Below are positions 1 through 64,000 of a stretch of 64,000 nucleotides of DNA, piece by piece. The stretch comes from Janthinobacterium sp. (GTDB taxonomy: Bacteria > Pseudomonadota > Gammaproteobacteria > Burkholderiales > Burkholderiaceae_D), in NCBI RefSeq assembly GCF_009923995.1, contig NZ_RFSK01000021.1:20582-84581 (forward strand). Reading direction: 5' to 3'. Position 1 is the stretch's first letter, and every line of letters starts with the position of its first letter. The notes beneath the pieces were generated by a model. It had not been told where the DNA came from, did not search any database, and saw only the letters and a program-made list of their open reading frames with translations. The position numbers and the translations under genes are program-made.

Positions 1-1109
1 ACGATGGAATCGTCGACCAGCAGCACCACTTTATCCTTGAATTCGGACGGGATGGCGTTGAGCTTCTGACGCACGGACTTCTTGCGCGCCGCCTGGCCCG
101 GCATGATGAAGGTACGGCCGATGTAGCGGTTCTTGATGAAGCCTTCGCGGTACTCGATGTTCAGCGCCATGGCCAGCTGGATGGCGGCCGGACGGGAGGA
201 GTCGGGAATCGGCATGACCACGTCGATATGCACGCCGGGCAGCTCGGTGCGGATCTTTTCGGCCAGGTATTCGCCCATTTTCAGGCGCGTGGCGTACACG
301 GAAGCGCCGTCGATGACGGAGTCGGGACGGGCCAGGTAGACGAATTCGAAGACGCAGGGATTCAAGCTGGCATTGTCCGCGCATTGGCGGCTGTGCAATT
401 GCTTGTCGGCATCGATGAAGACGGCTTCACCGGGACCGATGTCGCGCACGAAACGGAAGCCCATGCCTTCCAGGGCCACGGATTCGGAGGCGATCAAGTA
501 TTCGGTGCCCTGCTCGCTTTCATTGATGCCCAGGCACAGCGGACGGATGCCGTGCGGGTCGCGGAAGGCCAGCAAGCCCACGCCGGCGATTTGCGCCACG
601 GCAGCATAGCCGCCCTTGACGCGACGGTTCAGCACGGTAACGGCCTTGAAGATGGCGTCCGGGTCCAGGTTCAGGCCCGTCGTCGCTTCCTGGATTTCAT
701 GCGCCAGCACGTTGAGCAGCACTTCCGAGTCGGAATCGGTATTGATGTGGCGGCGGTCGTTCTTGAACATTTCCTGCTTCAACTGTTCCCAGTTGGTCAG
801 GTTGCCATTGTGCGCCAGGGTGATGCCGAACGGCGCATTCACATAAAACGGCTGTGCTTCCTCTTCGCTCGACGAACCGGCCGTCGGATAGCGACAGTGA
901 CCGATGCCCGAATTGCCTTGCAGCGAACGCATGTTGCGCGTACGGAAGACGTCACGCACGAGGCCGTTGGCCTTGTGCATGGAAAACATACTGCTGTGAT
1001 TGGTCGCAATCCCTGCCGCGTCCTGACCGCGATGTTGCAAGAGCAACAATGCATCATAGAGCAATTGATTGACAGGTTGATGGGAAACGACGCCGACGAT
1101 GCCACACAT
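1..1109 (-). CDS. purF: Amidophosphoribosyltransferase (PurF), 3' end off the window
   Basis: First committed step of de novo purine synthesis: converts PRPP and glutamine to phosphoribosylamine. Translating the minus strand from 1109 gives [12 protein letters not shown], where Cys2 becomes the N-terminal nucleophile of the class II glutamine amidotransferase domain. [18 protein letters not shown] and AHNGNLTN follow, then the phosphoribosyltransferase part with the PRPP-binding stretch [10 protein letters not shown] at the left edge. About 369 codons are visible and the C-terminal part is missing. An AGGAG lies 5 bases upstream of the ATG. The ORF track omits this gene because no stop falls inside the window. 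It is the last visible gene of the trpF-to-purF block. Confidence 0.97.
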
Positions 1110-1148
1110 GGTGTGCTCCTAAACTGTGCTACTGATTTTAAAAAAAAT

Positions 1149-1637
1149 TCAAAATTTCACATGCTGCGCGTAAGCGGCAGGCAGATAAGGCTTGATGGCG
1201 CGCGCGCCCTGCTCCGCAAGCGGGCTGAGCAGCGCGTTTTTCCAGAATGGCTGCTGCGGGATGGACGTCATGCCACACAAGATGACGGCGGTCAGCACGA
1301 TCACAAGACCCCGCGCCACGCCGAACAGGCTGCCCAGGGTGCGGTCGGCCAGGCTCAGGCCCGTCACCTTGACGAGCGCGTCGACTGTCATGGACAGCAA
1401 TCCCATCAAAATGCGTACGCCGATGAACAGCACCACGAAGGCCAGCAGCAGGCGGACGGCTTCGCCCGGCACGGCTTCCGGCAGGAATTTTGCCAGGGTG
1501 GCACCATACGCATTGGCGATGACGAAGGCCACGATCCAGCTGACCAGGGACAGTATTTCCTTGACCAGGCCGCGCATCATGCTGATCAGCACGGACGTCA
1601 CCAGCACGAACAGCACCAGATAATCGAAAATCGTCAC
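1149..1637 (-). CDS. cvpA: CvpA family membrane protein
   Basis: A 162-residue inner-membrane protein starting MTIFDYLVLFVLVTSVLISM with about four hydrophobic helices. The second contains the family-typical stretch RGLVKEILSLVSWIVAF. CvpA is named for colicin V production and is usually found directly upstream of purF, as here (39-bp gap). Its biochemical role is poorly defined; links to envelope integrity and bile or cationic peptide tolerance are reported for the family. It is probably transcribed with the SPOR-domain gene before it, 20 bp away. Confidence 0.93.
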   Translation of the reverse strand: MTIFDYLVLFVLVTSVLISMMRGLVKEILSLVSWIVAFVIANAYGATLAKFLPEAVPGEAVRLLLAFVVLFIGVRILMGLLSMTVDALVKVTGLSLADRTLGSLFGVARGLVIVLTAVILCGMTSIPQQPFWKNALLSPLAEQGARAIKPYLPAAYAQHVKF

Positions 1638-1657
1638 GCCCGTTCAGCCTTGCAACG

Positions 1658-2635
1658 TCACGCCGGCACCAGGCTGCCGCCCAGGCCCAGCTTTTGCAAC
1701 TTGGCGCGCGTCTTTTCCGCGTCTTCGCGGCTGCCGAACGGCCCCACCCGTACGCGGATGCGCTCGCCAGCGGGGCTGGAAACCTTCTGCGTGTACGACT
1801 TGATGCCCGCTTCGCGCAGTTTTTCCTGCAATTCGTCGACCTTGTCCTGCGTTGCCAGTGCCGCCACCTGCACCACGAACTTGCCGGAACCGGCGTCATG
1901 GGCTTTCTCTTGTGGCTTCTCCACTGGCTTGCCTTCCAAAATCGCCATGGCGCGCGCCGCATCGTCGGCAGACTGCGCCGGCTTGGCCGGTTTCGGTTCA
2001 GGTTTCGGCTCCGGCTTGACCTCGTGCTTGGGTTCAGGCTTGGACTCCACCTTGACCTCGTGCTTGGGTTCCGGCTTCGGCTCGTGCTTCGGTTCGGGCT
2101 TGGCTTCCACCTTGACAGGCTTGGGTTCCGGTTTCGGCTCGACATAGGCTGGCTTGACAGGCTCGGCAGCTGCCAGCACGGGGGCTGGCGCCGGCGCCGG
2201 CTTGGGCTTGGCTACCGCAGGCAGGGGCGCGTCGACAATTTCCTCGGACTGGTCCAGGCCATCGTGCGCCGAGCCCTGGGCCGGCACTGGCTGCACGGGG
2301 GCAGGCGCGGGCGCGGCGGCGACCTTCTCTTTCGACGGGATGTCGATGGCGATGTCATTGACGGGCGCCTTCGGTTCGGAATCGAGCAGCATCGGCAAGC
2401 CGACGGCCACGCCCAGGGCCAGGGCGACAGCCCCGACGAGGCGGCGGCGTGCGCGTTTTTTTTCTGGCAAGACCGGGTCCGGCGCTTCCTTGCCGCCACG
2501 GCGGGAGCCGCCGCCACCGGCCGTGTTGGCGGCCCGTTTGCGGGTCGGCGACTGCGCTTCGCCAGGGACATAAAAGCCGCTGTCTTCGCCAGAGGATTCT
2601 TGCTTGTTTTTAAACAGTTTCGAGAACAAGCCCAT
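1658..2635 (-). CDS. SPOR domain cell-division protein (DedD-like)
   Basis: A 325-residue bitopic membrane protein. The N-terminus is cytoplasmic and basic, one transmembrane helix lies around residues 66-84, and a long proline/lysine/glutamate linker follows. A C-terminal SPOR domain (about 250-325, beginning GKFVVQVAALAT) binds denuded septal peptidoglycan in this family. The linker (about 145-225) is a degenerate repeat of EPKPEPK/EPKHEVK units, probably an extended rod across the periplasm. Position between folC and cvpA is conserved in betaproteobacteria, and E. coli has dedD in the same place. The linker length is likely to vary between strains. Confidence 0.9.
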   Translation of the reverse strand: MGLFSKLFKNKQESSGEDSGFYVPGEAQSPTRKRAANTAGGGGSRRGGKEAPDPVLPEKKRARRRLVGAVALALGVAVGLPMLLDSEPKAPVNDIAIDIPSKEKVAAAPAPAPVQPVPAQGSAHDGLDQSEEIVDAPLPAVAKPKPAPAPAPVLAAAEPVKPAYVEPKPEPKPVKVEAKPEPKHEPKPEPKHEVKVESKPEPKHEVKPEPKPEPKPAKPAQSADDAARAMAILEGKPVEKPQEKAHDAGSGKFVVQVAALATQDKVDELQEKLREAGIKSYTQKVSSPAGERIRVRVGPFGSREDAEKTRAKLQKLGLGGSLVPA

Positions 2636-2659
2636 GCGTGATTTTCAGTCGAGTGCGTT

Positions 2660-3958
2660 TCAGTGAAGAGAGGATTTCCGGGCCTTCATCACACCAGCGA
2701 CGGTGAGGAAAGAACCAAAGACCACAATTCTATCATTCTCACCGGCCCGGCTCATTGCATTTGCAAAAGCTTGTGCCGGATCATCGAAAATAGACACGGT
2801 ATGCTCGCTGCTGTCAGGCTTGTCTTCCAGCATGATCTGCACCTTGGCGGCCAGCTCCGACGCCGTGGCCGCGCGGGGCGAAGGCAGGCCCGTCAGGCAC
2901 CAGTGGTCGACGTGCTCGCCCATCGCGGCGAGGACGCCATCGATATCCTTGTCCTGCATGGAGCCGAAGACGGCGTAGGTGTACGGGTGGAAACCCATAT
3001 TGCCCAGGTTCTGGTTCAGTGCCGAGGCCGCATGGGGGTTGTGCGCCACGTCCAGGATCACGCTGGGGCGGCCTGGCAAGACCTGGAAGCGGCCCGGCAG
3101 TTCCACCGTCACGAGGCCCGTACGCACTTCCTGCGCGCCCACGGGCAGCTTCAGCTTCAGCACTTCCAGCGCGGCCAGCACGGCCGTCGCGTTGAGGATC
3201 TGGTTGGCGCCGCGCAGGCTCGGGTAGGCCAGCGAATTGCGGCGCTGCTCGCGCCCGCCGTAGTTCCACTGCTGCTTGTCGCCCGAATAATTGAAATCGC
3301 GGCCCATCAGCCACAGGTCGGCGCCGATGGCTTCCGCATGGTCGATCAGCGACTGCGGCGGCACGGGGTCGCTGCAGATGGCCGCCTTGCCCGGGCGGAA
3401 GATGCCCGCCTTTTCAAAGCCGATGGCTTCGCGCGTATCGCCCAGGTAATCCGTGTGGTCGATGTCGACGCTGGTGACGATGGCCACGTCGGCGTCGATC
3501 ACGTTGACGGCATCGAGGCGCCCACCCAGGCCCACTTCCAGGATGGCCACGTCCAGGTTCGCCTGCGACAGCAGCTGCAAAATCGCCAGGGTGGTGAATT
3601 CGAAATACGTCAACGGCGTGTCGCCCCGCACGGCTTCGACGGCGTTGAAACTGGCGACGAGCTGCTCGTCGCTGGCCATCTCGCCCAGCACGCGGGCGCG
3701 CTCGTTAAAATCAAGGAAGTGCGGCTTGATGTACAGGCCCACTTTGTATCCGGCGCGCAACAGCACGGATTCCAGCATGGCGCAGGTGGAACCCTTGCCA
3801 TTCGTGCCCGCCACCATGATCACGGGGCAGGTAAAAGCCAGCTGCATGCGTGCCTTGACGGCTTGCACGCGGTCCAGGCCCATGTTGATCTGGGTTTCCG
3901 AATGGCGGGTTTCCAGCATGGCGAGCCAGTCCGGCAAGGTGGTGGGGAGGTTTTGCAT
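2660..3958 (-). CDS. folC: Bifunctional folylpolyglutamate synthase / dihydrofolate synthase
   Basis: Adds glutamate to dihydropteroate and then to reduced folates, a cytoplasmic ATP-dependent Mur-ligase-family enzyme. The 432-residue length is normal. The P-loop VAGTNGKGSTCAM lies around residues 49-61, LEVGLGGRLDAVN around 140-152, and the second-domain stretch ILDVAHNPHAA is clear. The start MQNLPTTLPDWLAML fits homologues. It sits 24 bp upstream of the SPOR gene and is separated from accD by a spacer holding a GGGGTC-type palindrome. Confidence 0.96.
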   Translation of the reverse strand: MQNLPTTLPDWLAMLETRHSETQINMGLDRVQAVKARMQLAFTCPVIMVAGTNGKGSTCAMLESVLLRAGYKVGLYIKPHFLDFNERARVLGEMASDEQLVASFNAVEAVRGDTPLTYFEFTTLAILQLLSQANLDVAILEVGLGGRLDAVNVIDADVAIVTSVDIDHTDYLGDTREAIGFEKAGIFRPGKAAICSDPVPPQSLIDHAEAIGADLWLMGRDFNYSGDKQQWNYGGREQRRNSLAYPSLRGANQILNATAVLAALEVLKLKLPVGAQEVRTGLVTVELPGRFQVLPGRPSVILDVAHNPHAASALNQNLGNMGFHPYTYAVFGSMQDKDIDGVLAAMGEHVDHWCLTGLPSPRAATASELAAKVQIMLEDKPDSSEHTVSIFDDPAQAFANAMSRAGENDRIVVFGSFLTVAGVMKARKSSLH

Positions 3959-4018
3959 GGGAGACTTCTTGAAAAGAGTGCGCGAGGCGGAAAAGATATG
4001 AGACCCAAACCGAAGACT

Positions 4019-4045
4019 GGGGTCGGACCCTGAGGGTCCGACCCC
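4019..4045. repeat. GGGGTC-type intergenic palindrome, copy 1
   Basis: Perfect inverted repeat with 13-bp arms GGGGTCGGACCCT and a single central base. It lies 28 bp downstream of the accD stop and upstream of folC. Read on the minus strand, the flank CAGTCTTCGGTTTGGGT matches the flank of copy 2 (CAGCCTTTGCTTTGGGT), so the repeated unit is longer than the palindrome. It is probably a REP-like element that can form a strong hairpin in the operon transcript. There is no T tract, so a rho-independent terminator is unlikely. Confidence 0.8.
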
Positions 4046-4073
4046 GGCAGTTCAGGTTTTGGGGTAAATCAAA

Positions 4074-4946
4074 TTACGCAAGTACTTCAACAGCCTGGTT
4101 TTGCAGCAAGGCCAGCAGGCGGGCGATTTCTTCGCGCATCTTGCGGCGGTCGACGATCATGTCGACGGCGCCCTTGGTGACGAGGAATTCGGCGCGCTGG
4201 AAGCCTTCCGGCAGTTTTTCGCGCACGGTGTTTTCAATCACGCGGGGGCCGGCAAAGCCGATCAGCGCCTTCGGTTCGGCAATGACGACGTCGCCCATGA
4301 AGGCGAACGAGGCGGATACGCCGCCCATGGTCGGGTCGGTCAGCACGCTGATGAACGGCAATTTCTTTTCCGACAACTTGGTCAGCATGGCCGTGGTCTT
4401 CGCCATCTGCATCAGGGACAGCAAGCCTTCCTGCATGCGCGCGCCGCCGGTGGCGGTGATGCAAATGAACGGCACTTTCTGTTCCAGCGCGATCTGCGCG
4501 CCGCGCACGAAGCGCTCGCCGACCACGGAGCCCATGGAGCCGCCCATGAATTCGAATTCGAAGCACGCCACGACGACTGGCAGGCTCATGATGGCGCCGC
4601 CCATGACGACCATCGCATCCGTCTCGCCCGTCGCTTCCATGGCGGATTTCAGGCGGTCCGGGTATTTCTTGCTGTCCTTGAACTTCAGGGTATCGACGGG
4701 CAGGATTTCCTGGCCGATTTCATAGCGGCCGCCCGCGTCGAGCAGGCTGTCGAGGCGTTCACGCGCGCGGATGCGCATGTGGTGGTCGCATTTCGGACAC
4801 ACGTGCAAATTCGATTCCAGGTCCGTACGGTACAGCACGGCTTCGCACGAGGGGCACTTGACCCACAGGCCTTCCGGCATGGTCTTGCGCGCGGCGGCAT
4901 CCGAACGCTGTATGCGCGGTGGCAGCAGTTTTTCCAACCAACTCAT
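4074..4946 (-). CDS. accD: Acetyl-CoA carboxylase carboxyltransferase subunit beta
   Basis: Beta subunit of the carboxyltransferase that makes malonyl-CoA, the entry step to fatty acids; it works with AccA. The N-terminal zinc ribbon is intact: C31-x2-C34 (CPSC) and C50-x2-C53 (CPKC). The crotonase-like carboxyltransferase domain follows, with [11 protein letters not shown] and [12 protein letters not shown]. Length (290 residues) is normal. A strong AAGGAG precedes the ATG. It lies between trpA and folC, the usual betaproteobacterial arrangement. Confidence 0.97.
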
Positions 4947-5143
4947 ATTTTCTCCTTGGGCCCTTGTAGGGGTAGCGTCGATGGACGCCCCCGGCAGACG
5001 GTAAACGGCGGCGCCCCGCGGGACGCCACCAAAAATTTTATCTATTGCACAATAACAGGCAAATCAGTGGCCGAAGTGTAGCCGTTTATCGCCGGGCTGT
5101 CGAACTTTGCCGCCATCGCAGATTGCGTAAACGGCAAGCTTGC

Positions 5144-5941
5144 TCAGGCGTCCAGTGCCGCGCGGATGCCGGCCGTAAAGCTGCGCACGGCATCGACGGC
5201 GCCGCCTTCGGGCGCATTTTCTATCTCCTGGATGATGCGGCTGCCGATGACGACGGCGTCGGCCACCTTGGCCACGGCCTTGGCCGTGGCGCCATCGCGG
5301 ATGCCGAAGCCCACGCCGATGGGTAATTTTACATGCTGGCGGATGGCAGCGAGGCGTTCGGCCACCTGTTCCGTATCAATGTTACCCGCTCCCGTGACGC
5401 CTTTCAGCGACACGTAATAGCTGAAGCCGCCGCCAACCTTGGCCACTTGCGCGATGCGCTCTTCCGTCGAGGTGGGCGCCAGCAGGAAAATCAGGTCGAG
5501 TCCCGCCTCGCGCATGGCGGCGGCGAATTCCTCGCACTCTTCCGGCGGATAATCGACGACGATGGCGCCATCGGCGCCGGCAGCTTGCGCTGCATCAATA
5601 AACGCGGCGCTGCCGATGCGCTCGATCGGGTTCGCATAGCCCATCAGCACCACGGGGGTGGTCTGGTTCGTCTCGCGGAACCGGCGCACGTAGCCGAACA
5701 CGTCGTGGATGCCCACGTTGAATTTCAGGGCCCGCTCGCAGGCGCGCTGGATGACGGGGCCTTCGGCCATGGGGTCCGAAAACGGCACGCCCAGCTCCAG
5801 CACGTCGGCGCCGCCCTCGACGAGCGCGTGCATCAGGGGCACGGTGGCGTCGGGGCCGGGGTCGCCGGCGGTGATGAAGGTGACCAGGCCGGTCTTGTTG
5901 TTCGATTTGAGATTGGCAAAGGTGGTGGCGATACGGGACAT
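5144..5941 (-). CDS. trpA: Tryptophan synthase alpha chain
   Basis: Cleaves indole-3-glycerol phosphate to indole and glyceraldehyde-3-phosphate; the indole is channelled to TrpB. A 265-residue TIM barrel. The catalytic Glu lies in [15 protein letters not shown], with the catalytic Asp in the FSDP part. The phosphate-binding end includes GVGFGIRDG. It follows trpB after a 108-bp spacer that contains palindrome copy 2, and precedes accD by 197 bp. In that second spacer I see only a weak 8-bp inverted repeat (GCCGTTTA/TAAACGGC) and no gene. Confidence 0.97.
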
Positions 5942-5996
5942 GGTGAGCTTTCTTAATGATGGATAGATGGAATGATTTCAACCCAAAGCAAAGGCT

Positions 5997-6037
5997 GGGG
6001 TCAGACGGGGACGCCGAGTCCCGGCGGGTCTGACCCC
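5997..6037. repeat. GGGGTC-type intergenic palindrome, copy 2
   Basis: Outer arms GGGGTCAGAC and GTCTGACCCC enclose an inner stem (GGGAC/GTCCC), so this copy is a two-tier hairpin of about 41 bp. It starts 12 bp after the trpB stop and lies before trpA. The flank read on the minus strand matches that of copy 1. Same element family as the copies at 4019 and 14769. Confidence 0.78.
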
Positions 6038-6049
6038 GTTGACACGCTA

Positions 6050-7300
6050 TTAGTTGAAATTGAGTCCCATGCGTTCCGCCACGGTATGCATGTCCTTGTC
6101 GCCACGGCCCGACAGGTTGGCCAGTACAATCTGGTCTTTCGGCAAGGTGGCCGCCAGCTTGGCCGCATAGGCCAGCGCATGCGACGATTCCAGGGCCGGG
6201 ATGATGCCTTCGATATGGCAGCAATCGTGGAAGGCCTGCAGCGCTTCGTCGTCCGTGATGGAGACGTATTGCGCGCGGCCCGAATCTTTCAACCAAGCAT
6301 GTTCCGGACCCACGCCCGGGTAGTCCAGGCCGGCGGAGACGGAATGCGTCTCGATGATCTGGCCGTTCTCATCCTGCAAGAGATAGGTGCGGTTGCCGTG
6401 CAGCACGCCCGGGAAGCCGGCCGTCAGCGAGGCCGAGTGCTTGCCCGTGTCCAGCCCTTCGCCGGCCGCTTCCACGCCGATCAGCTTGACATCCTTCTGG
6501 TCGATATACGGGTAGAAGATGCCCATGGCGTTCGAGCCGCCGCCGATGCAGGCCAGCACGTAGTCGGGCTGGCGGCCCGTCATTTCCGGCATCTGCACGA
6601 GGCATTCCTCGCCGATGACGGACTGGAAGTCGCGCACCATCATGGGATACGGATGGGGGCCGGCCACGGTGCCGATGATATAGAAGGTGTTTTCGATGTT
6701 CGTGACCCAGTCGCGCATGGCTTCGTTCAGCGCATCCTTCAAGGTCTTGGAACCGGATTCGACGGGCACGACGGTCGCGCCCAGCAGTTTCATGCGGTAC
6801 ACGTTCTGCGCCTGGCGCTTGACGTCTTCACTGCCCATGTAGACCACGCATTCGAGGCCGAAGCGGGCGCAGATGGTGGCCGTGGCCACGCCATGCTGGC
6901 CGGCGCCCGTCTCGGCGATGATGCGCGGCTTGCCCATGCGCTTGGCCAGCAGGGCCTGGCCGATGACGTTGTTGATCTTGTGCGCGCCCGTGTGGTTCAA
7001 GTCTTCGCGCTTGAAATAGATCTGCGCGCCGCCCGCCATCTCGGACCAGCGCTTGGCGTGGTAGATGGGCGACGGACGTCCGACGAAATGCTTCAGCTCG
7101 TAGCGGAATTCTTCGAGGAATTCCGGGTCGGCGCTGTAGCGCGCATAGGCGACTTTCAGCTCGGCCAGCGCATGCGTGAGCGTTTCGGCAACGAAGGAGC
7201 CGCCGTAGGGGCCGAAGTGGCCGCGCGGGTCGGGAAACGGGTAGTCGGTGGCGTGGAACAATGCGGCGGCTGCGCCGGGCGCGGTGGTGTGGTCATTCAT
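6050..7300 (-). CDS. trpB: Tryptophan synthase beta chain
   Basis: PLP enzyme that condenses indole and serine to tryptophan. The PLP lysine is in [10 protein letters not shown] and the glycine-rich phosphate site is [11 protein letters not shown] place the start at 7300 (MNDHTTAPG), preceded by GAGGAAACCACC, rather than the track's 7402, because the extra 34 residues read through trpF in another frame and do not resemble TrpB. The ATG overlaps the trpF stop by 8 bp, suggesting translational coupling. About 416 residues. Confidence 0.97.
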
Positions 7301-7976
7301 GGTGGTTTCCTCTGGCAATGATGGCATCGGCATCCTGCACCGCGGCGATAAACGCGCGGACACGGGACGCGTCCTTGATGCCCTTGGACGCTTCGACACC
7401 ACTGCTGATGTCGACGGCGTAAGGGCGCACGCGCACCACTGCGTCAGTCGCGTTTTGTACGCTCAAGCCACCACTTAAAACGACCCGAGGCGCGAGTTCT
7501 TCTGGAATGAGGGACCAATCGAATACCTTTCCTGCACCGCCATACGCATCCACATAGGTATCCAGCAAGAGGCTGGCAAACAAGGGACTGGCGGCGCGAT
7601 AGCGCTGTTCGTATTCTAGCAAATCTTCAAAGCGGGTGTCAGGTTTCACCCGGAACACTTGCGTAAACGGCATATTCACGGCGCCGGCGAGCGCGGCGCT
7701 GTGTTCGGGCGTCTCGTCGCCATGAAATTGCAGCAGGGACAGGGGCGCCGCGGCCCTGGCGGTCCGCACTTCTTCCACCGTGGCATTGACGAACAGGCCA
7801 ACCGTCGTCACGTAGGGCGGGATGGCGGCGATCAGGCTGGCGGCCTGCTGCGGCGTCACGTAGCGGGGGCTTTTCGGATAGAACACGAAGCCGATGGCGT
7901 CGGCGCCCGCCGCCACGACGGCTTGAATGTCTTCGACGCGGGTCAGGCCGCAGATCTTGATGCGTGTGCGTGGCAT
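7293..7976 (-). CDS. trpF: Phosphoribosylanthranilate isomerase
   Basis: Third step of tryptophan synthesis: Amadori rearrangement of phosphoribosylanthranilate. A 227-residue TIM barrel starting [12 protein letters not shown], with the catalytic Cys in KICGLT and the catalytic Asp in [13 protein letters not shown] lies just upstream of the ATG. It leads the trpFBA group and ends inside the trpB start. The rest of the trp pathway is not in this window. Confidence 0.96.
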
Positions 7977-7998
7977 GCGATTCCTTTATTGATGCAGC

Positions 7999-8829
7999 TC
8001 AAAACCAGGGCAAGGCGCTGCTGCTGTCCTGCGGCAAGTCCCACTTGGGATCGTAATCGATCTTCGCCAGGTACAGGCCGTCCGGCATGAAGGTGGGCGC
8101 GGCCGCATGGCGATCTTTACTTTCAAGCAAATGTCCCAGCCATTCCGGCTTTTCCCGCCCCGTGCCGATGTAGACGAGCGAGCCGACGAGGTTGCGCACC
8201 ATGTGGTGCAGGAAGGCATTGGCCGTAATCGTGAAGATGACACAGTCGCCGTGCCGCTCGATCCGGATGTCATGCATGAGCTTGACGGGCGACTTGGCCT
8301 GGCACTGGGCGGCGCGGAAGGCCGTGAAGTCATGCCAGCCCAGCAGTGGCGCCACGGCCTGGCGCATCAGTTCCACGTCCAGCGGACGGAAAAAGAAGCC
8401 GGCGCGCCCTTCCACCAGCGGCGACCGCGTGGCGTTGTTGTACAACACATAATGGTAGGTGCGCGCGCGGGCGCTGAAGCGGGCATGGAAGAAATCGTTG
8501 ACGGTGGGGTCGCCGGGCAGTTCCTTGGCCCAGCGCACGGCAATGGACTTCGGCAGGAAGGCGTTGACGCCCCGCACCCAGGAGTGCACGTCGCGGTTCA
8601 GATCGGTGTCGAAGTGCACGACTTGTTCGAGCGCATGCACGCCCGTATCCGTGCGGCCGGCGCAGGTGGTGGCCAGGCGCACGCGGGCAAACTGCTCCAG
8701 CGCGTTTTCCAGCTGGTCCTGCACCGTCTGCCCGTCTTCCTGCTTCTGGTACCCGTGCCAGGCCGTGCCGTCATACTGCAGGCCCAGGGCGATACGCTTC
8801 AATGGCGTTGCTGTCGTAATATTTTGCAT
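7999..8829 (-). CDS. truA: tRNA pseudouridine(38-40) synthase
   Basis: Makes pseudouridine at positions 38-40 of tRNA anticodon stems. The catalytic Asp is in the GRTDTGVHA motif. The start MQNITTATPLKRIALGLQYDG at 8829 aligns with the family; the track's start adds 14 residues reaching back towards the fimV stop. About 276 residues. It lies between fimV and trpF in a same-strand run, a common betaproteobacterial order. Confidence 0.95.
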   Translation of the reverse strand: MQNITTATPLKRIALGLQYDGTAWHGYQKQEDGQTVQDQLENALEQFARVRLATTCAGRTDTGVHALEQVVHFDTDLNRDVHSWVRGVNAFLPKSIAVRWAKELPGDPTVNDFFHARFSARARTYHYVLYNNATRSPLVEGRAGFFFRPLDVELMRQAVAPLLGWHDFTAFRAAQCQAKSPVKLMHDIRIERHGDCVIFTITANAFLHHMVRNLVGSLVYIGTGREKPEWLGHLLESKDRHAAAPTFMPDGLYLAKIDYDPKWDLPQDSSSALPWF

Positions 8830-8873
8830 CGAAGCATTATACCGGCGCGACGGCTTGCCGCACCGGGGCATTG

Positions 8874-11471
8874 CTAGCTCAGTAAAGCCCTCATGGTGTT
8901 CGCTTTCTTCACCTGCTCCTCGCTGCCGCCCTTGATGACCTCATCGATCAGCTCGCGCGCGCCTTCCTTGTCGCCGATCTCCTGATAAGCGATCGCCAGG
9001 TCCAGCTTGGTATCCATTTCCATGTGGATGGCCGACAGCGGGTCGTCCACGCCGGCGCTGGCCGGCTTGCCATCGTGCAAGTCCAGGTCGATGCCGGACA
9101 GGTCGAATTCCTGCGCGGGCGGGATGGCTTCCGGTAAGGTGGCCGGCGCTTGCGCGTCGTCAAACAGGCTGTCGATCGACGGCTCGGCCGCCGCGACGGG
9201 CGCCGCCGGTGCCGGCGATGCGGCCGCTGGCGCCACGGGCTCGTCGAGGTCGAAATGGGCCAGGTCCACATCCTTCAGGGGATCGGGCAGCGGCGTCAGG
9301 CCCGCCCCCAGTCCATTCACGGGACCGGCTGGCGGTTCCAGGTCCAGGCCGAAATCCATGCTGGCGTCATACTGCGCATCGTGGGCTTCGTGCACCACGG
9401 ACGCGGGCTTGGCATCAGGCCCCGGCATGACGATGGGGTCGCTCGTCGAGACGGGTTCGAAATCGAGGCTGTCGAGGTCAAAGTCGAGCGGCTCGCGGCC
9501 ATCGCGCTCGGGCACCGCCGGTGTGGCTGGCTCGGCGGGCGCCAGGTCGGCCAGCGGCGCCGGCGCATGCGGCTCCTCGGGCAGATCCATGCTCTGGCCG
9601 CGCAGCTCGTCGCCCGCGCCCTTGCTCAGGCTGACGACGGCGTCGTCTTCCGTATCGCCATACAGGGGATTGGTGGGGTCGAGCGCCAGGCCCAGCGCGG
9701 CGGCCTGCGGCCACTCCTCGCCCTGGCCCCGCGTCATGCTGTACAGCTCGCTTGCCTGGTCTTCGAAGGCACGCACGTCATTGCGCGCCGAATAGATTTC
9801 CAGCAGCTTCAGACGGGCCGCATGGCGCTCCGGGTGCAGGCGCAGGGCTTCCTTGAGGATATCTTCCGCCTGGCCATCGCGGCCATAGGCGATATACACG
9901 TCCGCTTCGGCCACGGGGTCCGTTTCATTGCCTTCCAGCACGCTTGCGCCCGCCACGGCGCCGATGCCGGCTGCAGCAGCGGCCGCGCCGAACAGATGAT
10001 TGCTCGCCTCGGACTGCTGGTCTTCCGGCGCCGGGCCGGCCGGCGGCGCGACGGGCGCTTCGGGCTCGAAGACGGGGGCCACGGCTTCGGGCGGAGGCGG
10101 CGCATCCTTGCGGCGGCGCGCGACCACCAGCGCGGCCACGGCGGCCAGCAGCGCGGCGATGCCGATGCCGATGGCACCCAGGTGATCGTTGATCTTGTCG
10201 GTAATGGTCGGTTCCAGCGGCGACGGTTTCTTCACGAGCGGCACGGGCTTGGCCTTCGGCACGGGCGGCTGCGCTTCGGCGGGCGCGCTGGCCACGGCAC
10301 TGGCAGGGGCACTGGCCGCAGCGCTGGCAGCAGTCTCGGCCGGCTTGGCAGGTGCTGGCGCGCTCTTGTCGGCCATGGCCTTGCTCTTGACCGCCATCAA
10401 CTTTTCCAGGTCGCTGACGTTCTTTTCCAGCTCCTTGACGCGCGCGGCTGCTTCATCGACCTGTTTCGCCTTGGCGATCTTGTCTTCCTCGCTGGCCACG
10501 GCGCTCTTGCCGGCCGACTTGGCGGCCGGTTCCGCCTTCGACAGTTTCAGCTTGTCCTGCGCTTCGCTCACGGCCGTCGGCTTTTCCTGCACCTTCGTGG
10601 CGCCGATCTTGCCGGCCGTGCTTTGCGTCGCTTGCGCCGCCTTGGCCGGCTTGCTCTGCGCCACCTGGCCCGCCAGCTTGTTGCGGTAGGCTTCGAAATC
10701 GACGGCATGCGCCGTCACCACGCCCTTCGCCTCGGCCGCGTCCGTCGCGCGGATGGCCTCCGCGCCGGGCACGGCCAGGATGCGCCCGGCCTGCATGCGG
10801 TTCATGTTCTCGCCCTTGAAGGCGTCGGGATTGGCGCGGTACAGGGCGACGAGCATCATGTCGAGCGACACGCCCGACGGCTTGAGTTCGCTGGCGATGC
10901 GGCTCAGGGTATCGCCCGCCCTGACCTTGTATTCGCCAGCCGGTTTCTTCTGTGCCGGCGCCGCGGCATCGGCACCGGGCTTGGCCTTGCCCGGTTCCAC
11001 CGGCGCCGTCACTTGCGCGCCGCGCGTCTGGCGCGCTTCCGGCGTATCGAGCACGAAGGCATATTCGCGCACCTGGCGCCCGCTCTTGCTGCTCAGTTCC
11101 AGCAGCAGGTCCACCATGGGTTCGGCCACCGGCTGTGCCGAGCTGATGCGGATGAAGGGCTTGCCGTTGCGGTTTTCCACGGCGAACGTCAGCGCGTTCA
11201 GCGCGGGATTGAATTCCACGTTGGCCTGGCGGTAGGCGTCCGGCGGCGCCAGCTTGGCCAGCAGGCTGGCCGCTTCGCCTGGCTTGATGGCCGACAATTC
11301 GACCTCGGCGCGCAGCGGCTGGCCGGCGGCGGACAGCACCGTGATCTTGCCCAGCTCGGCTGCGGATGCCGCCGGTGACAATAACACCGCACAGGCGACA
11401 GCGCTGCTGAGTGTTTTGATGGCAAGGGAGGCGACCCGGGGACGAGTGTGTACAGGCATAGTTGGCGGCAT
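8874..11471 (-). CDS. fimV: FimV/HubP-like polar hub protein
   Basis: An 865-residue inner-membrane protein related to FimV/HubP, which organises the cell pole, type IV pili and twitching. A signal peptide ends near ASAAELGKITV. The FimV N-terminal domain is followed by a LysM motif (about 180-235, YKVRAGDTLSRIASELKPSG), which would bind peptidoglycan. Then come an Ala/Lys-rich region with a predicted coiled coil (about 335-365), one transmembrane helix (about 430-450, ending in RRRK), a long acidic cytoplasmic region with TPR-like segments, and the conserved C-terminal FimV domain ending KANTMRALLS. An alternative start lies four codons in, at MPVHTRPRV; neither has a strong ribosome site. 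Confidence 0.9.
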   Translation of the reverse strand: MPPTMPVHTRPRVASLAIKTLSSAVACAVLLSPAASAAELGKITVLSAAGQPLRAEVELSAIKPGEAASLLAKLAPPDAYRQANVEFNPALNALTFAVENRNGKPFIRISSAQPVAEPMVDLLLELSSKSGRQVREYAFVLDTPEARQTRGAQVTAPVEPGKAKPGADAAAPAQKKPAGEYKVRAGDTLSRIASELKPSGVSLDMMLVALYRANPDAFKGENMNRMQAGRILAVPGAEAIRATDAAEAKGVVTAHAVDFEAYRNKLAGQVAQSKPAKAAQATQSTAGKIGATKVQEKPTAVSEAQDKLKLSKAEPAAKSAGKSAVASEEDKIAKAKQVDEAAARVKELEKNVSDLEKLMAVKSKAMADKSAPAPAKPAETAASAAASAPASAVASAPAEAQPPVPKAKPVPLVKKPSPLEPTITDKINDHLGAIGIGIAALLAAVAALVVARRRKDAPPPPEAVAPVFEPEAPVAPPAGPAPEDQQSEASNHLFGAAAAAAGIGAVAGASVLEGNETDPVAEADVYIAYGRDGQAEDILKEALRLHPERHAARLKLLEIYSARNDVRAFEDQASELYSMTRGQGEEWPQAAALGLALDPTNPLYGDTEDDAVVSLSKGAGDELRGQSMDLPEEPHAPAPLADLAPAEPATPAVPERDGREPLDFDLDSLDFEPVSTSDPIVMPGPDAKPASVVHEAHDAQYDASMDFGLDLEPPAGPVNGLGAGLTPLPDPLKDVDLAHFDLDEPVAPAAASPAPAAPVAAAEPSIDSLFDDAQAPATLPEAIPPAQEFDLSGIDLDLHDGKPASAGVDDPLSAIHMEMDTKLDLAIAYQEIGDKEGARELIDEVIKGGSEEQVKKANTMRALLS

Positions 11472-11573
11472 CTTAGTTGACGTGGGAAAACAGTTACTTT
11501 TCCAGAGGTATCAACATATCATCATGCCCAGAGCTATGCAAGCTCCGCATGGTTGAGCCTTGACGGGCTCAGG

Positions 11574-11607
11574 ACGAAAAAAAAGCCGGGAAAACTGCTC
11601 CCGGCTT
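11574..11607 (-). terminator. Rho-independent terminator after asd
   Basis: On the minus strand the stem AGCCGGG/CCCGGCT with a short loop is followed by a run of nine T. It starts about 28 bp downstream of the asd stop and separates the leu-asd operon from fimV. Confidence 0.88.
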
Positions 11608-11632
11608 GATACTGATCAGCTAGTCACTGCCA

Positions 11633-12760
11633 TTACGCGTCGAGCAGGATGCGCAGCATGCGGCGCAGCGGCTCGGCCGCGCCCCACAGCAGCTGGTCGC
11701 CCACGGTGAAGGCGGACAGGTATTCGCCGCCCATGCTCATCTTGCGCACACGGCCGACGGGGATCGTCAGGCTGCCCGTGACGGCGGCCGGCGACAGGTC
11801 GCGCACGGACGCTTCGCGCGTGTTCGGCACGAATTTCACCCACTGGTTGTTGCTGGCGATGATGTCGTTGATTTCATCGAGCGGCACGTCTTTCTTCAGC
11901 TTGATGGTCAGCGCCTGCGAATGGCAGCGCATGGCGCCGATGCGCACGCACAGGCCGTCGACGGGAATTTCCCTGGTGCCGAAATCGATGCCGCGGCCCA
12001 GGATCTTGTTCGTTTCCGCACCCGCCTTCCACTCTTCCTTCGACTGGCCGTTGCCCAGGTCCTTGTCGATCCACGGGATCAGGTTGCCGGCCAGCGGCGC
12101 GCCGAACTGCTTGATCTCGTCCGGGGAATAGCCGTGCTGGGTGGCCAGCACCTGGCGGTCGATTTCCAGGATGGCGGAGGCCGGGTTGTCCAGCAGCGCC
12201 TTGACGGAAGCGTTGATGGTGCCAAACTGCGTCAGCAGCTCGCGCATGTGCTGCGCGCCGCCGCCCGATGCCGCCTGGTAGGTCATCGACGTCATCCAGT
12301 CGATCAGGTCGTGCTGGAACAGGCCGCCCAGGCCCATCATCATGCACGAGACGGTGCAGTTGCCGCCGATGTAATTCTTCACGCCCTTGCCCAGCGCATC
12401 CTTGATGACGTGCAGGTTGACGGGGTCGAGCACGATGACGGCGTCTTTTTCCATGCGCAGGGTCGAAGCCGCATCGATCCAGTAGCCGTTCCAGCCCGCC
12501 GCGCGCAGCTGCGGGAAGACGGCGCTCGTGTAGTCGCCGCCCTGGCAGGAAATGATGATGTCGCACTTGGACAGTTCGGCGATGTTGTTGGCATCCTTCA
12601 GGATGGTTTCATTCTTCGCCATGGCCGGCGCCGCGCCGCCCGTGTTCGACGTCGTGAAAAACACCGGTTCGATGTGGGCGAAATCGCCCTCTTCCTGCAT
12701 GCGCTGCATCAGGACCGAACCGACCATACCGCGCCAACCTACCAAGCCAACTAATTTCAT
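11633..12760 (-). CDS. asd: Aspartate-semialdehyde dehydrogenase
   Basis: NADPH-dependent reduction of aspartyl phosphate to aspartate semialdehyde, the branch point to lysine/diaminopimelate, threonine and methionine. The Rossmann start is [15 protein letters not shown]. The catalytic Cys is in GGNCTVSC, and the catalytic His is probably in [12 protein letters not shown] use the second ATG (12760) because AGGA is 6 bases away, while the first ATG (12766) directly abuts the AGGA. About 375 residues, typical of the proteobacterial form. It is the last gene of the leu operon before the terminator. Confidence 0.96.
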
Positions 12761-12805
12761 TACCATTCCTCAAGATGAGACGGCGACTGCCGTCATTAGA
12801 CTATT

Positions 12806-13876
12806 TTATCCCAGTGCTTTTACAACTGCATCACCCATGGCCTCGGTACCGACCAAAGTCGTGCCCGCTTCATGGATATCGGCCGTGCGCAGGCCCTGCG
12901 CCAGCACCCGCTTGACGGCGCCCTCGATGCGGTCCGCCTGCTCTTCGCGGTTGAGCGAATAGCGCAGCATCATGGCCGCCGACAAGATCGTCGCCAGCGG
13001 ATTGGCGATGCCCTTGCCCGCGATATCGGGCGCCGAACCGTGCGACGGTTCGTACAGGCCCTTGTTATTGGCATCGAGCGACGCGGACGGCAGCATGCCG
13101 ATCGAGCCCGTCAGCATGGCGGCCGCGTCCGACAGGATGTCGCCGAACATGTTGCCAGTCACCATGACGTCGAATTTCTTCGGCGCCCGCACCAGCTGCA
13201 TGGCCGCGTTATCGACGTACATATGATCGAGCGCAACATCCGGGTATTCCTTGTGCACGTCGATGACGATGTCTTTCCAGAACTGGAAGGTTTCCAGCAC
13301 GTTGGCCTTGTCCACGCTGGTCAGGCGCTTGTCGCGCTTTTGCGCCGCCTGGAAGGCCACGTGGGCGATGCGGCGGATTTCGCCTTCCGCATAGCGCATC
13401 GTGTCAAAGCCTTCGCGCTGGCCCTTGAACGGACCGTCCGGGCACTCGCGCACGCCGCGGGGCTGGCCGAAATAGATGTCGCCCGTCAATTCGCGGATGA
13501 TCAGGATATCCAGGCCGGACACCACTTCCGGCTTCAGGGTCGAAGCGCCGGCCAGTTCCGGATACAGAATGGCCGGACGCAGGTTGGCGAACAGGCCCAG
13601 GTTCTTGCGCAAGCCCAAAATCGCCTGCTCGGGACGGAACTGGCGCTCCAGATTGTCGTATTGGTAGTCGCCCACGGCGCCGAACAGCACGGCATCGGCC
13701 GCCTTCGCCAAGGCCAGGGTGCCTTCCGGCAAAGGATGGCCATGGGCCGCATAGCCGGCGCCGCCCACGGGCGCTGTTTCCAGCTCGAACGATTCGCCCA
13801 GCACATTCAAGACCTTGACGGCTTGCGCGACGATTTCAGGACCGATGCCGTCGCCGGGTAAGATTGCAATTTTCAT
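12806..13876 (-). CDS. leuB: 3-isopropylmalate dehydrogenase
   Basis: NAD-dependent oxidative decarboxylation of 3-isopropylmalate in leucine synthesis. It starts [15 protein letters not shown]. The substrate loop [13 protein letters not shown], metal-binding DNAAMQLV and the nucleotide-binding [14 protein letters not shown] are all visible. 356 residues, normal. It lies 10 bp after leuD and 45 bp before asd. Confidence 0.97.
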
Positions 13877-13886
13877 GGAGTGATCT

Positions 13887-14534
13887 TTAGATAACGTTCG
13901 CCAGCCAAGGCTGATTGTTCAAATGGCGCTCTTCGAAGGCGCGGATATCGTCCGCGTGGCGCAGGGTCAGGCCGATATCGTCGAGCCCATTCATCAGGCA
14001 ATATTTGCGGAAGGTGTCGATCTCGAACGGATACGACACGGAACCATTGCTGGTACGCACGCACTGCTGTTCCAGGTCCACCACCAGCTTGTAGCCGGGG
14101 AAGGCCTTGACTTCATTGAACAGGTGCTCGACCTGGCTTTCCGACAGCACGATGGGCAGCAGGCCGTTCTTGTAGCAGTTATTGAAGAAGATGTCGGCAA
14201 ACGAAGGGGCGATGATGGCACGGAAGCCATACTGGTCCAGCGCCCACGGCGCATGTTCGCGCGAGGAGCCGCAGCCGAAGTTCTTGCGTGTGAGCAAGAT
14301 CGACGCGCCCTGGTAGCGCGGCTCGTTGAGCACGAAATCGGGATTCAGCGGGCGGCGGCTGTTGTCCTGGCCCGGTTCGCCATGGTCGAGATAGCGCCAT
14401 TCGTCGAACAGGTTGGGGCCGAAGCCGCTGCGGTGGATCGATTTCAGGAATTGCTTCGGGATAATCGCGTCGGTGTCGACGTTGGCGCGGTCCAGCGGGG
14501 CGACCAGGCCTTCGTAAATCGTAAATTTATCCAT
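13887..14534 (-). CDS. leuD: 3-isopropylmalate dehydratase small subunit
   Basis: Small swivelling subunit of the LeuCD isomerase. The start [20 protein letters not shown] at 14534 matches the family; the track's 16 extra residues do not. The conserved [13 protein letters not shown] and [12 protein letters not shown] motifs are present. About 215 residues. The entericidin-like gene separates it from leuC. Confidence 0.96.
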
Positions 14535-14585
14535 GCTGTTTCTACTCGGTAGGACGGGCGGCGCGCTGCACCGGCCCGTCACGGT

Positions 14586-14708
14586 TTATTTTCCGCCGGC
14601 GCCAGTGACGACCTGGCCGACTTTCTGCACATCGCGGCCGATGCCGGAGACGGTATTGCAGCCAGACAGGATGACGGTGGCGATGAGGAGGGCGAAGAGT
14701 TTTTTCAT
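14586..14708 (-). CDS. Entericidin A/B family small lipoprotein
   Basis: A 40-residue protein beginning MKKLFALLIATVILSGCNTV, with a hydrophobic signal and an LSGC lipobox predicting a lipid-anchored 23-residue mature peptide ending VTGAGGK. This matches the entericidin family, where EcnB promotes lysis in stationary phase and EcnA is its antidote. Only one such gene is present. The track's 76-residue version begins in the palindrome spacer; I use the internal ATG at 14708. It lies between leuC and leuD, so it is probably co-transcribed with leucine genes. Confidence 0.85.
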   Translation of the reverse strand: MKKLFALLIATVILSGCNTVSGIGRDVQKVGQVVTGAGGK

Positions 14709-14768
14709 GATGGTCTCGTTTGTTTCAGGGAAATGAATGGCGCTAGTGTAAACCAGCAGCTGAAAGCT

Positions 14769-14795
14769 GGGGTCAGACCCGGCGGGTCTGACCCC
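14769..14795. repeat. GGGGTC-type intergenic palindrome, copy 3
   Basis: Arms GGGGTCAGACCC and GGGTCTGACCCC with a 3-base centre. It starts 35 bp after the leuC stop and lies upstream of the entericidin-like gene. Same element family as the copies at 4019 and 5997; the flank is only partly conserved (CAGCTTTCAGCTG). Confidence 0.8.
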
Positions 14796-14830
14796 GGAAT
14801 TTGGCTGCGTTACCACGCAGTTCCCTTAAT

Positions 14831-16234
14831 TCATCGCAATCCCCGCACGTCGACAAAGTGGCCGGCGATGCCCGCCGCCGCCGCCATCGCGGGCGACACC
14901 AGGTGTGTGCGTCCGCCCTGCCCCTGCCGACCCTCGAAGTTGCGGTTCGAGGTCGAGGCGCAACGTTCGCCCGGTTCCAGGCGGTCCGCATTCATGGCCA
15001 GGCACATGGAGCAGCCCGGCTCGCGCCACTCGAAACCGGCATCCTTGAAGATGCGGTCCAGGCCTTCCCGTTCCGCCTGGTCTTTCACGAGGCCGGAGCC
15101 GGGCACGACCAGCGCCAGGGTGACGTTGGAGGCGCGGTACTTGCCGCGCACCACGGCCGCTGCCGCCCGCAGATCCTCGATGCGCGAATTGGTGCAGGAA
15201 CCGATGAAGACCTTGTCAATGCGGATGTCGGCAATCGGCGTATTCGGCTTCAGGGCCATGTAGACGAGGGCTTTTTCGATGGCGTCGCGCTTGACGCTGT
15301 CCTTCTCGTTGTCCGGGTCCGGCACGCGGCCGTCGATGCCGACGACCATCTCGGGCGACGTGCCCCACGTCACCTGCGGCTCGATCTCGGCCGCGTTGAG
15401 GGTGACGACGAGGTCGAAGCGGGCGCCCGGGTCCGAATGCAGGGTGCGCCAGTAGGCCACGGCCCGTTCCCAGTGCGGGCCGGCCGGCGAAAACGGGCGG
15501 CCCTTGACGTAATTGATGGTGGTGTCGTCCACGCCGATGATGCCGGCGCGCGCGCCCGCCTCGATGGCCATGTTGCACACCGTCATGCGGCCTTCCATCG
15601 ACAGGGCGCGGATGGCCGAGCCGCCGAACTCGATACAGTAACCCGTGCCGCCGGCCGTGCCGATCTTGCCGATGATGGCCAGCACGATGTCCTTGGCCGT
15701 CACGCCGGCCGGCAAGGCGCCGTCGACCTGCACCAGCATGGATTTGGATTTCTTTTGCAGCAAGGTTTGCGTGGCCAGCACGTGCTCGACTTCGGACGTG
15801 CCGATGCCGTGCGCCAGCGCGCCGAAGGCGCCGTGCGTGGACGTGTGCGAGTCGCCGCAGACGACCGTCATGCCGGGCAGGGTCGCGCCCTGTTCGGGGC
15901 CGATCACATGCACGATACCCTGGCGCTTGTCGTTCATGTTGAAGTAGGTCAAGCCATAGTGCTTGGCGTTCTTGTCCAGCGTTTCCACCTGCAGGCGCGA
16001 AACGGGGTCGGCAATGCCGTCGACGCGGCTGGTGGTGGGCACGTTGTGGTCGGCCACGGCCAGGTTGGCGGAAACGCGCCATGGCTGGCGGCCTGCCACG
16101 CCGAGGCCATCGAAGGCTTGCGGGCTGGTCACTTCATGCAGCAAATGCCGGTCGATATACAGAATTGTCGTGCCATCATCGTCGGCCCGAACAACGTGGG
16201 ATTCCCAAAGTTTGTCGTAAAGCGTCTTCATCAT
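14831..16234 (-). CDS. leuC: 3-isopropylmalate dehydratase large subunit
   Basis: Aconitase-family catalytic subunit that interconverts 2- and 3-isopropylmalate. The three 4Fe-4S ligands are present, one in [10 protein letters not shown] and two in [17 protein letters not shown] is the conserved active-site stretch. 467 residues, normal. Two adjacent ATG codons (16234, 16231) are equally plausible starts. First visible gene of the leuC-ecn-leuD-leuB-asd operon. In the 276 bp upstream I see no other gene, only the cheA terminator. Confidence 0.96.
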
Positions 16235-16455
16235 GATTTATGCAGCGTTGCCACAGCCTGTTTAAGTGATCTGTCGTACTGATCGAAGGGATCGGCAATG
16301 ATTATGCCATATATTGTGCAATGCAGAAGCAAAAGCCGCCCCAGCGTGGGATGGGCGATACAAAATTCGGCTGGCATTGCGGATATGGCTAAAAAATTGC
16401 TGATACGAAAATCCGCCAAATTGCCGGCGGGGCGAATAAAAATCGAAAAAAGCCG

Positions 16456-16491
16456 AAAAAAAAGCCCGCTGCAGAGGTCTGCAGCGGGCTT
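16456..16491 (-). terminator. Rho-independent terminator after cheA
   Basis: On the minus strand AAGCCCGCTGCAGA pairs with TCTGCAGCGGGCTT around a 1-2 base centre and runs into eight T. It starts about 20 bp after the cheA stop and isolates it from leuC. Confidence 0.9.
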
Positions 16492-16510
16492 GGCGTGGGT
16501 GCCGGCGTTT

Positions 16511-18364
16511 CTAGGCAGCCATGCGCACACTTCCCCTGCAACCATCCATCAGGAAAGATAGGCCCACGACTAGCACCAGCTCGCCTTCGGCGGAGCGGGC
16601 GGTACCGGTAATGCCTTCCACGGTGATGGCCGTCATCGGCTTGATCACCAGGTCGGCCGTGCCATCGACGGCTTCCACGGCCAGAATGTACGGCTGTGGC
16701 GCAGCGACAACAATGCCCACGCGCTCGCTGCACGATTCGTAGCCCAGGGCGCCGGCCAGCGAACGCACGGGCAACGGACGGCCCTGGTCCTTCAGCACGG
16801 GCGCGCCGCCCACTTCCATGAACGTTTCCGGCAATTCGACGACGCGCTGCACCACCGCCATCGGCAGCGCCAGCGCGGCGCCCGAGGTGGAGACGAGCAT
16901 GGTCGGCACGATGGACAGCTCGATCGGCAGGCGGATGGCGAACTTCGTGCCCTTGCCCAGCGCCGACTCGATATGGATGGCGCCGCGGTTTTTCTCCACG
17001 GCCGTCTTCACCACGTCCATGCCCACGCCGCGGCCGGAGACGCTGGAAGCGACTTCCTTGGTCGAGAAGCCTGGCAGGAACACCAGCTGGAAGCACTCGT
17101 CGTTGCTCAGCTGCGCGTTTTCGCTGATCAGCCCCTTTTGCTGCGCCTTGCTGCGCAGGAAGACCGGGTCCATGCCCTTGCCGTCATCCTGCAGCACGAT
17201 CATGACGCTGTTGGCTTCCTGCCATGCTTTCAGCGAAATATACGACTTGGCGGGCTTGCCGGCGGCCAGGCGCGCTTCCGGCGATTCGACGCCATGGTCG
17301 AGCGAGTTGCGCAGCATGTGCACGAGCGGATCGTACAGGCTGTCGACCACCACGCGGTCCACTTCCGTCTCCGCGCCCTCGATGGTCAGTTCGACATCCT
17401 TGCCCAGGTCTTTTGCCAGCTCGCGCACGAGGCGCGGGAATTTCTGGAACAGACGGCCGACGGGCTGCATGCGCGTGGCCAGGGTAGCCCGCTGCAGCTC
17501 CGTCGAGTAGCGCGAGGCGCGTTCCAGGGTTTCCGCCAGGGTCGCCATCAGGGTGGCGGCCTGGCCTTCGAATTTGAATTGCAGCAGGCGCTCGAGCAGC
17601 ACGGCAGCCTGGTTGGCGGCCTGCACGGATTCGCCGGCCACTTCCAGCAAGGCGTCGAGCTTGACGGCGTCGACGCGGATGCTGTCTTCCTTGACGGGCG
17701 CCGCATGGCGCACGTCGGGACGCTCTTCGCGGCGTTCCGCGCCATCCCAGGCCTTGGCGGCGGGCTTGGCGGCGGCAGCGGCCGCAGGTGCGGCGGCCGG
17801 GGCGGCCGATGCGGCAGGCGCGGCCACGACGGCCAGCTGGCTGCCAGCCGGCACGACGGCGTTGTACATGCCTTCCCAGTCCAGGCCATCGGCGCTGGCG
17901 GTGGCGGCTGGCGCCACCGCCTCGGCCACGACCACCTCGGCGACCACGGCGGCAGCGGCCGGGGCCGGCGCATCCATGCCCTTGCCTTCGATGGCGTTCG
18001 TCAGGATATGTTCCAGCTCTTCCGGCATGGCCGGCAGGCTTTCCGGCGCGGAACCGTTGGCCAGTTCCGTCAGCTGGTCGGCCACGAAGCCGGACGCCTG
18101 CAGCGCCGCCTCGATGGCGATGGGGGTCACGGGCGCGGCGCCCGTGCGCAAGGCATCGAACAGGTTTTCCGTCAGATGGCAGGCGGCCACCAGCGCAGGC
18201 AGGCCCATGAAGCCGGCGCCGCCCTTGATGGTGTGAAAAGAACGAAACACGGCATTCAGTGTTTCCTTGTTGTCCGGATCGCGTTCGAGACGCAATAAGT
18301 GCTCTTCAACATTAACCGCAAGATCCATCGCCTCGACGACGAAATCCTTGAGCATATCGTCCAT
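16511..18364 (-). CDS. cheA: CheA-type chemotaxis histidine kinase without a P2 domain
   Basis: A 617-residue cytoplasmic kinase. An HPt domain (about 1-105) carries the phospho-His in FHTIKGGAGFMG. An Ala-rich linker (about 130-200) replaces the CheY-docking P2 domain. Then come dimerisation (about 215-285), an ATPase domain (N box HMLRNSLDHG, G boxes DDGKGMD and GRGVGMDVV) and a CheW-like receptor-coupling domain at the C-terminus. The start codon overlaps the cheZ stop (TAATG), implying translational coupling. No MCP, CheW, CheY, CheR or CheB lies next to it, so this is an orphan pair; the partners are probably elsewhere. Confidence 0.93.
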   Translation of the reverse strand: MDDMLKDFVVEAMDLAVNVEEHLLRLERDPDNKETLNAVFRSFHTIKGGAGFMGLPALVAACHLTENLFDALRTGAAPVTPIAIEAALQASGFVADQLTELANGSAPESLPAMPEELEHILTNAIEGKGMDAPAPAAAAVVAEVVVAEAVAPAATASADGLDWEGMYNAVVPAGSQLAVVAAPAASAAPAAAPAAAAAAKPAAKAWDGAERREERPDVRHAAPVKEDSIRVDAVKLDALLEVAGESVQAANQAAVLLERLLQFKFEGQAATLMATLAETLERASRYSTELQRATLATRMQPVGRLFQKFPRLVRELAKDLGKDVELTIEGAETEVDRVVVDSLYDPLVHMLRNSLDHGVESPEARLAAGKPAKSYISLKAWQEANSVMIVLQDDGKGMDPVFLRSKAQQKGLISENAQLSNDECFQLVFLPGFSTKEVASSVSGRGVGMDVVKTAVEKNRGAIHIESALGKGTKFAIRLPIELSIVPTMLVSTSGAALALPMAVVQRVVELPETFMEVGGAPVLKDQGRPLPVRSLAGALGYESCSERVGIVVAAPQPYILAVEAVDGTADLVIKPMTAITVEGITGTARSAEGELVLVVGLSFLMDGCRGSVRMAA

Positions 18365-19224
18365 TAGAATCCCAAATCCGCAAGAAGGTCGTCAACATTG
18401 TCCTGGTCCAGCGCCACCGACGGCACGGACGGGCCCTGCATCAGCGGCGCCTCCTGCTTCTGCGCCAGCTTTTCGCGCACTTCGGCCGGCGCGTTATCGC
18501 GCAGCAGCTGCGCCAGTTCGTTTTCCACCGTCTTGGTGATGTTGACCACTTTTTTGATCAGCTGGCCCGTGATGTCCTGGAAGTCCTGCGCCATCATGAT
18601 TTCCAGCAGGCGCGCCTTTTCCGCTTCCGTGGCCTCGGTCACGGCTTGCGCGAACTGGCGCGAGTCGCCGGCCAGGGCCTTGAATTCTTCCAGGCTCAGC
18701 TTGCCATCGAACAGGGCCGTCCAGCGGCTGTCCATGTCCTTCGCCTTTTTCGACAGCACATCCTGTGCCGGCATGCCTTCGTCGAGCGTGTTCAGGACCT
18801 TGTTGGCGGCCTGTTCCGTCAAGGTGGCGACGTATTCCAGGCGGTCCTGGGCGTCGACGATCTGCGACGACGCTTCCGTCAGCGCCTTGTCGTAGCCCAG
18901 TTCGCGCAGGGAGTCGTGCAGCAGGCGCACGATGCCGCCCAGGCGCTCGAACATCGGCTTATCGGACTGGTCGACGGGGTCGGTTGCTTCGCCGGACGCG
19001 GCCGTTTCCAGCGCGGCCGGAGCGGCAGCGGCAGGCTCGGCGGCCGCAGGCGCGGGAGCGGGCACGGCGGCGCTGGCCGACACGGCATCGAACAGCGCGT
19101 CGAAATCGTCGTCCGCGATCACGGCGGGAGCGGGCGCGGCGGCAGGCGCGGGCTTGGCCGCGGCCGCGCTTTGCGCGGATACTTCATCGAATAATGCATC
19201 GAAATCATCAGCGGCGTTGGTCAT
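18364..19224 (-). CDS. cheZ: CheZ family CheY-P phosphatase
   Basis: Dephosphorylates CheY-P. The 286-residue protein contains the CheZ helical hairpin with the signature MMAQDFQDITGQLIKK and ends with the CheY-binding tail VDDLLADLGF. The N-terminal about 90 residues are Ala/Pro-rich and carry two copies of a DDFDALFD motif (residues 6-13 and about 38-45), absent from E. coli CheZ. Coupled to cheA by a one-base overlap. Placing cheZ ahead of an orphan cheA is unusual compared with the flagellar che operon. Confidence 0.9.
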   Translation of the reverse strand: MTNAADDFDALFDEVSAQSAAAAKPAPAAAPAPAVIADDDFDALFDAVSASAAVPAPAPAAAEPAAAAPAALETAASGEATDPVDQSDKPMFERLGGIVRLLHDSLRELGYDKALTEASSQIVDAQDRLEYVATLTEQAANKVLNTLDEGMPAQDVLSKKAKDMDSRWTALFDGKLSLEEFKALAGDSRQFAQAVTEATEAEKARLLEIMMAQDFQDITGQLIKKVVNITKTVENELAQLLRDNAPAEVREKLAQKQEAPLMQGPSVPSVALDQDNVDDLLADLGF

Positions 19225-19692
19225 ATCCCTGCTTCTCCATAATTTGTCAAAATTCCGCCTGAACTGTGCGTTTTACAGACTGATACCCGCAATTTCTCGA
19301 TTAAGATGATTTGAGGCAATACCGCTGCGATGGTGCGAGTGTAGCAGGGCGCCGCCCTGTTGGTAAATCTCAAAACGCGCTTCCCGCTGCAAAGCGGGCT
19401 TGCAAGAGCTTTTCCACCAGGAAATAAGTGTTCCCACTGTTGTATTTTGAAATACTACCATTGGCGTGCAGGCAAGACCACGCCCCGCGCAAGAAATCCT
19501 GCCCCTGTGCGGCACGCGCAACGCCGGCCCGTGGCGGCCATGGTGGGCAAACACACGGTCTTTCTGCCAATGTTGTCTATACTGAAGGTGCAGTAGTATT
19601 GATAATTATCAAGTCTTTACATGAATACAATGCTGCCGCCGCGTCTACAATAAGGACGTTGCGCGCGCTGGTCCACCGCCGAAGGAGCTGCC
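19225..19692. other. 468-bp divergent intergenic region, no gene seen
   Basis: Lies between cheZ (minus) and the universal stress gene (plus). The ORFs in the track here are short and overlapping and have no recognisable product. The right end holds the FNR-type box and the AAGGAG ribosome site of the stress gene. No terminator or repeat was found in the remainder. Confidence 0.6.
19599..19612. promoter_or_regulatory. FNR/ANR-type box upstream of the universal stress gene
   Basis: TTGATAATTATCAA is a perfect match to the FNR consensus TTGAT-N4-ATCAA. It lies 80 bp upstream of the ATG at 19693, with TACAAT elements at 19626 and 19646 as candidate -10 sites. Anaerobic or low-oxygen activation of uspA-type genes by FNR/ANR is well known in proteobacteria. 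Confidence 0.78.
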
Positions 19693-20160
19693 ATGTATAA
19701 GAAAATTCTGATCGCCACGGACGGTTCCACCGTCTCCAACCTGACCGCCTGCGCCGGTGTCGCCTTTGCCGAACAGATGCACGCCGACATCCTCGCCCTG
19801 TACGTGGCGCCCGAATACCAGTACCCGGTGTACATCGAGATCATCCCGCCCAGCTATCCCAGCGAGGAGGAATACCGCATCGCCATGCGCAAGGCGGGCG
19901 CCGACCACTGGCAGCCTATCCTCGATGCGGCGGCCAGGCGGGGCCTGGAGGCGACGGGCCTGACGGCCTTTTCCGACAGCCCCGCCCTGAAGATCGTGGA
20001 AGTGGCCCAGCTCCAGCACTGCGACCTGATCTTCATGGGCTCGCACGGCCGCAGCGGCTGGGGCCAGCTGCTGCTGGGCAGCGTGACGAACAAGGTGCTG
20101 TCGCATTCCAAGCTGCCGGTGCTGGTGCACAGGCTGATCAAGGAACCCGCGCCGCAGTAG
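19693..20160 (+). CDS. Universal stress protein (UspA family)
   Basis: A 155-residue cytoplasmic protein with the Usp fold. It starts MYKKILIATDGS, and the ATP-binding signature GSHGRSGWGQLLLGS is near the C-terminus, so nucleotide binding is likely. Such proteins support survival in stasis or low oxygen. GAAGGAG lies 6-8 bases before the ATG. The FNR box upstream suggests oxygen control. Confidence 0.93.
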   Translation: MYKKILIATDGSTVSNLTACAGVAFAEQMHADILALYVAPEYQYPVYIEIIPPSYPSEEEYRIAMRKAGADHWQPILDAAARRGLEATGLTAFSDSPALKIVEVAQLQHCDLIFMGSHGRSGWGQLLLGSVTNKVLSHSKLPVLVHRLIKEPAPQ

Positions 20161-20300
20161 CGGGTCACATGGCAAGAGGATGCCGCCAGCCTGCAACTGT
20201 TAAGAAAAAGGCAAAGCTGGCGCCGTTTTCAGTTAATATGACAATCTTACCCGTTTCCTAACATCGGGGGCCGCCAAGCCCCCCGCCAGATCGCCCGCCT

Positions 20301-20945
20301 ATGATACGCATTGTGATTGCCGACGACCACACCATCATGCGCGAGGGCCTCAAGCGCATCCTTGACGGCGCGCCGGACATCGACATCGTCGGCGAGGCCA
20401 TCGACGGCTTCGAAGTGCTCAACCACGTGCGCCAGGGCGGCTTTGACCTGCTGCTGCTGGACCTGTCGATGCCGGGGCGCAGCGGCGTCGACCTGATCCG
20501 GCAGATCCGCAGCGAAGCGCCCAAGCTGGCCATCCTCATCCTCACCATGCACGAGGAAGAGCAATATGCCGTGCGCGCCATCCGCGCCGGGGCGCAAGGC
20601 TACCTGACCAAGGAAAGCGCGGGCACGCAGCTGGTGGGCGCCATCCACAAGGTAGCCTCGGGACGCCCCTACATCAGCGCCGAAGTGGCGGAACAGCTCG
20701 TGCTCAACATCATGATGCCGAATGAAAGCCTGCTGCACAAACAGCTGTCGGACCGCGAATTCGAAGTCTTCTCGCTGCTGGTGGCGGGCAAGTCGATCAC
20801 GGAGATCGCCAACAATTTGCACCTGAGCGTGAAGACGGTCAGCACGCACAAGACGCGCATCATGCAAAAGATGGGCATGAGCTCGCTATCGGAAATGGTG
20901 CAGTACGCGGTAGCCCACCGGCTGCTGTCCCCCTTCAAGACATGA
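20301..20945 (+). CDS. NarL/FixJ-type response regulator
   Basis: A 214-residue two-component regulator. The receiver domain (1-120) has the acidic pair DDH and the phospho-Asp in LLLLDLSMPG. A LuxR-type helix-turn-helix (about 148-210) has LSDREFEVFSLLVAGKSITE and SVKTVSTHKTRIMQKM. No cognate kinase is adjacent. A GC-rich hairpin (GGGGGC/GCCCCC) lies 18-35 bp upstream of the ATG and could affect translation. Confidence 0.93.
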   Translation: MIRIVIADDHTIMREGLKRILDGAPDIDIVGEAIDGFEVLNHVRQGGFDLLLLDLSMPGRSGVDLIRQIRSEAPKLAILILTMHEEEQYAVRAIRAGAQGYLTKESAGTQLVGAIHKVASGRPYISAEVAEQLVLNIMMPNESLLHKQLSDREFEVFSLLVAGKSITEIANNLHLSVKTVSTHKTRIMQKMGMSSLSEMVQYAVAHRLLSPFKT

Positions 20946-21221
20946 GCGCCCATTCCTGCGCCGCCAGGCGTAGGAACAATCCTACATCAGCTACCGCAGC
21001 TCCTACTGCCATATTCAGCCACTGCTGATATTAATTCCCCAAGGTTGTTGGCATACTGAAACCAGTCATCAAGTTGCTGGGAAGTTATTTCATCACACAG
21101 CAAGTCTTCAGCGAATTGAGCACTACCTGCCAGGACGCGCGCCGCCAGCCCTTGCGCCGTGCCCGCCGCCCTTGTGCATTCCGTCATTCAACTCTGAACT
21201 ACCTGTCACCAGGAGATGAAC

Positions 21222-22091
21222 ATGCTGTCCACGCAAACGCCTGAAACCCGCCCTGCCCCAGCATCGCTGCCTCCTGCCGCCCCGATGGAAGCGGGACGCC
21301 AGCGCCAGGGACGGCTGTGGTCGAACCTGAAGGAAGTATGCGAACTGCTGCATATCTCCAGCGCCTGCACCATCGCCGCCGACGAGCTGCTGTTCCAGCA
21401 CGTGCAGTTCAAGACGGGACAGCGCGTGCACACCATCGGCCAGCCCTTCGACACCCTGTACATCGTCAACTCGGGCTTCCTGAAAACCGTGCTCATCGAC
21501 GAATTCGGCAATGAACAGGTGCTCAGCTTTCCCATGAAGGGCGACATGCTGGGCGTGGACGGTATCCACTCACGCCATTATTCGTCGGAAGCCGTGGCCC
21601 TGTCCGACTGCGACCTGATCCTGCTGCCGTTCAAGAAACTCACGGCCCTGGGCCGGGTCCACCTGGAACTGGAAAACGTCATGTACGGCGTGATGAGCCG
21701 CGAACTGGTGCGCGAGCAAGCCATGATCGGCATGCTGGGCGCCTTGAGCGCCGAAGCCCGCGTGGCGCGCTTCCTCGTCTCGCTGGCCGACCGCTTCGCG
21801 CAGATGGGCTACTCGAGCAAGCTGTTCAACCTGCGCATGACGCGCCATGAAATCGGCAGCTACCTGGGCCTGACCCTGGAAACCGTCAGCCGCACCCTGT
21901 CCGCCTTCAATGAAATCGGCCTCATCACGGTCGACCAGCGCACCATCGGCATCAAGGACCCGGACGCCCTGAAGACCCTGCGCCGCCTGCCGCCGTCGCG
22001 CTCGCGCGCCAAGCAGCTGGCCGCCGCCAAGCTGAAAGCCGATACGGCAGCAGCCAGCACGGCCTCCGCGCAACTGCTGGCCACCATTTAA
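21222..22091 (+). CDS. Crp/Fnr family transcriptional regulator, FNR-like specificity, no Fe-S cysteines
   Basis: A 289-residue regulator with a cyclic-nucleotide-binding fold (about 55-165, VNSGFLKTVLIDEFGNEQVL) and a winged helix with HEIGSYLGLTLETVSRTLS. The recognition helix has the E-x2-S-R pattern of FNR/ANR, which reads TTGAT. The N-terminal FNR cysteine cluster is not recognisable (Cys spacing C-x8-C), so direct oxygen sensing by a 4Fe-4S cluster is doubtful. I start at the second ATG (21222) because AGGAG is 6 bases away; the first ATG abuts it. It may act on the FNR box at 19599. A terminator follows. Confidence 0.88.
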   Translation: MLSTQTPETRPAPASLPPAAPMEAGRQRQGRLWSNLKEVCELLHISSACTIAADELLFQHVQFKTGQRVHTIGQPFDTLYIVNSGFLKTVLIDEFGNEQVLSFPMKGDMLGVDGIHSRHYSSEAVALSDCDLILLPFKKLTALGRVHLELENVMYGVMSRELVREQAMIGMLGALSAEARVARFLVSLADRFAQMGYSSKLFNLRMTRHEIGSYLGLTLETVSRTLSAFNEIGLITVDQRTIGIKDPDALKTLRRLPPSRSRAKQLAAAKLKADTAAASTASAQLLATI

Positions 22092-22125
22092 CCCCATCCC
22101 TGATTCAAGCTTGGCACAGGCTTGG

Positions 22126-22164
22126 CCCGGCCGAGGCGCGCAAACGCCTCGCCGGGTCTTTTTT
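22126..22164 (+). terminator. Rho-independent terminator after the Crp/Fnr gene
   Basis: Stem CCCGGCCGAGGCG with CGCCTCGCCGGG, loop CGCAAA, followed by TCTTTTTT. It lies 35 bp downstream of the stop. Confidence 0.88.
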
Positions 22165-22256
22165 GCGTCCCCTCCCCGCGCGCGCCGCATTGCCAGCCCC
22201 CTTCCGCCCCCATCTGCGCGCGCACCAAAAAAGCGCGCACTCCCCGCAAATAAGCC

Positions 22257-22305
22257 TTGCTTTTCGGGCCACATTCAACAATAATGCAAATACGAATCAT
22301 TCTCA
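22257..22305 (+). promoter_or_regulatory. Promoter and Fur box of hemP
   Basis: TTGCTT (22257-22262), a 17-bp spacer and AATAAT (22280-22285) form a plausible sigma-70 promoter. Immediately downstream, GCAAATACGAATCATTCTCA (22286-22305) resembles a Fur site on the opposite strand (TGAGAATGATTCG). Iron-replete repression of hemP is therefore expected. Confidence 0.7.
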
Positions 22306-22327
22306 ACTGAGACAAAGAAAGCCCAAC

Positions 22328-22525
22328 ATGCAAAGCTCAAAACCAGCCTTGATCCAGGATGCCGCCACCGCCCACGTCCGCCCTCCCGTCAGCGTGGCGC
22401 AACCGGCGCGCCGCATCACCAGCGAAGCGCTGCTGCAGCAGGGCCGCGAAGTGGAGATTGAACACAGCGGCAAGATCTATCGCCTGCGCGTCACGCAATT
22501 GAACAAGCTGATCCTGACTGCCTGA
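22328..22525 (+). CDS. hemP: Hemin uptake protein HemP
   Basis: A 65-residue protein whose C-terminal half carries the HemP signature: RITSEALLQQGREVEIEHSG then KIYRLRVTQLNKLILTA. HemP is a small Fur-regulated protein; in Burkholderia it is reported to act as a regulator of heme uptake genes. The start MQSSKPALIQ at 22328 follows AAAGAAAG; the track's longer version runs back through the promoter and is rejected. No heme receptor or ABC transporter gene is adjacent. Confidence 0.88.
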   Translation: MQSSKPALIQDAATAHVRPPVSVAQPARRITSEALLQQGREVEIEHSGKIYRLRVTQLNKLILTA

Positions 22526-22613
22526 TAGCGCACGGCAGCCAGCCACCCCACTCGCCAGCCAGTCGCGCCCCGCGTGCGCGCCAGCCAGCCAAACCACCGC
22601 ACAGGAGCGTTTG

Positions 22614-22940
22614 ATGGCGACCGACCAACCTGCTTCGAAGTTTTCGTCCATGCAAGGGCAACAGCCTGAGTTGATGCTGTCGGCCGTGCTGCACCTGATG
22701 TCGCACTACCATGCGGACGGCGCCTGCCCGAAGCTGGCCGGCGTCATCGAACGCCACCTGCAGGCGCTGTCCGGCCTGCCCGACCTCGGTCCCGTGCTGC
22801 AGGCCACCTGCCAGCAGCTGTCGCAGCAGTGGGCCGCGCTGGCGGCCCTGCACCGCCCGGCGCCTGCCAGGACCACGGTCATCGAACGCCTGGCCCGCCT
22901 GCTCGGCCCCCGGCGTCCCGCCACGCCGTTGCCCCAGTAA
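22614..22940 (+). CDS. Small protein of unknown function between hemP and DUF2325 genes
   Basis: A 108-residue soluble protein, Ala/Leu/Gln-rich, predicted helical, with no signal or membrane segment. I start at the ATG at 22614, with AGGAG 6 bases upstream, not at the TTG used by the track. It lies 88 bp after hemP and 43 bp before the DUF2325 gene, so it is probably in the same iron-controlled unit. I do not recognise a family. Confidence 0.75.
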   Translation: MATDQPASKFSSMQGQQPELMLSAVLHLMSHYHADGACPKLAGVIERHLQALSGLPDLGPVLQATCQQLSQQWAALAALHRPAPARTTVIERLARLLGPRRPATPLPQ

Positions 22941-22983
22941 TCGCCCGCACCCACTCCCTTTCACCGCCCTACAGGATATCGCC

Positions 22984-24210
22984 ATGTGTGACAAAGACAA
23001 GTCCCTGCCCGTCATCAGCAATTGTTCCAGCGGCGCGGCCGACACGGCCGCCCTTGCCTCGCGCCGCCGGCGCCTGTGGGAACTGTCGCATACCTGCCAT
23101 TGCCCCCTCGTGGGCGTGGGTTTACCGCTAGGATACCTGCGCAAGCTGGTGGGCAAGATGACGGGCGGCAGGGTCCTGGCCGACGACTACGAAGTGCACG
23201 TGGGCGCCGTCACGGAATGCGGCGCGCGCAACCGCCTGTCCGAAGCGCTGCAAAAGGAACTGGAACGCCGCTACGCGCCCGTCATCCTGCGCTTTCGCGG
23301 CGCCAAGACGACGCAGCAAGTGGCCGAACTGTGGCGCACGGCCGTCGCCAACGGCGACGTGTCGGGCGCCTTCTGGGCCGGCCTGACGCACCCGCGCTGC
23401 GACGCGGAACTGGAAGAGCAGATGTGCCGCGACCTGCACATGATCCAGCACCAGGCGGGCGCCTGCGTGCGCGCCGACATGGGCAAGTTCACGGCCTTGC
23501 AGGAGGAAAATGCGCGCCTGGCGCACGAACTGGCCAAGCTGCAGCAGCGCAGCCAGGCCATGCTGCAGGAAAAGACGGGCGAGCTGGAGCGCCAGGAAGC
23601 CGTGCTGCTGCGCACGCGGGCCGACTCGATCGGCAAGGACAGCGTCATCGACGGCTTGCGCGCGGAACTGGCGCAGCTGCAGGCGGCCATCCCGGCGCTG
23701 GAATCGCGCACGCGCCTCGTCGAGCGCCTGGCGCAGATGGATGAGCGGGAAAAGGAATTGCGCCAGCAAATCGCGGAATTGAAGCAAGCCCAGCCGCGCC
23801 AAGCCACGGCCGTGCCGCCGCCGGCGCCGAAACTGGAAGTGCCGACGGGCGGCAAGCTGAAAATGCCCATCCGCCTCGTCGACCAGAGCGTGCTGTGCGT
23901 GGGCGGACGCAGCGGCAATGTCGCCACCTACCGCGCCCTGATCGAACGGGTGGGCGCGCAGTTCGCCCACCACGACGGCGGCCTGGAAGACAATGCCAAC
24001 CTGCTCGATTCGAGCCTGGCGGCAGCCGACCTGGTGATTTGCCAGACGGGCTGCATCAGCCACAGCGCCTACTGGCGCGTGAAGGATTACTGCAAGCGCA
24101 CGGGCAAGCGCTGCGTCTTCATCGACAACCCCAGCATTTCCAGCCTGGCGCGCGGCTTGCAGGAAGTGAGCGGCGAGATGGAACCGGCCGCGCTGAACAC
24201 GACAGACTAG
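22984..24210 (+). CDS. DUF2325 domain protein
   Basis: A 408-residue cytoplasmic protein. The first about 170 residues contain a conserved-looking block (CHCPLVGVGLPLGYLRKLVG). A long coiled coil follows (about 175-270, EENARLAHELAKLQQRSQ). The DUF2325 domain is C-terminal (about 300-395, SVLCVGGRSGNVATYRALIE and DLVICQTGCISHSAYWRVK). The family has no firmly established function. The start MCDKDKSLPV at 22984 follows an AGGATATCGCC stretch; the track's 91 upstream residues are shadow sequence of the preceding gene. Confidence 0.85.
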   Translation: MCDKDKSLPVISNCSSGAADTAALASRRRRLWELSHTCHCPLVGVGLPLGYLRKLVGKMTGGRVLADDYEVHVGAVTECGARNRLSEALQKELERRYAPVILRFRGAKTTQQVAELWRTAVANGDVSGAFWAGLTHPRCDAELEEQMCRDLHMIQHQAGACVRADMGKFTALQEENARLAHELAKLQQRSQAMLQEKTGELERQEAVLLRTRADSIGKDSVIDGLRAELAQLQAAIPALESRTRLVERLAQMDEREKELRQQIAELKQAQPRQATAVPPPAPKLEVPTGGKLKMPIRLVDQSVLCVGGRSGNVATYRALIERVGAQFAHHDGGLEDNANLLDSSLAAADLVICQTGCISHSAYWRVKDYCKRTGKRCVFIDNPSISSLARGLQEVSGEMEPAALNTTD

Positions 24211-24273
24211 GCACGGACAAGGGCGGCGCGGACAGCGCCGCAACGTCGACGCCGCCCGCCGATGCCTTCCCGC

Positions 24274-24825
24274 TCAGGCCGCCAATTCGCGCGCGATGGC
24301 GTCGCGCAGGATCGCGTCGTCCACCGTCGTGTCGGGCGCAAAGCGTCCCACCACCTTGCCCTCCTTGCTGATCAAAAACTTCTCGAAATTCCACAGCACG
24401 TCGCCGGGATGTTCCTGCGTGATGCCGTAGCCGGCCAGCTTGGCGCGGAAATCGCTGCCCGGCTTTTCCTGCGCCCGCGGCTGCTCCTGCACGAGGCGCT
24501 GGTACAGCGGATGCTGGCCCGGCCCCTTGACGACGATCTTCTCAAACATGGGAAATTGCACGCCAAAGGTGCCGCGGCAAAAGTCCGCGATCTCGGCATT
24601 GCTGCCCGGTTCCTGGGCACCGAATTCATTGGCGGGAAAGCCGGCCACGACCAGGCCCTCGGCCTGCTTGTCGGCGTAGAGTTTTTCCAGCCCTGCGTAC
24701 TGGGGTGTCAGGCCGCAGGCGGATGCCACGTTGACCACCAGCACCACCTTGCCGCGATACGCGTCCAGGCTGCTGGAGTCGCCATTGATGCGGCGCAAGG
24801 GAATGTCGTAGATACTGTCGCTCAT
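24274..24825 (-). CDS. Glutathione peroxidase family protein (cysteine type)
   Basis: Thiol peroxidase of the GPx fold, about 183 residues. The peroxidatic Cys lies in NVASACGLTPQY (Cys, not selenocysteine). The catalytic tetrad partners are in FPANEFGAQEPG and WNFEKFLISKEG. The position that usually holds a resolving Cys (FPCNQFG) is Ala here, so reduction probably depends on another thiol or on glutathione. The start MSDSIYDIPL at 24825 follows GGGAGAACC; the track's extra 8 residues are unsupported. It lies 70 bp downstream of the flavoprotein reductase gene. Confidence 0.92.
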   Translation of the reverse strand: MSDSIYDIPLRRINGDSSSLDAYRGKVVLVVNVASACGLTPQYAGLEKLYADKQAEGLVVAGFPANEFGAQEPGSNAEIADFCRGTFGVQFPMFEKIVVKGPGQHPLYQRLVQEQPRAQEKPGSDFRAKLAGYGITQEHPGDVLWNFEKFLISKEGKVVGRFAPDTTVDDAILRDAIARELAA

Positions 24826-24895
24826 GATGGTTCTCCCTGGAAGAAACAACCATCATAGCCGCCCGCGCGCGAACGCGCTGGCGGCGCGAAAAAAC

Positions 24896-26235
24896 TCAGT
24901 AGACGTCGCGGCGGTAGCGCCCTTCGGCGGCCAGCGCGTCGAGCGCGGGGCGGCCCAGCATCTCCTGCAGGGCCTGGTCCACGCCGCCCGCCATGCCGGC
25001 CAGGCTGCCGCAGATGTAGATGGCGGCGCCCTGTGCCAGCCACAGCCTGACTTCGTCGGCATTGCCGCGCAGGCGGTCCTGCACGTAGGTGCGCTCCGCC
25101 TGGTCGCGCGAAAACGCCACGTCCAGGCGCGGCAGGTCGCCGCTCGCATGCCAGCCTTCGATTTCTTCGCGGTAATGGAAATCATGGGCAAGGTTGCGTT
25201 CGCCAAAGATCAGCCAGTTACGCCGCTGTCCCGCCAGCACGCGGCTTTTCAGGTGGCCGCGCAAGCCCGCGATGCCGCTGCCATTGCCGATCAGGATCAA
25301 GGGCCGTTGGGCATTGTCTTCCAGGCGGAAACGCCGGTGCTGGCGCAGGCGCAGCTGCACCACGTCGCCGACGGCCGCCTGCGCCGTCAGCCAGCCCGAG
25401 GCCAGGCCCAGGCTGCCGTCGGGATGCGCATGCTGGCGCACCAGCAAGTGCACACTGCCGTCGTGCGGGATGGAGGCGATGGAATATTCGCGCGGTTGCG
25501 CAGGATCAAGCGGCGCGGCCACCTGCACCAGGTCGCCCGACTGCCAGTCCGGCAAAGCGCCCGTCGCGGGCGCCAGTTCCAGATGATAGATGGCGCCCCC
25601 CGCGCTGCCGGGATTGAGCAGCTGCCTGTGCGCCAGGCGCCACTCGCCAAAGGCGGGCGCGCTCCAGTCGGGTGCGTCGCTGGTGCCGGCCAGGTGGCTC
25701 AGGTGCTGGAACCATTGCTCGATGGCGGCGCTGGCGCTGCGGTCAACTTCGATGCGCTCGAACAGGCGCGCGGCACCCTGCGCCGCCAGCCAGGCGTCCA
25801 GCGCGCGGCCAAAGCCGCAATACTGGCCATAGCTGCGGTCGCCCAGGGCGAGCACCGCGTAATGCAGTTGCGGCAGCGCAAGCTCGCCCGTCATCAGCCG
25901 GCCCATGAAGGCGGCCGCATTGTCGGGCGCGTCGCCTTCGCCATAGGTGCTGACCAGGAACAAGGCGCGCTCCGCTTGCTCCAGATCCGCGGCCGTCAGC
26001 TCGGCCAGCGGGCACAGGCGCACGGCAATGCCGGCCAGCTGCAGGCTCTGCGCCGTTTGCGTGGCCAGCTCTTCGGCATTGCCGTGCGCCTGTGCCCGCT
26101 GGCCGAGCTGACGGCCGCGGATCTGGAGCAAGCGGAGCGCGCCTTGTTCCTGGTCAGCACCAGGCACACGCCTGCATAGCTGAGTGACAGGGCGGCCAGC
26201 AAGGCCAGCCGCGTCGTATCGTGCGTAAAAATCAT
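24896..26235 (-). pseudogene. Membrane-anchored flavodoxin/NADPH reductase (CysJ-like), disrupted by an inverted repeat
   Basis: The downstream frame (24896 to about 26090) encodes most of a flavodoxin domain from GNAEELATQTAQSL, including LFLVSTYGEGDAPDN. A ferredoxin-reductase-like FAD domain (REYSIASIP) and an NAD(P)-binding domain (LILIGNGSGIAG, IYICGSLAGMA) follow, ending RRDVY. A different frame, from ATG 26235, encodes MIFTHDTTRLALLAALSLSY and a membrane helix, the expected N-terminal anchor. Between them lies a 78-bp inverted copy of downstream coding sequence. It shifts the frame and removes the start of the flavodoxin domain, including the FMN P-loop before TGN. As read, no full-length protein can be made. 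Only a GTG at 26167 opens the downstream frame. The rest of the gene is intact, so the lesion is recent or an assembly error. The ATG is 13 bp after the apbE stop, so the gene ends the operon. Confidence 0.85.
25946..26161. repeat. Perfect 88-bp inverted repeat with 40-nt spacer
   Basis: Bases 25946-26033 are the exact reverse complement of 26074-26161, checked base by base. The spacer is 26034-26073. In the gene's sense a short native inverted repeat, GGCAATGCCG and CGGCATTGCC, sits at the inner ends and could have seeded the event. The left arm is native coding sequence (VRLCPLAELTAADLEQAERA); the right arm is its misplaced copy. A hairpin this long should be hard to replicate, clone and sequence. 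Confidence 0.97.
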
Positions 26236-26248
26236 GGGAAATAACTAT

Positions 26249-27289
26249 TCATTCGTCGAGCATGGCCAGCAGCTGGCTGCTGAGAAATTCGCGGTAGCCT
26301 GCGCCGTCGCGCTGCAGGAAGCGCGCGGCCAGGCCCTGCTCTTCGGCCAGCGCCATGCCCGCTTCGGCACCGAGCACCGTCAGGGCCGTCGACCAGGCGT
26401 CGGCCGCCATGCATTCGGCATGCACGACGGTGACGGACGCGAGCTGATTGGCGATCGGCATGCCGCTGCGGGGATCGATGGTATGGGAAAAACGCGCCGA
26501 ACCGTCGTCATAGAAACGCCGGTAGTCGCCCGACGTCGCCACGGACAGGCCATGCAGCGCCAGCAGCATTTCCGCCGGATGCCGTGCATTATCGGCACTA
26601 TCGGCAGCGCCATCGACCTGTTCCAGCATGACCCACCACGGCTGGCCGTCGGGCTTGCTGCCTGCACCGCGCAGCTCGCCGCCCACTTCGACCAGGTAGT
26701 GATGGATGCCCTGGCTGTCCAGGTAGCGGGCCAGGCGGTCCACGCCATAGCCCTTGGCGATGGCGGACAGGTCCAGCTGCAAGCCGCCGGGCTGGCGCGC
26801 GCGGCGGGCCGGCAAGTCCAGTTCCAGGCGGCGGCGCTGACGCTGCGACAGCAGCAGGGCCACCGTATCGTCTTTCGGCGGCAGGAAGCCGGGCTGGTCG
26901 TAGCGGTTGCGGGGGCCGAAGCCCCACAGGTTGACGAGGGCGCCCGCGCACGGGTCATACGCGCCACCGGACGCCTGCGCCACATGCATGGCAAAGCCCA
27001 GCACCTCGCAGAAGGCGGCGGGCAGGCTGTGCCAGCTGCCCGCCTCGGCCCGGTTGAAGCGGCCCAGGTCCGAGTCCTCGTCCCAGTGGCTCATTTGCGC
27101 CACGACCAGGTCCAGCTGCTGCTGCAAGCCCTGCTGCAGGTCGGCGCTGCCGGCCCGGCCCGGCATGGCGGATTCCAGCAGGCGCACGGACCAGCTGGTG
27201 CCCATGGACAGGCCGCGCAAGTCCCGGATCGCGGCGCCGGGCGGCGCGACCTCATCGGAAATATGCTGGGGCAGCAGGACCCGGCGCAT
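26249..27289 (-). CDS. apbE: FAD:protein FMN transferase ApbE
   Basis: Transfers FMN from FAD to Thr/Ser of target proteins. About 346 residues. Conserved blocks: MGTSWSV near the N-terminus, GGAYDPCAGALVNLWGF, LDLSAIAKGYGVD, EVGGELRGAG and HTIDPRSGMPI. No signal peptide or lipobox is seen: the ORF opens at a TTG (27295) or, preferably, ATG 27289 (MRRVLLPQH), just after the DUF4198 stop. Many ApbE proteins are periplasmic lipoproteins, so this one may act in the cytoplasm. The likely target is the DUF2271 protein of the same operon. Confidence 0.93.
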   Translation of the reverse strand: MRRVLLPQHISDEVAPPGAAIRDLRGLSMGTSWSVRLLESAMPGRAGSADLQQGLQQQLDLVVAQMSHWDEDSDLGRFNRAEAGSWHSLPAAFCEVLGFAMHVAQASGGAYDPCAGALVNLWGFGPRNRYDQPGFLPPKDDTVALLLSQRQRRRLELDLPARRARQPGGLQLDLSAIAKGYGVDRLARYLDSQGIHHYLVEVGGELRGAGSKPDGQPWWVMLEQVDGAADSADNARHPAEMLLALHGLSVATSGDYRRFYDDGSARFSHTIDPRSGMPIANQLASVTVVHAECMAADAWSTALTVLGAEAGMALAEEQGLAARFLQRDGAGYREFLSSQLLAMLDE

Positions 27290-27315
27290 CGGCAAGCTGG
27301 CGAACGGACCGCCGC

Positions 27316-28140
27316 TTACTGCGGCAGCACTTCCACGGAAGCGGCGTAGGTGGCCCGGCGCTCCGGCATCACGGGCGGCTGGCCGGCCACGGCGGGGGCG
27401 GCCGCAGGCCAGGTGCTGCTCAGGTAATACATGCCGGCGGCCGGCACGGTGAACGTGATCTCGCCCTTGGCATCCGTGCTCTGGCGGATTTCACCGAGCA
27501 CGCCACGATAGCGCACGCCGCCCGGCACGAGGCTGAAGGCCTGGTTGGCGGCCGGCTTGCCGTCGATCAGGAAACGCCACGTGGCTTTCTCGCCCGCGCG
27601 CAAGTCGTTCGGATGGGTGACGGGCACGAATTCCAGGCCCACGCCCGTCGGCTTGAACACTTCCGTGCTCGTCTCGCCATTGCTGAAGAAGGTTTCCAGG
27701 CGCGCTGCCGTGCGCGTGACTTTCACATCCTTCGCATCGGCCGGCACGTCCTTCTTGAAGCTTTCCTCGTTGCCACGGAAACGCTTCTGCTCGCCGTTCA
27801 CCGTGTAGCTGCCCATCACGTTTTGCGACACGATGGCCGCCTTGTAGGTGCCAGGCTTTTCCATCTTCACGTCAAACACGCTGCGCAGGCGGCCCGTCAG
27901 GGTATTGGCCGGCGTGACTGGCGCGCCATCCGGGCCCGTCACCTGCAGCGCGTCCAGGCGCAGCGGCTGGTGGTCGATCTCGAACAGGCCGTCGGACACG
28001 GCCGCGTCCACCGTGACCCAGGCGTCCTTGCTTTCCACCATCGTGCTCGATGGCACCATCCAGCCGCGGTGGGCGTGGGCATTCATGGCCAGGCCGGCCA
28101 GGGCCAGGGCGATCAGCGGTTTATTCAGTTGCTTGAACAT
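27316..28140 (-). CDS. DUF4198 periplasmic protein
   Basis: A 274-residue exported protein. A Sec signal peptide (MFKQLNKPLIALALAGLAMN) ends AHA, so the mature protein begins HRGWMVPS, a histidine N-terminus that could bind a metal. The body is beta-rich (VFDVKMEKPGTY, GEITFTVPAAGMYYLSS), typical of DUF4198, a family often found near metal uptake genes. It lies between DUF2271 and apbE in the Fur-controlled operon. A role in iron or other metal handling is inferred. Confidence 0.87.
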   Translation of the reverse strand: MFKQLNKPLIALALAGLAMNAHAHRGWMVPSSTMVESKDAWVTVDAAVSDGLFEIDHQPLRLDALQVTGPDGAPVTPANTLTGRLRSVFDVKMEKPGTYKAAIVSQNVMGSYTVNGEQKRFRGNEESFKKDVPADAKDVKVTRTAARLETFFSNGETSTEVFKPTGVGLEFVPVTHPNDLRAGEKATWRFLIDGKPAANQAFSLVPGGVRYRGVLGEIRQSTDAKGEITFTVPAAGMYYLSSTWPAAAPAVAGQPPVMPERRATYAASVEVLPQ

Positions 28141-28152
28141 GATGGGGGCGCC

Positions 28153-28668
28153 TTATGGTTTGAGTTGGACGACGACATTGCCGAGTTCTTCCTTGCCCTT
28201 GCCAGGTACGGACTGGGCCGACTTCAGCGGCCACTGGAACGGCACGCGCACCAGTTCGCGTCCGCCCGCTTCGCGCGCCGCTTCCACCACGACCTGGTAT
28301 TCGCCGGCCGGCAACTTGTCCAGCAAGGCCTTGGCGCCGGGGAAGGTCAGGGTATGTTCACCGGGGGCGCGCGTGGCGCCGCTGACGCCGTCGACGGGCA
28401 TGGCCAGGTCGCGGCCGCTCTTGCGCCACCACTGGCGCATGTCCTTCAGCCATTTTTCGCCCGCCTTGTCCTTCTTCTTCACGTCGTACAGCACGGCCAG
28501 GTTGCCCACCACCTTCTGGTCTGCCGTTTCCAGCCATGCCGCCACGTATGGACGGTGGTATTCCGCCACGTTCAGTTGCGGAATTTCAATCTTGAGGGAC
28601 AGGTCGGCTGCCATCGCCGAAGTGCCGATCAGGGGAAGGCCAAGCGCCAGGGAGTAGCGTAATTTCAT
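28153..28668 (-). CDS. DUF2271 periplasmic protein with a candidate flavinylation motif
   Basis: A 171-residue exported protein with the signal peptide MKLRYSLALGLPLIGTSAMA cleaved before ADLSLK. The mature domain is DUF2271. It contains DGVSGATRAPG, which fits the D-x-x-S-G-A-T motif that ApbE modifies with FMN on Thr in FMN-binding domains. With apbE in the operon, covalent FMN attachment is likely, making this the extracytoplasmic flavin carrier of the module. The motif call is mine; from memory, genome surveys have linked DUF2271 to ApbE. Confidence 0.87.
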   Translation of the reverse strand: MKLRYSLALGLPLIGTSAMAADLSLKIEIPQLNVAEYHRPYVAAWLETADQKVVGNLAVLYDVKKKDKAGEKWLKDMRQWWRKSGRDLAMPVDGVSGATRAPGEHTLTFPGAKALLDKLPAGEYQVVVEAAREAGGRELVRVPFQWPLKSAQSVPGKGKEELGNVVVQLKP

Positions 28669-28699
28669 GGTGTGCCTGTAAAAAGAAGAATAAAAACGA

Positions 28700-29353
28700 T
28701 CAGTGAATAAACAGCAAGGCGATCGCGCAGGGTATCAAGATACCGAGGCCAACCATCGGCCAGGTAAATGGCCGGTTGGCCGCGTGGAACTTCAAAATCA
28801 GCAGGCCCGTCAGGCAAAACACGAGGCAGGCGCCGGCAAAGATGTCGATGAACCAGTTCCAGGCCACGCCCGTGTTGCGGCCCTTGTGGACATCGTTGAG
28901 CCAGGACACCCAGCCCCGGTCCGTCAATTCATATTCGGCGGCCCCGTCTTCCAGGCCGATGCGCACCCAGGCGTCGCCGCCCGCCTTGGGCAGCGGCAGA
29001 TACACTTCGTCCACGCTCCACTCGGCGGGACGGCCGCCCGCATTGAGCGACCATTGCTGCGCAAGCCAGCGCTCGGCGGCGGCCGGCAGGGGCGCGTTGG
29101 CGCCGTCGTGCTGGGCGGCAAAGGCGGCCAGTTGCGTGACCAAGGGGGCCGGCAGGGTCGCCTGCTGGCGCGTGATGGATGGCTTGGCTTCGATCTGGCT
29201 GGCGTGGTTCAGGGTGATGCCGGTAATGGCGAACAGAAACATGCCCAGCAGGCAAAGCGCCGAGCTGATCCAATGCCATTGGTGCAAATTCTTCAGCCAG
29301 ACGGCGCGGCTGGCGTTGTTCTTGGCCTTGTCGGCGGCGTCCGTCTTAGCCAT
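28700..29353 (-). CDS. PepSY-associated transmembrane protein
   Basis: A 217-residue inner-membrane protein. An N-terminal helix (about 28-50, HWISSALCLLGMFLFAITGI) starts after a short basic cytoplasmic tail. A periplasmic domain (about 55-165) follows, then two C-terminal helices (NWFIDIFAGACLVFCLTGLL and the final GLGILIPCAIALLFIH). The HQWHW and VHKGRN histidines resemble PepSY_TM/PiuB-type proteins, where histidines can bind heme. First gene of the operon; it probably passes electrons across the membrane. Confidence 0.85.
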   Translation of the reverse strand: MAKTDAADKAKNNASRAVWLKNLHQWHWISSALCLLGMFLFAITGITLNHASQIEAKPSITRQQATLPAPLVTQLAAFAAQHDGANAPLPAAAERWLAQQWSLNAGGRPAEWSVDEVYLPLPKAGGDAWVRIGLEDGAAEYELTDRGWVSWLNDVHKGRNTGVAWNWFIDIFAGACLVFCLTGLLILKFHAANRPFTWPMVGLGILIPCAIALLFIH

Positions 29354-29449
29354 GGACCGCTCCCGGCAGGCGGCGAGCCCCGTGGCGCGACAAGTCAGTG
29401 TGCTTCATTCCCATCCTTCAATCCCGCTCCATGCCCATAGTTTCAAACA

Positions 29450-29479
29450 AATGATAATGATTATCATTTATTAAGTCAA
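29450..29479 (-). promoter_or_regulatory. Fur-controlled promoter of the PepSY-DUF2271-DUF4198-apbE operon
   Basis: On the minus strand TTGACT (29479-29474), a 17-bp spacer and TATCAT (29456-29451) form a good sigma-70 promoter. The spacer and -10 are covered by AATGATAATGATTATCATT (29450-29468), an almost perfect Fur box. It lies about 100 bp upstream of the PepSY start. Strong iron repression is expected. Confidence 0.88.
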
Positions 29480-29629
29480 TACATGGGGACGTCCGCAAGG
29501 GCGGCGTTTTGTAACAACTTTGAAACATGGCGCCACGCAGGCCGGCAAGCCCGTTACGTAAGCTGGCGTACAGAGCCGCATGCCGTGCCCGCCTATGCTT
29601 TGTTCAGGACAATCAACGGGGAGCACACC

Positions 29630-30127
29630 ATGCAACAGTATTCCAGCGAACAACTGGCCAGCATCGCGGCCAGGATCAAGAGCGTCAAATTCGGCATGCT
29701 CACCACCAGCGACGACATGCGCACGCTGACCAGCCGGCCCTTGACCCAGCAGCAAATCGACAATGACGGGCAGATCTGGTTTTTTGTGTCGGACGACGCC
29801 AGCTATGCGCGCGATTTGCTGAACAATCCGCAAGTCAATGTCAGCTTTGTCGACACGGGCGACAGCCTGTACGTGTCCGTCTGCGGCCATGCGCAGCTGC
29901 TGAAAGACCGCGCCAAGGCGGAAGAGCTGTGGAGTCCGCTCGTGAAAGCCTGGTTCCCCGGCGGACTCGACGATCCCAAGCTGTCGCTGATCAAGGTGAC
30001 GATACAGTCGGCCGAATACTGGGACAGCAGCGCCAGCAAGATGATGCAATTCTATGAAATGGCCAAGGCCGCCATCACGGGCGAGCCGCCGAAGGACGTG
30101 GGGGAACACGGCCGGGTCGACCTGTAG
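29630..30127 (+). CDS. Pyridoxamine 5'-phosphate oxidase-like general stress protein
   Basis: A 165-residue split-barrel flavin-binding protein of the general stress protein 26 type. It has the typical blocks GMLTTSDDMRTLTSRPLT, WFFVSDDASYARDLLNNPQV and AEELWSPLVKAWFPGGLDDP. The start MQQYSSEQLA at 29630 follows GGGGAGCACACC; the track's extra 49 residues come from the upstream region. Substrate unknown; FMN or F420-like cofactor binding is typical of the family. Divergent from the Fur-controlled operon. Confidence 0.9.
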   Translation: MQQYSSEQLASIAARIKSVKFGMLTTSDDMRTLTSRPLTQQQIDNDGQIWFFVSDDASYARDLLNNPQVNVSFVDTGDSLYVSVCGHAQLLKDRAKAEELWSPLVKAWFPGGLDDPKLSLIKVTIQSAEYWDSSASKMMQFYEMAKAAITGEPPKDVGEHGRVDL

Positions 30128-30141
30128 CAGGATCGCGTCAT

Positions 30142-30184
30142 TTTACCCGGGTGTTATTGACTTTCATTTTAACCCGGGTAAAAT
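30142..30184 (+). promoter_or_regulatory. Promoter with paired ACCCGGGT operators upstream of DUF2239
   Basis: TTGACT (30157-30162), 16 bp, then TAAAAT (30179-30184) form a promoter. Two identical palindromes ACCCGGGT lie at 30145-30152 and 30172-30179, the second inside the spacer and touching the -10. Together they make an 11-bp perfect inverted repeat, TTTACCCGGGT / ACCCGGGTAAA. The sites are 27 bp apart, nearly three helical turns, so a repressor bridging both is plausible. Confidence 0.75.
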
Positions 30185-30210
30185 TGCCTGCATTATCCAT
30201 GGAGGCCCAT

Positions 30211-30816
30211 ATGCAGACCGATATCCCCGCCGCACCCCGCTACACCGCCTTTGCCGGCCAGCGGAAAGTCGCCGCAGGTCCCTTGCACGGCGTGGCGCAG
30301 TCGCTGAAGGAACTGGTGACGCGCGACCCGGCGGCACAAATCCTCATCTTTGACGACGCCAGCGGCAGCCAGGTGGACCTCAACCTGCATGGCAGCCTGG
30401 ACGAGGTGCTGCAGCGCCTGCCCCGCGCGCCGGCACCGCAGGCGCCGGACGCGCCCGCCCCTGCCCGCACGGCGGGGCGGCCGAAACTGGGCGTGGTGGC
30501 ACGCGAAATCACCTTGCTGCCCCGTCACTGGGAATGGCTGGCCACGCAGCCGGGCGGCGCCTCCGTCGCCTTGCGCAAGCTGGTGGAACATGCGCAGCGG
30601 GGCAACAAGGCGCAGGACGAGCAGCGCCAGGCGCGCGAAGCGGCATATAAGGTCATGAGCGCGCTCGCCGGCGATGCGCCCGGCTTCGAGGAAGCCTGCC
30701 GCGCCCTGTTCGCCGGGCGGCAGCAGGCATTTCTGGCGTGCGTGCAGGATTGGCCAGCGGACGTGCAGGCGCACGTCCTGCAACTGGCCCAAGGAGGATG
30801 GTCAGACGACGCTTGA
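30211..30816 (+). CDS. DUF2239 family protein
   Basis: A 201-residue soluble protein. The N-terminus MQTDIPAAPRYTAFAGQRKV and the segment GRPKLGVVAREITLLPRHWE followed by WLATQPGGASVALRKLVEHA match the DUF2239 family. The second segment resembles the ribbon/helix arrangement of a small DNA-binding domain, so an autoregulatory role is possible. Function is not established. GGAGG lies 5 bases upstream of the ATG at 30211; the track's earlier start falls inside the promoter. Confidence 0.83.
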   Translation: MQTDIPAAPRYTAFAGQRKVAAGPLHGVAQSLKELVTRDPAAQILIFDDASGSQVDLNLHGSLDEVLQRLPRAPAPQAPDAPAPARTAGRPKLGVVAREITLLPRHWEWLATQPGGASVALRKLVEHAQRGNKAQDEQRQAREAAYKVMSALAGDAPGFEEACRALFAGRQQAFLACVQDWPADVQAHVLQLAQGGWSDDA

Positions 30817-30830
30817 CGGGTCAGCGCGGC

Positions 30831-31094
30831 TCAGACGCCCGTGCTGCCCGTCGTGTCGGGCGCGTCGTCGGCGCTCTGGCGGCTCTGGCCGGCCGAGCCG
30901 GACTGGTGATGCGGTAGGCGGTCGGCACGCCGCACTTCGCCGATGGAAAACAGATCGTCGCCGATATCGAGTCCTTGCTCGCTATCGACCAGCACAAAGC
31001 TCTCGGCCGCGTCGGCCGTGCTTTGCTTGCTGCCTGCCGTGGACGGCGCGCCGCCCTGGCTATTGCCTGGCTGTGGCGTGGTGGAGTTGCCCAT
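30831..31094 (-). CDS. Small acidic, probably disordered protein
   Basis: An 87-residue protein, MGNSTTPQPGNSQGGAPSTA at the start, rich in Ser, Gly, Gln and Asp, with one more hydrophobic block (ESFVLVDSEQGLDIGDDLFS). No signal, membrane helix or known family. GGGAG lies upstream of the tandem ATG codons at 31097 and 31094. It ends 14 bp from the convergent DUF2239 gene. Composition resembles stress-induced hydrophilic proteins such as the neighbouring KGG protein. Confidence 0.65.
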   Translation of the reverse strand: MGNSTTPQPGNSQGGAPSTAGSKQSTADAAESFVLVDSEQGLDIGDDLFSIGEVRRADRLPHHQSGSAGQSRQSADDAPDTTGSTGV

Positions 31095-31251
31095 CATCTT
31101 CTCCCTGATCGTTGACTGCGGATTGCGTGCGGAGTGCGTGCGCACAAGCTAGGGGCCGATAACAGCCGCCTTGCCAGCGCCGCTCATTCATCATAGTCCA
31201 TGCCTGCTGCAATGCATCAAAATTTTCACGGCTGCGCCTGCGCGCTGCGCT

Positions 31252-31307
31252 GCACGTGGCCGGCCGATGCCAGGCAGGCATGCGCCGGCCATGCACCGGC
31301 CACGTGC
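31252..31307. repeat. 12-bp perfect inverted repeat in the spacer after the KGG gene
   Basis: GCACGTGGCCGG and CCGGCCACGTGC flank a 32-nt GC-rich spacer that can fold further. It lies 15 bp downstream of the KGG gene stop and upstream of the small acidic gene. No T tract follows, so this may be an RNA-stabilising hairpin or a factor-dependent terminator. Confidence 0.55.
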
Positions 31308-31322
31308 GCCGTGCGGCCTCCC

Positions 31323-31694
31323 TTACTTGTTGCGCGAAGCAGACCCCGAGCCGGAGCCCTGCCCGCCGCTTTGCTTGTTGCCACTGTCGCGATTGCCGTC
31401 CTGGTTCATGCTGGCATTGTCGCGCGTGCCGCCGGAGCTGGCGGCACTTTGCCGGTTGGCATCGTTCTTGTGGCTTTGGCTGCCTGCGCGGCGCGCTTCT
31501 TCGGACGTGAACTCATGCGCCGTGCCCTTTTCATGGGCGGCACGCCCCCCTTCGCTGGCGATTTCGCGCTGCTGTGCCGGGTCCATGGACGCGAAGCCAC
31601 GCTTGCTGGTATCGCTCTGCTTGCTGCCGCCGCCGCTACCGGCGCTGCTACTGGTTTTACTGCCCTGCTGTTTATTGTCGCTCGATGTGGCCAT
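31323..31694 (-). CDS. KGG-motif stress protein (YciG/GsiB-like)
   Basis: A 123-residue hydrophilic, probably disordered protein. The centre has the KGG-type repeat: RGFASMDPAQQREIASEGGR, AAHEKGTAHEFTSEEA and ARRAGSQSHKN. Serine/glycine/glutamine-rich tails flank it. Such proteins are induced by stress and stationary phase, with a suggested protectant role. The start MATSSDNKQQ at 31694 follows GGAGATCATC. The track's longer version adds unrelated sequence. Confidence 0.87.
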   Translation of the reverse strand: MATSSDNKQQGSKTSSSAGSGGGSKQSDTSKRGFASMDPAQQREIASEGGRAAHEKGTAHEFTSEEARRAGSQSHKNDANRQSAASSGGTRDNASMNQDGNRDSGNKQSGGQGSGSGSASRNK

Positions 31695-31847
31695 GATGAT
31701 CTCCTTGATCGATAGAATCAGAAAACAGTGCATGCAATTCTTCCCCGCGCATGGCAAGGGAGACGTCATCTTAGTGCGCGCATGGGGTGCAAGAAATAGG
31801 AGGATGGCAAGCGCTCATGTAGGAAGAGTCCCGCCCTTGGTGGCGAA

Positions 31848-31875
31848 GTTACTTTTAGTTTTCCACCAAAAGTAC
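31848..31875. repeat. Imperfect GTTACTTTT/AAAAGTA inverted repeat
   Basis: TACTTTT pairs with AAAAGTA around 11 bases, in a spacer between the pdeM stop and the KGG gene. It resembles the GTTACTTTT-type palindromes I remember as common between betaproteobacterial genes. An overlapping TTGGTGG/CCACCAA pair gives an alternative fold. Only one copy was noticed. Confidence 0.4.
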
Positions 31876-31889
31876 CAGACACTCAGCAG

Positions 31890-32558
31890 TTACAGGGGGA
31901 CGGGAAAGATGGCCGCATCGGCCGTCACGTACACGCGCTCGCCCGCGGCAGGCCGCACCGCGTGGCCGCCCGTGAAGGCGCCGAACGAGGGCAGGATGGT
32001 GCGTTCCTGGCCCAGCAGGAAGCATGGCAGGCGCAGGCCGCCGCGCCCGGCGCGCAGGTGGAACACGGGATGCACGTGGCCCGCCAGCACATGGCCGGCC
32101 GCCGCGGTGTCCGGATGATGGCAGAACGACAAATTTCCCACCGTGTGCGGCTCGTCGACCATGCGGATGCCCAGCGCCGCCGCCGGGTCGCCCGCATGCT
32201 GGTCATGGTTGCCGCGCACCACCGTCAGGCGCAGGCCGGGATGGCGCGTGCGCCAGACCAGCATGGCCGCCACGGTGGCGGGCGCGTGCGCGGCGCGCGC
32301 GTGCAGGAAGTCACCCAGGAAGACGACCTCCTCGCTGGCGTAGGTGGCCAGCAAGGCGTCCAGCGCCAGCAGGTTTTGCGAGGTGGTGCCGCGTGGCACG
32401 GGCACGCCCAGCGCACGGAAGGCCGCCGCCTTGCCGAAATGGATGTCGGCCACGACCAGCATCTTGCGCGCCGGCCAGTACACGGCCTTGTGCGCCAGCA
32501 GCCACAGCTGCTCGCCCGCCAGTTCCACGACGCAATGCGTTGGGCGCTGGCCGTTCAT
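31890..32558 (-). CDS. pdeM: Ligase-associated DNA damage response endonuclease PdeM
   Basis: Calcineurin-like metallophosphoesterase, 222 residues, with the metal-binding blocks [34 protein letters not shown] and [10 protein letters not shown]. This form is always found with the ligase-associated helicase, ligase and exonuclease, as here. Its ATG overlaps the helicase stop by 4 bp (ATGA), so the two are co-translated. Last gene of the repair operon. Confidence 0.92.
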
Positions 32559-35020
32559 GCGGCGGCCTTTTCCAGTGCACTGACGAGACGCGCCACCCGG
32601 TCCGACAGCTTTTCCGTCGTCAGCTGTTCGCGGAAGCGCTCGACCATCAGGCCGAAGGCGAAGGGCGACGCCCGCTCCAGGGGCTGCAGGGCAATCGTGC
32701 GTCCATGCAGCTCGCGCAGGGTGGCGCGCAGGCGCGTCAGTTCCAGCTCCTGCTCCAGCACTTCGCGCTGTGCCTGGCTCAGCAGCAAGTTGGCCGCATC
32801 ATGCCTGCGGAACACTTCAAAGAACAGCGAGGACGAAGCCTGCAGCTGGCGCGCGCTCTTCGGCTGGCCCGGATAGCCCTGGAACACGAGGCCGGCGATG
32901 CGGGCGATTTCGCGGAAGCGCCGCTGCGACAGTTCCGTCGCGTTCAGGCTGGCCAGCACGTCTTCCAGCAAGTGCTGCGTGCTGAACAGGGCTAGCCCCC
33001 CGCCCGTGGCCGCGTCGAACAGGGGCGCGTAGTCAAGCTCGCTGGCGCCCAGCAATTCGAAGCCGTAGTCGTTGACGGCGATGGACAGGGTGGCCGGCTG
33101 TGCGCGGGCGATGCGGTAGGCCAGCAGGGATGCCAGTCCCAGGTGCACGGAGCGCCCCGCGAACGGGTAGACGAACAGGTGATGACCTTCCCGGCTGGAC
33201 AGGGTTTCCACCAGCAGGGCCGCGCGCGTGGGCAAGGCGGACCAGCGCGCCTGGATGGCCAGCAAGGGGGCCAGCGCGCGCATTTCCGGTCCGCTGGCCC
33301 GCCCCTCCTGAGCCAGCTGCAGCTGGTCCAGCACGGCATGCGCCAGTTCCGACGACAGGGGCATCTTGCCGCCCTGCCAGCGCGGCACGGCGCCGCGGCT
33401 GCCGGTAGCCCGCCGCACGTACGCCGTCATCTCGTGCACGCGCACGAATTCCAGGATGCGCCCGCCAAACAAAAAATGGTCGCCCTGCCGCAGGCGCGAA
33501 ATGAACGATTCCTCGATGCTGCCTATCCTGCCGCCGCTCATGAACTTGACCTGGATCGCCGCTTCCGAGACGATGGTGCCGATGCTCATGCGGTGGCGCC
33601 GCGCCAGCGCCGCGTCCGGCACGCGGTAGACACCGTCGTCGTCCGGCAGCACGCGCCGGTATTCCGGGTACACGGTGAGGCTTTGCCCGCCCCGCGCGAC
33701 GAAATCGAGCGCCCATTGCCACTCGCCGGGCGTCAGGTGGCGGTAGGACCACGCCTTGCGCACTTCCCCGTACAGTTCCTGCGACTGGAAGCCGCCGCCC
33801 AGCGCCACCGTCACCAGGTGCTGCACCAGCACGTCGAGCGGCTTGTCGGGCACGGGCCGCGCTTCCAGGTGGCCCTGCGCCAGGGCGGCACGGGCGCCGG
33901 CCGCTTCCAGCAATTCCAGGCTGTTGGTGGGCACCAGGGTGACGCGCGAGATGCGCCCCGGCGCGTGGCCGCTGCGCCCGGCCCGCTGCACCAGGCGGGC
34001 GATGCCCTTCGCGCTGCCCACCTGCAGCACCCGTTCGACGGGCAGAAAATCCACGCCCAGGTCCAGGCTGGACGTGCACACGACTGCTTTCAGCTCGCCC
34101 GTCTTCAAATGCTGCTCGACCCACTCGCGAACTTCGCGGTCCAGCGAACCGTGGTGCAGGGCGATCAGTCCCGCCCAGTCGGGCCGCGCATCGAGCAAAT
34201 GCTGGTACCACAGCTCCGCCTGCGAACGCGTATTCGTAAACACCAGGGTGGTGGCGCTGCCCTCGATTTCCGCGATCAGCGGTTGCAGCATCTGGATGCC
34301 CAGGTGGCCGCCCCAGGGAAAGCGCGTGGGATTGACGGGGATCAAACTGTCGACGAGGATGCGCTTCCTGACCTTGCCTTCGACGAGCACGCCGTCATTG
34401 TCGTCGCCCAGCAGCACGTCCTGCGCCTGCACCAGGTTGCCCAGGGTGGCCGACAGGCCCCACGTCATCAGGGTTTCCTGCCAGCGGCGCAGCCGGGCCA
34501 GCGCCAGCTGCACCTGCACGCCGCGCTTGCTGCCCATCAATTCGTGCCACTCGTCGACGATCACCGTTTCCAGCAAGGCGAAGCGTTCCCGTGCATCCGC
34601 CTGGCTCAGCATCAGGGACAGGCTTTCCGGCGTTGTGACGAGCACGTCGGGCCAGGCCTTGGCCTGCCTTGCCCGCTGCGCCGCGCTCGTGTCGCCCGTG
34701 CGCGCCTCGATGCGCCAGCCCGGTGCGAGATCGGCGCCGGAGGCCTGCAGGGCGCGCACCGTGTCGGCCGCCAGCGCGCGCATGGGCGTAATCCACAGCA
34801 CGCGCAAGCCCTGCTTGCGGCTCTTGCGCGCCAGGCGCTCGGCGCGCAGCAGGGCGCCGAACCACACGGCGTAGGTCTTGCCCGACCCCGTGCTCGCATG
34901 CAGCAGGCCGGACCGGCCTTGCGCGGCCGCGCGCCAGACGCCGCGCTGGAACGGAAACACCTTCCAGCCGCGCCCGAGGAACCAGGCGTCGATGCGCTGC
35001 GCCAGCGCGCCTTTGCTCAT
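32555..35020 (-). CDS. Ligase-associated DEXH-box DNA helicase (Lhr type)
   Basis: An 821-residue superfamily 2 helicase. Walker [14 protein letters not shown], Walker [10 protein letters not shown], motif III-like GLSATLGN and the C-terminal helicase motif [11 protein letters not shown] are clear. An Lhr-type winged-helix/beta-sheet region follows (about 420-820). In Mycobacterium the related Lhr is a 3'-5' translocase induced by DNA damage. It lies 11 bp downstream of the ligase gene and overlaps pdeM. Confidence 0.93.
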
Positions 35021-35030
35021 GGCGCGCCTT

Positions 35031-36662
35031 TCACGGTGCGCCGGCCAGCATGGCCTTCAGGGTGGCCAGGGTGTCGGCGTCGCCGATGGCCTTGTCCTCG
35101 CGCCGGCGCAGGATGCGGGGGAAGCGCACGGCGATGCCCGCCTTGTGGCGGCCGGACGCGGCGATGCCCTCGAAGCCGATCTCGAACACCATGGTGGGCT
35201 TGACGCTGCGCACAGGGCCGAATTTTTCGATGGTGGTCTTGCGGATGGCGGCGTCAACTTGCCCGATCTCCGCATCCGTGAGGCCCGAATATGCCTTGGC
35301 GAACGGCACCAGCTTGCGCTCGCCCTCCCCCTCCTCATCCCACACGGCGAAGGTGTAGTCCGTGTACAGCGAGGCGCGGCGGCCGTGGCCCGCCTGCGCG
35401 TAGATCAGCACGGCGTCGACGGCATATGGCTCGATCTTCCATTTCCACCACGTACCCACGTCCTTGGTGCGGCCCACGCCATACGCGGCCGACACGGCCT
35501 TGAGCATCATGCCTTCCACGCCGCGCGCCCGCGATTCCGCGCGGATGGCGGCCAGCGCGTCCCAGCTTGCCGCCTCGATGCGCGGCGACAGGCGCAGCGC
35601 GGGAGCGTCCACGGCGGCCACCACGTTTTCCAGCAGGGCGCGCCGCTCGTGCTGCGGCAGGTGGCGCACATCCACGCCGTCGCATTCCAGCACGTCGTAG
35701 GCCACGAGCACGGCCGGCAGTTCGGCCAGCAGCCTGGGCGAGACCGTCTTGCGGCCCATGCGCTTTTGCAGGTCGGCAAACGCGGATGGCACCTCGCCCG
35801 GCTGCCAGACGAGGATTTCGCCATCGAGCACGGTGCCTTCCGGCAGGGGCAGCTGCGCCAGTTCGGGAAAGCGTTCCGTGATCAGTTCCTCGCCGCGCGA
35901 CCACAGCCAGCTGGCGCCGTCGCGGCGCAGCAGCTGGGCGCGCATGCCGTCGTATTTCCATTCCACCAGCCAGTCGCCGATGTCGCCCAGGGTTTCCGCT
36001 CCCGCCTGCAGGGGATGGGCGAGGAAGAAGGGATAGGGCTGGCCGCCGCGCAGCGCGTGCTCGCCATCGGACGGCGCGCCGATCAGTTTCAAGAAGCCGG
36101 CGCCCGTGGGGCTGACCTTGCCGTCCGTCCAGCCCATCAGGCGCTGGGCGACGAGCTTGCCGTCGATGGCGGCGATGGACGCCAGCGCCCGCGTCACCAG
36201 CAGTTTCGACACGCCCACGCGAAAGCCGCCGCCGATCAGCTTGATGAGTAAAAAGCGCTCCCGCGTTTCCAGCTCGTCCCAGTAGGCCAGCAGGGCCGTG
36301 CGGATGGTCTCCGGCGCGGCGCCGCGCAGGGGCGCGATGCGCTGCTCGACCCATTCGGCCAGGCCGATGTCGCTGCGCTTGGCCGGCGCGGGCAGGATCA
36401 GGGCGATGGTTTCGGCCAGGTCGCCCACGGCGTGATAGGCCTCGTCGAACAGCCAGGCATCCAGGCCCGCCCGTTCGGTCGCGTACTCGCGCAGCAGTCT
36501 GGTGGGCACGGCCTGGCGTGGCTTGCCGCCGGCCAGGAAGTACACGGCCCAGGCCGCGTCCTGCGGCGCGGCGCGCTGGAAATACGCCTGCAGGGCCGCC
36601 AGCTTGCGGCTGGTGGACGTGGTCTCGTCGAGCTCCGCATACAGCCGGGCAAAGTCACGCAT
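35031..36662 (-). CDS. ATP-dependent DNA ligase (damage-response cluster type)
   Basis: A 543-residue ligase. An N-terminal DNA-binding domain (about 1-190) precedes the adenylation domain, with the nucleotidyl-acceptor Lys in [12 protein letters not shown] and later motifs [19 protein letters not shown] and WWKWKIEPY. An OB-fold follows. The start [15 protein letters not shown] at 36662 overlaps the exonuclease stop by 8 bp. The track's 33 extra residues read through the exonuclease end. It seals nicks in an uncharacterised repair pathway; it is not the essential NAD-dependent LigA. Confidence 0.94.
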
Positions 36663-37698
36663 GGGGACCTTCCTCCGCCTGCGCCGCGGATGCCGCGGGC
36701 ACGCCGTCATCGGCCTCGTCGTCGCCATATTCCGTCTCGAAGCCACCCGCCTGCCAGCCATGCTGCTGCAGCCAGCGCACCATCACGGGAATCGAGCCGT
36801 GCGTGACGATGATGCGCTCGGCCTGCGTGGCCGTGATGGCTTGCATGAGGCCGGGCCAGTCGGCGTGGTCGGACAGGACGAAACCGCGGTCCACGCCGCG
36901 CCGCCGGCGCGCGCCCCGCAGCAGCATCCAGCCGCTGGCGAACGCATCGCTGTAATCGCCGAAGCGCTTCATCCAGGGCGAGCCGGCCGCCGACGGCGGG
37001 GCGATCACCATGGCCGTCTTCAGGGCCGCCTTGTCCGTCACCTCGTCCACCATGACGGTGGCGGGCAAGGCCACGCCCGATTCGCGGTAGACCTGCGTCA
37101 ATGCCTGCGCCGCGCCATGGCAGATAATGGGACCGATGGCGGCGTCGAGGCCCGCCAGGATGCGCTGCGCCTTGCCGAAGGCATAGCAGAACAGCACGCT
37201 GGTGCGCCCTTCTGCCGCATTCCTGCGCCACCACTGGTTGATCTCGTCATTGATTTCCTGCGGCGCCTGCCAGCGGTAGATGGGCAGGCCGAACGTCGAT
37301 TCCGTGATGAAGGTATCGCAGCGCACGGGGTCGAACGGCGCGCAGGTGGGGTCCGGCTGCAGCTTGTAGTCGCCCGAGGCCACCCACACGTGGCCGCCGT
37401 GCTCCATGCGCACCTGGGCCGAACCGAGCACGTGGCCGGCCGGGTGCAGCGACACGCGCACGCCGTGGTGCTCGACCGTCTCGCCGTACGCGAGGCCCTG
37501 GATGGAGACGGGGCCCAGGCGCGCGCGCAGCACCTGCGCGCCGCTGGCCGCGCACAGGTAGTGCCGGTGGCCCACGCGCGCGTGGTCCGCATGGGCATGC
37601 GTGATGACGGCGCGCTCGACGGGACGCCACGGGTCGATGTAGAACTGCCCCGGCACGCAGTACAAGCCTTCCTTGCGCACCACCACCATGTCGGCCAT
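36655..37698 (-). CDS. Ligase-associated DNA exonuclease (metallo-beta-lactamase/beta-CASP type)
   Basis: A 347-residue nuclease related to SNM1/Artemis. The metal site begins with ITHAHADHARVGH, continues through LHPAGHVLGSAQV and ASGDYK, and the beta-CASP part includes FVLSDHADWPGL. I start at MADMVVVRKEGLYC (37698), preceded by GGGGTGGGGC; the upstream residues in the track belong to antisense sequence of recQ. First gene of the exo-ligase-helicase-pdeM operon, 94 bp downstream of recQ. Confidence 0.9.
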   Translation of the reverse strand: MADMVVVRKEGLYCVPGQFYIDPWRPVERAVITHAHADHARVGHRHYLCAASGAQVLRARLGPVSIQGLAYGETVEHHGVRVSLHPAGHVLGSAQVRMEHGGHVWVASGDYKLQPDPTCAPFDPVRCDTFITESTFGLPIYRWQAPQEINDEINQWWRRNAAEGRTSVLFCYAFGKAQRILAGLDAAIGPIICHGAAQALTQVYRESGVALPATVMVDEVTDKAALKTAMVIAPPSAAGSPWMKRFGDYSDAFASGWMLLRGARRRRGVDRGFVLSDHADWPGLMQAITATQAERIIVTHGSIPVMVRWLQQHGWQAGGFETEYGDDEADDGVPAASAAQAEEGPHA

Positions 37699-37792
37699 GC
37701 CCCACCCCCGAACTTGAAATCGCGTTGGAATGCTTGCAGTGTGGCAGGCTTGCGGCAGATCATTTGTTCGGCAGCGCACGCTGACGTCAAGG

Positions 37793-39496
37793 TCAGGCAG
37801 GCGCGACGAATTCCGCCATGAAGGTGCGCGTGGTGTTTTCCGGAAAGGCAATCGTCACCTGGTCGCCTGCCACGGACAGCACGGTGCCGATGTCGAAACG
37901 GGGCACGCGCACGCGGCTGCCGACGGCGATCAGGGGCTCGGCTGGCACGGCTGGCGCCTGCGTCTCGGCCCCATCGTCGAGGACGATGGGCGTGGCCAGT
38001 GCCGGCGGCGACAGACAATTATCACAGGTACAACAACGTTCGAAGTCCCCTGCATCGCCAAAATACTCGAGCAACAATTTCCAGCGGCAAAAGCCGCTTT
38101 GCGCATACGCCACCATGTGCTCCAGCGCCTGCTTGTCGCGCTCCTGCTTGTCGACATACACCTGCGCCAGCTGCGCATACGTGGGCGCCTTGGCCGCCCT
38201 GGCCGATGGCGGCTTGAGGCTGTAGCCCAGCTTGCGGTCCTGGCGCAGCAGCTTGCCGTCTTTCAACAGTTTCAAACAGACTTTCAAATGGCCCGCCGAC
38301 AACTCCGGCAAGGCCGATTGCAGAGCGTCGGCGCGGAAGGTGGCCGGCAAGTCCTGCGCGGCCGCGACGATGGCGGCCAGCTCCGCGGCCGTGGGATAGT
38401 GCCTGGCAAGAAAATACTGCTGCACCCGCTTGTCTTCCTGGAAATACAGCAAGGTGCAGTCGGCGGGCAAGCCGTCGCGCCCCGCCCGGCCCGATTCCTG
38501 GTAATACGCTTCCAGGTTGGCGGGCACCTGCAGATGGATCACGAAACGCGTGTCGGGCTTGTCGATGCCCATGCCGAACGCATTCGTCGCCACCATGATG
38601 CGGCGCTCGCCGCCCATGAACAGTTCCTGGTGGAGCCGGCGCTCGCGCGCCGCCAGCTTGCCGTGGTAGCAAGTGACGCTGGCGCCCAGTTCTTCCAGGC
38701 GCGCCGTCAGGTCCTCGACGGCTTTCACCGTGGCCGCATACACGATGCCCACGCCGGGCGTCTCGCGCAGCAGGCGCAGCACTTCATCCTGTTTCTCACC
38801 GGCATTCGTAACCTGGATCACGCGGTAGCGCAGGTTGGCCCGGTAGATCCCCGTGTTGACGACGTGCAACCGGGGCGCGTCGAGCTGCGCGCGGATATCG
38901 TCGATGACTTCTTCCGTGGCCGTGGCCGTCAGCGCCAGCACGGGCGGGCGCCCCAGCGCGCGCAGGGCGGCGGACACTTCCAGGTAGGCGGGACGGAAAT
39001 CATGGCCCCACTGGGAAATGCAATGGGCTTCGTCGATGACGGCCAGGACGGGCGGCGCCTGCGCCAGCAGGGCGAGAAACTCCGGCATCGCCAGCCTTTC
39101 CGGCGTGCAAAAGATAATGATCTTACCGCCGCGCGCGATGCTGGCCAGGGCGGCGTCCTCGTCCGCGCGCGTGAGGCTGCTGTTGAGCTGCACGGCCGTG
39201 ATGCCCAGCGCATGCAGCTTTTCCAGCTGGTCCTTCATCAGCGAGATCAGCGGCGATATCACGAGGGTGGCGCCGGGCAGGAGGGCGGCGGGCAACTGGT
39301 AGCACAGCGACTTGCCGCTGCCGGTGGGCATGATGGCCAGCGTATCCCGGCCGGCCAGCACGCTGTCGATGACTTCCTGCTGGCCGTCGCGCAGGCGGGC
39401 GACGCCAAAGACGGCGCGCAGCAGGCGCTGGATGGATCGGCCCGGCTTGCCCGGCTTGCCGGCCTGGCCGGATTGCTTTGCTGCACCATTCATCAT
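37793..39496 (-). CDS. recQ: RecQ-family DNA helicase with a C-terminal Tudor-like tail
   Basis: A 567-residue 3'-5' helicase. Walker A MPTGSGKSLCYQLP, DEAH in VIDEAHCISQWGHDFRP, motif VI YYQESGRAGRDG, and the RQC zinc site (C in GFCRW, then CCTCDNC) are intact. There is no HRDC domain. The C-terminus instead ends with GSRVRVPRFDIGTVLSVAGD and a strand-rich tail like the Tudor-type end of UvrD/PcrA. Starts at 39502, 39496 and 39493 are possible; 39496 sits 5 bases after AGGA. It precedes the ligase-associated operon on the same strand. Confidence 0.93.
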   Translation of the reverse strand: MMNGAAKQSGQAGKPGKPGRSIQRLLRAVFGVARLRDGQQEVIDSVLAGRDTLAIMPTGSGKSLCYQLPAALLPGATLVISPLISLMKDQLEKLHALGITAVQLNSSLTRADEDAALASIARGGKIIIFCTPERLAMPEFLALLAQAPPVLAVIDEAHCISQWGHDFRPAYLEVSAALRALGRPPVLALTATATEEVIDDIRAQLDAPRLHVVNTGIYRANLRYRVIQVTNAGEKQDEVLRLLRETPGVGIVYAATVKAVEDLTARLEELGASVTCYHGKLAARERRLHQELFMGGERRIMVATNAFGMGIDKPDTRFVIHLQVPANLEAYYQESGRAGRDGLPADCTLLYFQEDKRVQQYFLARHYPTAAELAAIVAAAQDLPATFRADALQSALPELSAGHLKVCLKLLKDGKLLRQDRKLGYSLKPPSARAAKAPTYAQLAQVYVDKQERDKQALEHMVAYAQSGFCRWKLLLEYFGDAGDFERCCTCDNCLSPPALATPIVLDDGAETQAPAVPAEPLIAVGSRVRVPRFDIGTVLSVAGDQVTIAFPENTTRTFMAEFVAPA

Positions 39497-39619
39497 TGCC
39501 ATCCTGATAAAGTCCGAAAGATAAACCGCATTCCCGGCGCCAGGGCGCCAGGGTGCAGCTACTTTACGGCCGGGCCTGGCGCACCGCCATAGGACGTCCG
39601 CTACAGCCCGCGTAGGATT

Positions 39620-40018
39620 TCAGGAAGGGAAGAGGATGGCCCAGAACAGCATCAGCAGGCCGGCGATCGACACGCACCAGACGAGCGTGCGCACGATGGG
39701 CACACCGAACGCGTACAGGGGCAGGTAGAGCACGCGGGCGGCCAGGTACAGGGCGGCGCCATACAGCGTGAGCGCGCTTTCCTGCGCCGTCACGTGGGCG
39801 ATCAGCACGGCGGCGGCGAACAGCGGCAGCGTCTCGAACAGGTTGGCCTGGGCCCGCTGCAAGCGGCCCGTGATCTTGCCCACGGGCGGACCGGCGCTGT
39901 CGCGCGCGCTCATATTGTATTCAGGCCCCGTTTCGCGCGTGCGGAACAGGGCCGGCAGGAGGATTTGCACCAGCGCCAGCACGAGGGTACAGCCGAGCAT
40001 CGTCAGTTCAGGGGTCAT
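39620..40018 (-). CDS. MAPEG family membrane protein
   Basis: A 132-residue inner-membrane protein with four hydrophobic helices. Between the first two is the family block ARDSAGPPVGKITGRLQRAQ followed by ANLFETLPLF. MAPEG proteins include glutathione-dependent enzymes, but bacterial members of this short type are mostly uncharacterised. It lies 50 bp downstream of the large hybrid kinase on the same strand. Confidence 0.87.
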   Translation of the reverse strand: MTPELTMLGCTLVLALVQILLPALFRTRETGPEYNMSARDSAGPPVGKITGRLQRAQANLFETLPLFAAAVLIAHVTAQESALTLYGAALYLAARVLYLPLYAFGVPIVRTLVWCVSIAGLLMLFWAILFPS

Positions 40019-40068
40019 GCTTGCCTCTGCAGGGTGAGACAGGCAGGCCCGGGATGGCGCGCGCCGTG

Positions 40069-43000
40069 TCAGGATTGGTCGAGTGCCGCTTGCAGCTCCA
40101 TCAAGTCATACGGTTTGCGCAGGACGCTGGCGGAAAAGCCCAGTTCATCCATCGATTCCTTGCCATAGCCGGTGGAAAAGATGATGCGCATGCCCGGCTT
40201 GTCGCGCAGCACCATGCGCGCCAGCGCGATGCCGGACATGCCGGGCAGGCTGACGTCCGTAAACAGGATATCGAAGTCTTGCTCGCTTAGCAACTGCCAC
40301 GCGGACTCGCCGTCGGACACGCCACTCACCGTATGCCCGAGCATGCCCACCAGTTCGCAGACCATCAGCTGCGAATCGAGGTTATCTTCCACCACGAGTA
40401 TCTTCATGGATGTCGGCATGTCCCCCTGTGGTTCCGGCGCATGGCCCGTCAAGTCTAGCCCTGGCGTGCCCGCCAGTTCGAACTGGCGCGCGCGCAACTG
40501 CTGCTGGCGGTTGGCCAGCACATGGCGCAGCTTGCGCGCCAGCTCTTCGCGCCGGTAGGGCTTGCTGAGCAGTTCCACGCCCGCATCGAGCCGTCCCTCG
40601 TGCACGATGACATCCTGCGCATAGCCCGACGTAAACAGCACGGCGATATCGGGCTGCAACTCGCGTGCCTGGCGCGCCATGTCCGTGCTGCTGACGGGAC
40701 CGGGCATGATCACGTCCGTAAACAACAGGTCGATCTGCGCGCCGCTGTGCAGCACGGCCAGGGCGCTTTCGCCATCTTCGGCCTTGAGCACCTTGTAGCC
40801 CAGCGCGCCCAGCATGTCGACGACGGTGGTGCGCACGCCCACGTCGTCTTCCACCACCAGCACGGTTTCCGTGCCGCCCGTGACGACGCCGCTCAATTCC
40901 ACTTCCTCGTCCGCTTCAGCCATCAGGGAGCGGGGCAAATAGATTTTGACTCCCGTGCCCACGCCAGGTTCACTGTAGATGCGGATATGCCCACGGCTTT
41001 GCGTGACGAAGCCGTAGGCCATCGACAGCCCCAGGCCCGTGCCCGCCCCTTCCGGCTTGGTGGTGAAGAAGGGTTCGAACGCGCGCTGCAGCACGGGGCC
41101 GCTCATGCCGTGGCCCGTATCGGTGACGGACAGCATCACGTACTGGCCGGCCGGCACGTCGACCAGGTTGTGCACATAATGTTCATCGAGCACGACGTTG
41201 CCCAGCTCGATGGTCAGCTTGCCCACGCCATCCATGGCATCGCGCGCATTGATGGCCAGGTTGAGGATGACGTTCTCGATCTGGCTGCGGTCGACGAGGG
41301 TATTCCACAACCCGCCGCCGCCCACGTGCACGATATCGATGGCCTCGCCCAGGGCGCGCCGCAGCAGCGCATCCATGTTGCGCACCACGCGGGCCAGGTC
41401 GGCGACGACGGGCTTGAGCGGTTGACGCCGCGCAAACGCCAGCAGATGCGAAGACAGCTTGGCCCCCCGTTCGACGGCGGCAATGGCCGTGTCGAGGCGC
41501 TGGCGCATGAGGCCATCGCCGCCGGCCAGGTGCTGCAGCAAATGCAGGTTGCCGGAAATAATTTGCAGCACATTGTTGAAGTCGTGCGCGATGCCGCCCG
41601 TCAGCTGGCCCACGGCTTCCATCTTCTGCGCCTGGCGCAAGGCATCTTCCGCCTTGGTGCGCTCGCTCACTTCCTGTTCGACCCGGTGTTCCAGGGTTTC
41701 GTTCAATTCATGCAGCGCCTTTTCCACGCGGCGCCGGTCCGTGATGTCCGTCTTGACGGCGATCAAGGAACGCGTGTGACCCTGCTCATCCACGAGGCGG
41801 CTGACACTGCTCGACACCCACACTTGCGAGCCGTCGGGCTTCAGGTAGCGTTTCTCCAGCGAAAACGACTCGCCCGTTTCCACCAGGCGCTGGAACAGCA
41901 CGGTGTTGCCCGGCACGTCATCGGGATGCATGATGTCGTTCATGTTCAGGCTCAGCAATTCCTCCGCGGAACGGCCCAGCATGCGGCACAGGGCGCCGTT
42001 CACGCGCTGGAAGCGGCCATCGAGGCCCAGCTCCGACAAGCCCACGGAAGCCTGGCCGAAGATGGCGGCCATGCGTTCCTGGCTGGCCATCAGCTCTTCC
42101 TCGATCTGGCGCCGTTCCGTGACGTCGAAGGACACGCCCACGTAGCGACGCTGTCCCGCCACGCGGCCCGGCACCACCTCGCCCTGGCGCGCGATCCAGC
42201 GCACCGCGCCGTCGACGGGCCGGCGCACGCGGTACTCCACGTATTCGAGCGGATTTTGCGCCAGCTCAAGCTTGCTGGGGCCGACCTTCTTCCAGTCGCG
42301 CTCGTCGACCAGGCTCACCAGCAACTGCTGCGTGATTTCCTGCCCGTCGGCGATGCCCCACTGGCGGCGGAAGGTGGGCGACACGACCATCGCGCCCGTC
42401 TCCGGGAACCATTCGAAGGTGCCGATGCCGCCCGCCTGCTGGGCCAGGCGCAGCCGCTCCTCGCCTTCCATGCGCTCGGTGACGTCGATGCCTTCGACGA
42501 GGATGCCCGTGACCCTGCCCTCGTCGTCCTTGATGGGCTGGTACACGAAGTCGACGTGGCGCTCGCCCGTCCGGCCATCGGCCGTCTGCAGGTCCACCTT
42601 CACCTGGCGCCCCTCGTAGGCGACGCCCGTGCGGTAGACCGCGTCGAGCAGGTCGATGAAGCCTTGCGCCTTGACTTCCGGCAAGGCGACGGCGACGGGC
42701 TTGCCCAGCAGATCAAGTTCGGGACGCCCCACCAGGCGCAGATAATGCTCGTTGGCCAGTTCAAACACGTGCCGCGGCCCGCGCAGCATGGCCATGAAGC
42801 TGGGTGCCTGCTGGAACAGGGCGCGCAGCAGGGCCCGCTCCTCGCCCAGGCGGCGGTTGGCGGCGCGCACGGCCTCGCCTTCCGCCTGCAGGCTGGCGTT
42901 GAGTTCGCCCAGTTCCGCCGTGGCCAGCTTCAGCTGGCGGCCCTCCTCCATGCGCGCCGTCAACTCCAGCGCCGTGCACAGCACGCCGTCGACGCGGCCG

Positions 43001-43413
43001 TCCGCGCCATGCACGGGGGTATAGAACAGGTCGAAGCAGACGTCCGTCGGTTTTCCATTGCGCAACAGCGGCAGACAGCTTTCACGGTGCACCTGCGTCT
43101 CGCCGCGCAGGCCCGCTTCCAGGATGCGCGCATTCCAGTCCCAGATCTCGGGCCACACGGCCGGCACCGTGCCGCCCAGCGCCTGCGGGTGGCGCGCGCC
43201 GGCGATGCGGATGTAGTCGTCGTTGTAGACCATCACGTGCTGCGGCCCCCACATCAGCACCATCGCCATGGGCGAATTGAGCACGATGTCGATGCTGGTG
43301 CGCAGGTTGGCGGGCCAGCCTTCGAGCGGACCGAGCGCGGTGGCGGACCAGTCGTGCCGGCGCACCAGGTCGCCCATGATGCCGCCGCCGCGCGGCCACG
43401 CTGCCTGGCTCAT
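40069..43413 (-). CDS. Multi-PAS hybrid histidine kinase with two receiver domains
   Basis: A 1114-residue cytoplasmic sensor kinase without membrane helices. About four PAS domains come first (roughly 20-150, 195-325, 335-450, 460-585). A coiled coil and HisKA domain (phospho-His in [12 protein letters not shown]) and an ATPase domain ([28 protein letters not shown]) follow. Two receivers are at the C-terminus, with phospho-Asp in [10 protein letters not shown] and [11 protein letters not shown] start at ATG 43413, which overlaps the stop of the upstream kinase gene (ATGA); the track's 123 extra residues are a shadow of that gene. It probably senses an internal signal and works with the coupled REC-kinase. 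Confidence 0.92.
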
Positions 43414-44555
43414 GGCGCCGCCACGCCGGCTTGCACGCGGACCTGGCACTGGCGCGGAATGCGCACCGTCACCACCGTGCCCTGCGTGGCCGTCGAACTG
43501 AGTTCGACCGTGCCGCCGTGCGCCTTGACGAACATGTTCGCCGTGTACAAGCCCAGTCCCAGGCCCTGGCCCGTCCTGCGCTTCTCGCCCGCCTGCTGGA
43601 AGGGTTCGAACAGGGTCGGCAGCAGGGACGCGGGAATGACGCCGCGATTGACAATGCGCAACTCGATGCTGTCGGCCGCGCGGCCATCGAGCGCCAGCTG
43701 CACGGGCGCGCCCGGCTCGCCATGCGTGATGGCATTGCACAGCAGATTCGAGATGACTTGCGACAGCAGGCCCGCATCGCATTGCCCGTGCAGCTCGCCG
43801 ATGCTGCTCACTTCGACGGGCGCAGCCTGCGCCGCCGTATCGAATTCGTCGACGATGGCGCGCGCCAGCGCCAGGTAATCGTGCATGCTGCTGCGCAATT
43901 CCATCGTGCCCGAGCGGATGCGGGCCAGGTCCAGCAGCTGGTCGACCATGCGCGCCATGCGCTTGGCGCTGCTTTCGATGCGCTGCGCCGTGACCACCAC
44001 TTTCGGATGGTCGCTCATCATCGGCAGCAGCATGGCGCCATTCATCACCACCGACAGCGGCGTGCGCAGGTCGTGGCCCAGCACGGCCGTGAACAGTTCA
44101 TTCAGGTGCAGCGCATGCTTGAGTTCGTCGAGCTGGGCCGACAATTCGCGCTTCTGCTGGTACAGCTGCACCAGCACCGCCACCTTGCTTTGCAGGGCCT
44201 TCACGTCGATGGGCTTGTACAGGAAATCGACGGCGCCCGCCTCGTAGCCGCGGAAGCTGTAGCTGGGCTCGCGCGACGCGGCCGTGAGGAAGATCAGGGG
44301 AATGCTGCGCGTGCGTTCGCTGCCGCGTATCAATTCGGCCAGTTCGAACCCGTCCATCTGCGGCATCTGCACGTCGATCAGGGCCAGGGCCACTTCATGC
44401 GTCAGCAGCAGCTCCAGCGCTTCGGCGCCCGAGGCGGCCTTGAGAATGACAATACCGGGCCGCGCCAGCACGGCTTCGGCGGCGGTGAGGTTTTGCGCGA
44501 TGTCGTCAACGACGAGAATATGGATAGGTGCGGTCACGGGGTCATCTTCAGGCAT
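43410..44555 (-). CDS. Receiver-histidine kinase (REC-HisKA-HATPase)
   Basis: A 381-residue soluble protein. An N-terminal receiver (about 10-130) has the phospho-Asp in LALIDVQMPQMDG. A HisKA domain (H in AVLGHDLRTPLS) and ATPase (ISNLLCNAITHG, GQGLGLGLYTA) follow. The architecture suits a relay partner that takes phosphate from another kinase or modulates it. It is translationally coupled to the large hybrid kinase by a 4-bp overlap. Two direct TTTGCATC repeats (44609, 44621) lie in the 99 bp upstream. Confidence 0.92.
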   Translation of the reverse strand: MPEDDPVTAPIHILVVDDIAQNLTAAEAVLARPGIVILKAASGAEALELLLTHEVALALIDVQMPQMDGFELAELIRGSERTRSIPLIFLTAASREPSYSFRGYEAGAVDFLYKPIDVKALQSKVAVLVQLYQQKRELSAQLDELKHALHLNELFTAVLGHDLRTPLSVVMNGAMLLPMMSDHPKVVVTAQRIESSAKRMARMVDQLLDLARIRSGTMELRSSMHDYLALARAIVDEFDTAAQAAPVEVSSIGELHGQCDAGLLSQVISNLLCNAITHGEPGAPVQLALDGRAADSIELRIVNRGVIPASLLPTLFEPFQQAGEKRRTGQGLGLGLYTANMFVKAHGGTVELSSTATQGTVVTVRIPRQCQVRVQAGVAAP

Positions 44556-44654
44556 CGCAACGGCAGAATGCCATCGTGTTTCGATATGGATAAGTTTGTT
44601 TCAGGCTTTGCATCGATTTTTGCATCTATATTACACGCACTGCCGTGCTCCCAT

Positions 44655-45284
44655 TCACTTGTGCCCGCCATTGTCCAGCAGCGCCAGGCTGGCTGCCATC
44701 TGCGCCAGATCCAGCACGCGGTCCGCGCCCGCGCGTTGCAGGGCGGCGGCCGGCATGATGCCACAACTGGCGCCCTGCGGGTCCTGCACCCAGGCGCTGC
44801 CGCCCAGCTGGCGCACGCGCGCCAGGCCCGCCGCGCCGTCAGCCGACGCGCCCGTCAGGATGATGGCCAGCATGGCGCGCCGGTAGGCCAGGGCCGCCGT
44901 TTCCAGCAGCACATCGATCGACGGACGCGAAAAATACACGGGCGCTTCCTGCGACAGCGAAAAGCAGCCGTCCGGCTCGACTTGCAGGTGATAGTCGGGC
45001 GGCGCGAAATACACGGTGCCCCCTTGCAGCGGTTCCTTGTCCTGCGCCTCGCGCAGGGGCAGCTGGCAGCGCTCCGCGTACAGCTGCGGCAACTGGCTGG
45101 AGCGGCCCGGCGCCAGGTGCAGCACCACCACGACGGCTGCGCGGCAGCCGGCCGGCAAGGCGCGCAGCAGCGTGCCCAGCGCCTCCACGCCGCCGGCCGA
45201 GGCGCCGATGGCAACCAGGCGCAGGCCGGCGGGCGGCGGCGTCACCTCGCAGGCCGGCAGCGTGCACAGCGCGTCGGGCAGCAT
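44655..45284 (-). CDS. cheB: CheB-type methylesterase domain protein
   Basis: About 209 residues forming only the CheB catalytic domain, with no receiver. The catalytic Ser is in GASAGGVEAL, the His in VLHLAPGRSSQL and the Asp in TGASADGAAGL. It would demethylate or deamidate glutamates of MCP-like proteins; without a receiver its activity must be controlled by partners. Start either ATG 45284 or GTG 45296 (overlapping the cheR stop); the track's longer start reads through cheR. Confidence 0.88.
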   Translation of the reverse strand: MLPDALCTLPACEVTPPPAGLRLVAIGASAGGVEALGTLLRALPAGCRAAVVVVLHLAPGRSSQLPQLYAERCQLPLREAQDKEPLQGGTVYFAPPDYHLQVEPDGCFSLSQEAPVYFSRPSIDVLLETAALAYRRAMLAIILTGASADGAAGLARVRQLGGSAWVQDPQGASCGIMPAAALQRAGADRVLDLAQMAASLALLDNGGHK

Positions 45285-45288
45285 GGCA

Positions 45289-46122
45289 TCAGGCACGCTG
45301 GTAGATTCTTTCAGCCGGACACAACTCGCGGAAGCTGGCCGCATGGCGGCTGAAATGCAGGCTTTCCTTCATGCCCAGGCCCAGGAAACCCCGGTTCACC
45401 AGCGCGTCGTGGAACAGGCCCAGGGCGCGGTCCTGCAAGTCTTTATTGAAATAAATCATGACGTTACGGCAGGAAACCATGTGCACCTCCGAAAACACGC
45501 TATCGGTCGCCAGGCTGTGGTCGGCGAAAACGAACTGGCGCCGCAGGCGCCGGTCAAAGATGGCGCCCTTGTAGGCCGCCGTGTAATAGTCGGACAGCGA
45601 GCGCTTGCCGCCCGCCAGCCGGTAGTTTTCGCTGAACTGGGCGATGCGTTCGACGGGATAGATTCCCGCCTCGGCGGCGGCCAGCGCCTCGACGTTGATA
45701 TCCGTCGCATAAATCATGCTACGTTCCAGCAAGCCTTCCTCTTCCAGCAGGATGGCCAGCGACCAGACTTCTTCCCCGCTGCTGCAGCCCGCCACCCAGA
45801 TCTTGATGGAGGGGTAGGTGTGCAGGATGGGCACGACTTTTTCGCGCAGGGCGCGGAAATACGCGGGATCGCGGAACATCTCGCTGACCTGCACCGTAAA
45901 AAACTGCAGCATCTGCGCAAACACCGTGGGTTCATGCAAGATGCGGTCCTGCAACTGCGACAGGCTGGCGCAGCCGAAGCGCTCCATGGCCTGGCGCATG
46001 CGCCGGCGCAGGGAAGCGACCGAATAATCGCGGAAATCATGCTGGTACCGCAGCAAGATTCCTTCAAGCAACAACTTCAATTCGATATCGAAAATATCAT
46101 CATCTAGCAATTTGACATCCAC
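45289..46122 (-). CDS. cheR: CheR-type protein-glutamate methyltransferase
   Basis: S-adenosylmethionine-dependent methyltransferase, about 277 residues. A CheR N-terminal helical domain (RYQHDFRDYSVASLRRRM) precedes the catalytic domain with the SAM motif WVAGCSSGEEVWSLAI, YATDINVEAL and SCRNVMIYF. I start at GTG 46122 (VDVKLLDDD), with GAGG 5 bases upstream; the track's start is a TTG without ribosome site. First gene of a cheR-cheB-kinase-hybrid kinase cluster that has no MCP or CheA gene. Confidence 0.9.
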   Translation of the reverse strand: MDVKLLDDDIFDIELKLLLEGILLRYQHDFRDYSVASLRRRMRQAMERFGCASLSQLQDRILHEPTVFAQMLQFFTVQVSEMFRDPAYFRALREKVVPILHTYPSIKIWVAGCSSGEEVWSLAILLEEEGLLERSMIYATDINVEALAAAEAGIYPVERIAQFSENYRLAGGKRSLSDYYTAAYKGAIFDRRLRRQFVFADHSLATDSVFSEVHMVSCRNVMIYFNKDLQDRALGLFHDALVNRGFLGLGMKESLHFSRHAASFRELCPAERIYQRA

Positions 46123-46259
46123 CCTTCCCTCTGCTGTGCTGGCCGGCCCCCGCCCTGCCGCGGACAAGGGGAGCCAGCCAGAATGCTAGCAGATCGCGGG
46201 GAATTCTCCCGCAGGAAAAGTGCTGTTTGGGTACGCTGGCGTACACTGGGACATCTTTT

Positions 46260-47252
46260 TCAGGCGTCCACGCCCTTCATGCCCTCTTCCGTGTAGCGCG
46301 CGCCTGCCGCCATGCCCAACGGAAAGGCCGCGTCGATGGCGGCCAGCCCGGCCCCGTCCAGGGCCACCTGCAAGGCCCCCAGGTTGTCATGCAGGTAAGC
46401 GATGCGCCGGGTGCCGGGAATGGGGATGATGTCCTCGCCCTGCGCCAGCAGCCAGGCCAGCGCCAGCTGCGCCGGGCTGCAGCCCCTGTCGCGCGCCATC
46501 TGCCGCACCAGCCCCGCGATGGCCTGGTTGCGCGCCAGGTTGTCCGGCGCGAAACGGGGATTGAACTGGCGGAAATCGCCCGCCTCCAGGCTGGCAAGGT
46601 CGGTGATGGCGCCCGTCAGGAAGCCCCGGCCCAGGGGGCTGTAGGCAAAGAAACTGGCGCCCACGGCGCGGCAGGCGGCCAGCACGCCCTGCTCCGGCTC
46701 GCGCGTCCACAGCGAATACTCGCTCTGCACGGCCGCCACCGGGCAGATGGCCGCCGCGCGCCGCAGGGTGGCCGCGCTCACTTCGCACAGGCCCACGGCG
46801 CGAATCTTCCCTTCCTGCCGCAGTTGCGCCAGCGCCCCCATCGATTCCTCCAGCGGCGTGTCCAGGTTCAGGCGGTGCAGGTAGAACAGGTCGATGCTCT
46901 CCACGCCCAGGCGCGCCAGCGACGCTTCGCAGGCCTGGCGGATGTAGGCGGGGGAATTGTCGACGCGGCGCGCATAGCTGCCCGCCTCGCGGGCCAGGCC
47001 GCATTTGGTGGCGACCAGGGCCTGGCCGCGATGGTGTTTTAAAAAGCGTCCCAGCAATTGCTCGTTGTGGCCGAAACCGTATGCGTCGGCCGTGTCGAAC
47101 AGGGTCACGCCGGCCGCCAGGGCCGCCTCCAGCGTGGCCAGCGATTGCGTCTCGTCCGTGGCGCCATAGAATTCCGACATGCCCATGCAGCCCAGGCCCA
47201 GTGCCGAGCTGTGCATGCCGCTGTTGCCGATGCGTCGTTGTGGCAGTTGCAT
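46260..47252 (-). CDS. Aldo/keto reductase
   Basis: NADPH-dependent oxidoreductase of the AKR fold, about 330 residues. The catalytic tetrad is in FDTADAYGFG (Asp, Tyr), VATKCG (Lys) and YLHRL (His). The NADPH site IPIPGTRRIAYLHDN is near the C-terminus. The start MQLPQRRIGNSG at 47252 follows GGGAGATCAAC. Substrate unknown; close relatives reduce small aldehydes. Divergent from the adjacent LysR gene (85 bp), which probably controls it. Confidence 0.93.
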   Translation of the reverse strand: MQLPQRRIGNSGMHSSALGLGCMGMSEFYGATDETQSLATLEAALAAGVTLFDTADAYGFGHNEQLLGRFLKHHRGQALVATKCGLAREAGSYARRVDNSPAYIRQACEASLARLGVESIDLFYLHRLNLDTPLEESMGALAQLRQEGKIRAVGLCEVSAATLRRAAAICPVAAVQSEYSLWTREPEQGVLAACRAVGASFFAYSPLGRGFLTGAITDLASLEAGDFRQFNPRFAPDNLARNQAIAGLVRQMARDRGCSPAQLALAWLLAQGEDIIPIPGTRRIAYLHDNLGALQVALDGAGLAAIDAAFPLGMAAGARYTEEGMKGVDA

Positions 47253-47337
47253 GTTGATCTCCCTCAAGTGTCAATGCCGCCAGTCTGGGCCGCGCGGGCT
47301 GGCAAGGGAATGAGCGATTTCGTGATACCTTTCTGGT

Positions 47338-48228
47338 ATGAGAGCCCTCGACACCCATGCCTTGCAGCTGTTTTGCGCCGTCGCCCGCTGCCTGAACTTC
47401 CGCCAGGCAGCCGAGCAGCTGCACATGACCCAGCCGCCCCTGTCGCGCGCCATCAAGGCGCTGGAAGAGCGGCTGGGCGCCCGCCTGTTCGAACGCGACA
47501 CGCAGGGCGTGGCCCTCACGCCCGCCGGCCGCACCCTGCTGCCGCAAGCCTTGCACATCCTCGACCTGCTGGAGACGGCGCAAGCGTCGCTGCCGCGCGA
47601 TGCGGCCCCGGCGCGCCTGCGCCTGGGCCTGACCAGTTCCGTGGAAGCGGGCCTGTTCCGCCCCCTGCTGGCGGCACTGGAGGAAGAGTTGCACAATACG
47701 CGCCTGGAACTGACGTCGGCGCCCTCGCCGCGCCTGGTGACTAGCGTGCGCAAGGGCCAGCTGGACGCGGCCCTGCTCGCCCTGCCCAGCGCCACCTTCG
47801 AGCTGGCCGTGCAGCCGCTGGCGCGCCAGCCCATGATGCTGGCCCTGCCGGCCGGACACCGGCTGGCACGGAAGCGCAAGCTGAGCCTGGTTGATATCGC
47901 GCAGGAACCGATGTACTGGTTCGAGCGGGCGCGCCAGCCCGCCTTTTTCGACCATTGCCAGCAAGTATTCCGCCGCCACGACTTCGCGCCCGTCTTCCTG
48001 CGCGAAGCCGTGGACCACCATGTGCTGCTCGGCGACGTGGCGGCCGGCAAGGGCATGGCCCTGCTGGCCGACTCCTTCCGCGCCCTGCGCCTGGCGGGCG
48101 TGGCCTACCGGCCCTTGCTGGAGGGCGAGGAACTGGCGGCCGGCATCGGTCTGGCCTGGCAGCCCGGCCACGCCCACGCGGCCCTGCCCCTGCTGCGCCG
48201 GCTGGCGGCGCAGCAGCTGGAAAGATGA
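47338..48228 (+). CDS. LysR family transcriptional regulator
   Basis: A 296-residue regulator. The winged helix-turn-helix is at residues 5-65 (NFRQAAEQLHMTQPPLSRAI). The effector-binding domain (about 90-290) has two subdomains. Divergent orientation to the aldo/keto reductase gene suggests that gene as target, the usual LysR arrangement. The inducer cannot be told from sequence. Confidence 0.92.
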   Translation: MRALDTHALQLFCAVARCLNFRQAAEQLHMTQPPLSRAIKALEERLGARLFERDTQGVALTPAGRTLLPQALHILDLLETAQASLPRDAAPARLRLGLTSSVEAGLFRPLLAALEEELHNTRLELTSAPSPRLVTSVRKGQLDAALLALPSATFELAVQPLARQPMMLALPAGHRLARKRKLSLVDIAQEPMYWFERARQPAFFDHCQQVFRRHDFAPVFLREAVDHHVLLGDVAAGKGMALLADSFRALRLAGVAYRPLLEGEELAAGIGLAWQPGHAHAALPLLRRLAAQQLER

Positions 48229-48285
48229 CGCCGCACGCGCGCGCGCCAGACGCGCTACCATAGCGGCTTCCCCACCCTTACCGCC

Positions 48286-48801
48286 ATGACCATGACGTTT
48301 ACCATCAGCGACGCCGCCTACGCCACCGACACTCCCGAAGCCAAGCAAGCCATGTACGCGGACCTGCGCTCGCAGCTGCAGGGCCTGCTCGCGGGCGAGA
48401 GCGATTTCATCGCCAACACGGCCAATTTCAGTTCCCTCGTATTCAACACCATGCCGGGCCTGAACTGGGCCGGCTTCTATTTCCTCAAGGGCGAGGAACT
48501 GGTGCTGGGACCGTTCCAGGGCAAGCCCGCCTGCATCCGCATCAAGAAAGGCCGCGGCGTGTGCGGCACCACCGTGGTCGAAGCCAGGTCCATCGTCGTG
48601 CAGGACGTGCATGCGTTTCCCGGCCACATCGCCTGCGACGTCAACTCGCGCTCGGAACTGGTGGTGCCCGTGTTTGCCGACGGCCGGATCATCGGCGTGT
48701 TCGACCTCGACAGCCCATTGACGGGCCGCTTCGACGATGTCGACGCGCAAGGCGTGGAATCGCTGGTGCGCGTGCTGGAAGCAGCCATCGCCGCCGAGTA
48801 A
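48286..48801 (+). CDS. msrC: Free methionine-(R)-sulfoxide reductase (GAF domain)
   Basis: Reduces free methionine-R-sulfoxide using thioredoxin. A 171-residue single GAF domain with the fRMsr signature: WAGFYF, the three cysteines of PACIRIKKGRGVCGTTV and GHIACDVNS, and IIGVFDLDSP. All three positions match the E. coli enzyme. Two starts (48286, 48292) are possible. It abuts the convergent O-methyltransferase gene directly, with stops at 48801 and 48802. Confidence 0.94.
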   Translation: MTMTFTISDAAYATDTPEAKQAMYADLRSQLQGLLAGESDFIANTANFSSLVFNTMPGLNWAGFYFLKGEELVLGPFQGKPACIRIKKGRGVCGTTVVEARSIVVQDVHAFPGHIACDVNSRSELVVPVFADGRIIGVFDLDSPLTGRFDDVDAQGVESLVRVLEAAIAAE

Positions 48802-49398
48802 TCAGCTGCCCGCCTTGACGGCGATGAACTCGCCCTTGCCGACCGTCGCCAAACAGGCCGTGTAGCGGCCGTCGGCGCGGATGGCGTCAAGGAAATCCGC
48901 CATGTCCGCGTAGTGCGAACTGGCGTTGTCCACCACCAGCACGCCGCCGGGCGCCAGCGCCCGGTCCAGCTGCGGCCACCACGCTGCATATTGCTGGCGC
49001 GCCGAATCGAGAAAGATGAAATCGTAGGCGCCGTCAGCCGCATCGCGCAGCACGTCGCCCGCGTCCGCCAGCAGCTGGCCTATCACCCCTTGCAATTGCG
49101 CCCGCGCAAAGTTGGCATGCGCCATGTCGAACTTGTCCTGCGCCTTTTCCACCGTCACGACGCTGCCGCCCAGCGCCCGCGCCGCGCGCGCCAGCCACAG
49201 GGTGGAATAGCCGTTCGAGGTGCCGATTTCCAGCACGCGACGGGCGCCGCGCGCCTGCACCAGCACGGCCAGCAGCTCGCCCGTGTCGCGCGTGATATTG
49301 AGCATGCGGCTGGCGCGCTCCGCGTGCGCCGCATCATTGGCCAGACCGAACGCTTCCAGTTCGTCCAGCAGGGTGTCGATCGAGGGTGTAGCAGGCAT
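48802..49398 (-). CDS. SAM-dependent O-methyltransferase (family 3-like)
   Basis: A 198-residue class I methyltransferase. The SAM-binding motif is VLEIGTSNGYSTLWLA, followed by VVTVEKAQDKFDMA and YDFIFLDSARQQYAAWW. The pattern fits the catechol/caffeoyl-CoA-type O-methyltransferase group, in which Asp residues bind a metal. The acceptor is unknown. No pathway genes surround it. Confidence 0.87.
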   Translation of the reverse strand: MPATPSIDTLLDELEAFGLANDAAHAERASRMLNITRDTGELLAVLVQARGARRVLEIGTSNGYSTLWLARAARALGGSVVTVEKAQDKFDMAHANFARAQLQGVIGQLLADAGDVLRDAADGAYDFIFLDSARQQYAAWWPQLDRALAPGGVLVVDNASSHYADMADFLDAIRADGRYTACLATVGKGEFIAVKAGS

Positions 49399-49481
49399 GG
49401 CGCACTCCAGGCAGGTAGTTCAACGATAGGCACAGCATAGCAAACAACGCCGCGCCGGCGCGCCGGCCAGCCCCTGTGCAA

Positions 49482-49499
49482 GATGTCATTTGACATCTG
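49482..49499. promoter_or_regulatory. AGATGTCA-TT-TGACATCT palindrome
   Basis: Perfect 8-bp arms around two bases, in the divergent region between the O-methyltransferase and the glycine-zipper gene, 83 bp from the latter's ATG. A TTGACA (49490-49495) is embedded in it, so a bound regulator would cover a -35-like element. The regulator is unknown. Confidence 0.55.
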
Positions 49500-49582
49500 C
49501 GGCGCGCCAGGCGACACATGGCCGCCGCCATGCCGGCGCATGCTGTCTTCATGGCATCCGCCATCTTCGAAAGGGGCTCATC

Positions 49583-50275
49583 ATGAAAACCAGGATCCCA
49601 TTGCTTGCCGTCTGCCTGGCCGGCGCGTGCGGCGCCGCGCTGGCCGGCGAGTACGGCAACGTCATTGCTTCGACACCCGTCATGGCCCAGGTGCTCGTAC
49701 CGCAACAAGCGTGCCAGAACGTGACGCAGGTCAGCCCGCCGGAAACCAGCGGCGGCGGCGCCGTCGCGGGCGCGCTGATCGGCGGCCTGGCCGGCAATGC
49801 CATCGGCGGCGGCGCGGGACGCGCCCTGGCCACGGGCCTGGGCGTGGTGGCCGGCGCCATCACCGGCAACAACATCGAGGCGGCCAATACGCCGCCGCGC
49901 CTGAGCAGCGGCGTCGTCTGCCAGAGCGCCAGCCGCAGCGAGAACCGCGTGATCGGCTATGACGTCACCTATGAATACCAGGGCCAGCGCTACCAGGCCC
50001 GCGTGCCGCAGGACCCGGGCGCGCGCATCGCCGTGAATGTCTCGGCCGCCGACGCCATGCCGGCGCAGGCTGCGCCGCAAGACCAGTCGCTGCTGCCCGC
50101 CCTGCCCGTGGCCGTTCCCGCGACCAGCACCGTGTATGTCACCACGCCCGTGCTGGCGCCCGACTTCGGCTGGTACGCGCCGTATGGCTACTACGGCTAT
50201 GCGGGCTTCGGCCGGCCGGCCATCGCCTTCGCGCCCCATTTCGGCGGCGGCTTCCATCACGGACGCCGCTTCTGA
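49583..50275 (+). CDS. Glycine-zipper 2TM envelope protein
   Basis: About 230 residues. The signal peptide MKTRIPLLAVCLAGACGAALA is cleaved before GEYGN. A glycine-zipper segment follows (about 65-105, GALIGGLAGNAIGGGAGRA), of the type found in 17-kDa surface antigen-like outer-membrane proteins. A beta-rich region (YDVTYEYQGQRYQARVP) and a Tyr/Gly/His-rich tail (YAPYGYYGYAGFG, HHGRRF) complete it. The start at 49583 has AAGGGG upstream; the track's earlier start is antisense-like sequence. Confidence 0.87.
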   Translation: MKTRIPLLAVCLAGACGAALAGEYGNVIASTPVMAQVLVPQQACQNVTQVSPPETSGGGAVAGALIGGLAGNAIGGGAGRALATGLGVVAGAITGNNIEAANTPPRLSSGVVCQSASRSENRVIGYDVTYEYQGQRYQARVPQDPGARIAVNVSAADAMPAQAAPQDQSLLPALPVAVPATSTVYVTTPVLAPDFGWYAPYGYYGYAGFGRPAIAFAPHFGGGFHHGRRF

Positions 50276-50338
50276 CGCCGCCGCAGCCTCGCGTGACCTC
50301 GCCGTGGCTGGAACCCATGCAAGCTTAGGAGAATTGCC

Positions 50339-50560
50339 ATGAACCAAGACTTTCACATCAGCAGCACCGGCTCGCACGCCCTGTCTGCGCTCGTCGCCCT
50401 CGCCGCCACGGCCATCGTGCTGTGGCTGGTCTTCACCGTGGCGGGCGATTACTACGCCGCCGACGAACTGGCCCAGCAGGCCGCCCAGGCCAGCGTCCAG
50501 CCACCGGCCGGCCACGATGCGGCGCCACAGCCCGGCCCCGGCGCCGGCCGCGCGCACTGA
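50339..50560 (+). CDS. Small single-helix membrane protein
   Basis: A 73-residue protein with one strong transmembrane helix (about 14-36, ALSALVALAATAIVLWLVFT) and a short Ala/Gln/Pro-rich tail. TAGGAG lies 8 bases upstream of the ATG. No family recognised. It lies 63 bp after the glycine-zipper gene and is probably in the same transcript. Confidence 0.72.
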   Translation: MNQDFHISSTGSHALSALVALAATAIVLWLVFTVAGDYYAADELAQQAAQASVQPPAGHDAAPQPGPGAGRAH

Positions 50561-50682
50561 CGGCGGGGCGCGCCATGTTACAGATGACATATTGGTCCGC
50601 CGCCGTTGACATGGCATGGACGGGCTTGCGCGCGAGAATGCTGGCAGCGCGCCCCTTTTCGCGCCATCCACAGGAGAACACG

Positions 50683-51129
50683 ATGCAGCCCAAGCATACT
50701 GATGTGCAGCCGACAACATTGCCGCCCGCCTCAGGCGAGGACGAGCAGCAGGTGGCCCAGCTGGTCGGCGCCCTGTATGCGGAGATGCCCGCTTCGGAAC
50801 AGAGCCGCCTGCTGGCGCGCATGCTCAAGCCGCTGGGACTGCTGTCGCTGGCGGCCGTGGCCAACGGTACCTTTGCGCGGCTGTGGTACCGGGGTGAACA
50901 CGATAGCGGCCACATCCGCCTGGAAGACGCGCATGACCTGCCTTCGAGCGACATCGTGACCCTCGTCGAATTCGTGCAGCAGGTCAGCGCGGAAACCATC
51001 GAAGGCGTGGCCGGCAGCCTGTGCTCCTCGCCCGCGCTGGCCGGTTCCGCGGCGGCGGCCATGCTGGTGCGCGTCCTGCTGCGGCGGCTGCAGGCGCGCC
51101 GCGCCACGGCGCCGGCGGGCGCCCATTGA
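50683..51129 (+). CDS. Conserved-looking protein of unknown function
   Basis: A 148-residue, mostly helical soluble protein: MQPKHTDVQPTTLPPASGED, then EMPASEQSRLLARMLKPLGL and a C-terminal Ala/Leu/Arg-rich helix. No signal peptide is evident. AGGAG lies 7 bases upstream of the ATG at 50683; the track's longer start overlaps the preceding small gene. It ends 5 bp from the convergent response regulator. Family not recognised. Confidence 0.7.
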   Translation: MQPKHTDVQPTTLPPASGEDEQQVAQLVGALYAEMPASEQSRLLARMLKPLGLLSLAAVANGTFARLWYRGEHDSGHIRLEDAHDLPSSDIVTLVEFVQQVSAETIEGVAGSLCSSPALAGSAAAAMLVRVLLRRLQARRATAPAGAH

Positions 51130-51134
51130 GGTAC

Positions 51135-51866
51135 TCAGTACAGGGTATCGACGTCGCTGGCAAGGCGGTAGCCGGCGCCCCGCTCCGTGAGGATCAGCCG
51201 GGGCGCCGTCGCATCGGCTTCCAGCTTGAGCCGCAGGCGGCGGATCTGCACGTCGATGGAGCGGTCGTAGACTTCCCCCTCGTGCAGGCGCGACAGCGAC
51301 AGCAGCTGGTCGCGGCTCAGCACGCGCTGCGGCGCGCGGCACAGGGCGTTCAACAGGCTGAATTCGCCGTTCGACAGTTCCACCACCGTGCCGCCGGGCG
51401 CCGTCAGGCGCCGCGTGCGCAGGTTCAGCTCCCAGCCCGCGAAGCGGAAGGCGCGGCGGCTGCCGTCGCGCTCGGGCAAGGTGGCTTGCACCTGGTAGCG
51501 GCGCAGCACGGCGCGCACGCGCGCCAGCAGTTCGCGCGGGCTGAACGGCTTCGTCACATAGTCGTCGGCGCCCAGTTCCAGGCCCATGACGCGGTCCGCT
51601 TCCTCGTTGCGCCCCGTCAGCAGTATGATGGGAACGGCGGCCTGCTCGCGCAGCTGGCGCGCCAGCTGCAAGCCGTCCTCGCCGGGCAGCTTCAAGTCCA
51701 GCAGCACCAGGTCCACCGCATGCTCTTGCAGGGCGGCAAACATCTGGCGCCCCGCATGGACGCAGCTGACGCGCATGTCGTTATTGCCCAGGTATTCGGC
51801 CACCAGTTCGCAGATGGCGGCGTCGTCGTCGAGCATCAGGATATGGGGAGCGACAGTGTGGTTCAT
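51135..51866 (-). CDS. OmpR/PhoB-type response regulator
   Basis: A 243-residue regulator. The receiver (about 8-120) has phospho-Asp in LVLLDLKLPGEDG and KPFSPREL after the conserved Lys. A winged-helix DNA-binding domain (about 140-238) includes RVLSRDQLLSLSR and GAGYRLASDV. It is divergent from the hybrid kinase, with starts 44 bp apart, so the two probably form a pair. Confidence 0.93.
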   Translation of the reverse strand: MNHTVAPHILMLDDDAAICELVAEYLGNNDMRVSCVHAGRQMFAALQEHAVDLVLLDLKLPGEDGLQLARQLREQAAVPIILLTGRNEEADRVMGLELGADDYVTKPFSPRELLARVRAVLRRYQVQATLPERDGSRRAFRFAGWELNLRTRRLTAPGGTVVELSNGEFSLLNALCRAPQRVLSRDQLLSLSRLHEGEVYDRSIDVQIRRLRLKLEADATAPRLILTERGAGYRLASDVDTLY

Positions 51867-51910
51867 GGGTGGCCATCGTGGTTGACTGCAAGGATAGGGA
51901 CGGGGAATGC

Positions 51911-54010
51911 ATGCCTATTATGAGTGATATCGTAGCAGAACCGGTGCCCTTGCTGCGCCGCCCCGTGGTGCTGGTGGCCATCCTTGGCGCCGTGGTGGTG
52001 CTTGTCGCCGCGCTGTCGCTGCTGCACCTGCGCCGCGAAGCCATCGACACGCAGGGCCGCGAACTGCGCCTGCTGTCGCTGGCCCTGACCGCCGAGGTCG
52101 GACGGGGCTTGCAGGGCATCGACGAAGGCTTGCGCGCCATGCAGGTCGAACTGCGCGAAGGCCGCCTGCCCACCTCGGGTCCCCTGGCCGGCCGCATCCT
52201 GAAGACGCACGCGGAGCTGCTGCCCCTGGTGCAGACCCTGTGGCTGCTCGACGCGCAGGGCAAGGTGCTGGCCGCCTCCGAAGCGGCCGCGCCGCCGCCC
52301 CTGGCCACGTTTGCGCCCGCCACGGACAGCCTGCTGCCCGGGCAGGTCGCCGTCAGCCGCCCGTTTGCCCCGCCCGCGCCCGCGCACGCCCCGTCGATGG
52401 TGGCGCTGGCCATGCGCTATCCGGCCCAGGGGCAGCAGGACGGCGGCTGGATCGTCGCCGCCCTGCCGGCCGACATGCTGCTGGGCGCCTTTTCCGTCGC
52501 CACGCCGGCTCCCGATGCGCGCATGGCCGTCTTCCGCAAGGACGGCGTGCGCCTGGCTGGCGCCATCGTGGCCACGCCGCACGCCACCGAGGCGGACCTG
52601 GCGCGGCGCCTGGCCGCCATGCGCAGCGCCGCCGTGCGCCGTTTCCGCGACGACAGCGAACGCCTGGTGGCCATGCACAGCCTGCAGCAGTTCGGCCTGG
52701 ACGTGGTGCTCACGCGCGACCTGGGCGTGATGCTCGTGGGCTGGCGCCAGGCCGTGCGCATCGTCCTGCTGGTGGTGGTGTTCCTGCTGCTGGTGATCAC
52801 GGGCGCGGCGTGGCTGATCGTGCGCGCCAACGGCCGCCGCGCCCTGGCCCAGCAGGCGCTGCAGGCGCAGCAGGCACGCAGCAGCAAGTTCAATTCGCTG
52901 GGCGTGCTGGCGGGCGCCGTCGCCCACGATTTCAACAACGTGCTCGCCTCCATCGTCGGCTATGGCGAGATGGCGCAGGATGCGGCCGTGCCGGGCAGCG
53001 CGCAGCGGCGCCACCTGGACATGGTGATCAAGGCGGCCCTGCGCGGCAAGACCCTGGTCGAGCGCATCCTCAGCTTCAGCGGCGGCGGCGCGCGCGCCTC
53101 CACCCCGTTCGCGCTGGAACCCATCGTCGAGGAAGTGCTGGCCATGCTGGCAGGCTCGCTGCCGGCCGGCATCGAGGTGAAGCGCCAGCTGCAGGCGGCC
53201 GGCGCGCAGCTCAACGGCGATCCCACGCAAGCGTTCGAGGCCGTCATGAACCTGTGCACGAACGCCATCCAGGCCATGCCCGGCGGCGGCACCCTGACGG
53301 TGGACTTGCGCAAGGTGCACATGGTGCAGGCGCGCATCCTGTCGCACAGCCGGCTCGACGCGGGCAGCTACCTGGCGCTGAGCGTGGCCGACGAAGGCGC
53401 GGGCATGTCGCCCGGCGTCATGGAGCATCTGTTCGAACCGTTCTTTACCACCCGCGCGGCGCAGTCGGGCACGGGCCTGGGACTGGCCGTCGTGCATGGC
53501 GTGGTGACGGAATTGGGCGGCGCCATCGATGTCGCCAGCCAGCCCGGGCGCGGCGCGCTGTTTACCCTGTATTTCCCGGAATACGCGGGCGCCGCCGCGC
53601 AGCCGTCCGCAGCGGAGGCGCCGCACGGTGCCGGCCAGGCCGTCATGGTCGTCGACGACGATGCCGACCTGGTGGCCATGCTGTCGGAAATGCTGGCCGA
53701 GCTGGGCTATGCCCCCGTCGGCTACACGGACCCGCAAGCGGCCCTGCAGGCGCTGCTGGCGGCGCCGCGACAGTATGCGCTGGTCATCACGGACGAAGTC
53801 ATGCCCGGCATGAGCGGCACCATGCTGGCGCAGACCCTGTCCAGCCGGCACCCCGGCCTGCCGCTGATACTGCTGAGCGGCTACGGCGGCCCGCTGATGG
53901 CGGCCAAGGCCGTCACGGCCGGCGTGTCCCACGTCCTGCTCAAGCCCGTGCGGCGCGAGGAGCTGGCGCATGCCTTGCAAACATTGATACCGCGCAAAGC
54001 TACGGCCTGA
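51911..54010 (+). CDS. Membrane hybrid histidine kinase with C-terminal receiver
   Basis: About 699 residues. The first transmembrane helix (about 18-40, VVLVAILGAVVVLVAALSLL) and the second (about 288-310, IVLLVVVFLLLVITGAAWLI) flank a periplasmic sensing domain of about 245 residues. A HisKA domain (H in [13 protein letters not shown]), ATPase (NLCTNAIQAM, GTGLGLAVVHG) and receiver (phospho-Asp in VITDEVMPGMSG) follow. Start 51911 has GGGGA upstream; 51920 is an alternative. Divergent from the OmpR-type regulator. Confidence 0.92.
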   Translation: MPIMSDIVAEPVPLLRRPVVLVAILGAVVVLVAALSLLHLRREAIDTQGRELRLLSLALTAEVGRGLQGIDEGLRAMQVELREGRLPTSGPLAGRILKTHAELLPLVQTLWLLDAQGKVLAASEAAAPPPLATFAPATDSLLPGQVAVSRPFAPPAPAHAPSMVALAMRYPAQGQQDGGWIVAALPADMLLGAFSVATPAPDARMAVFRKDGVRLAGAIVATPHATEADLARRLAAMRSAAVRRFRDDSERLVAMHSLQQFGLDVVLTRDLGVMLVGWRQAVRIVLLVVVFLLLVITGAAWLIVRANGRRALAQQALQAQQARSSKFNSLGVLAGAVAHDFNNVLASIVGYGEMAQDAAVPGSAQRRHLDMVIKAALRGKTLVERILSFSGGGARASTPFALEPIVEEVLAMLAGSLPAGIEVKRQLQAAGAQLNGDPTQAFEAVMNLCTNAIQAMPGGGTLTVDLRKVHMVQARILSHSRLDAGSYLALSVADEGAGMSPGVMEHLFEPFFTTRAAQSGTGLGLAVVHGVVTELGGAIDVASQPGRGALFTLYFPEYAGAAAQPSAAEAPHGAGQAVMVVDDDADLVAMLSEMLAELGYAPVGYTDPQAALQALLAAPRQYALVITDEVMPGMSGTMLAQTLSSRHPGLPLILLSGYGGPLMAAKAVTAGVSHVLLKPVRREELAHALQTLIPRKATA

Positions 54011-54012
54011 AA

Positions 54013-54906
54013 TCAGGCTGCGGCACCACGCCGCAGGGGGCGCTTCAGGTATTGCACCATCACCACGCCCAGCAGGGTCACGCCGCCGCCGATCACGTCA
54101 TAGCCATGCAGGGTTTCGCCGAGGAAGAGCATGGCGATGATGACGGTGAACACGGGCAATAAATTCATCAGGGTCGTCGCGCGGCTGGGGCCCAGCTTGG
54201 CCAGGCCGTGCATCCACAGGAAGGGCGCGATGACGGAGGCGGGGATGCCGGCAAACAGCACCAGCGGCAGGCCGGCGCTGGTGACGGGCGGCGCGGACTG
54301 GCTCAGGTAATACACGAACAGCACGGGCACGGCGCACCAGACCTGGATCAGCAGGGAGTGCCAGTTATTCAGGGGAATCTTCCAGCGCTTGAGCAGCACG
54401 CCGTAGCCCGCATACGACAGGCAGGCCAGCAGCATGAGGCCATCGCCGACGGCCGCGCCATGGGCGATCAGGGCGGCGGGCTCGCCATGGCTGAGCAGGT
54501 AGCCGAGTCCCAGCAGCGACACGAGGCCGCCGAAGACGCCGCCCACGGTGGCCGCCTCGCCCAGCAGCAGCACGGACAGGCCGACGGCCAGCAGCGGCAT
54601 CAGCGATGCCAAGATGCCCATGTTGGTGGCCGTCGTCGTCTGCGCGGCGATATAGGCGAGGCACTGGTACATGACCATGCCCAGCATGCCCAGCACAAAC
54701 AGTTTCCCCAGATACGGTTTCACCACGGCCCGCTGCTTCCACACGGGCCGGGCAAACACGAGCGCCAGCAGCACGCCGGCCAGCAGCCAGCGGTAGAAGG
54801 AGATGGCGGCCGGGTCGATCACGCCCACGGCCAGCTTGCTGACGATGGTGTTGATGGCCCAGATCAGCACGGCGATCACGGGAAACAGATAATGCTTGGC
54901 TTTCAT
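54013..54906 (-). CDS. EamA/DMT family transporter
   Basis: About 297 residues with ten predicted transmembrane helices and two EamA repeats (IWAINTIVSKLAVGVIDPAA in the first; LSYAGYGVLLKRW and later GETLHGYDVIGGGVTLLGV in the second). Probable metabolite or drug exporter; substrate unknown. The start MKAKHYLFPV at 54906 has GGAG upstream. Divergent from the araC-type gene, which may control it. Its stop is 2 bp from that of the convergent kinase gene. Confidence 0.91.
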   Translation of the reverse strand: MKAKHYLFPVIAVLIWAINTIVSKLAVGVIDPAAISFYRWLLAGVLLALVFARPVWKQRAVVKPYLGKLFVLGMLGMVMYQCLAYIAAQTTTATNMGILASLMPLLAVGLSVLLLGEAATVGGVFGGLVSLLGLGYLLSHGEPAALIAHGAAVGDGLMLLACLSYAGYGVLLKRWKIPLNNWHSLLIQVWCAVPVLFVYYLSQSAPPVTSAGLPLVLFAGIPASVIAPFLWMHGLAKLGPSRATTLMNLLPVFTVIIAMLFLGETLHGYDVIGGGVTLLGVVMVQYLKRPLRRGAAA

Positions 54907-54937
54907 GCAAGGACTCCACGATTCAATGAGCGCCATT

Positions 54938-54966
54938 TTCGCATGGTCCGATTCCATGGATATAAT
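54938..54966 (+). promoter_or_regulatory. Candidate promoter of the AraC-type gene
   Basis: TTCGCA (54938-54943), 17 bp and a perfect TATAAT (54961-54966), 48 bp before the ATG at 55014. The -35 is weak, consistent with activator help. Confidence 0.55.
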
Positions 54967-55013
54967 GCATACCGGACAATCGATGCAAAGAACAGGACAA
55001 AGCAGGAGAGCCG

Positions 55014-55793
55014 ATGGCCAGCAACCAGCATTTCCCCGCCGTATCCGACAGCCTGCCCTATCCCGTGTACTTTCGCCTCGACGATTACCACGCGCACCAG
55101 CAGTTCGATTACCAGAGCCATCCCTGGGGCCAGCTCACGTACTGCTCCACGGGCGTGATGGAAATCATGGTGGCGGGGCAGCGCTACCTGTCGCCGCCCC
55201 AGTATGCCGTGTGGATACCGCCCGAAACCTTGCATGACGGCTACATCCGCCAGGACGTGACCTTCCACTCGGCGTATATCGACGCCAGCCTGTGCGCCCG
55301 GCTGCCGGCCCGGCCGTGCGCGCTGGTGCTCAGCCCCCTGCTCAAGGCCATCCTCGGCGACTTCGCCGCACGGGGCGTCACCACGCCCGCCAGCGCCGCC
55401 GACCGGCGCCTGGCGCAGGTGCTGGTCGACCAGCTGGAACTGGCGCCGTGCAGCCGCAACTACCTGCCCGGCAGCGACGAACCCGTCATCGCGGCCCTGC
55501 TGGCCGCCCTGCAGGCCGAGCCGGGCAGTAACCGCTCACTGGCGGACTGGGCCGCGCAATTGCATGTAACGGAGCGCACCCTGGCGCGCCGCTGCCAGCG
55601 CGAACTGGGCATGCCGTTCGGCGAATGGCGCCAGCGCCAGCGCTTCCTGGCCGCCCTGCCCATGCTGGAACGGGGCGACACGGTGCAGGCGATCGCGCTG
55701 GAACTGGGCTACAGCACGGCCTCCGCCTTCATCGCCATGTTCCGCCGCCAGGGCGGCGGCACGCCCGACCAGTTCCGCCGCGGCATGCGCTGA
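55014..55793 (+). CDS. AraC family transcriptional regulator
   Basis: A 259-residue regulator with an N-terminal cupin-type sensing domain (about 20-100, HPWGQLTYCSTGVMEIMVAG) and a C-terminal double helix-turn-helix (about 165-255, LADWAAQLHVTERTLARRCQ and IALELGYSTASAFIAMFRRQ). Divergent from the EamA transporter, a usual target arrangement. Confidence 0.92.
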   Translation: MASNQHFPAVSDSLPYPVYFRLDDYHAHQQFDYQSHPWGQLTYCSTGVMEIMVAGQRYLSPPQYAVWIPPETLHDGYIRQDVTFHSAYIDASLCARLPARPCALVLSPLLKAILGDFAARGVTTPASAADRRLAQVLVDQLELAPCSRNYLPGSDEPVIAALLAALQAEPGSNRSLADWAAQLHVTERTLARRCQRELGMPFGEWRQRQRFLAALPMLERGDTVQAIALELGYSTASAFIAMFRRQGGGTPDQFRRGMR

Positions 55794-55873
55794 AAAAGGG
55801 GGCCAGGGGTAGCCGCCTTGTCATATGGGGATGCTAAAATTCAAACATCTTTCCAGAGAGCAAAAGGACGCGC

Positions 55874-58336
55874 ATGAATGCCAGCACTGAAACGGCCCGT
55901 GAAACCCCAGGCAGCGAGGATGCGCCTCCGGTAACAGAGACGGCCGTGGCGGCGCCGGCGCCCATCCGCCTGGAGAAAGCGGACGCGCCCACCGTGCTGG
56001 GCAAGCTGCGCACCCTGGTGCAGGACAAGACGCGCTTCGAGCCGCACGACATCACGCCGCTGGCCGAGGAAGACGTGCTGCAGGAATTCTCGCTGCAAGC
56101 CAACTACGCGCTGGAAGCGCGCTTCGAGCAGCGCGTCATCAACGGCTACTTCGCCCCGTCGGGCGGCGACTGCCGCTGCGGCGCGCATGAAGTGGGAGCG
56201 CTCGCTCACGCGCAGGAAAAGGAGCGCCTGCGCCGCGCGGCGGCCAAGCTGGACAATGCCTTGCGCCAGCCGGGCCACGCCTACAACGGCGTCGCGGCGG
56301 GCGTCTACCTGCCGCACGCCGTCAAGCACTGGCACCTGGACACCTGCAGCAACTGCACTGGCCGCGGCCGCATCGGCTGCCACACCTGCCACGGCGCGAC
56401 GACGGAAACGTGCTGGAGCTGCCACGGCGGGCGCACCGTCAGCTGCGACGCCTACGGCTGCTACGGCAGCGGCAAGGTATCGTGCTCGTATTGCAGCGGC
56501 AGCGGCACGGTGGCCGAGCAAGTCACCGATTACGTGACGGTGCAAGTGCCCACTACCACCTACAGCAACGGCAGCTCGCACACCAGCTACCACAGCGAAA
56601 CGCGCACGCAATACCGCACCGAACACCGCAATTGCTACCATTGCAGTTTCGGCAAGGTCACGTGCAACAGCTGCCACGGCTCCGGCAACATCAATTGCGG
56701 CACCTGCCGCGCCAGCGGCAGCATCACCTGCCGCACCTGCAGCGGCGTCGGCGACCTGCTCTGCAACCCCTGCGACGGTTCCGGCAAGGTGGGCAAGGCG
56801 GCGTGGATCGACGTGCACGTGGCCCCCGGCTACAGCGTCAGCTTGCCCAAGCAGGCGCCCGACGACGCGCGCCGCATCCGCGACAAGGAGAGCGTGCACT
56901 CACTGGCGGCGATTGCCAGCAGCCTCGCCCTGGCGAAAGTGAGCATTTACAATGAGGACCAGCCGCAGGAGGTCGACGCCCTGTATGCGGCCAAGCTGCG
57001 CATCGTGCGCCTGGACGCCGCGTGCAACGGGGAAAAGCACCAGCTGGTGGCGTACGGCACGGACCTGCGCTGGCTGACCCTGGACGACATCGTGGAAAAG
57101 CTGCTGCGCGGCGACCTCAAGGCCCTCAGCGACGCGCTGGCCGGCAGCGCCGACGATGGCCTGTTCTCGGCCCACGTGCAAGGGCTATTGACGCCGCTGC
57201 GCGACGTGGCCGCCTCGGAACTGAATGCGGACGTGATCGAAGCGGTGCTCAGCGGCGACGCGGACCACGCGCACGTCGATGTCGTCTCCGCCGAGTATGC
57301 CAGCAATGTGCGCACCTGCGTGCTGGGCGCCCTGCGCCAGGTCTACACGCGGCTGGCCAAGCAGTTCTGGTGGAAGGGCGCGCTGGCCGCGCTGGCTGCC
57401 GCCATCGCCACCTGGTTCTTCGCCGGACGCGGCATGGCGGCGCTGGCCGGCCTGCTCGTCACGGGTGCCGGCTACTGGCTGTTCAACCGCAGGGTGAAGG
57501 CCGTGCTGAGCGAGGCGCTGGGCGGCGAGCAGCAGGCGCTGCGCGCCATGCAGATCGCCGGCAAGGGCCGCCGCAACCAGCTGGCCCAGGTCCTGGTCCT
57601 GGCCCCGGCCAGCCTGGCCGTGCTGGCCGCCAGCTACGCCTTGCCCGTGCGCGTGCGCGCCCCTGCCCCGCCACAGCAGGCAGCCATGGCCTCGGTGCCG
57701 GTGGCGCCCCATGCGCCGGCCGCCGTGCCGCCGGATGCAAGCAGCGCCAAAGCCGTCAAGCTGTATGAAAACGGCGACAAGGTGCAGGCGCTGGCCATGC
57801 TGGAAAGCCTGGTCGGCAAGGGCGACGCCGGCGCGTATGGCCTGTATGGCTGGATGCTGCTGATGGGCGAAGGCCAGGGCGGCCCCGTCACGGCCCCCAC
57901 GGCGCAGCAGCGCGAAGCGCGCCAGGCGGCGGCCAAGCCCCTGATCGGCAAGGGACTCGTCAAGGGCGACAGCTACGCGCTGGCGGCGAAGGGCGTGATG
58001 CTGGCCGAAGGCTGGCAAGAGCCGCGCAACATGGCGCGCGGGCTGGACTTGCTGAAACAGGCGGCCGGCAAGGGCAATGCGCAAGCCATGCATCTGCTGG
58101 GCCTGTACAACGTGCGCGGCTACCAGATGCCCGTCAACCACAAGGAAGCACGCAAATGGTTCACCCTGGCCGCCGACAAGGGCAGCGCGGGCGATATCTA
58201 CAACCTGGGACTGATGGACTGGGAAGGCGCGGGCCTGAAACGCCCGGACCGCGCCAGCGCCATGCAGCGCTGGAAGATCGCCGCCGCCATGGGCGAGGAG
58301 CGCGCCATCAAGGCGGTGGCACAGGGACAGCCTTAA
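55874..58336 (+). CDS. Large membrane protein with ten cysteine pairs and Sel1-like repeats
   Basis: An 820-residue protein. After an acidic N-terminus and a helical region (about 35-150), two blocks of five cysteine pairs occur at about 158-207 and 254-300, spaced about 11 residues. Nine are C-x2-C, many followed by GxG as in the DnaJ zinc-binding region (CSYCSGSG, CNSCHGSG, CNPCDGSG); one is C-x4-C. A Ser/Thr/Tyr-rich insert separates the blocks. Hydrophobic segments follow at about 502-536 and 572-592. The C-terminus (about 625-815) has Sel1/TPR-like repeats (AMHLLGLYNVRGYQM, DIYNLGLMDWEGAG). No J domain is present. Each block could bind zinc; a scaffold or chaperone-like role is inferred. 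AAAGGA precedes the ATG. Confidence 0.8.
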   Translation: MNASTETARETPGSEDAPPVTETAVAAPAPIRLEKADAPTVLGKLRTLVQDKTRFEPHDITPLAEEDVLQEFSLQANYALEARFEQRVINGYFAPSGGDCRCGAHEVGALAHAQEKERLRRAAAKLDNALRQPGHAYNGVAAGVYLPHAVKHWHLDTCSNCTGRGRIGCHTCHGATTETCWSCHGGRTVSCDAYGCYGSGKVSCSYCSGSGTVAEQVTDYVTVQVPTTTYSNGSSHTSYHSETRTQYRTEHRNCYHCSFGKVTCNSCHGSGNINCGTCRASGSITCRTCSGVGDLLCNPCDGSGKVGKAAWIDVHVAPGYSVSLPKQAPDDARRIRDKESVHSLAAIASSLALAKVSIYNEDQPQEVDALYAAKLRIVRLDAACNGEKHQLVAYGTDLRWLTLDDIVEKLLRGDLKALSDALAGSADDGLFSAHVQGLLTPLRDVAASELNADVIEAVLSGDADHAHVDVVSAEYASNVRTCVLGALRQVYTRLAKQFWWKGALAALAAAIATWFFAGRGMAALAGLLVTGAGYWLFNRRVKAVLSEALGGEQQALRAMQIAGKGRRNQLAQVLVLAPASLAVLAASYALPVRVRAPAPPQQAAMASVPVAPHAPAAVPPDASSAKAVKLYENGDKVQALAMLESLVGKGDAGAYGLYGWMLLMGEGQGGPVTAPTAQQREARQAAAKPLIGKGLVKGDSYALAAKGVMLAEGWQEPRNMARGLDLLKQAAGKGNAQAMHLLGLYNVRGYQMPVNHKEARKWFTLAADKGSAGDIYNLGLMDWEGAGLKRPDRASAMQRWKIAAAMGEERAIKAVAQGQP

Positions 58337-58986
58337 GCTGCTGCGGCGGCGGCCAGCGCCTGCAAGGCCATCGGGTTCGGCGTCGGCTCGCCGATTTTCG
58401 TCAGCAGGTTGCGATCCGTGTGGTGGAATGGTTCGTCCTTGCCGCGGATGAGCATGACCGTGTCCTCGTCGTAGCCCCAGGTGCCGTCCGCGTGGATGTC
58501 GACCTTGATGCGGTACTCGACGGTGGTGAAGGCGTGTTCCAGGAAGGGGTTCGAGCAGATGCCATAGGCCGTCGACTCGCGCTTGGCCACCAGCTCGAAA
58601 CTGGTGGCGTCCGCCGTCGTCGTGCCGGACGCCATGGCGATCTGGCCGCGCGGGATGGCCAGGGTCTGGATCACGGCGCCCGTGGCCGGCTCCCACAGCC
58701 AGTAGCCCACCTGTTCGTGGTAGGTTTTGACTTGATCCGGCTTGGTGATGTGGATGTAGTAGCGCAGGCCGTAGAACAGCTGCGGGCCGTTGGTGACAGG
58801 GTCGATCGGCTGCAGCTCGATGCGCTCGACGAAGGCCTGCTTGCGCGGACCATCGGCCTTCGGCTTGACGTCCAGGCCGCGCGTGCCGGTCCAGATGCCG
58901 GCCATGCCGGTCAGGGGGCCCAGGTTGTTCAGGGTGTGCACGTCGGCGGACGGCTCGGTGTAGATATCTTCGGGAAAATCGCTCAT
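58333..58986 (-). CDS. Heme-binding beta-barrel (nitrobindin/THAP4-like) protein
   Basis: About 217 residues. The body matches the nitrobindin-type fatty-acid-binding-like barrel: LTGMAGIWTGTRGLDV, FYGLRYYIHITKPDQVKTYH, EQVGYWLWEPATG and TLAIPRGQIAMASG. Family members bind heme at an open site and may handle NO or peroxynitrite. The start MSDFPEDIYTEP at 58986 is used; the track's 90 extra residues are a shadow of the next gene. Its stop overlaps that of the convergent Sel1 gene (TTAA). Confidence 0.85.
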   Translation of the reverse strand: MSDFPEDIYTEPSADVHTLNNLGPLTGMAGIWTGTRGLDVKPKADGPRKQAFVERIELQPIDPVTNGPQLFYGLRYYIHITKPDQVKTYHEQVGYWLWEPATGAVIQTLAIPRGQIAMASGTTTADATSFELVAKRESTAYGICSNPFLEHAFTTVEYRIKVDIHADGTWGYDEDTVMLIRGKDEPFHHTDRNLLTKIGEPTPNPMALQALAAAAAA

Positions 58987-59042
58987 GCGGAAGTCTTCAA
59001 AATGGGGCAACAGTGCTTGCCGCCATTGTAAGACCCAGGCCG

Positions 59043-59447
59043 CTACCGTGGAAAGAGCGCGATATGGCGTTCGATGAACGCGACCGATGCCCGGGCCAGC
59101 GTCGGGCGCTGCGCCGCGAACAGCGCCGCGTCGCGCGCCTGCAGCAAATTGCCCGCCACTTCCGGCAAGTGCAGCTGGCCGGCGATCAGCGCCGCCACCG
59201 CGTCGATATTCGCGTACAGGGCGCTGTCGAAGCCCTCCCAGTCCACGTAGGCCAGCCACCCGGCCAGCATCACCATGGCGGCGACGGGCGGCGCCAGGGC
59301 CGCGATGCGCTCCGCGCGCAGCACGCTGTCGTCGCGGATGCCTTCCTGCTGCAGGACGGCCAGCGCCACCTGCTGCAGCGCGTCCTCCGGCCCATGCCGG
59401 TGCCTGTCCAGCAGGCGCCGCGTCAGGCTGGAACTGGCTGCCTCCAT
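59043..59447 (-). CDS. Small protein of unknown function downstream of map
   Basis: A 134-residue helical protein (MEAASSSLTRRLLDRHRHGP at the start, VAALIAGQLHLPEVAGNLLQ later) with one hydrophobic stretch (IAALAPPVAAMVMLAGWLAY). No family recognised. The ATG lies 2 bp after the map stop (TGACCATG), so translation is probably coupled, and the nitrobindin-like gene follows 56 bp later. Confidence 0.72.
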   Translation of the reverse strand: MEAASSSLTRRLLDRHRHGPEDALQQVALAVLQQEGIRDDSVLRAERIAALAPPVAAMVMLAGWLAYVDWEGFDSALYANIDAVAALIAGQLHLPEVAGNLLQARDAALFAAQRPTLARASVAFIERHIALFPR

Positions 59448-59449
59448 GG

Positions 59450-60253
59450 TCAGACCAGCGGGTCCGGCAAACCGGTCAGGGTGAAGATTTCAAAGCCTGT
59501 TTCCGTCACGGCCAGCGAATGCTCGAACTGCGCCGACAGCGAACGGTCCTTCGTCACCGTCGTCCATTTGTCCGGCAAGACCTTGACCTGGTAGCTGCCC
59601 ACGTTGAGCATCGGTTCAATCGTAAAGATCATGCCCGGTTCGAGCACGATGCCCGTGCCGGCGCGGCCATAGTGCAGCACTTGCGGCGTGTCGTGGAAGA
59701 CCTGGCCCACGCCATGGCCGCAGAAGTCGCGCACGGAGGAAAAGCCCTGCGCCTTGGCCACGGCTTCGATGGCGGCGCCCACGTCGCCCAGGGTCGCGCC
59801 CGGACGCACGGTGTGGATGCCGGCCATCATGGCGTCATATGCCGTGTTGACGAGGCGATTGGCCAGGATGGAGACGGCGCCCACCTTGAATGTGCGGCTG
59901 GTGTCGCCGAACCAGCCGTTGAACTTCGGCGTCACGTCGATGTTCAGGATGTCGCCCACTTTCAGAATCTTGGTGTCCGACGGGATGCCGTGCGTGACCA
60001 CGTGGTTGACGGAGATGCAGCTGGCGTGCTTGTAGCCGTGGTAGTCGATGGTGCCGGGGATGGCGCCGGCGGCGCGCATGAATTCTTCGCACAGGGCGTC
60101 GAGCTTGGCCGTCGAGACGCCCGGTTTGACGAAAGGCGTGATGTAGTCGAGCGTGTCGGCGGCGATGCGGCCGGCCGCGCGCATGCCGATGAAGCCTTCT
60201 TCATCGTGCAGGGGGATTTTCTTGCCGTGTTCAAGCTGGGTGGAATAGCGCAT
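59450..60253 (-). CDS. map: Type I methionine aminopeptidase
   Basis: Removes the initiator methionine from nascent proteins. About 267 residues. The dinuclear metal ligands are visible: Asp in NIDVTPKFNGWFGDTSRTF (two), His in CGHGVGQVFHDTP, Glu in IFTIEPML and Glu in AQFEHSLAV. The substrate His is in NHVVTHGIP. The start MRYSTQLEHGKKIPLHDEEG at 60253 is right; the track's version adds 184 residues of tetR shadow. Not next to rpsB here, so it may be a second copy. Confidence 0.95.
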   Translation of the reverse strand: MRYSTQLEHGKKIPLHDEEGFIGMRAAGRIAADTLDYITPFVKPGVSTAKLDALCEEFMRAAGAIPGTIDYHGYKHASCISVNHVVTHGIPSDTKILKVGDILNIDVTPKFNGWFGDTSRTFKVGAVSILANRLVNTAYDAMMAGIHTVRPGATLGDVGAAIEAVAKAQGFSSVRDFCGHGVGQVFHDTPQVLHYGRAGTGIVLEPGMIFTIEPMLNVGSYQVKVLPDKWTTVTKDRSLSAQFEHSLAVTETGFEIFTLTGLPDPLV

Positions 60254-60270
60254 GGGGATTCTTTTCTTTG

Positions 60271-60870
60271 TTAGTGTGTGGTGGTGTGGGCGGCCCAGCC
60301 GCGCACGGCATCGTGCGAGGCGCGCAGCATGGCGTCGACGCTGGCCGGTATCGGCCGCTCCTGCGTCAGGTAAGGCTTGACGACGGCCACGGGGGCGTCG
60401 ATCAGCACGAATTTGAGCAGCATGTGATCCAGGTCCAGCTCCGTGGTGGCGGGCATGGAGGCGGCGCAGCGGGCGAAGCAGGCGTCGAGCGCCGCCTGCT
60501 CTTCCTCCACGGCGGCGGCCAGTTCTTCGCTCAGGCCCCCGTTGAAGTCGGGACTGTCCGCGCATTGCAGCAGGAAGCGCGCGTACACGGGCTTGCGCCG
60601 GCACCAGTCCAGCAAGCCGTGCACGCCGGCCCACGTGTCGCCGCCCAGCCAGCGGCTGGCCACTTCCTCGCGGAAGTCGCTCTTCACGCGCAGCCAGGCG
60701 CGCGCCAGGATGGCGTTGCGCGAATCGAAGCGGTGATACACGGAACCGATGGGCGCGCCGGCCTTGACGGCGATGGCGGCCATCGACACGGCCGCCACGC
60801 CGCACTGGGCGGCGACGGCGATCGCGCTGTCGATGAAGTTGTTTTCGTTGAATTTAGCAAGTCTGACCAT
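60271..60870 (-). CDS. TetR family transcriptional regulator
   Basis: A 199-residue repressor with the N-terminal helix-turn-helix (about 24-50, VSMAAIAVKAGAPIGSVYHR) and a helical ligand domain. A perfect 24-bp palindrome lies 1 bp upstream of its start codon, so it almost certainly represses itself. It is 17 bp upstream of map, so map, the unknown gene and the nitrobindin-like gene may be under the same control. Confidence 0.9.
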   Translation of the reverse strand: MVRLAKFNENNFIDSAIAVAAQCGVAAVSMAAIAVKAGAPIGSVYHRFDSRNAILARAWLRVKSDFREEVASRWLGGDTWAGVHGLLDWCRRKPVYARFLLQCADSPDFNGGLSEELAAAVEEEQAALDACFARCAASMPATTELDLDHMLLKFVLIDAPVAVVKPYLTQERPIPASVDAMLRASHDAVRGWAAHTTTH

Positions 60871-60871
60871 C

Positions 60872-60895
60872 CAAATAGAATACAGATTCTATTTG
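60872..60895. promoter_or_regulatory. Palindromic operator of the TetR gene
   Basis: CAAATAGAAT-ACAG-ATTCTATTTG, perfect 10-bp arms and a 4-bp centre, immediately upstream of the tetR start. AT-rich against the GC-rich surroundings. It covers the ribosome site/promoter end, typical of TetR autoregulation. Confidence 0.8.
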
Positions 60896-60992
60896 CTTTC
60901 GTCAAGCACCCCGGCCGGCGTGCAAACGCAGGCAACACGAGTTCCCTTGCTGCCTTACAATGGTATGCACGAAACACTCAAGGAGAAATCGC

Positions 60993-62507
60993 TTGCTTAC
61001 GCCCCCCTTCATTGCCTCCGCCCGTTTTGATGATCCACGCCTGGCTTTGGCCCAAGTGCAAGCCATCTACCGCAGCAGCATCGAACACTTGCGCGATGCG
61101 CTGCAACGTTTTGTCGCCGGCGAAGACATGCACGAGCGCGTGCGCGCCTGCTACCCCTTCGTGCGCATCCAGACGGACACCGTGGCGCGCGCCGATTCGC
61201 CGCTGGCCTACGGTTTCGTCGCCGGTCCCGGGGTGTTTGAAACCACCCTGACCCGCCCCGACCTGTTTGGCGACTATTATCTCGACCAGTTCACCCTGCT
61301 GCTGAAAAACCATAACCGGGGCCAGAAGGTGCTGCTGGAAGTGGGCGTCAGCGCGCAGCCGATTCCCGTGCATTTCTCGTTCGCCGAGCATGACCATATC
61401 GAAGGCAATATGGATGCGGGCCGCCGCCTGGCCATGCGCGACCTGTTCGACCTGCCCGACCTGTCGGCCATGGACGACGGCATCGCCAACGGCACGCACG
61501 AACCGGCGCACGGCGAAGCGCAGCCGCTGGCCCTGTTCACGGGTCCGCGCGTGGACTATTCACTGCAGCGCCTGCGCCACTACAGCGGCACCTCGCCGCA
61601 GCACTTCCAGAACTTCGTCCTGTTTACCAATTACCAGTTCTATATCGACGAATTCATCCGCCTGGGCCACGCCATGATGGACCGTGCGCCCGACGCCGCT
61701 GCGCCATCGGACGACGACGGCTATGTCGCCTTCGTCGAACCGGGCAACGTCGTCACCCGCCGCGTGGGACAGACGGTGGAAAGCGAGGATGCGCTGGGCG
61801 CCGCCCCGCCGCGCCTGCCGCAGATGCCCGCCTACCACCTGCTGCGCGCGGACGGCAGCGGCATCACCATGGTCAATATCGGCGTGGGACCGGCGAACGC
61901 CAAGACCATCACCGACCATATCGCCGTGCTGCGCCCGCACGCCTGGCTGATGCTGGGCCACTGCGCCGGCCTGCGCACCACGCAAAGCCTGGGCGACTAC
62001 GTGCTGGCGCACGCCTACGTGCGCGAAGACCACGTGCTCGACGAAGACTTGCCCCTGTGGGTGCCGATCCCGCCGCTGGCGGAAATCCAGCAGGCGCTGC
62101 AAACGGCGGTAGCGGAAATCACCCAGCTGACGGGGCATGATCTGAAACACATCATGCGCACGGGGACGGTGGCCAGCACGGACAACCGCAACTGGGAACT
62201 GCTGCCGCAGCGCACGCCGGAGCGCCGCTTCAGCCAGAGCCGCGCCATCGCCCTGGACATGGAAAGCGCGACGATCGCCGCCAACGGCTTCCGCTTCCGC
62301 GTGCCCTACGGCACCCTGCTGTGCGTCAGCGACAAGCCCCTGCACGGCGAAATCAAGCTGCCCGGCATGGCCAACCACTTCTACCGCGAACGCGTCGACC
62401 AGCACCTGCGCATCGGCATCCGCGCCGTGGAACTGCTGCGCCGCCAGGGCGTGGACCGGCTGCACAGCCGCAAATTGCGCAGCTTTGCCGAGGTGGCGTT
62501 CCAGTAA
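60993..62507 (+). CDS. amn: AMP nucleosidase
   Basis: Hydrolyses AMP to adenine and ribose-5-phosphate. About 504 residues. An N-terminal AMP nucleosidase domain (about 1-180) precedes a nucleoside-phosphorylase-like domain with MVNIGVGPANAKTITDHIA, MLGHCAGLR and ALDMESATIAANGFR, and CVSDKPLHGEIK. I start at TTG 60993 (LTPPFIASARFDDP), because AGGAG is 7 bases upstream; the track's ATG at 60960 has no ribosome site. Divergent from tetR. Confidence 0.92.
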   Translation: MLTPPFIASARFDDPRLALAQVQAIYRSSIEHLRDALQRFVAGEDMHERVRACYPFVRIQTDTVARADSPLAYGFVAGPGVFETTLTRPDLFGDYYLDQFTLLLKNHNRGQKVLLEVGVSAQPIPVHFSFAEHDHIEGNMDAGRRLAMRDLFDLPDLSAMDDGIANGTHEPAHGEAQPLALFTGPRVDYSLQRLRHYSGTSPQHFQNFVLFTNYQFYIDEFIRLGHAMMDRAPDAAAPSDDDGYVAFVEPGNVVTRRVGQTVESEDALGAAPPRLPQMPAYHLLRADGSGITMVNIGVGPANAKTITDHIAVLRPHAWLMLGHCAGLRTTQSLGDYVLAHAYVREDHVLDEDLPLWVPIPPLAEIQQALQTAVAEITQLTGHDLKHIMRTGTVASTDNRNWELLPQRTPERRFSQSRAIALDMESATIAANGFRFRVPYGTLLCVSDKPLHGEIKLPGMANHFYRERVDQHLRIGIRAVELLRRQGVDRLHSRKLRSFAEVAFQ

Positions 62508-62527
62508 CCGTCCACATCAAGCCTCAT

Positions 62528-62563
62528 CAGTATCACATCATGGCTCGCCATGATGTGATACTG
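62528..62563. repeat. 17-bp perfect inverted repeat between convergent genes
   Basis: CAGTATCACATCATGGC and GCCATGATGTGATACTG with a 2-base centre, 20 bp after amn and 24 bp after the facing exported-protein gene stop. No T tract on either strand. Probably a bidirectional hairpin that stops or stabilises both transcripts. Confidence 0.75.
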
Positions 62564-62587
62564 GAACCACTTAACCGTCAGATCCAA

Positions 62588-63574
62588 TCACGGAATGTTA
62601 CAGTCGGTTCCGTATTTTCCGCCGCACTTCTTATCCCAAACCCACTGCAAATCGTCTTGTTCCTGCAAATCGACAGAAAATGAAATGGCCGGCGAAGTCA
62701 GCGTCAACTTCACGATATTGGCGGTAGCGGACCACTTGGTCTCGTCAGTCAAATCAGACAAGACGACACCTTTATCTATCTGCATGGTGATTTTGCTGTT
62801 TGCCAGCAAATAAGGCAGATTATCCTGCACGTATTGGCCGATAGGAAAACTTCCGCCGCCAGGCAAGGACACCGATTTATCTCGCGGTATCAGATTATTG
62901 AGTGCAGTCAGATAGTTCTGATCACGCTTGAAAAACGGAGTCGCGACACCGGAGATGGTTTGATTCAAGCCAGCGACGATCGCGTCGTCAATCTTGGAAC
63001 TACCAAGATTCACAATGTAGTCTCCGATCACTGGTAATATCCAGCCAAGATTGGAATCGCAATCGGTCGACGACGAGGGATTCCCTGAAACTCCCATTCC
63101 TGGCAATATCTGGCCCGAGCCTTGCGGAGATCCCAACTGTGCATTGATGGTCAAATTGTCGATGGCTGCGCTATTAGTGCAACGGAAACTGATGCCATAT
63201 CTTTTACCGGAATATCCCATCAAAGTTTGATAGCGTGGCGCCTGCACCGTAATACCGACGGTACCATCCGCCGCAGGTGCCAGCGTAAACAGCAAGCTGC
63301 CTGTCACTTTTCCGGAGTAGAACTGCGCGCCGTTATTTGTCGCCTGCTGTTTCAGAAAAGTATTCAGCGTTTTTTCCAAGCTATAGGGACCATTGGTAAT
63401 CTGATCCGCAAATCTGGTTACCGGCCCCTGGTCCATCCGCTTCTCTGAATAGGCGACACTGCCGCCTGCGTAATGGACAGTGGCGATGTACGTCACGGCC
63501 GTTACCCGCGGCACCCATGCCGCATGCACACTGCCGGCCATTAACAAACAAGACAACAAAGCATATTTCTTCAT
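62588..63574 (-). CDS. Exported protein of unknown function, AT-richer than its neighbours
   Basis: A 328-residue protein. The signal peptide MKKYALLSCLLMAGSVHA is cleaved before AWVPRV. The mature part is beta-rich, has few charged clusters and five cysteines (SFRCTNS, STDCDSN, WDKKCGG, GTDCNIP and one in the signal). I recognise no family. Codon use and base composition are clearly lower in GC than the rest of the window, suggesting recent acquisition or an accessory locus. No adjacent secretion or fimbrial gene is visible. Confidence 0.82.
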   Translation of the reverse strand: MKKYALLSCLLMAGSVHAAWVPRVTAVTYIATVHYAGGSVAYSEKRMDQGPVTRFADQITNGPYSLEKTLNTFLKQQATNNGAQFYSGKVTGSLLFTLAPAADGTVGITVQAPRYQTLMGYSGKRYGISFRCTNSAAIDNLTINAQLGSPQGSGQILPGMGVSGNPSSSTDCDSNLGWILPVIGDYIVNLGSSKIDDAIVAGLNQTISGVATPFFKRDQNYLTALNNLIPRDKSVSLPGGGSFPIGQYVQDNLPYLLANSKITMQIDKGVVLSDLTDETKWSATANIVKLTLTSPAISFSVDLQEQDDLQWVWDKKCGGKYGTDCNIP

Positions 63575-64000
63575 TCAATTTCCTCAATGTGAAAAATTCA
63601 TGAATTCAGGCCGCACAGCGCGCCTCCAGAGCCATCAGCCTCCCATAGAAAAAAGCGGCATGCCTTGCGTCACCTGACAGGATAAGTCGCATGTAATTTT
63701 AATGAATTGACATCCAATTCAAAAATAGAAATGTATCATGAAAGCAACTCCGCCCGTTTTCCCATGCAATCTTATTCAATGAAATATCAATGAACCGACC
63801 AATTGCCGGGCAAGATGAATCAAAAATCCGGTTTCTACGCAAACAGTATCGGTTCCCTTGATTTTTTCGGGAAAATAGAATATTCAATTTTCCTGCCGCA
63901 AGCAGTTTTTCTTTACAACACACGCATCCTGAGCATCTGAATCATTAAAAACCACGGAATGGCCTGAAAAATAAAAAGCACCAATGGCCATATGGCCATT
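63575..64000. other. 426-bp AT-rich intergenic end of the window
   Basis: Upstream of the exported-protein gene. The 74-residue ORF here (63699-63923, minus) shows no ribosome site or recognisable sequence and is not called. An 18-bp perfect palindrome AATGGCCATATGGCCATT occupies 63983-64000 and may continue beyond the window. Confidence 0.6.

Follow-up and report, generated by a model that had tools for sequence, protein, structure and literature searches.

The question raised by this locus is how a long, perfect inverted repeat came to lie inside a reductase gene of Janthinobacterium, and whether it reflects a mutation in the bacterium or an artefact of library preparation or assembly. The window (the whole 64,000-nt stretch of DNA that was analysed) is part of contig 68 of a Janthinobacterium draft genome of 6.18 Mb in 154 contigs (completeness 100, contamination 0.42). 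The initial annotation described perfect 88-bp arms around a 40-nt spacer, which is confirmed, as 25946-26033 and 26074-26161 are exact reverse complements at 88/88 positions; when mismatches are allowed the repeat grows to 96 nt (97% matching) around a 24-nt loop, because the native spacer sequence is already weakly palindromic. The further remark that one and the same peptide is encoded by the two arms, on opposite strands, is correct but holds for any inverted repeat, and so adds no evidence; the native coding sequence is that of arm 1 only, not arm 2. Inverted repeats with spacers of up to 300 nt were counted in stretches totalling 1.82 of the 6.18 Mb, including the window (about 30% of the assembly), where the next longest perfect repeat has 21-bp arms; the longest perfect arms in 400 kb of a complete congener are 20 bp. 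The 88-bp exact match lies far above both maxima, and a chance origin is excluded.

The affected gene is on the minus strand, behind PepSY-TM-like, DUF2271, DUF4198 and ApbE genes, and its best-matching named relatives are from Janthinobacterium. It encodes a CysJ-like protein with flavodoxin and FAD/NAD(P)H reductase parts, 454 aa long in intact relatives; CysJ itself was rejected as the gene name, as the NCBIfam cysJ-type matches are all below threshold, and the description CysJ-like flavodoxin/NAD(P)H reductase is used instead. Across 24274-29353 the genes for the PepSY-TM-like, DUF2271, DUF4198, ApbE and flavodoxin reductase proteins stand in a row, followed by a glutathione-peroxidase-like gene; judging from the family names and general knowledge, we presume that this run suggests a membrane-linked flavin redox operon.

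The ancestral state of the locus is provided by the orthologs, a comparison which the initial annotation had recommended for finding the missing native bases; 101 bp are absent and a 76-bp inverted copy is present instead. Between the conserved ...TGG and GGCAATGCCG (gene sense) there are exactly 101 bp in 29/29 aligned congeneric orthologs versus 76 bp in the window, and in a second, overlapping set of named loci the length is again 101 bp for 15 of the 17 Janthinobacterium records, the search pattern having matched neither the remaining two nor the more distant genera. Reverse-complemented, the 76-bp tract is identical to codons that lie just downstream in this gene. Expressed in terms of the four-point model of template switching, the descendant segment is thus the reverse complement of nearby ancestral sequence, both flanks are colinear with the 29 orthologs, and the ancestral, repeat-free sequence is known from the congeners. 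The structure before and after the event, the homologies at its two junctions and the frameshift can be read directly from the following features:

25946-26033 (gene sense minus): arm 1, which is native and served as donor; covers the reductase codons from CGGCATTGCC to those for LFLVST, which follow the FMN loop, colinear with 29/29 orthologs; arm 2 is its exact reverse complement.
26034-26073: spacer of 40 nt, native coding sequence colinear with the orthologs, which would form the loop.
26074-26083: native half of the seed, 10 bp, reading CGGCATTGCC on the plus strand and GGCAATGCCG in gene sense; its partner is at 26024-26033.
26084-26159: inverted copy of 76 bp, the reverse complement of arm 1, in place of 101 native bp (101 bp in 29/29 orthologs).
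26160-26161: microhomology of 2 bp at the outer junction, CC (GG in gene sense), the last bases common to the native flank (...GTGTGCCTGG) and the copied tract.
25996-26235 (minus strand): predicted frameshifted product of 79 aa from the native ATG; 25 native residues, then missense and a stop.
24896-26167 (minus strand): remnant open frame of 423 aa with a nominal GTG start; what is left of the flavodoxin/FAD-NAD(P)H reductase, lacking the FMN loop and the hydrophobic segment at the N-terminus (454 aa in the intact ortholog).

The arms do not differ at any position over 88 bp, while the best identity of the same stretch in relatives is about 89%; the event therefore long postdates the divergence from the nearest species compared, unless later conversion kept the arms identical.

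A seed at the inner ends of the arms had been proposed in the initial annotation and is indeed present, the inner junction being a 10-bp inverted homology, GGCAATGCCG/CGGCATTGCC; homology at the outer junction amounts to only 2 bp (GG in gene sense). The GGCAATGCCG half is common to most relatives. The second half in most relatives is CGGCATTCCC or CGGCATCCCC, one or two bases off the perfect seed (26024-26083). Both halves are perfect in relatives L017 and L011, which carry the normal 101-bp gene and no inverted copy and so share the same potential hotspot; among the remaining relatives, those with both halves located have 6-9 of 10 seed matches. Folding of the 60-nt seed regions as single-stranded DNA gives -18.5 kcal/mol for the window (shuffles, -10.0 +/- 2.1) and -17.6 and -19.7 kcal/mol for L017 and L011; values for three relatives without the perfect seed are -11.2, -11.2 and -14.6 kcal/mol. 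In agreement with quasipalindrome-type mutation, the inverted homology existed before the first switch, as it is native in L017 and L011, and the breakpoints follow the order 3-2-1-4 in the plus direction, for which an intra-strand switch is possible under the published rule (PMC7954356).

The repeat is probably the product of a recent, real and strain-specific template-switch mutation, whichever route was taken. The earlier interpretation, in which a nascent strand folded back and copied itself, is supported by the native seed and by the replacement of 101 bp with a 76-bp inverted copy, and fold-back is considered the likelier route. The plus strand (antisense to the gene) would have been under synthesis when its nascent 3' end, at ...CGGCATTGCC, left the template; the freed end would have paired with GGCAATGCCG 40 nt back on the same strand and been extended by 76 nt with its own sequence as template. 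The strand would then have rejoined the original template beyond 101 bases left uncopied, with at most 2 bp (CC) as a guide, and the outcome would be the perfect 88-bp inverted repeat, a -25 frameshift and the deletion of 101 native bp. We infer that this took place in vivo, and by intra-strand fold-back rather than by an inter-strand switch. Of the two majority patterns by which single inverted repeats arise, 3-2-1-4 is one; it permits intra-strand switching since point 2 is before point 1 (PMC7954356). At quasipalindromes in E. coli the accepted mechanism is that the nascent strand templates itself (PMC7202029). Furthermore, the 10-bp homology at the inner junction and the minimal homology at the outer one favour fold-back priming as the initial step and the return as the later one. 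In the complete genome G001 dnaA is at base 13 and the locus, which has the same orientation, lies at 5.02 of 6.31 Mb; should this synteny hold, fold-back might have occurred on the lagging strand. Template switching occurs on both strands in E. coli, where drug-induced events favour the leading strand (PMC6357072), and a lagging-strand fold-back would therefore count against the preferred explanation.

An inter-strand switch in the order 1-4-3-2 is a variant of this explanation and is compatible with a template-switch mutation as such, yet it is rather unlikely to have been the route. The gene-sense strand would leave its template at GG, use the opposite strand of the fork as template, starting from downstream, and come back at the 10-bp homology, which would give an identical product; orders 3-2-1-4 and 1-4-3-2 are both common (PMC7954356), and the synthesis would be on the leading strand given synteny with G001. 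However, the switch would have only 2 bp of homology for its initiation, whereas fold-back could readily be primed by the 10 bp of inverted homology at the inner junction. The 2-bp outer junction also bears on the suggestion that the repeat arose in the laboratory, where the end of a single-stranded fragment could fold at the 10-bp seed and fill in to its own 5' end, producing a blunt 216-bp hairpin molecule that enters the contig. Chimeric reads with inverted repeats are documented from both sonicated and enzymatically fragmented libraries (PMC10908179), where the artefact calls are, however, low-frequency variants. The draft state of the genome (154 contigs) is in keeping with this origin, and so are the arms, which would be perfect and exactly symmetric in a filled-in hairpin; nevertheless, such an origin accounts for one junction only. 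An overlap or k-mer assembler should not join separate pieces over 2 bp, and the outer end of arm 2 continues into the correct native upstream flank over a homology of just that length, too short for such a join. In addition, no other perfect inverted repeat longer than 21 bp was found in the 1.82 of 6.18 Mb searched (spacer of up to 300 nt), by which a systematic artefact such as amplification chimeras is rejected, although a single isolated artefact is compatible with the result. This uniqueness together with the 2-bp outer junction favours a real, recent mutation, and an artefact is quite unlikely.

A long perfect inverted repeat could in principle be a functional element selected at its site, such as a regulatory hairpin, an invertible switch or the end of a mobile element; this has scarcely any probability. 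The repeat is missing from every relative examined, sits in a coding frame that it breaks, and has no second copy in the genome; the gene itself is the source of both arms. All three kinds of element were rejected on the basis of the repeat-free relatives and the gene-derived arms.

Template-switch mutation, the preferred reading, places the locus among known systems; the mechanism is known (quasipalindrome or template-switch mutation), the repeat is not a new genetic element, and what is new is a large and very clean example. In the E. coli thyA and lacZ quasipalindrome reporters (PMC7202029, PMC6357072) the nascent strand likewise templates itself and an imperfect inverted repeat becomes perfect; however, a few bases are corrected there in a short (e.g. 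18-bp) quasipalindrome, whereas in the present case copying ran for 76 nt past a 10-bp seed, with the loss of 101 native bp. The four-point model of Loytynoja and Goldman (PMC7954356) describes the same arrangement, L->1, 2->3 reversed and 4->R, in which the orders 3-2-1-4 or 1-4-3-2 leave one new perfect inverted repeat; it was applied to great-ape genomes, while the present case is bacterial. PDSM fold-back library artefacts (PMC10908179) are similar in that the end of a strand pairs with itself or with a similar strand to give inverted-repeat chimeras, but these are low-frequency reads with one junction, in contrast to the present consensus, where two junctions return to the correct locus. 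Neither a report of this locus nor a catalogue of template-switch mutations across bacterial genomes was found in the open-access literature.

With the ancestral state, seed, copied tract and return point all legible from the sequence, this is an unusually clear natural case. If real, it demonstrates that a wild bacterium can lose the function of a gene when short-range template switching replaces about 100 bp, and it provides a quasipalindrome, naturally present in two relatives, with which rates of fold-back could be tested; should it be an artefact, it cautions that products of fold-back can end up in a draft consensus. A broader proposal is possible but somewhat doubtful: that bacterial replication may, starting at a natural hairpin of 10 bp, carry out a fold-back replacement of about 75 nt in one step, with a 2-bp return, and that the resulting 216-bp interrupted palindrome may persist despite SbcCD genes. 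If this were true, comparison of close species could expose fold-back replacements as an overlooked cause of gene inactivation. The genome contains sbcD, which scores above the cut-off, with an adjacent full-length sbcC-like frame of 1253 aa that falls below the E. coli-type cut-off. With these genes present some instability is to be expected of a long perfect palindrome, and its persistence is slightly surprising, which is counted against the template-switch explanation; the 40-nt spacer should lessen this instability, the effect of spacers on palindrome stability being a general principle (PMC7999016).

The loss of 101 bp and gain of 76 bp is a net change of -25 bp, which shifts the frame; translation from the native ATG (26235) would reach a stop after 79 aa (25996). 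The initial annotation held that the start of the flavodoxin domain had been replaced, and this is upheld: the FMN loop YASQTG is lost from the reductase, and the Pfam flavodoxin match starts at profile position 7 in the window frame versus position 1 in relative L017. The 423-aa remnant frame retains most of the enzyme without the start of the flavodoxin domain and the N-terminal hydrophobic segment. From the frameshift, the 79-aa product and the loss of the FMN loop and N-terminus, the reductase is very probably inactivated; the remainder of the gene is open to its native end, which fits a recent event. An intact paralog of 912 aa is encoded on contig 83 (L073:6724-9462), in which PepSY-TM, flavodoxin and FAD/NAD(P)H reductase parts are fused. 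It keeps the loop motif, as YASQSGQAE, and might cover the loss of the broken reductase; with this full-length paralog present, such a loss may be tolerated.
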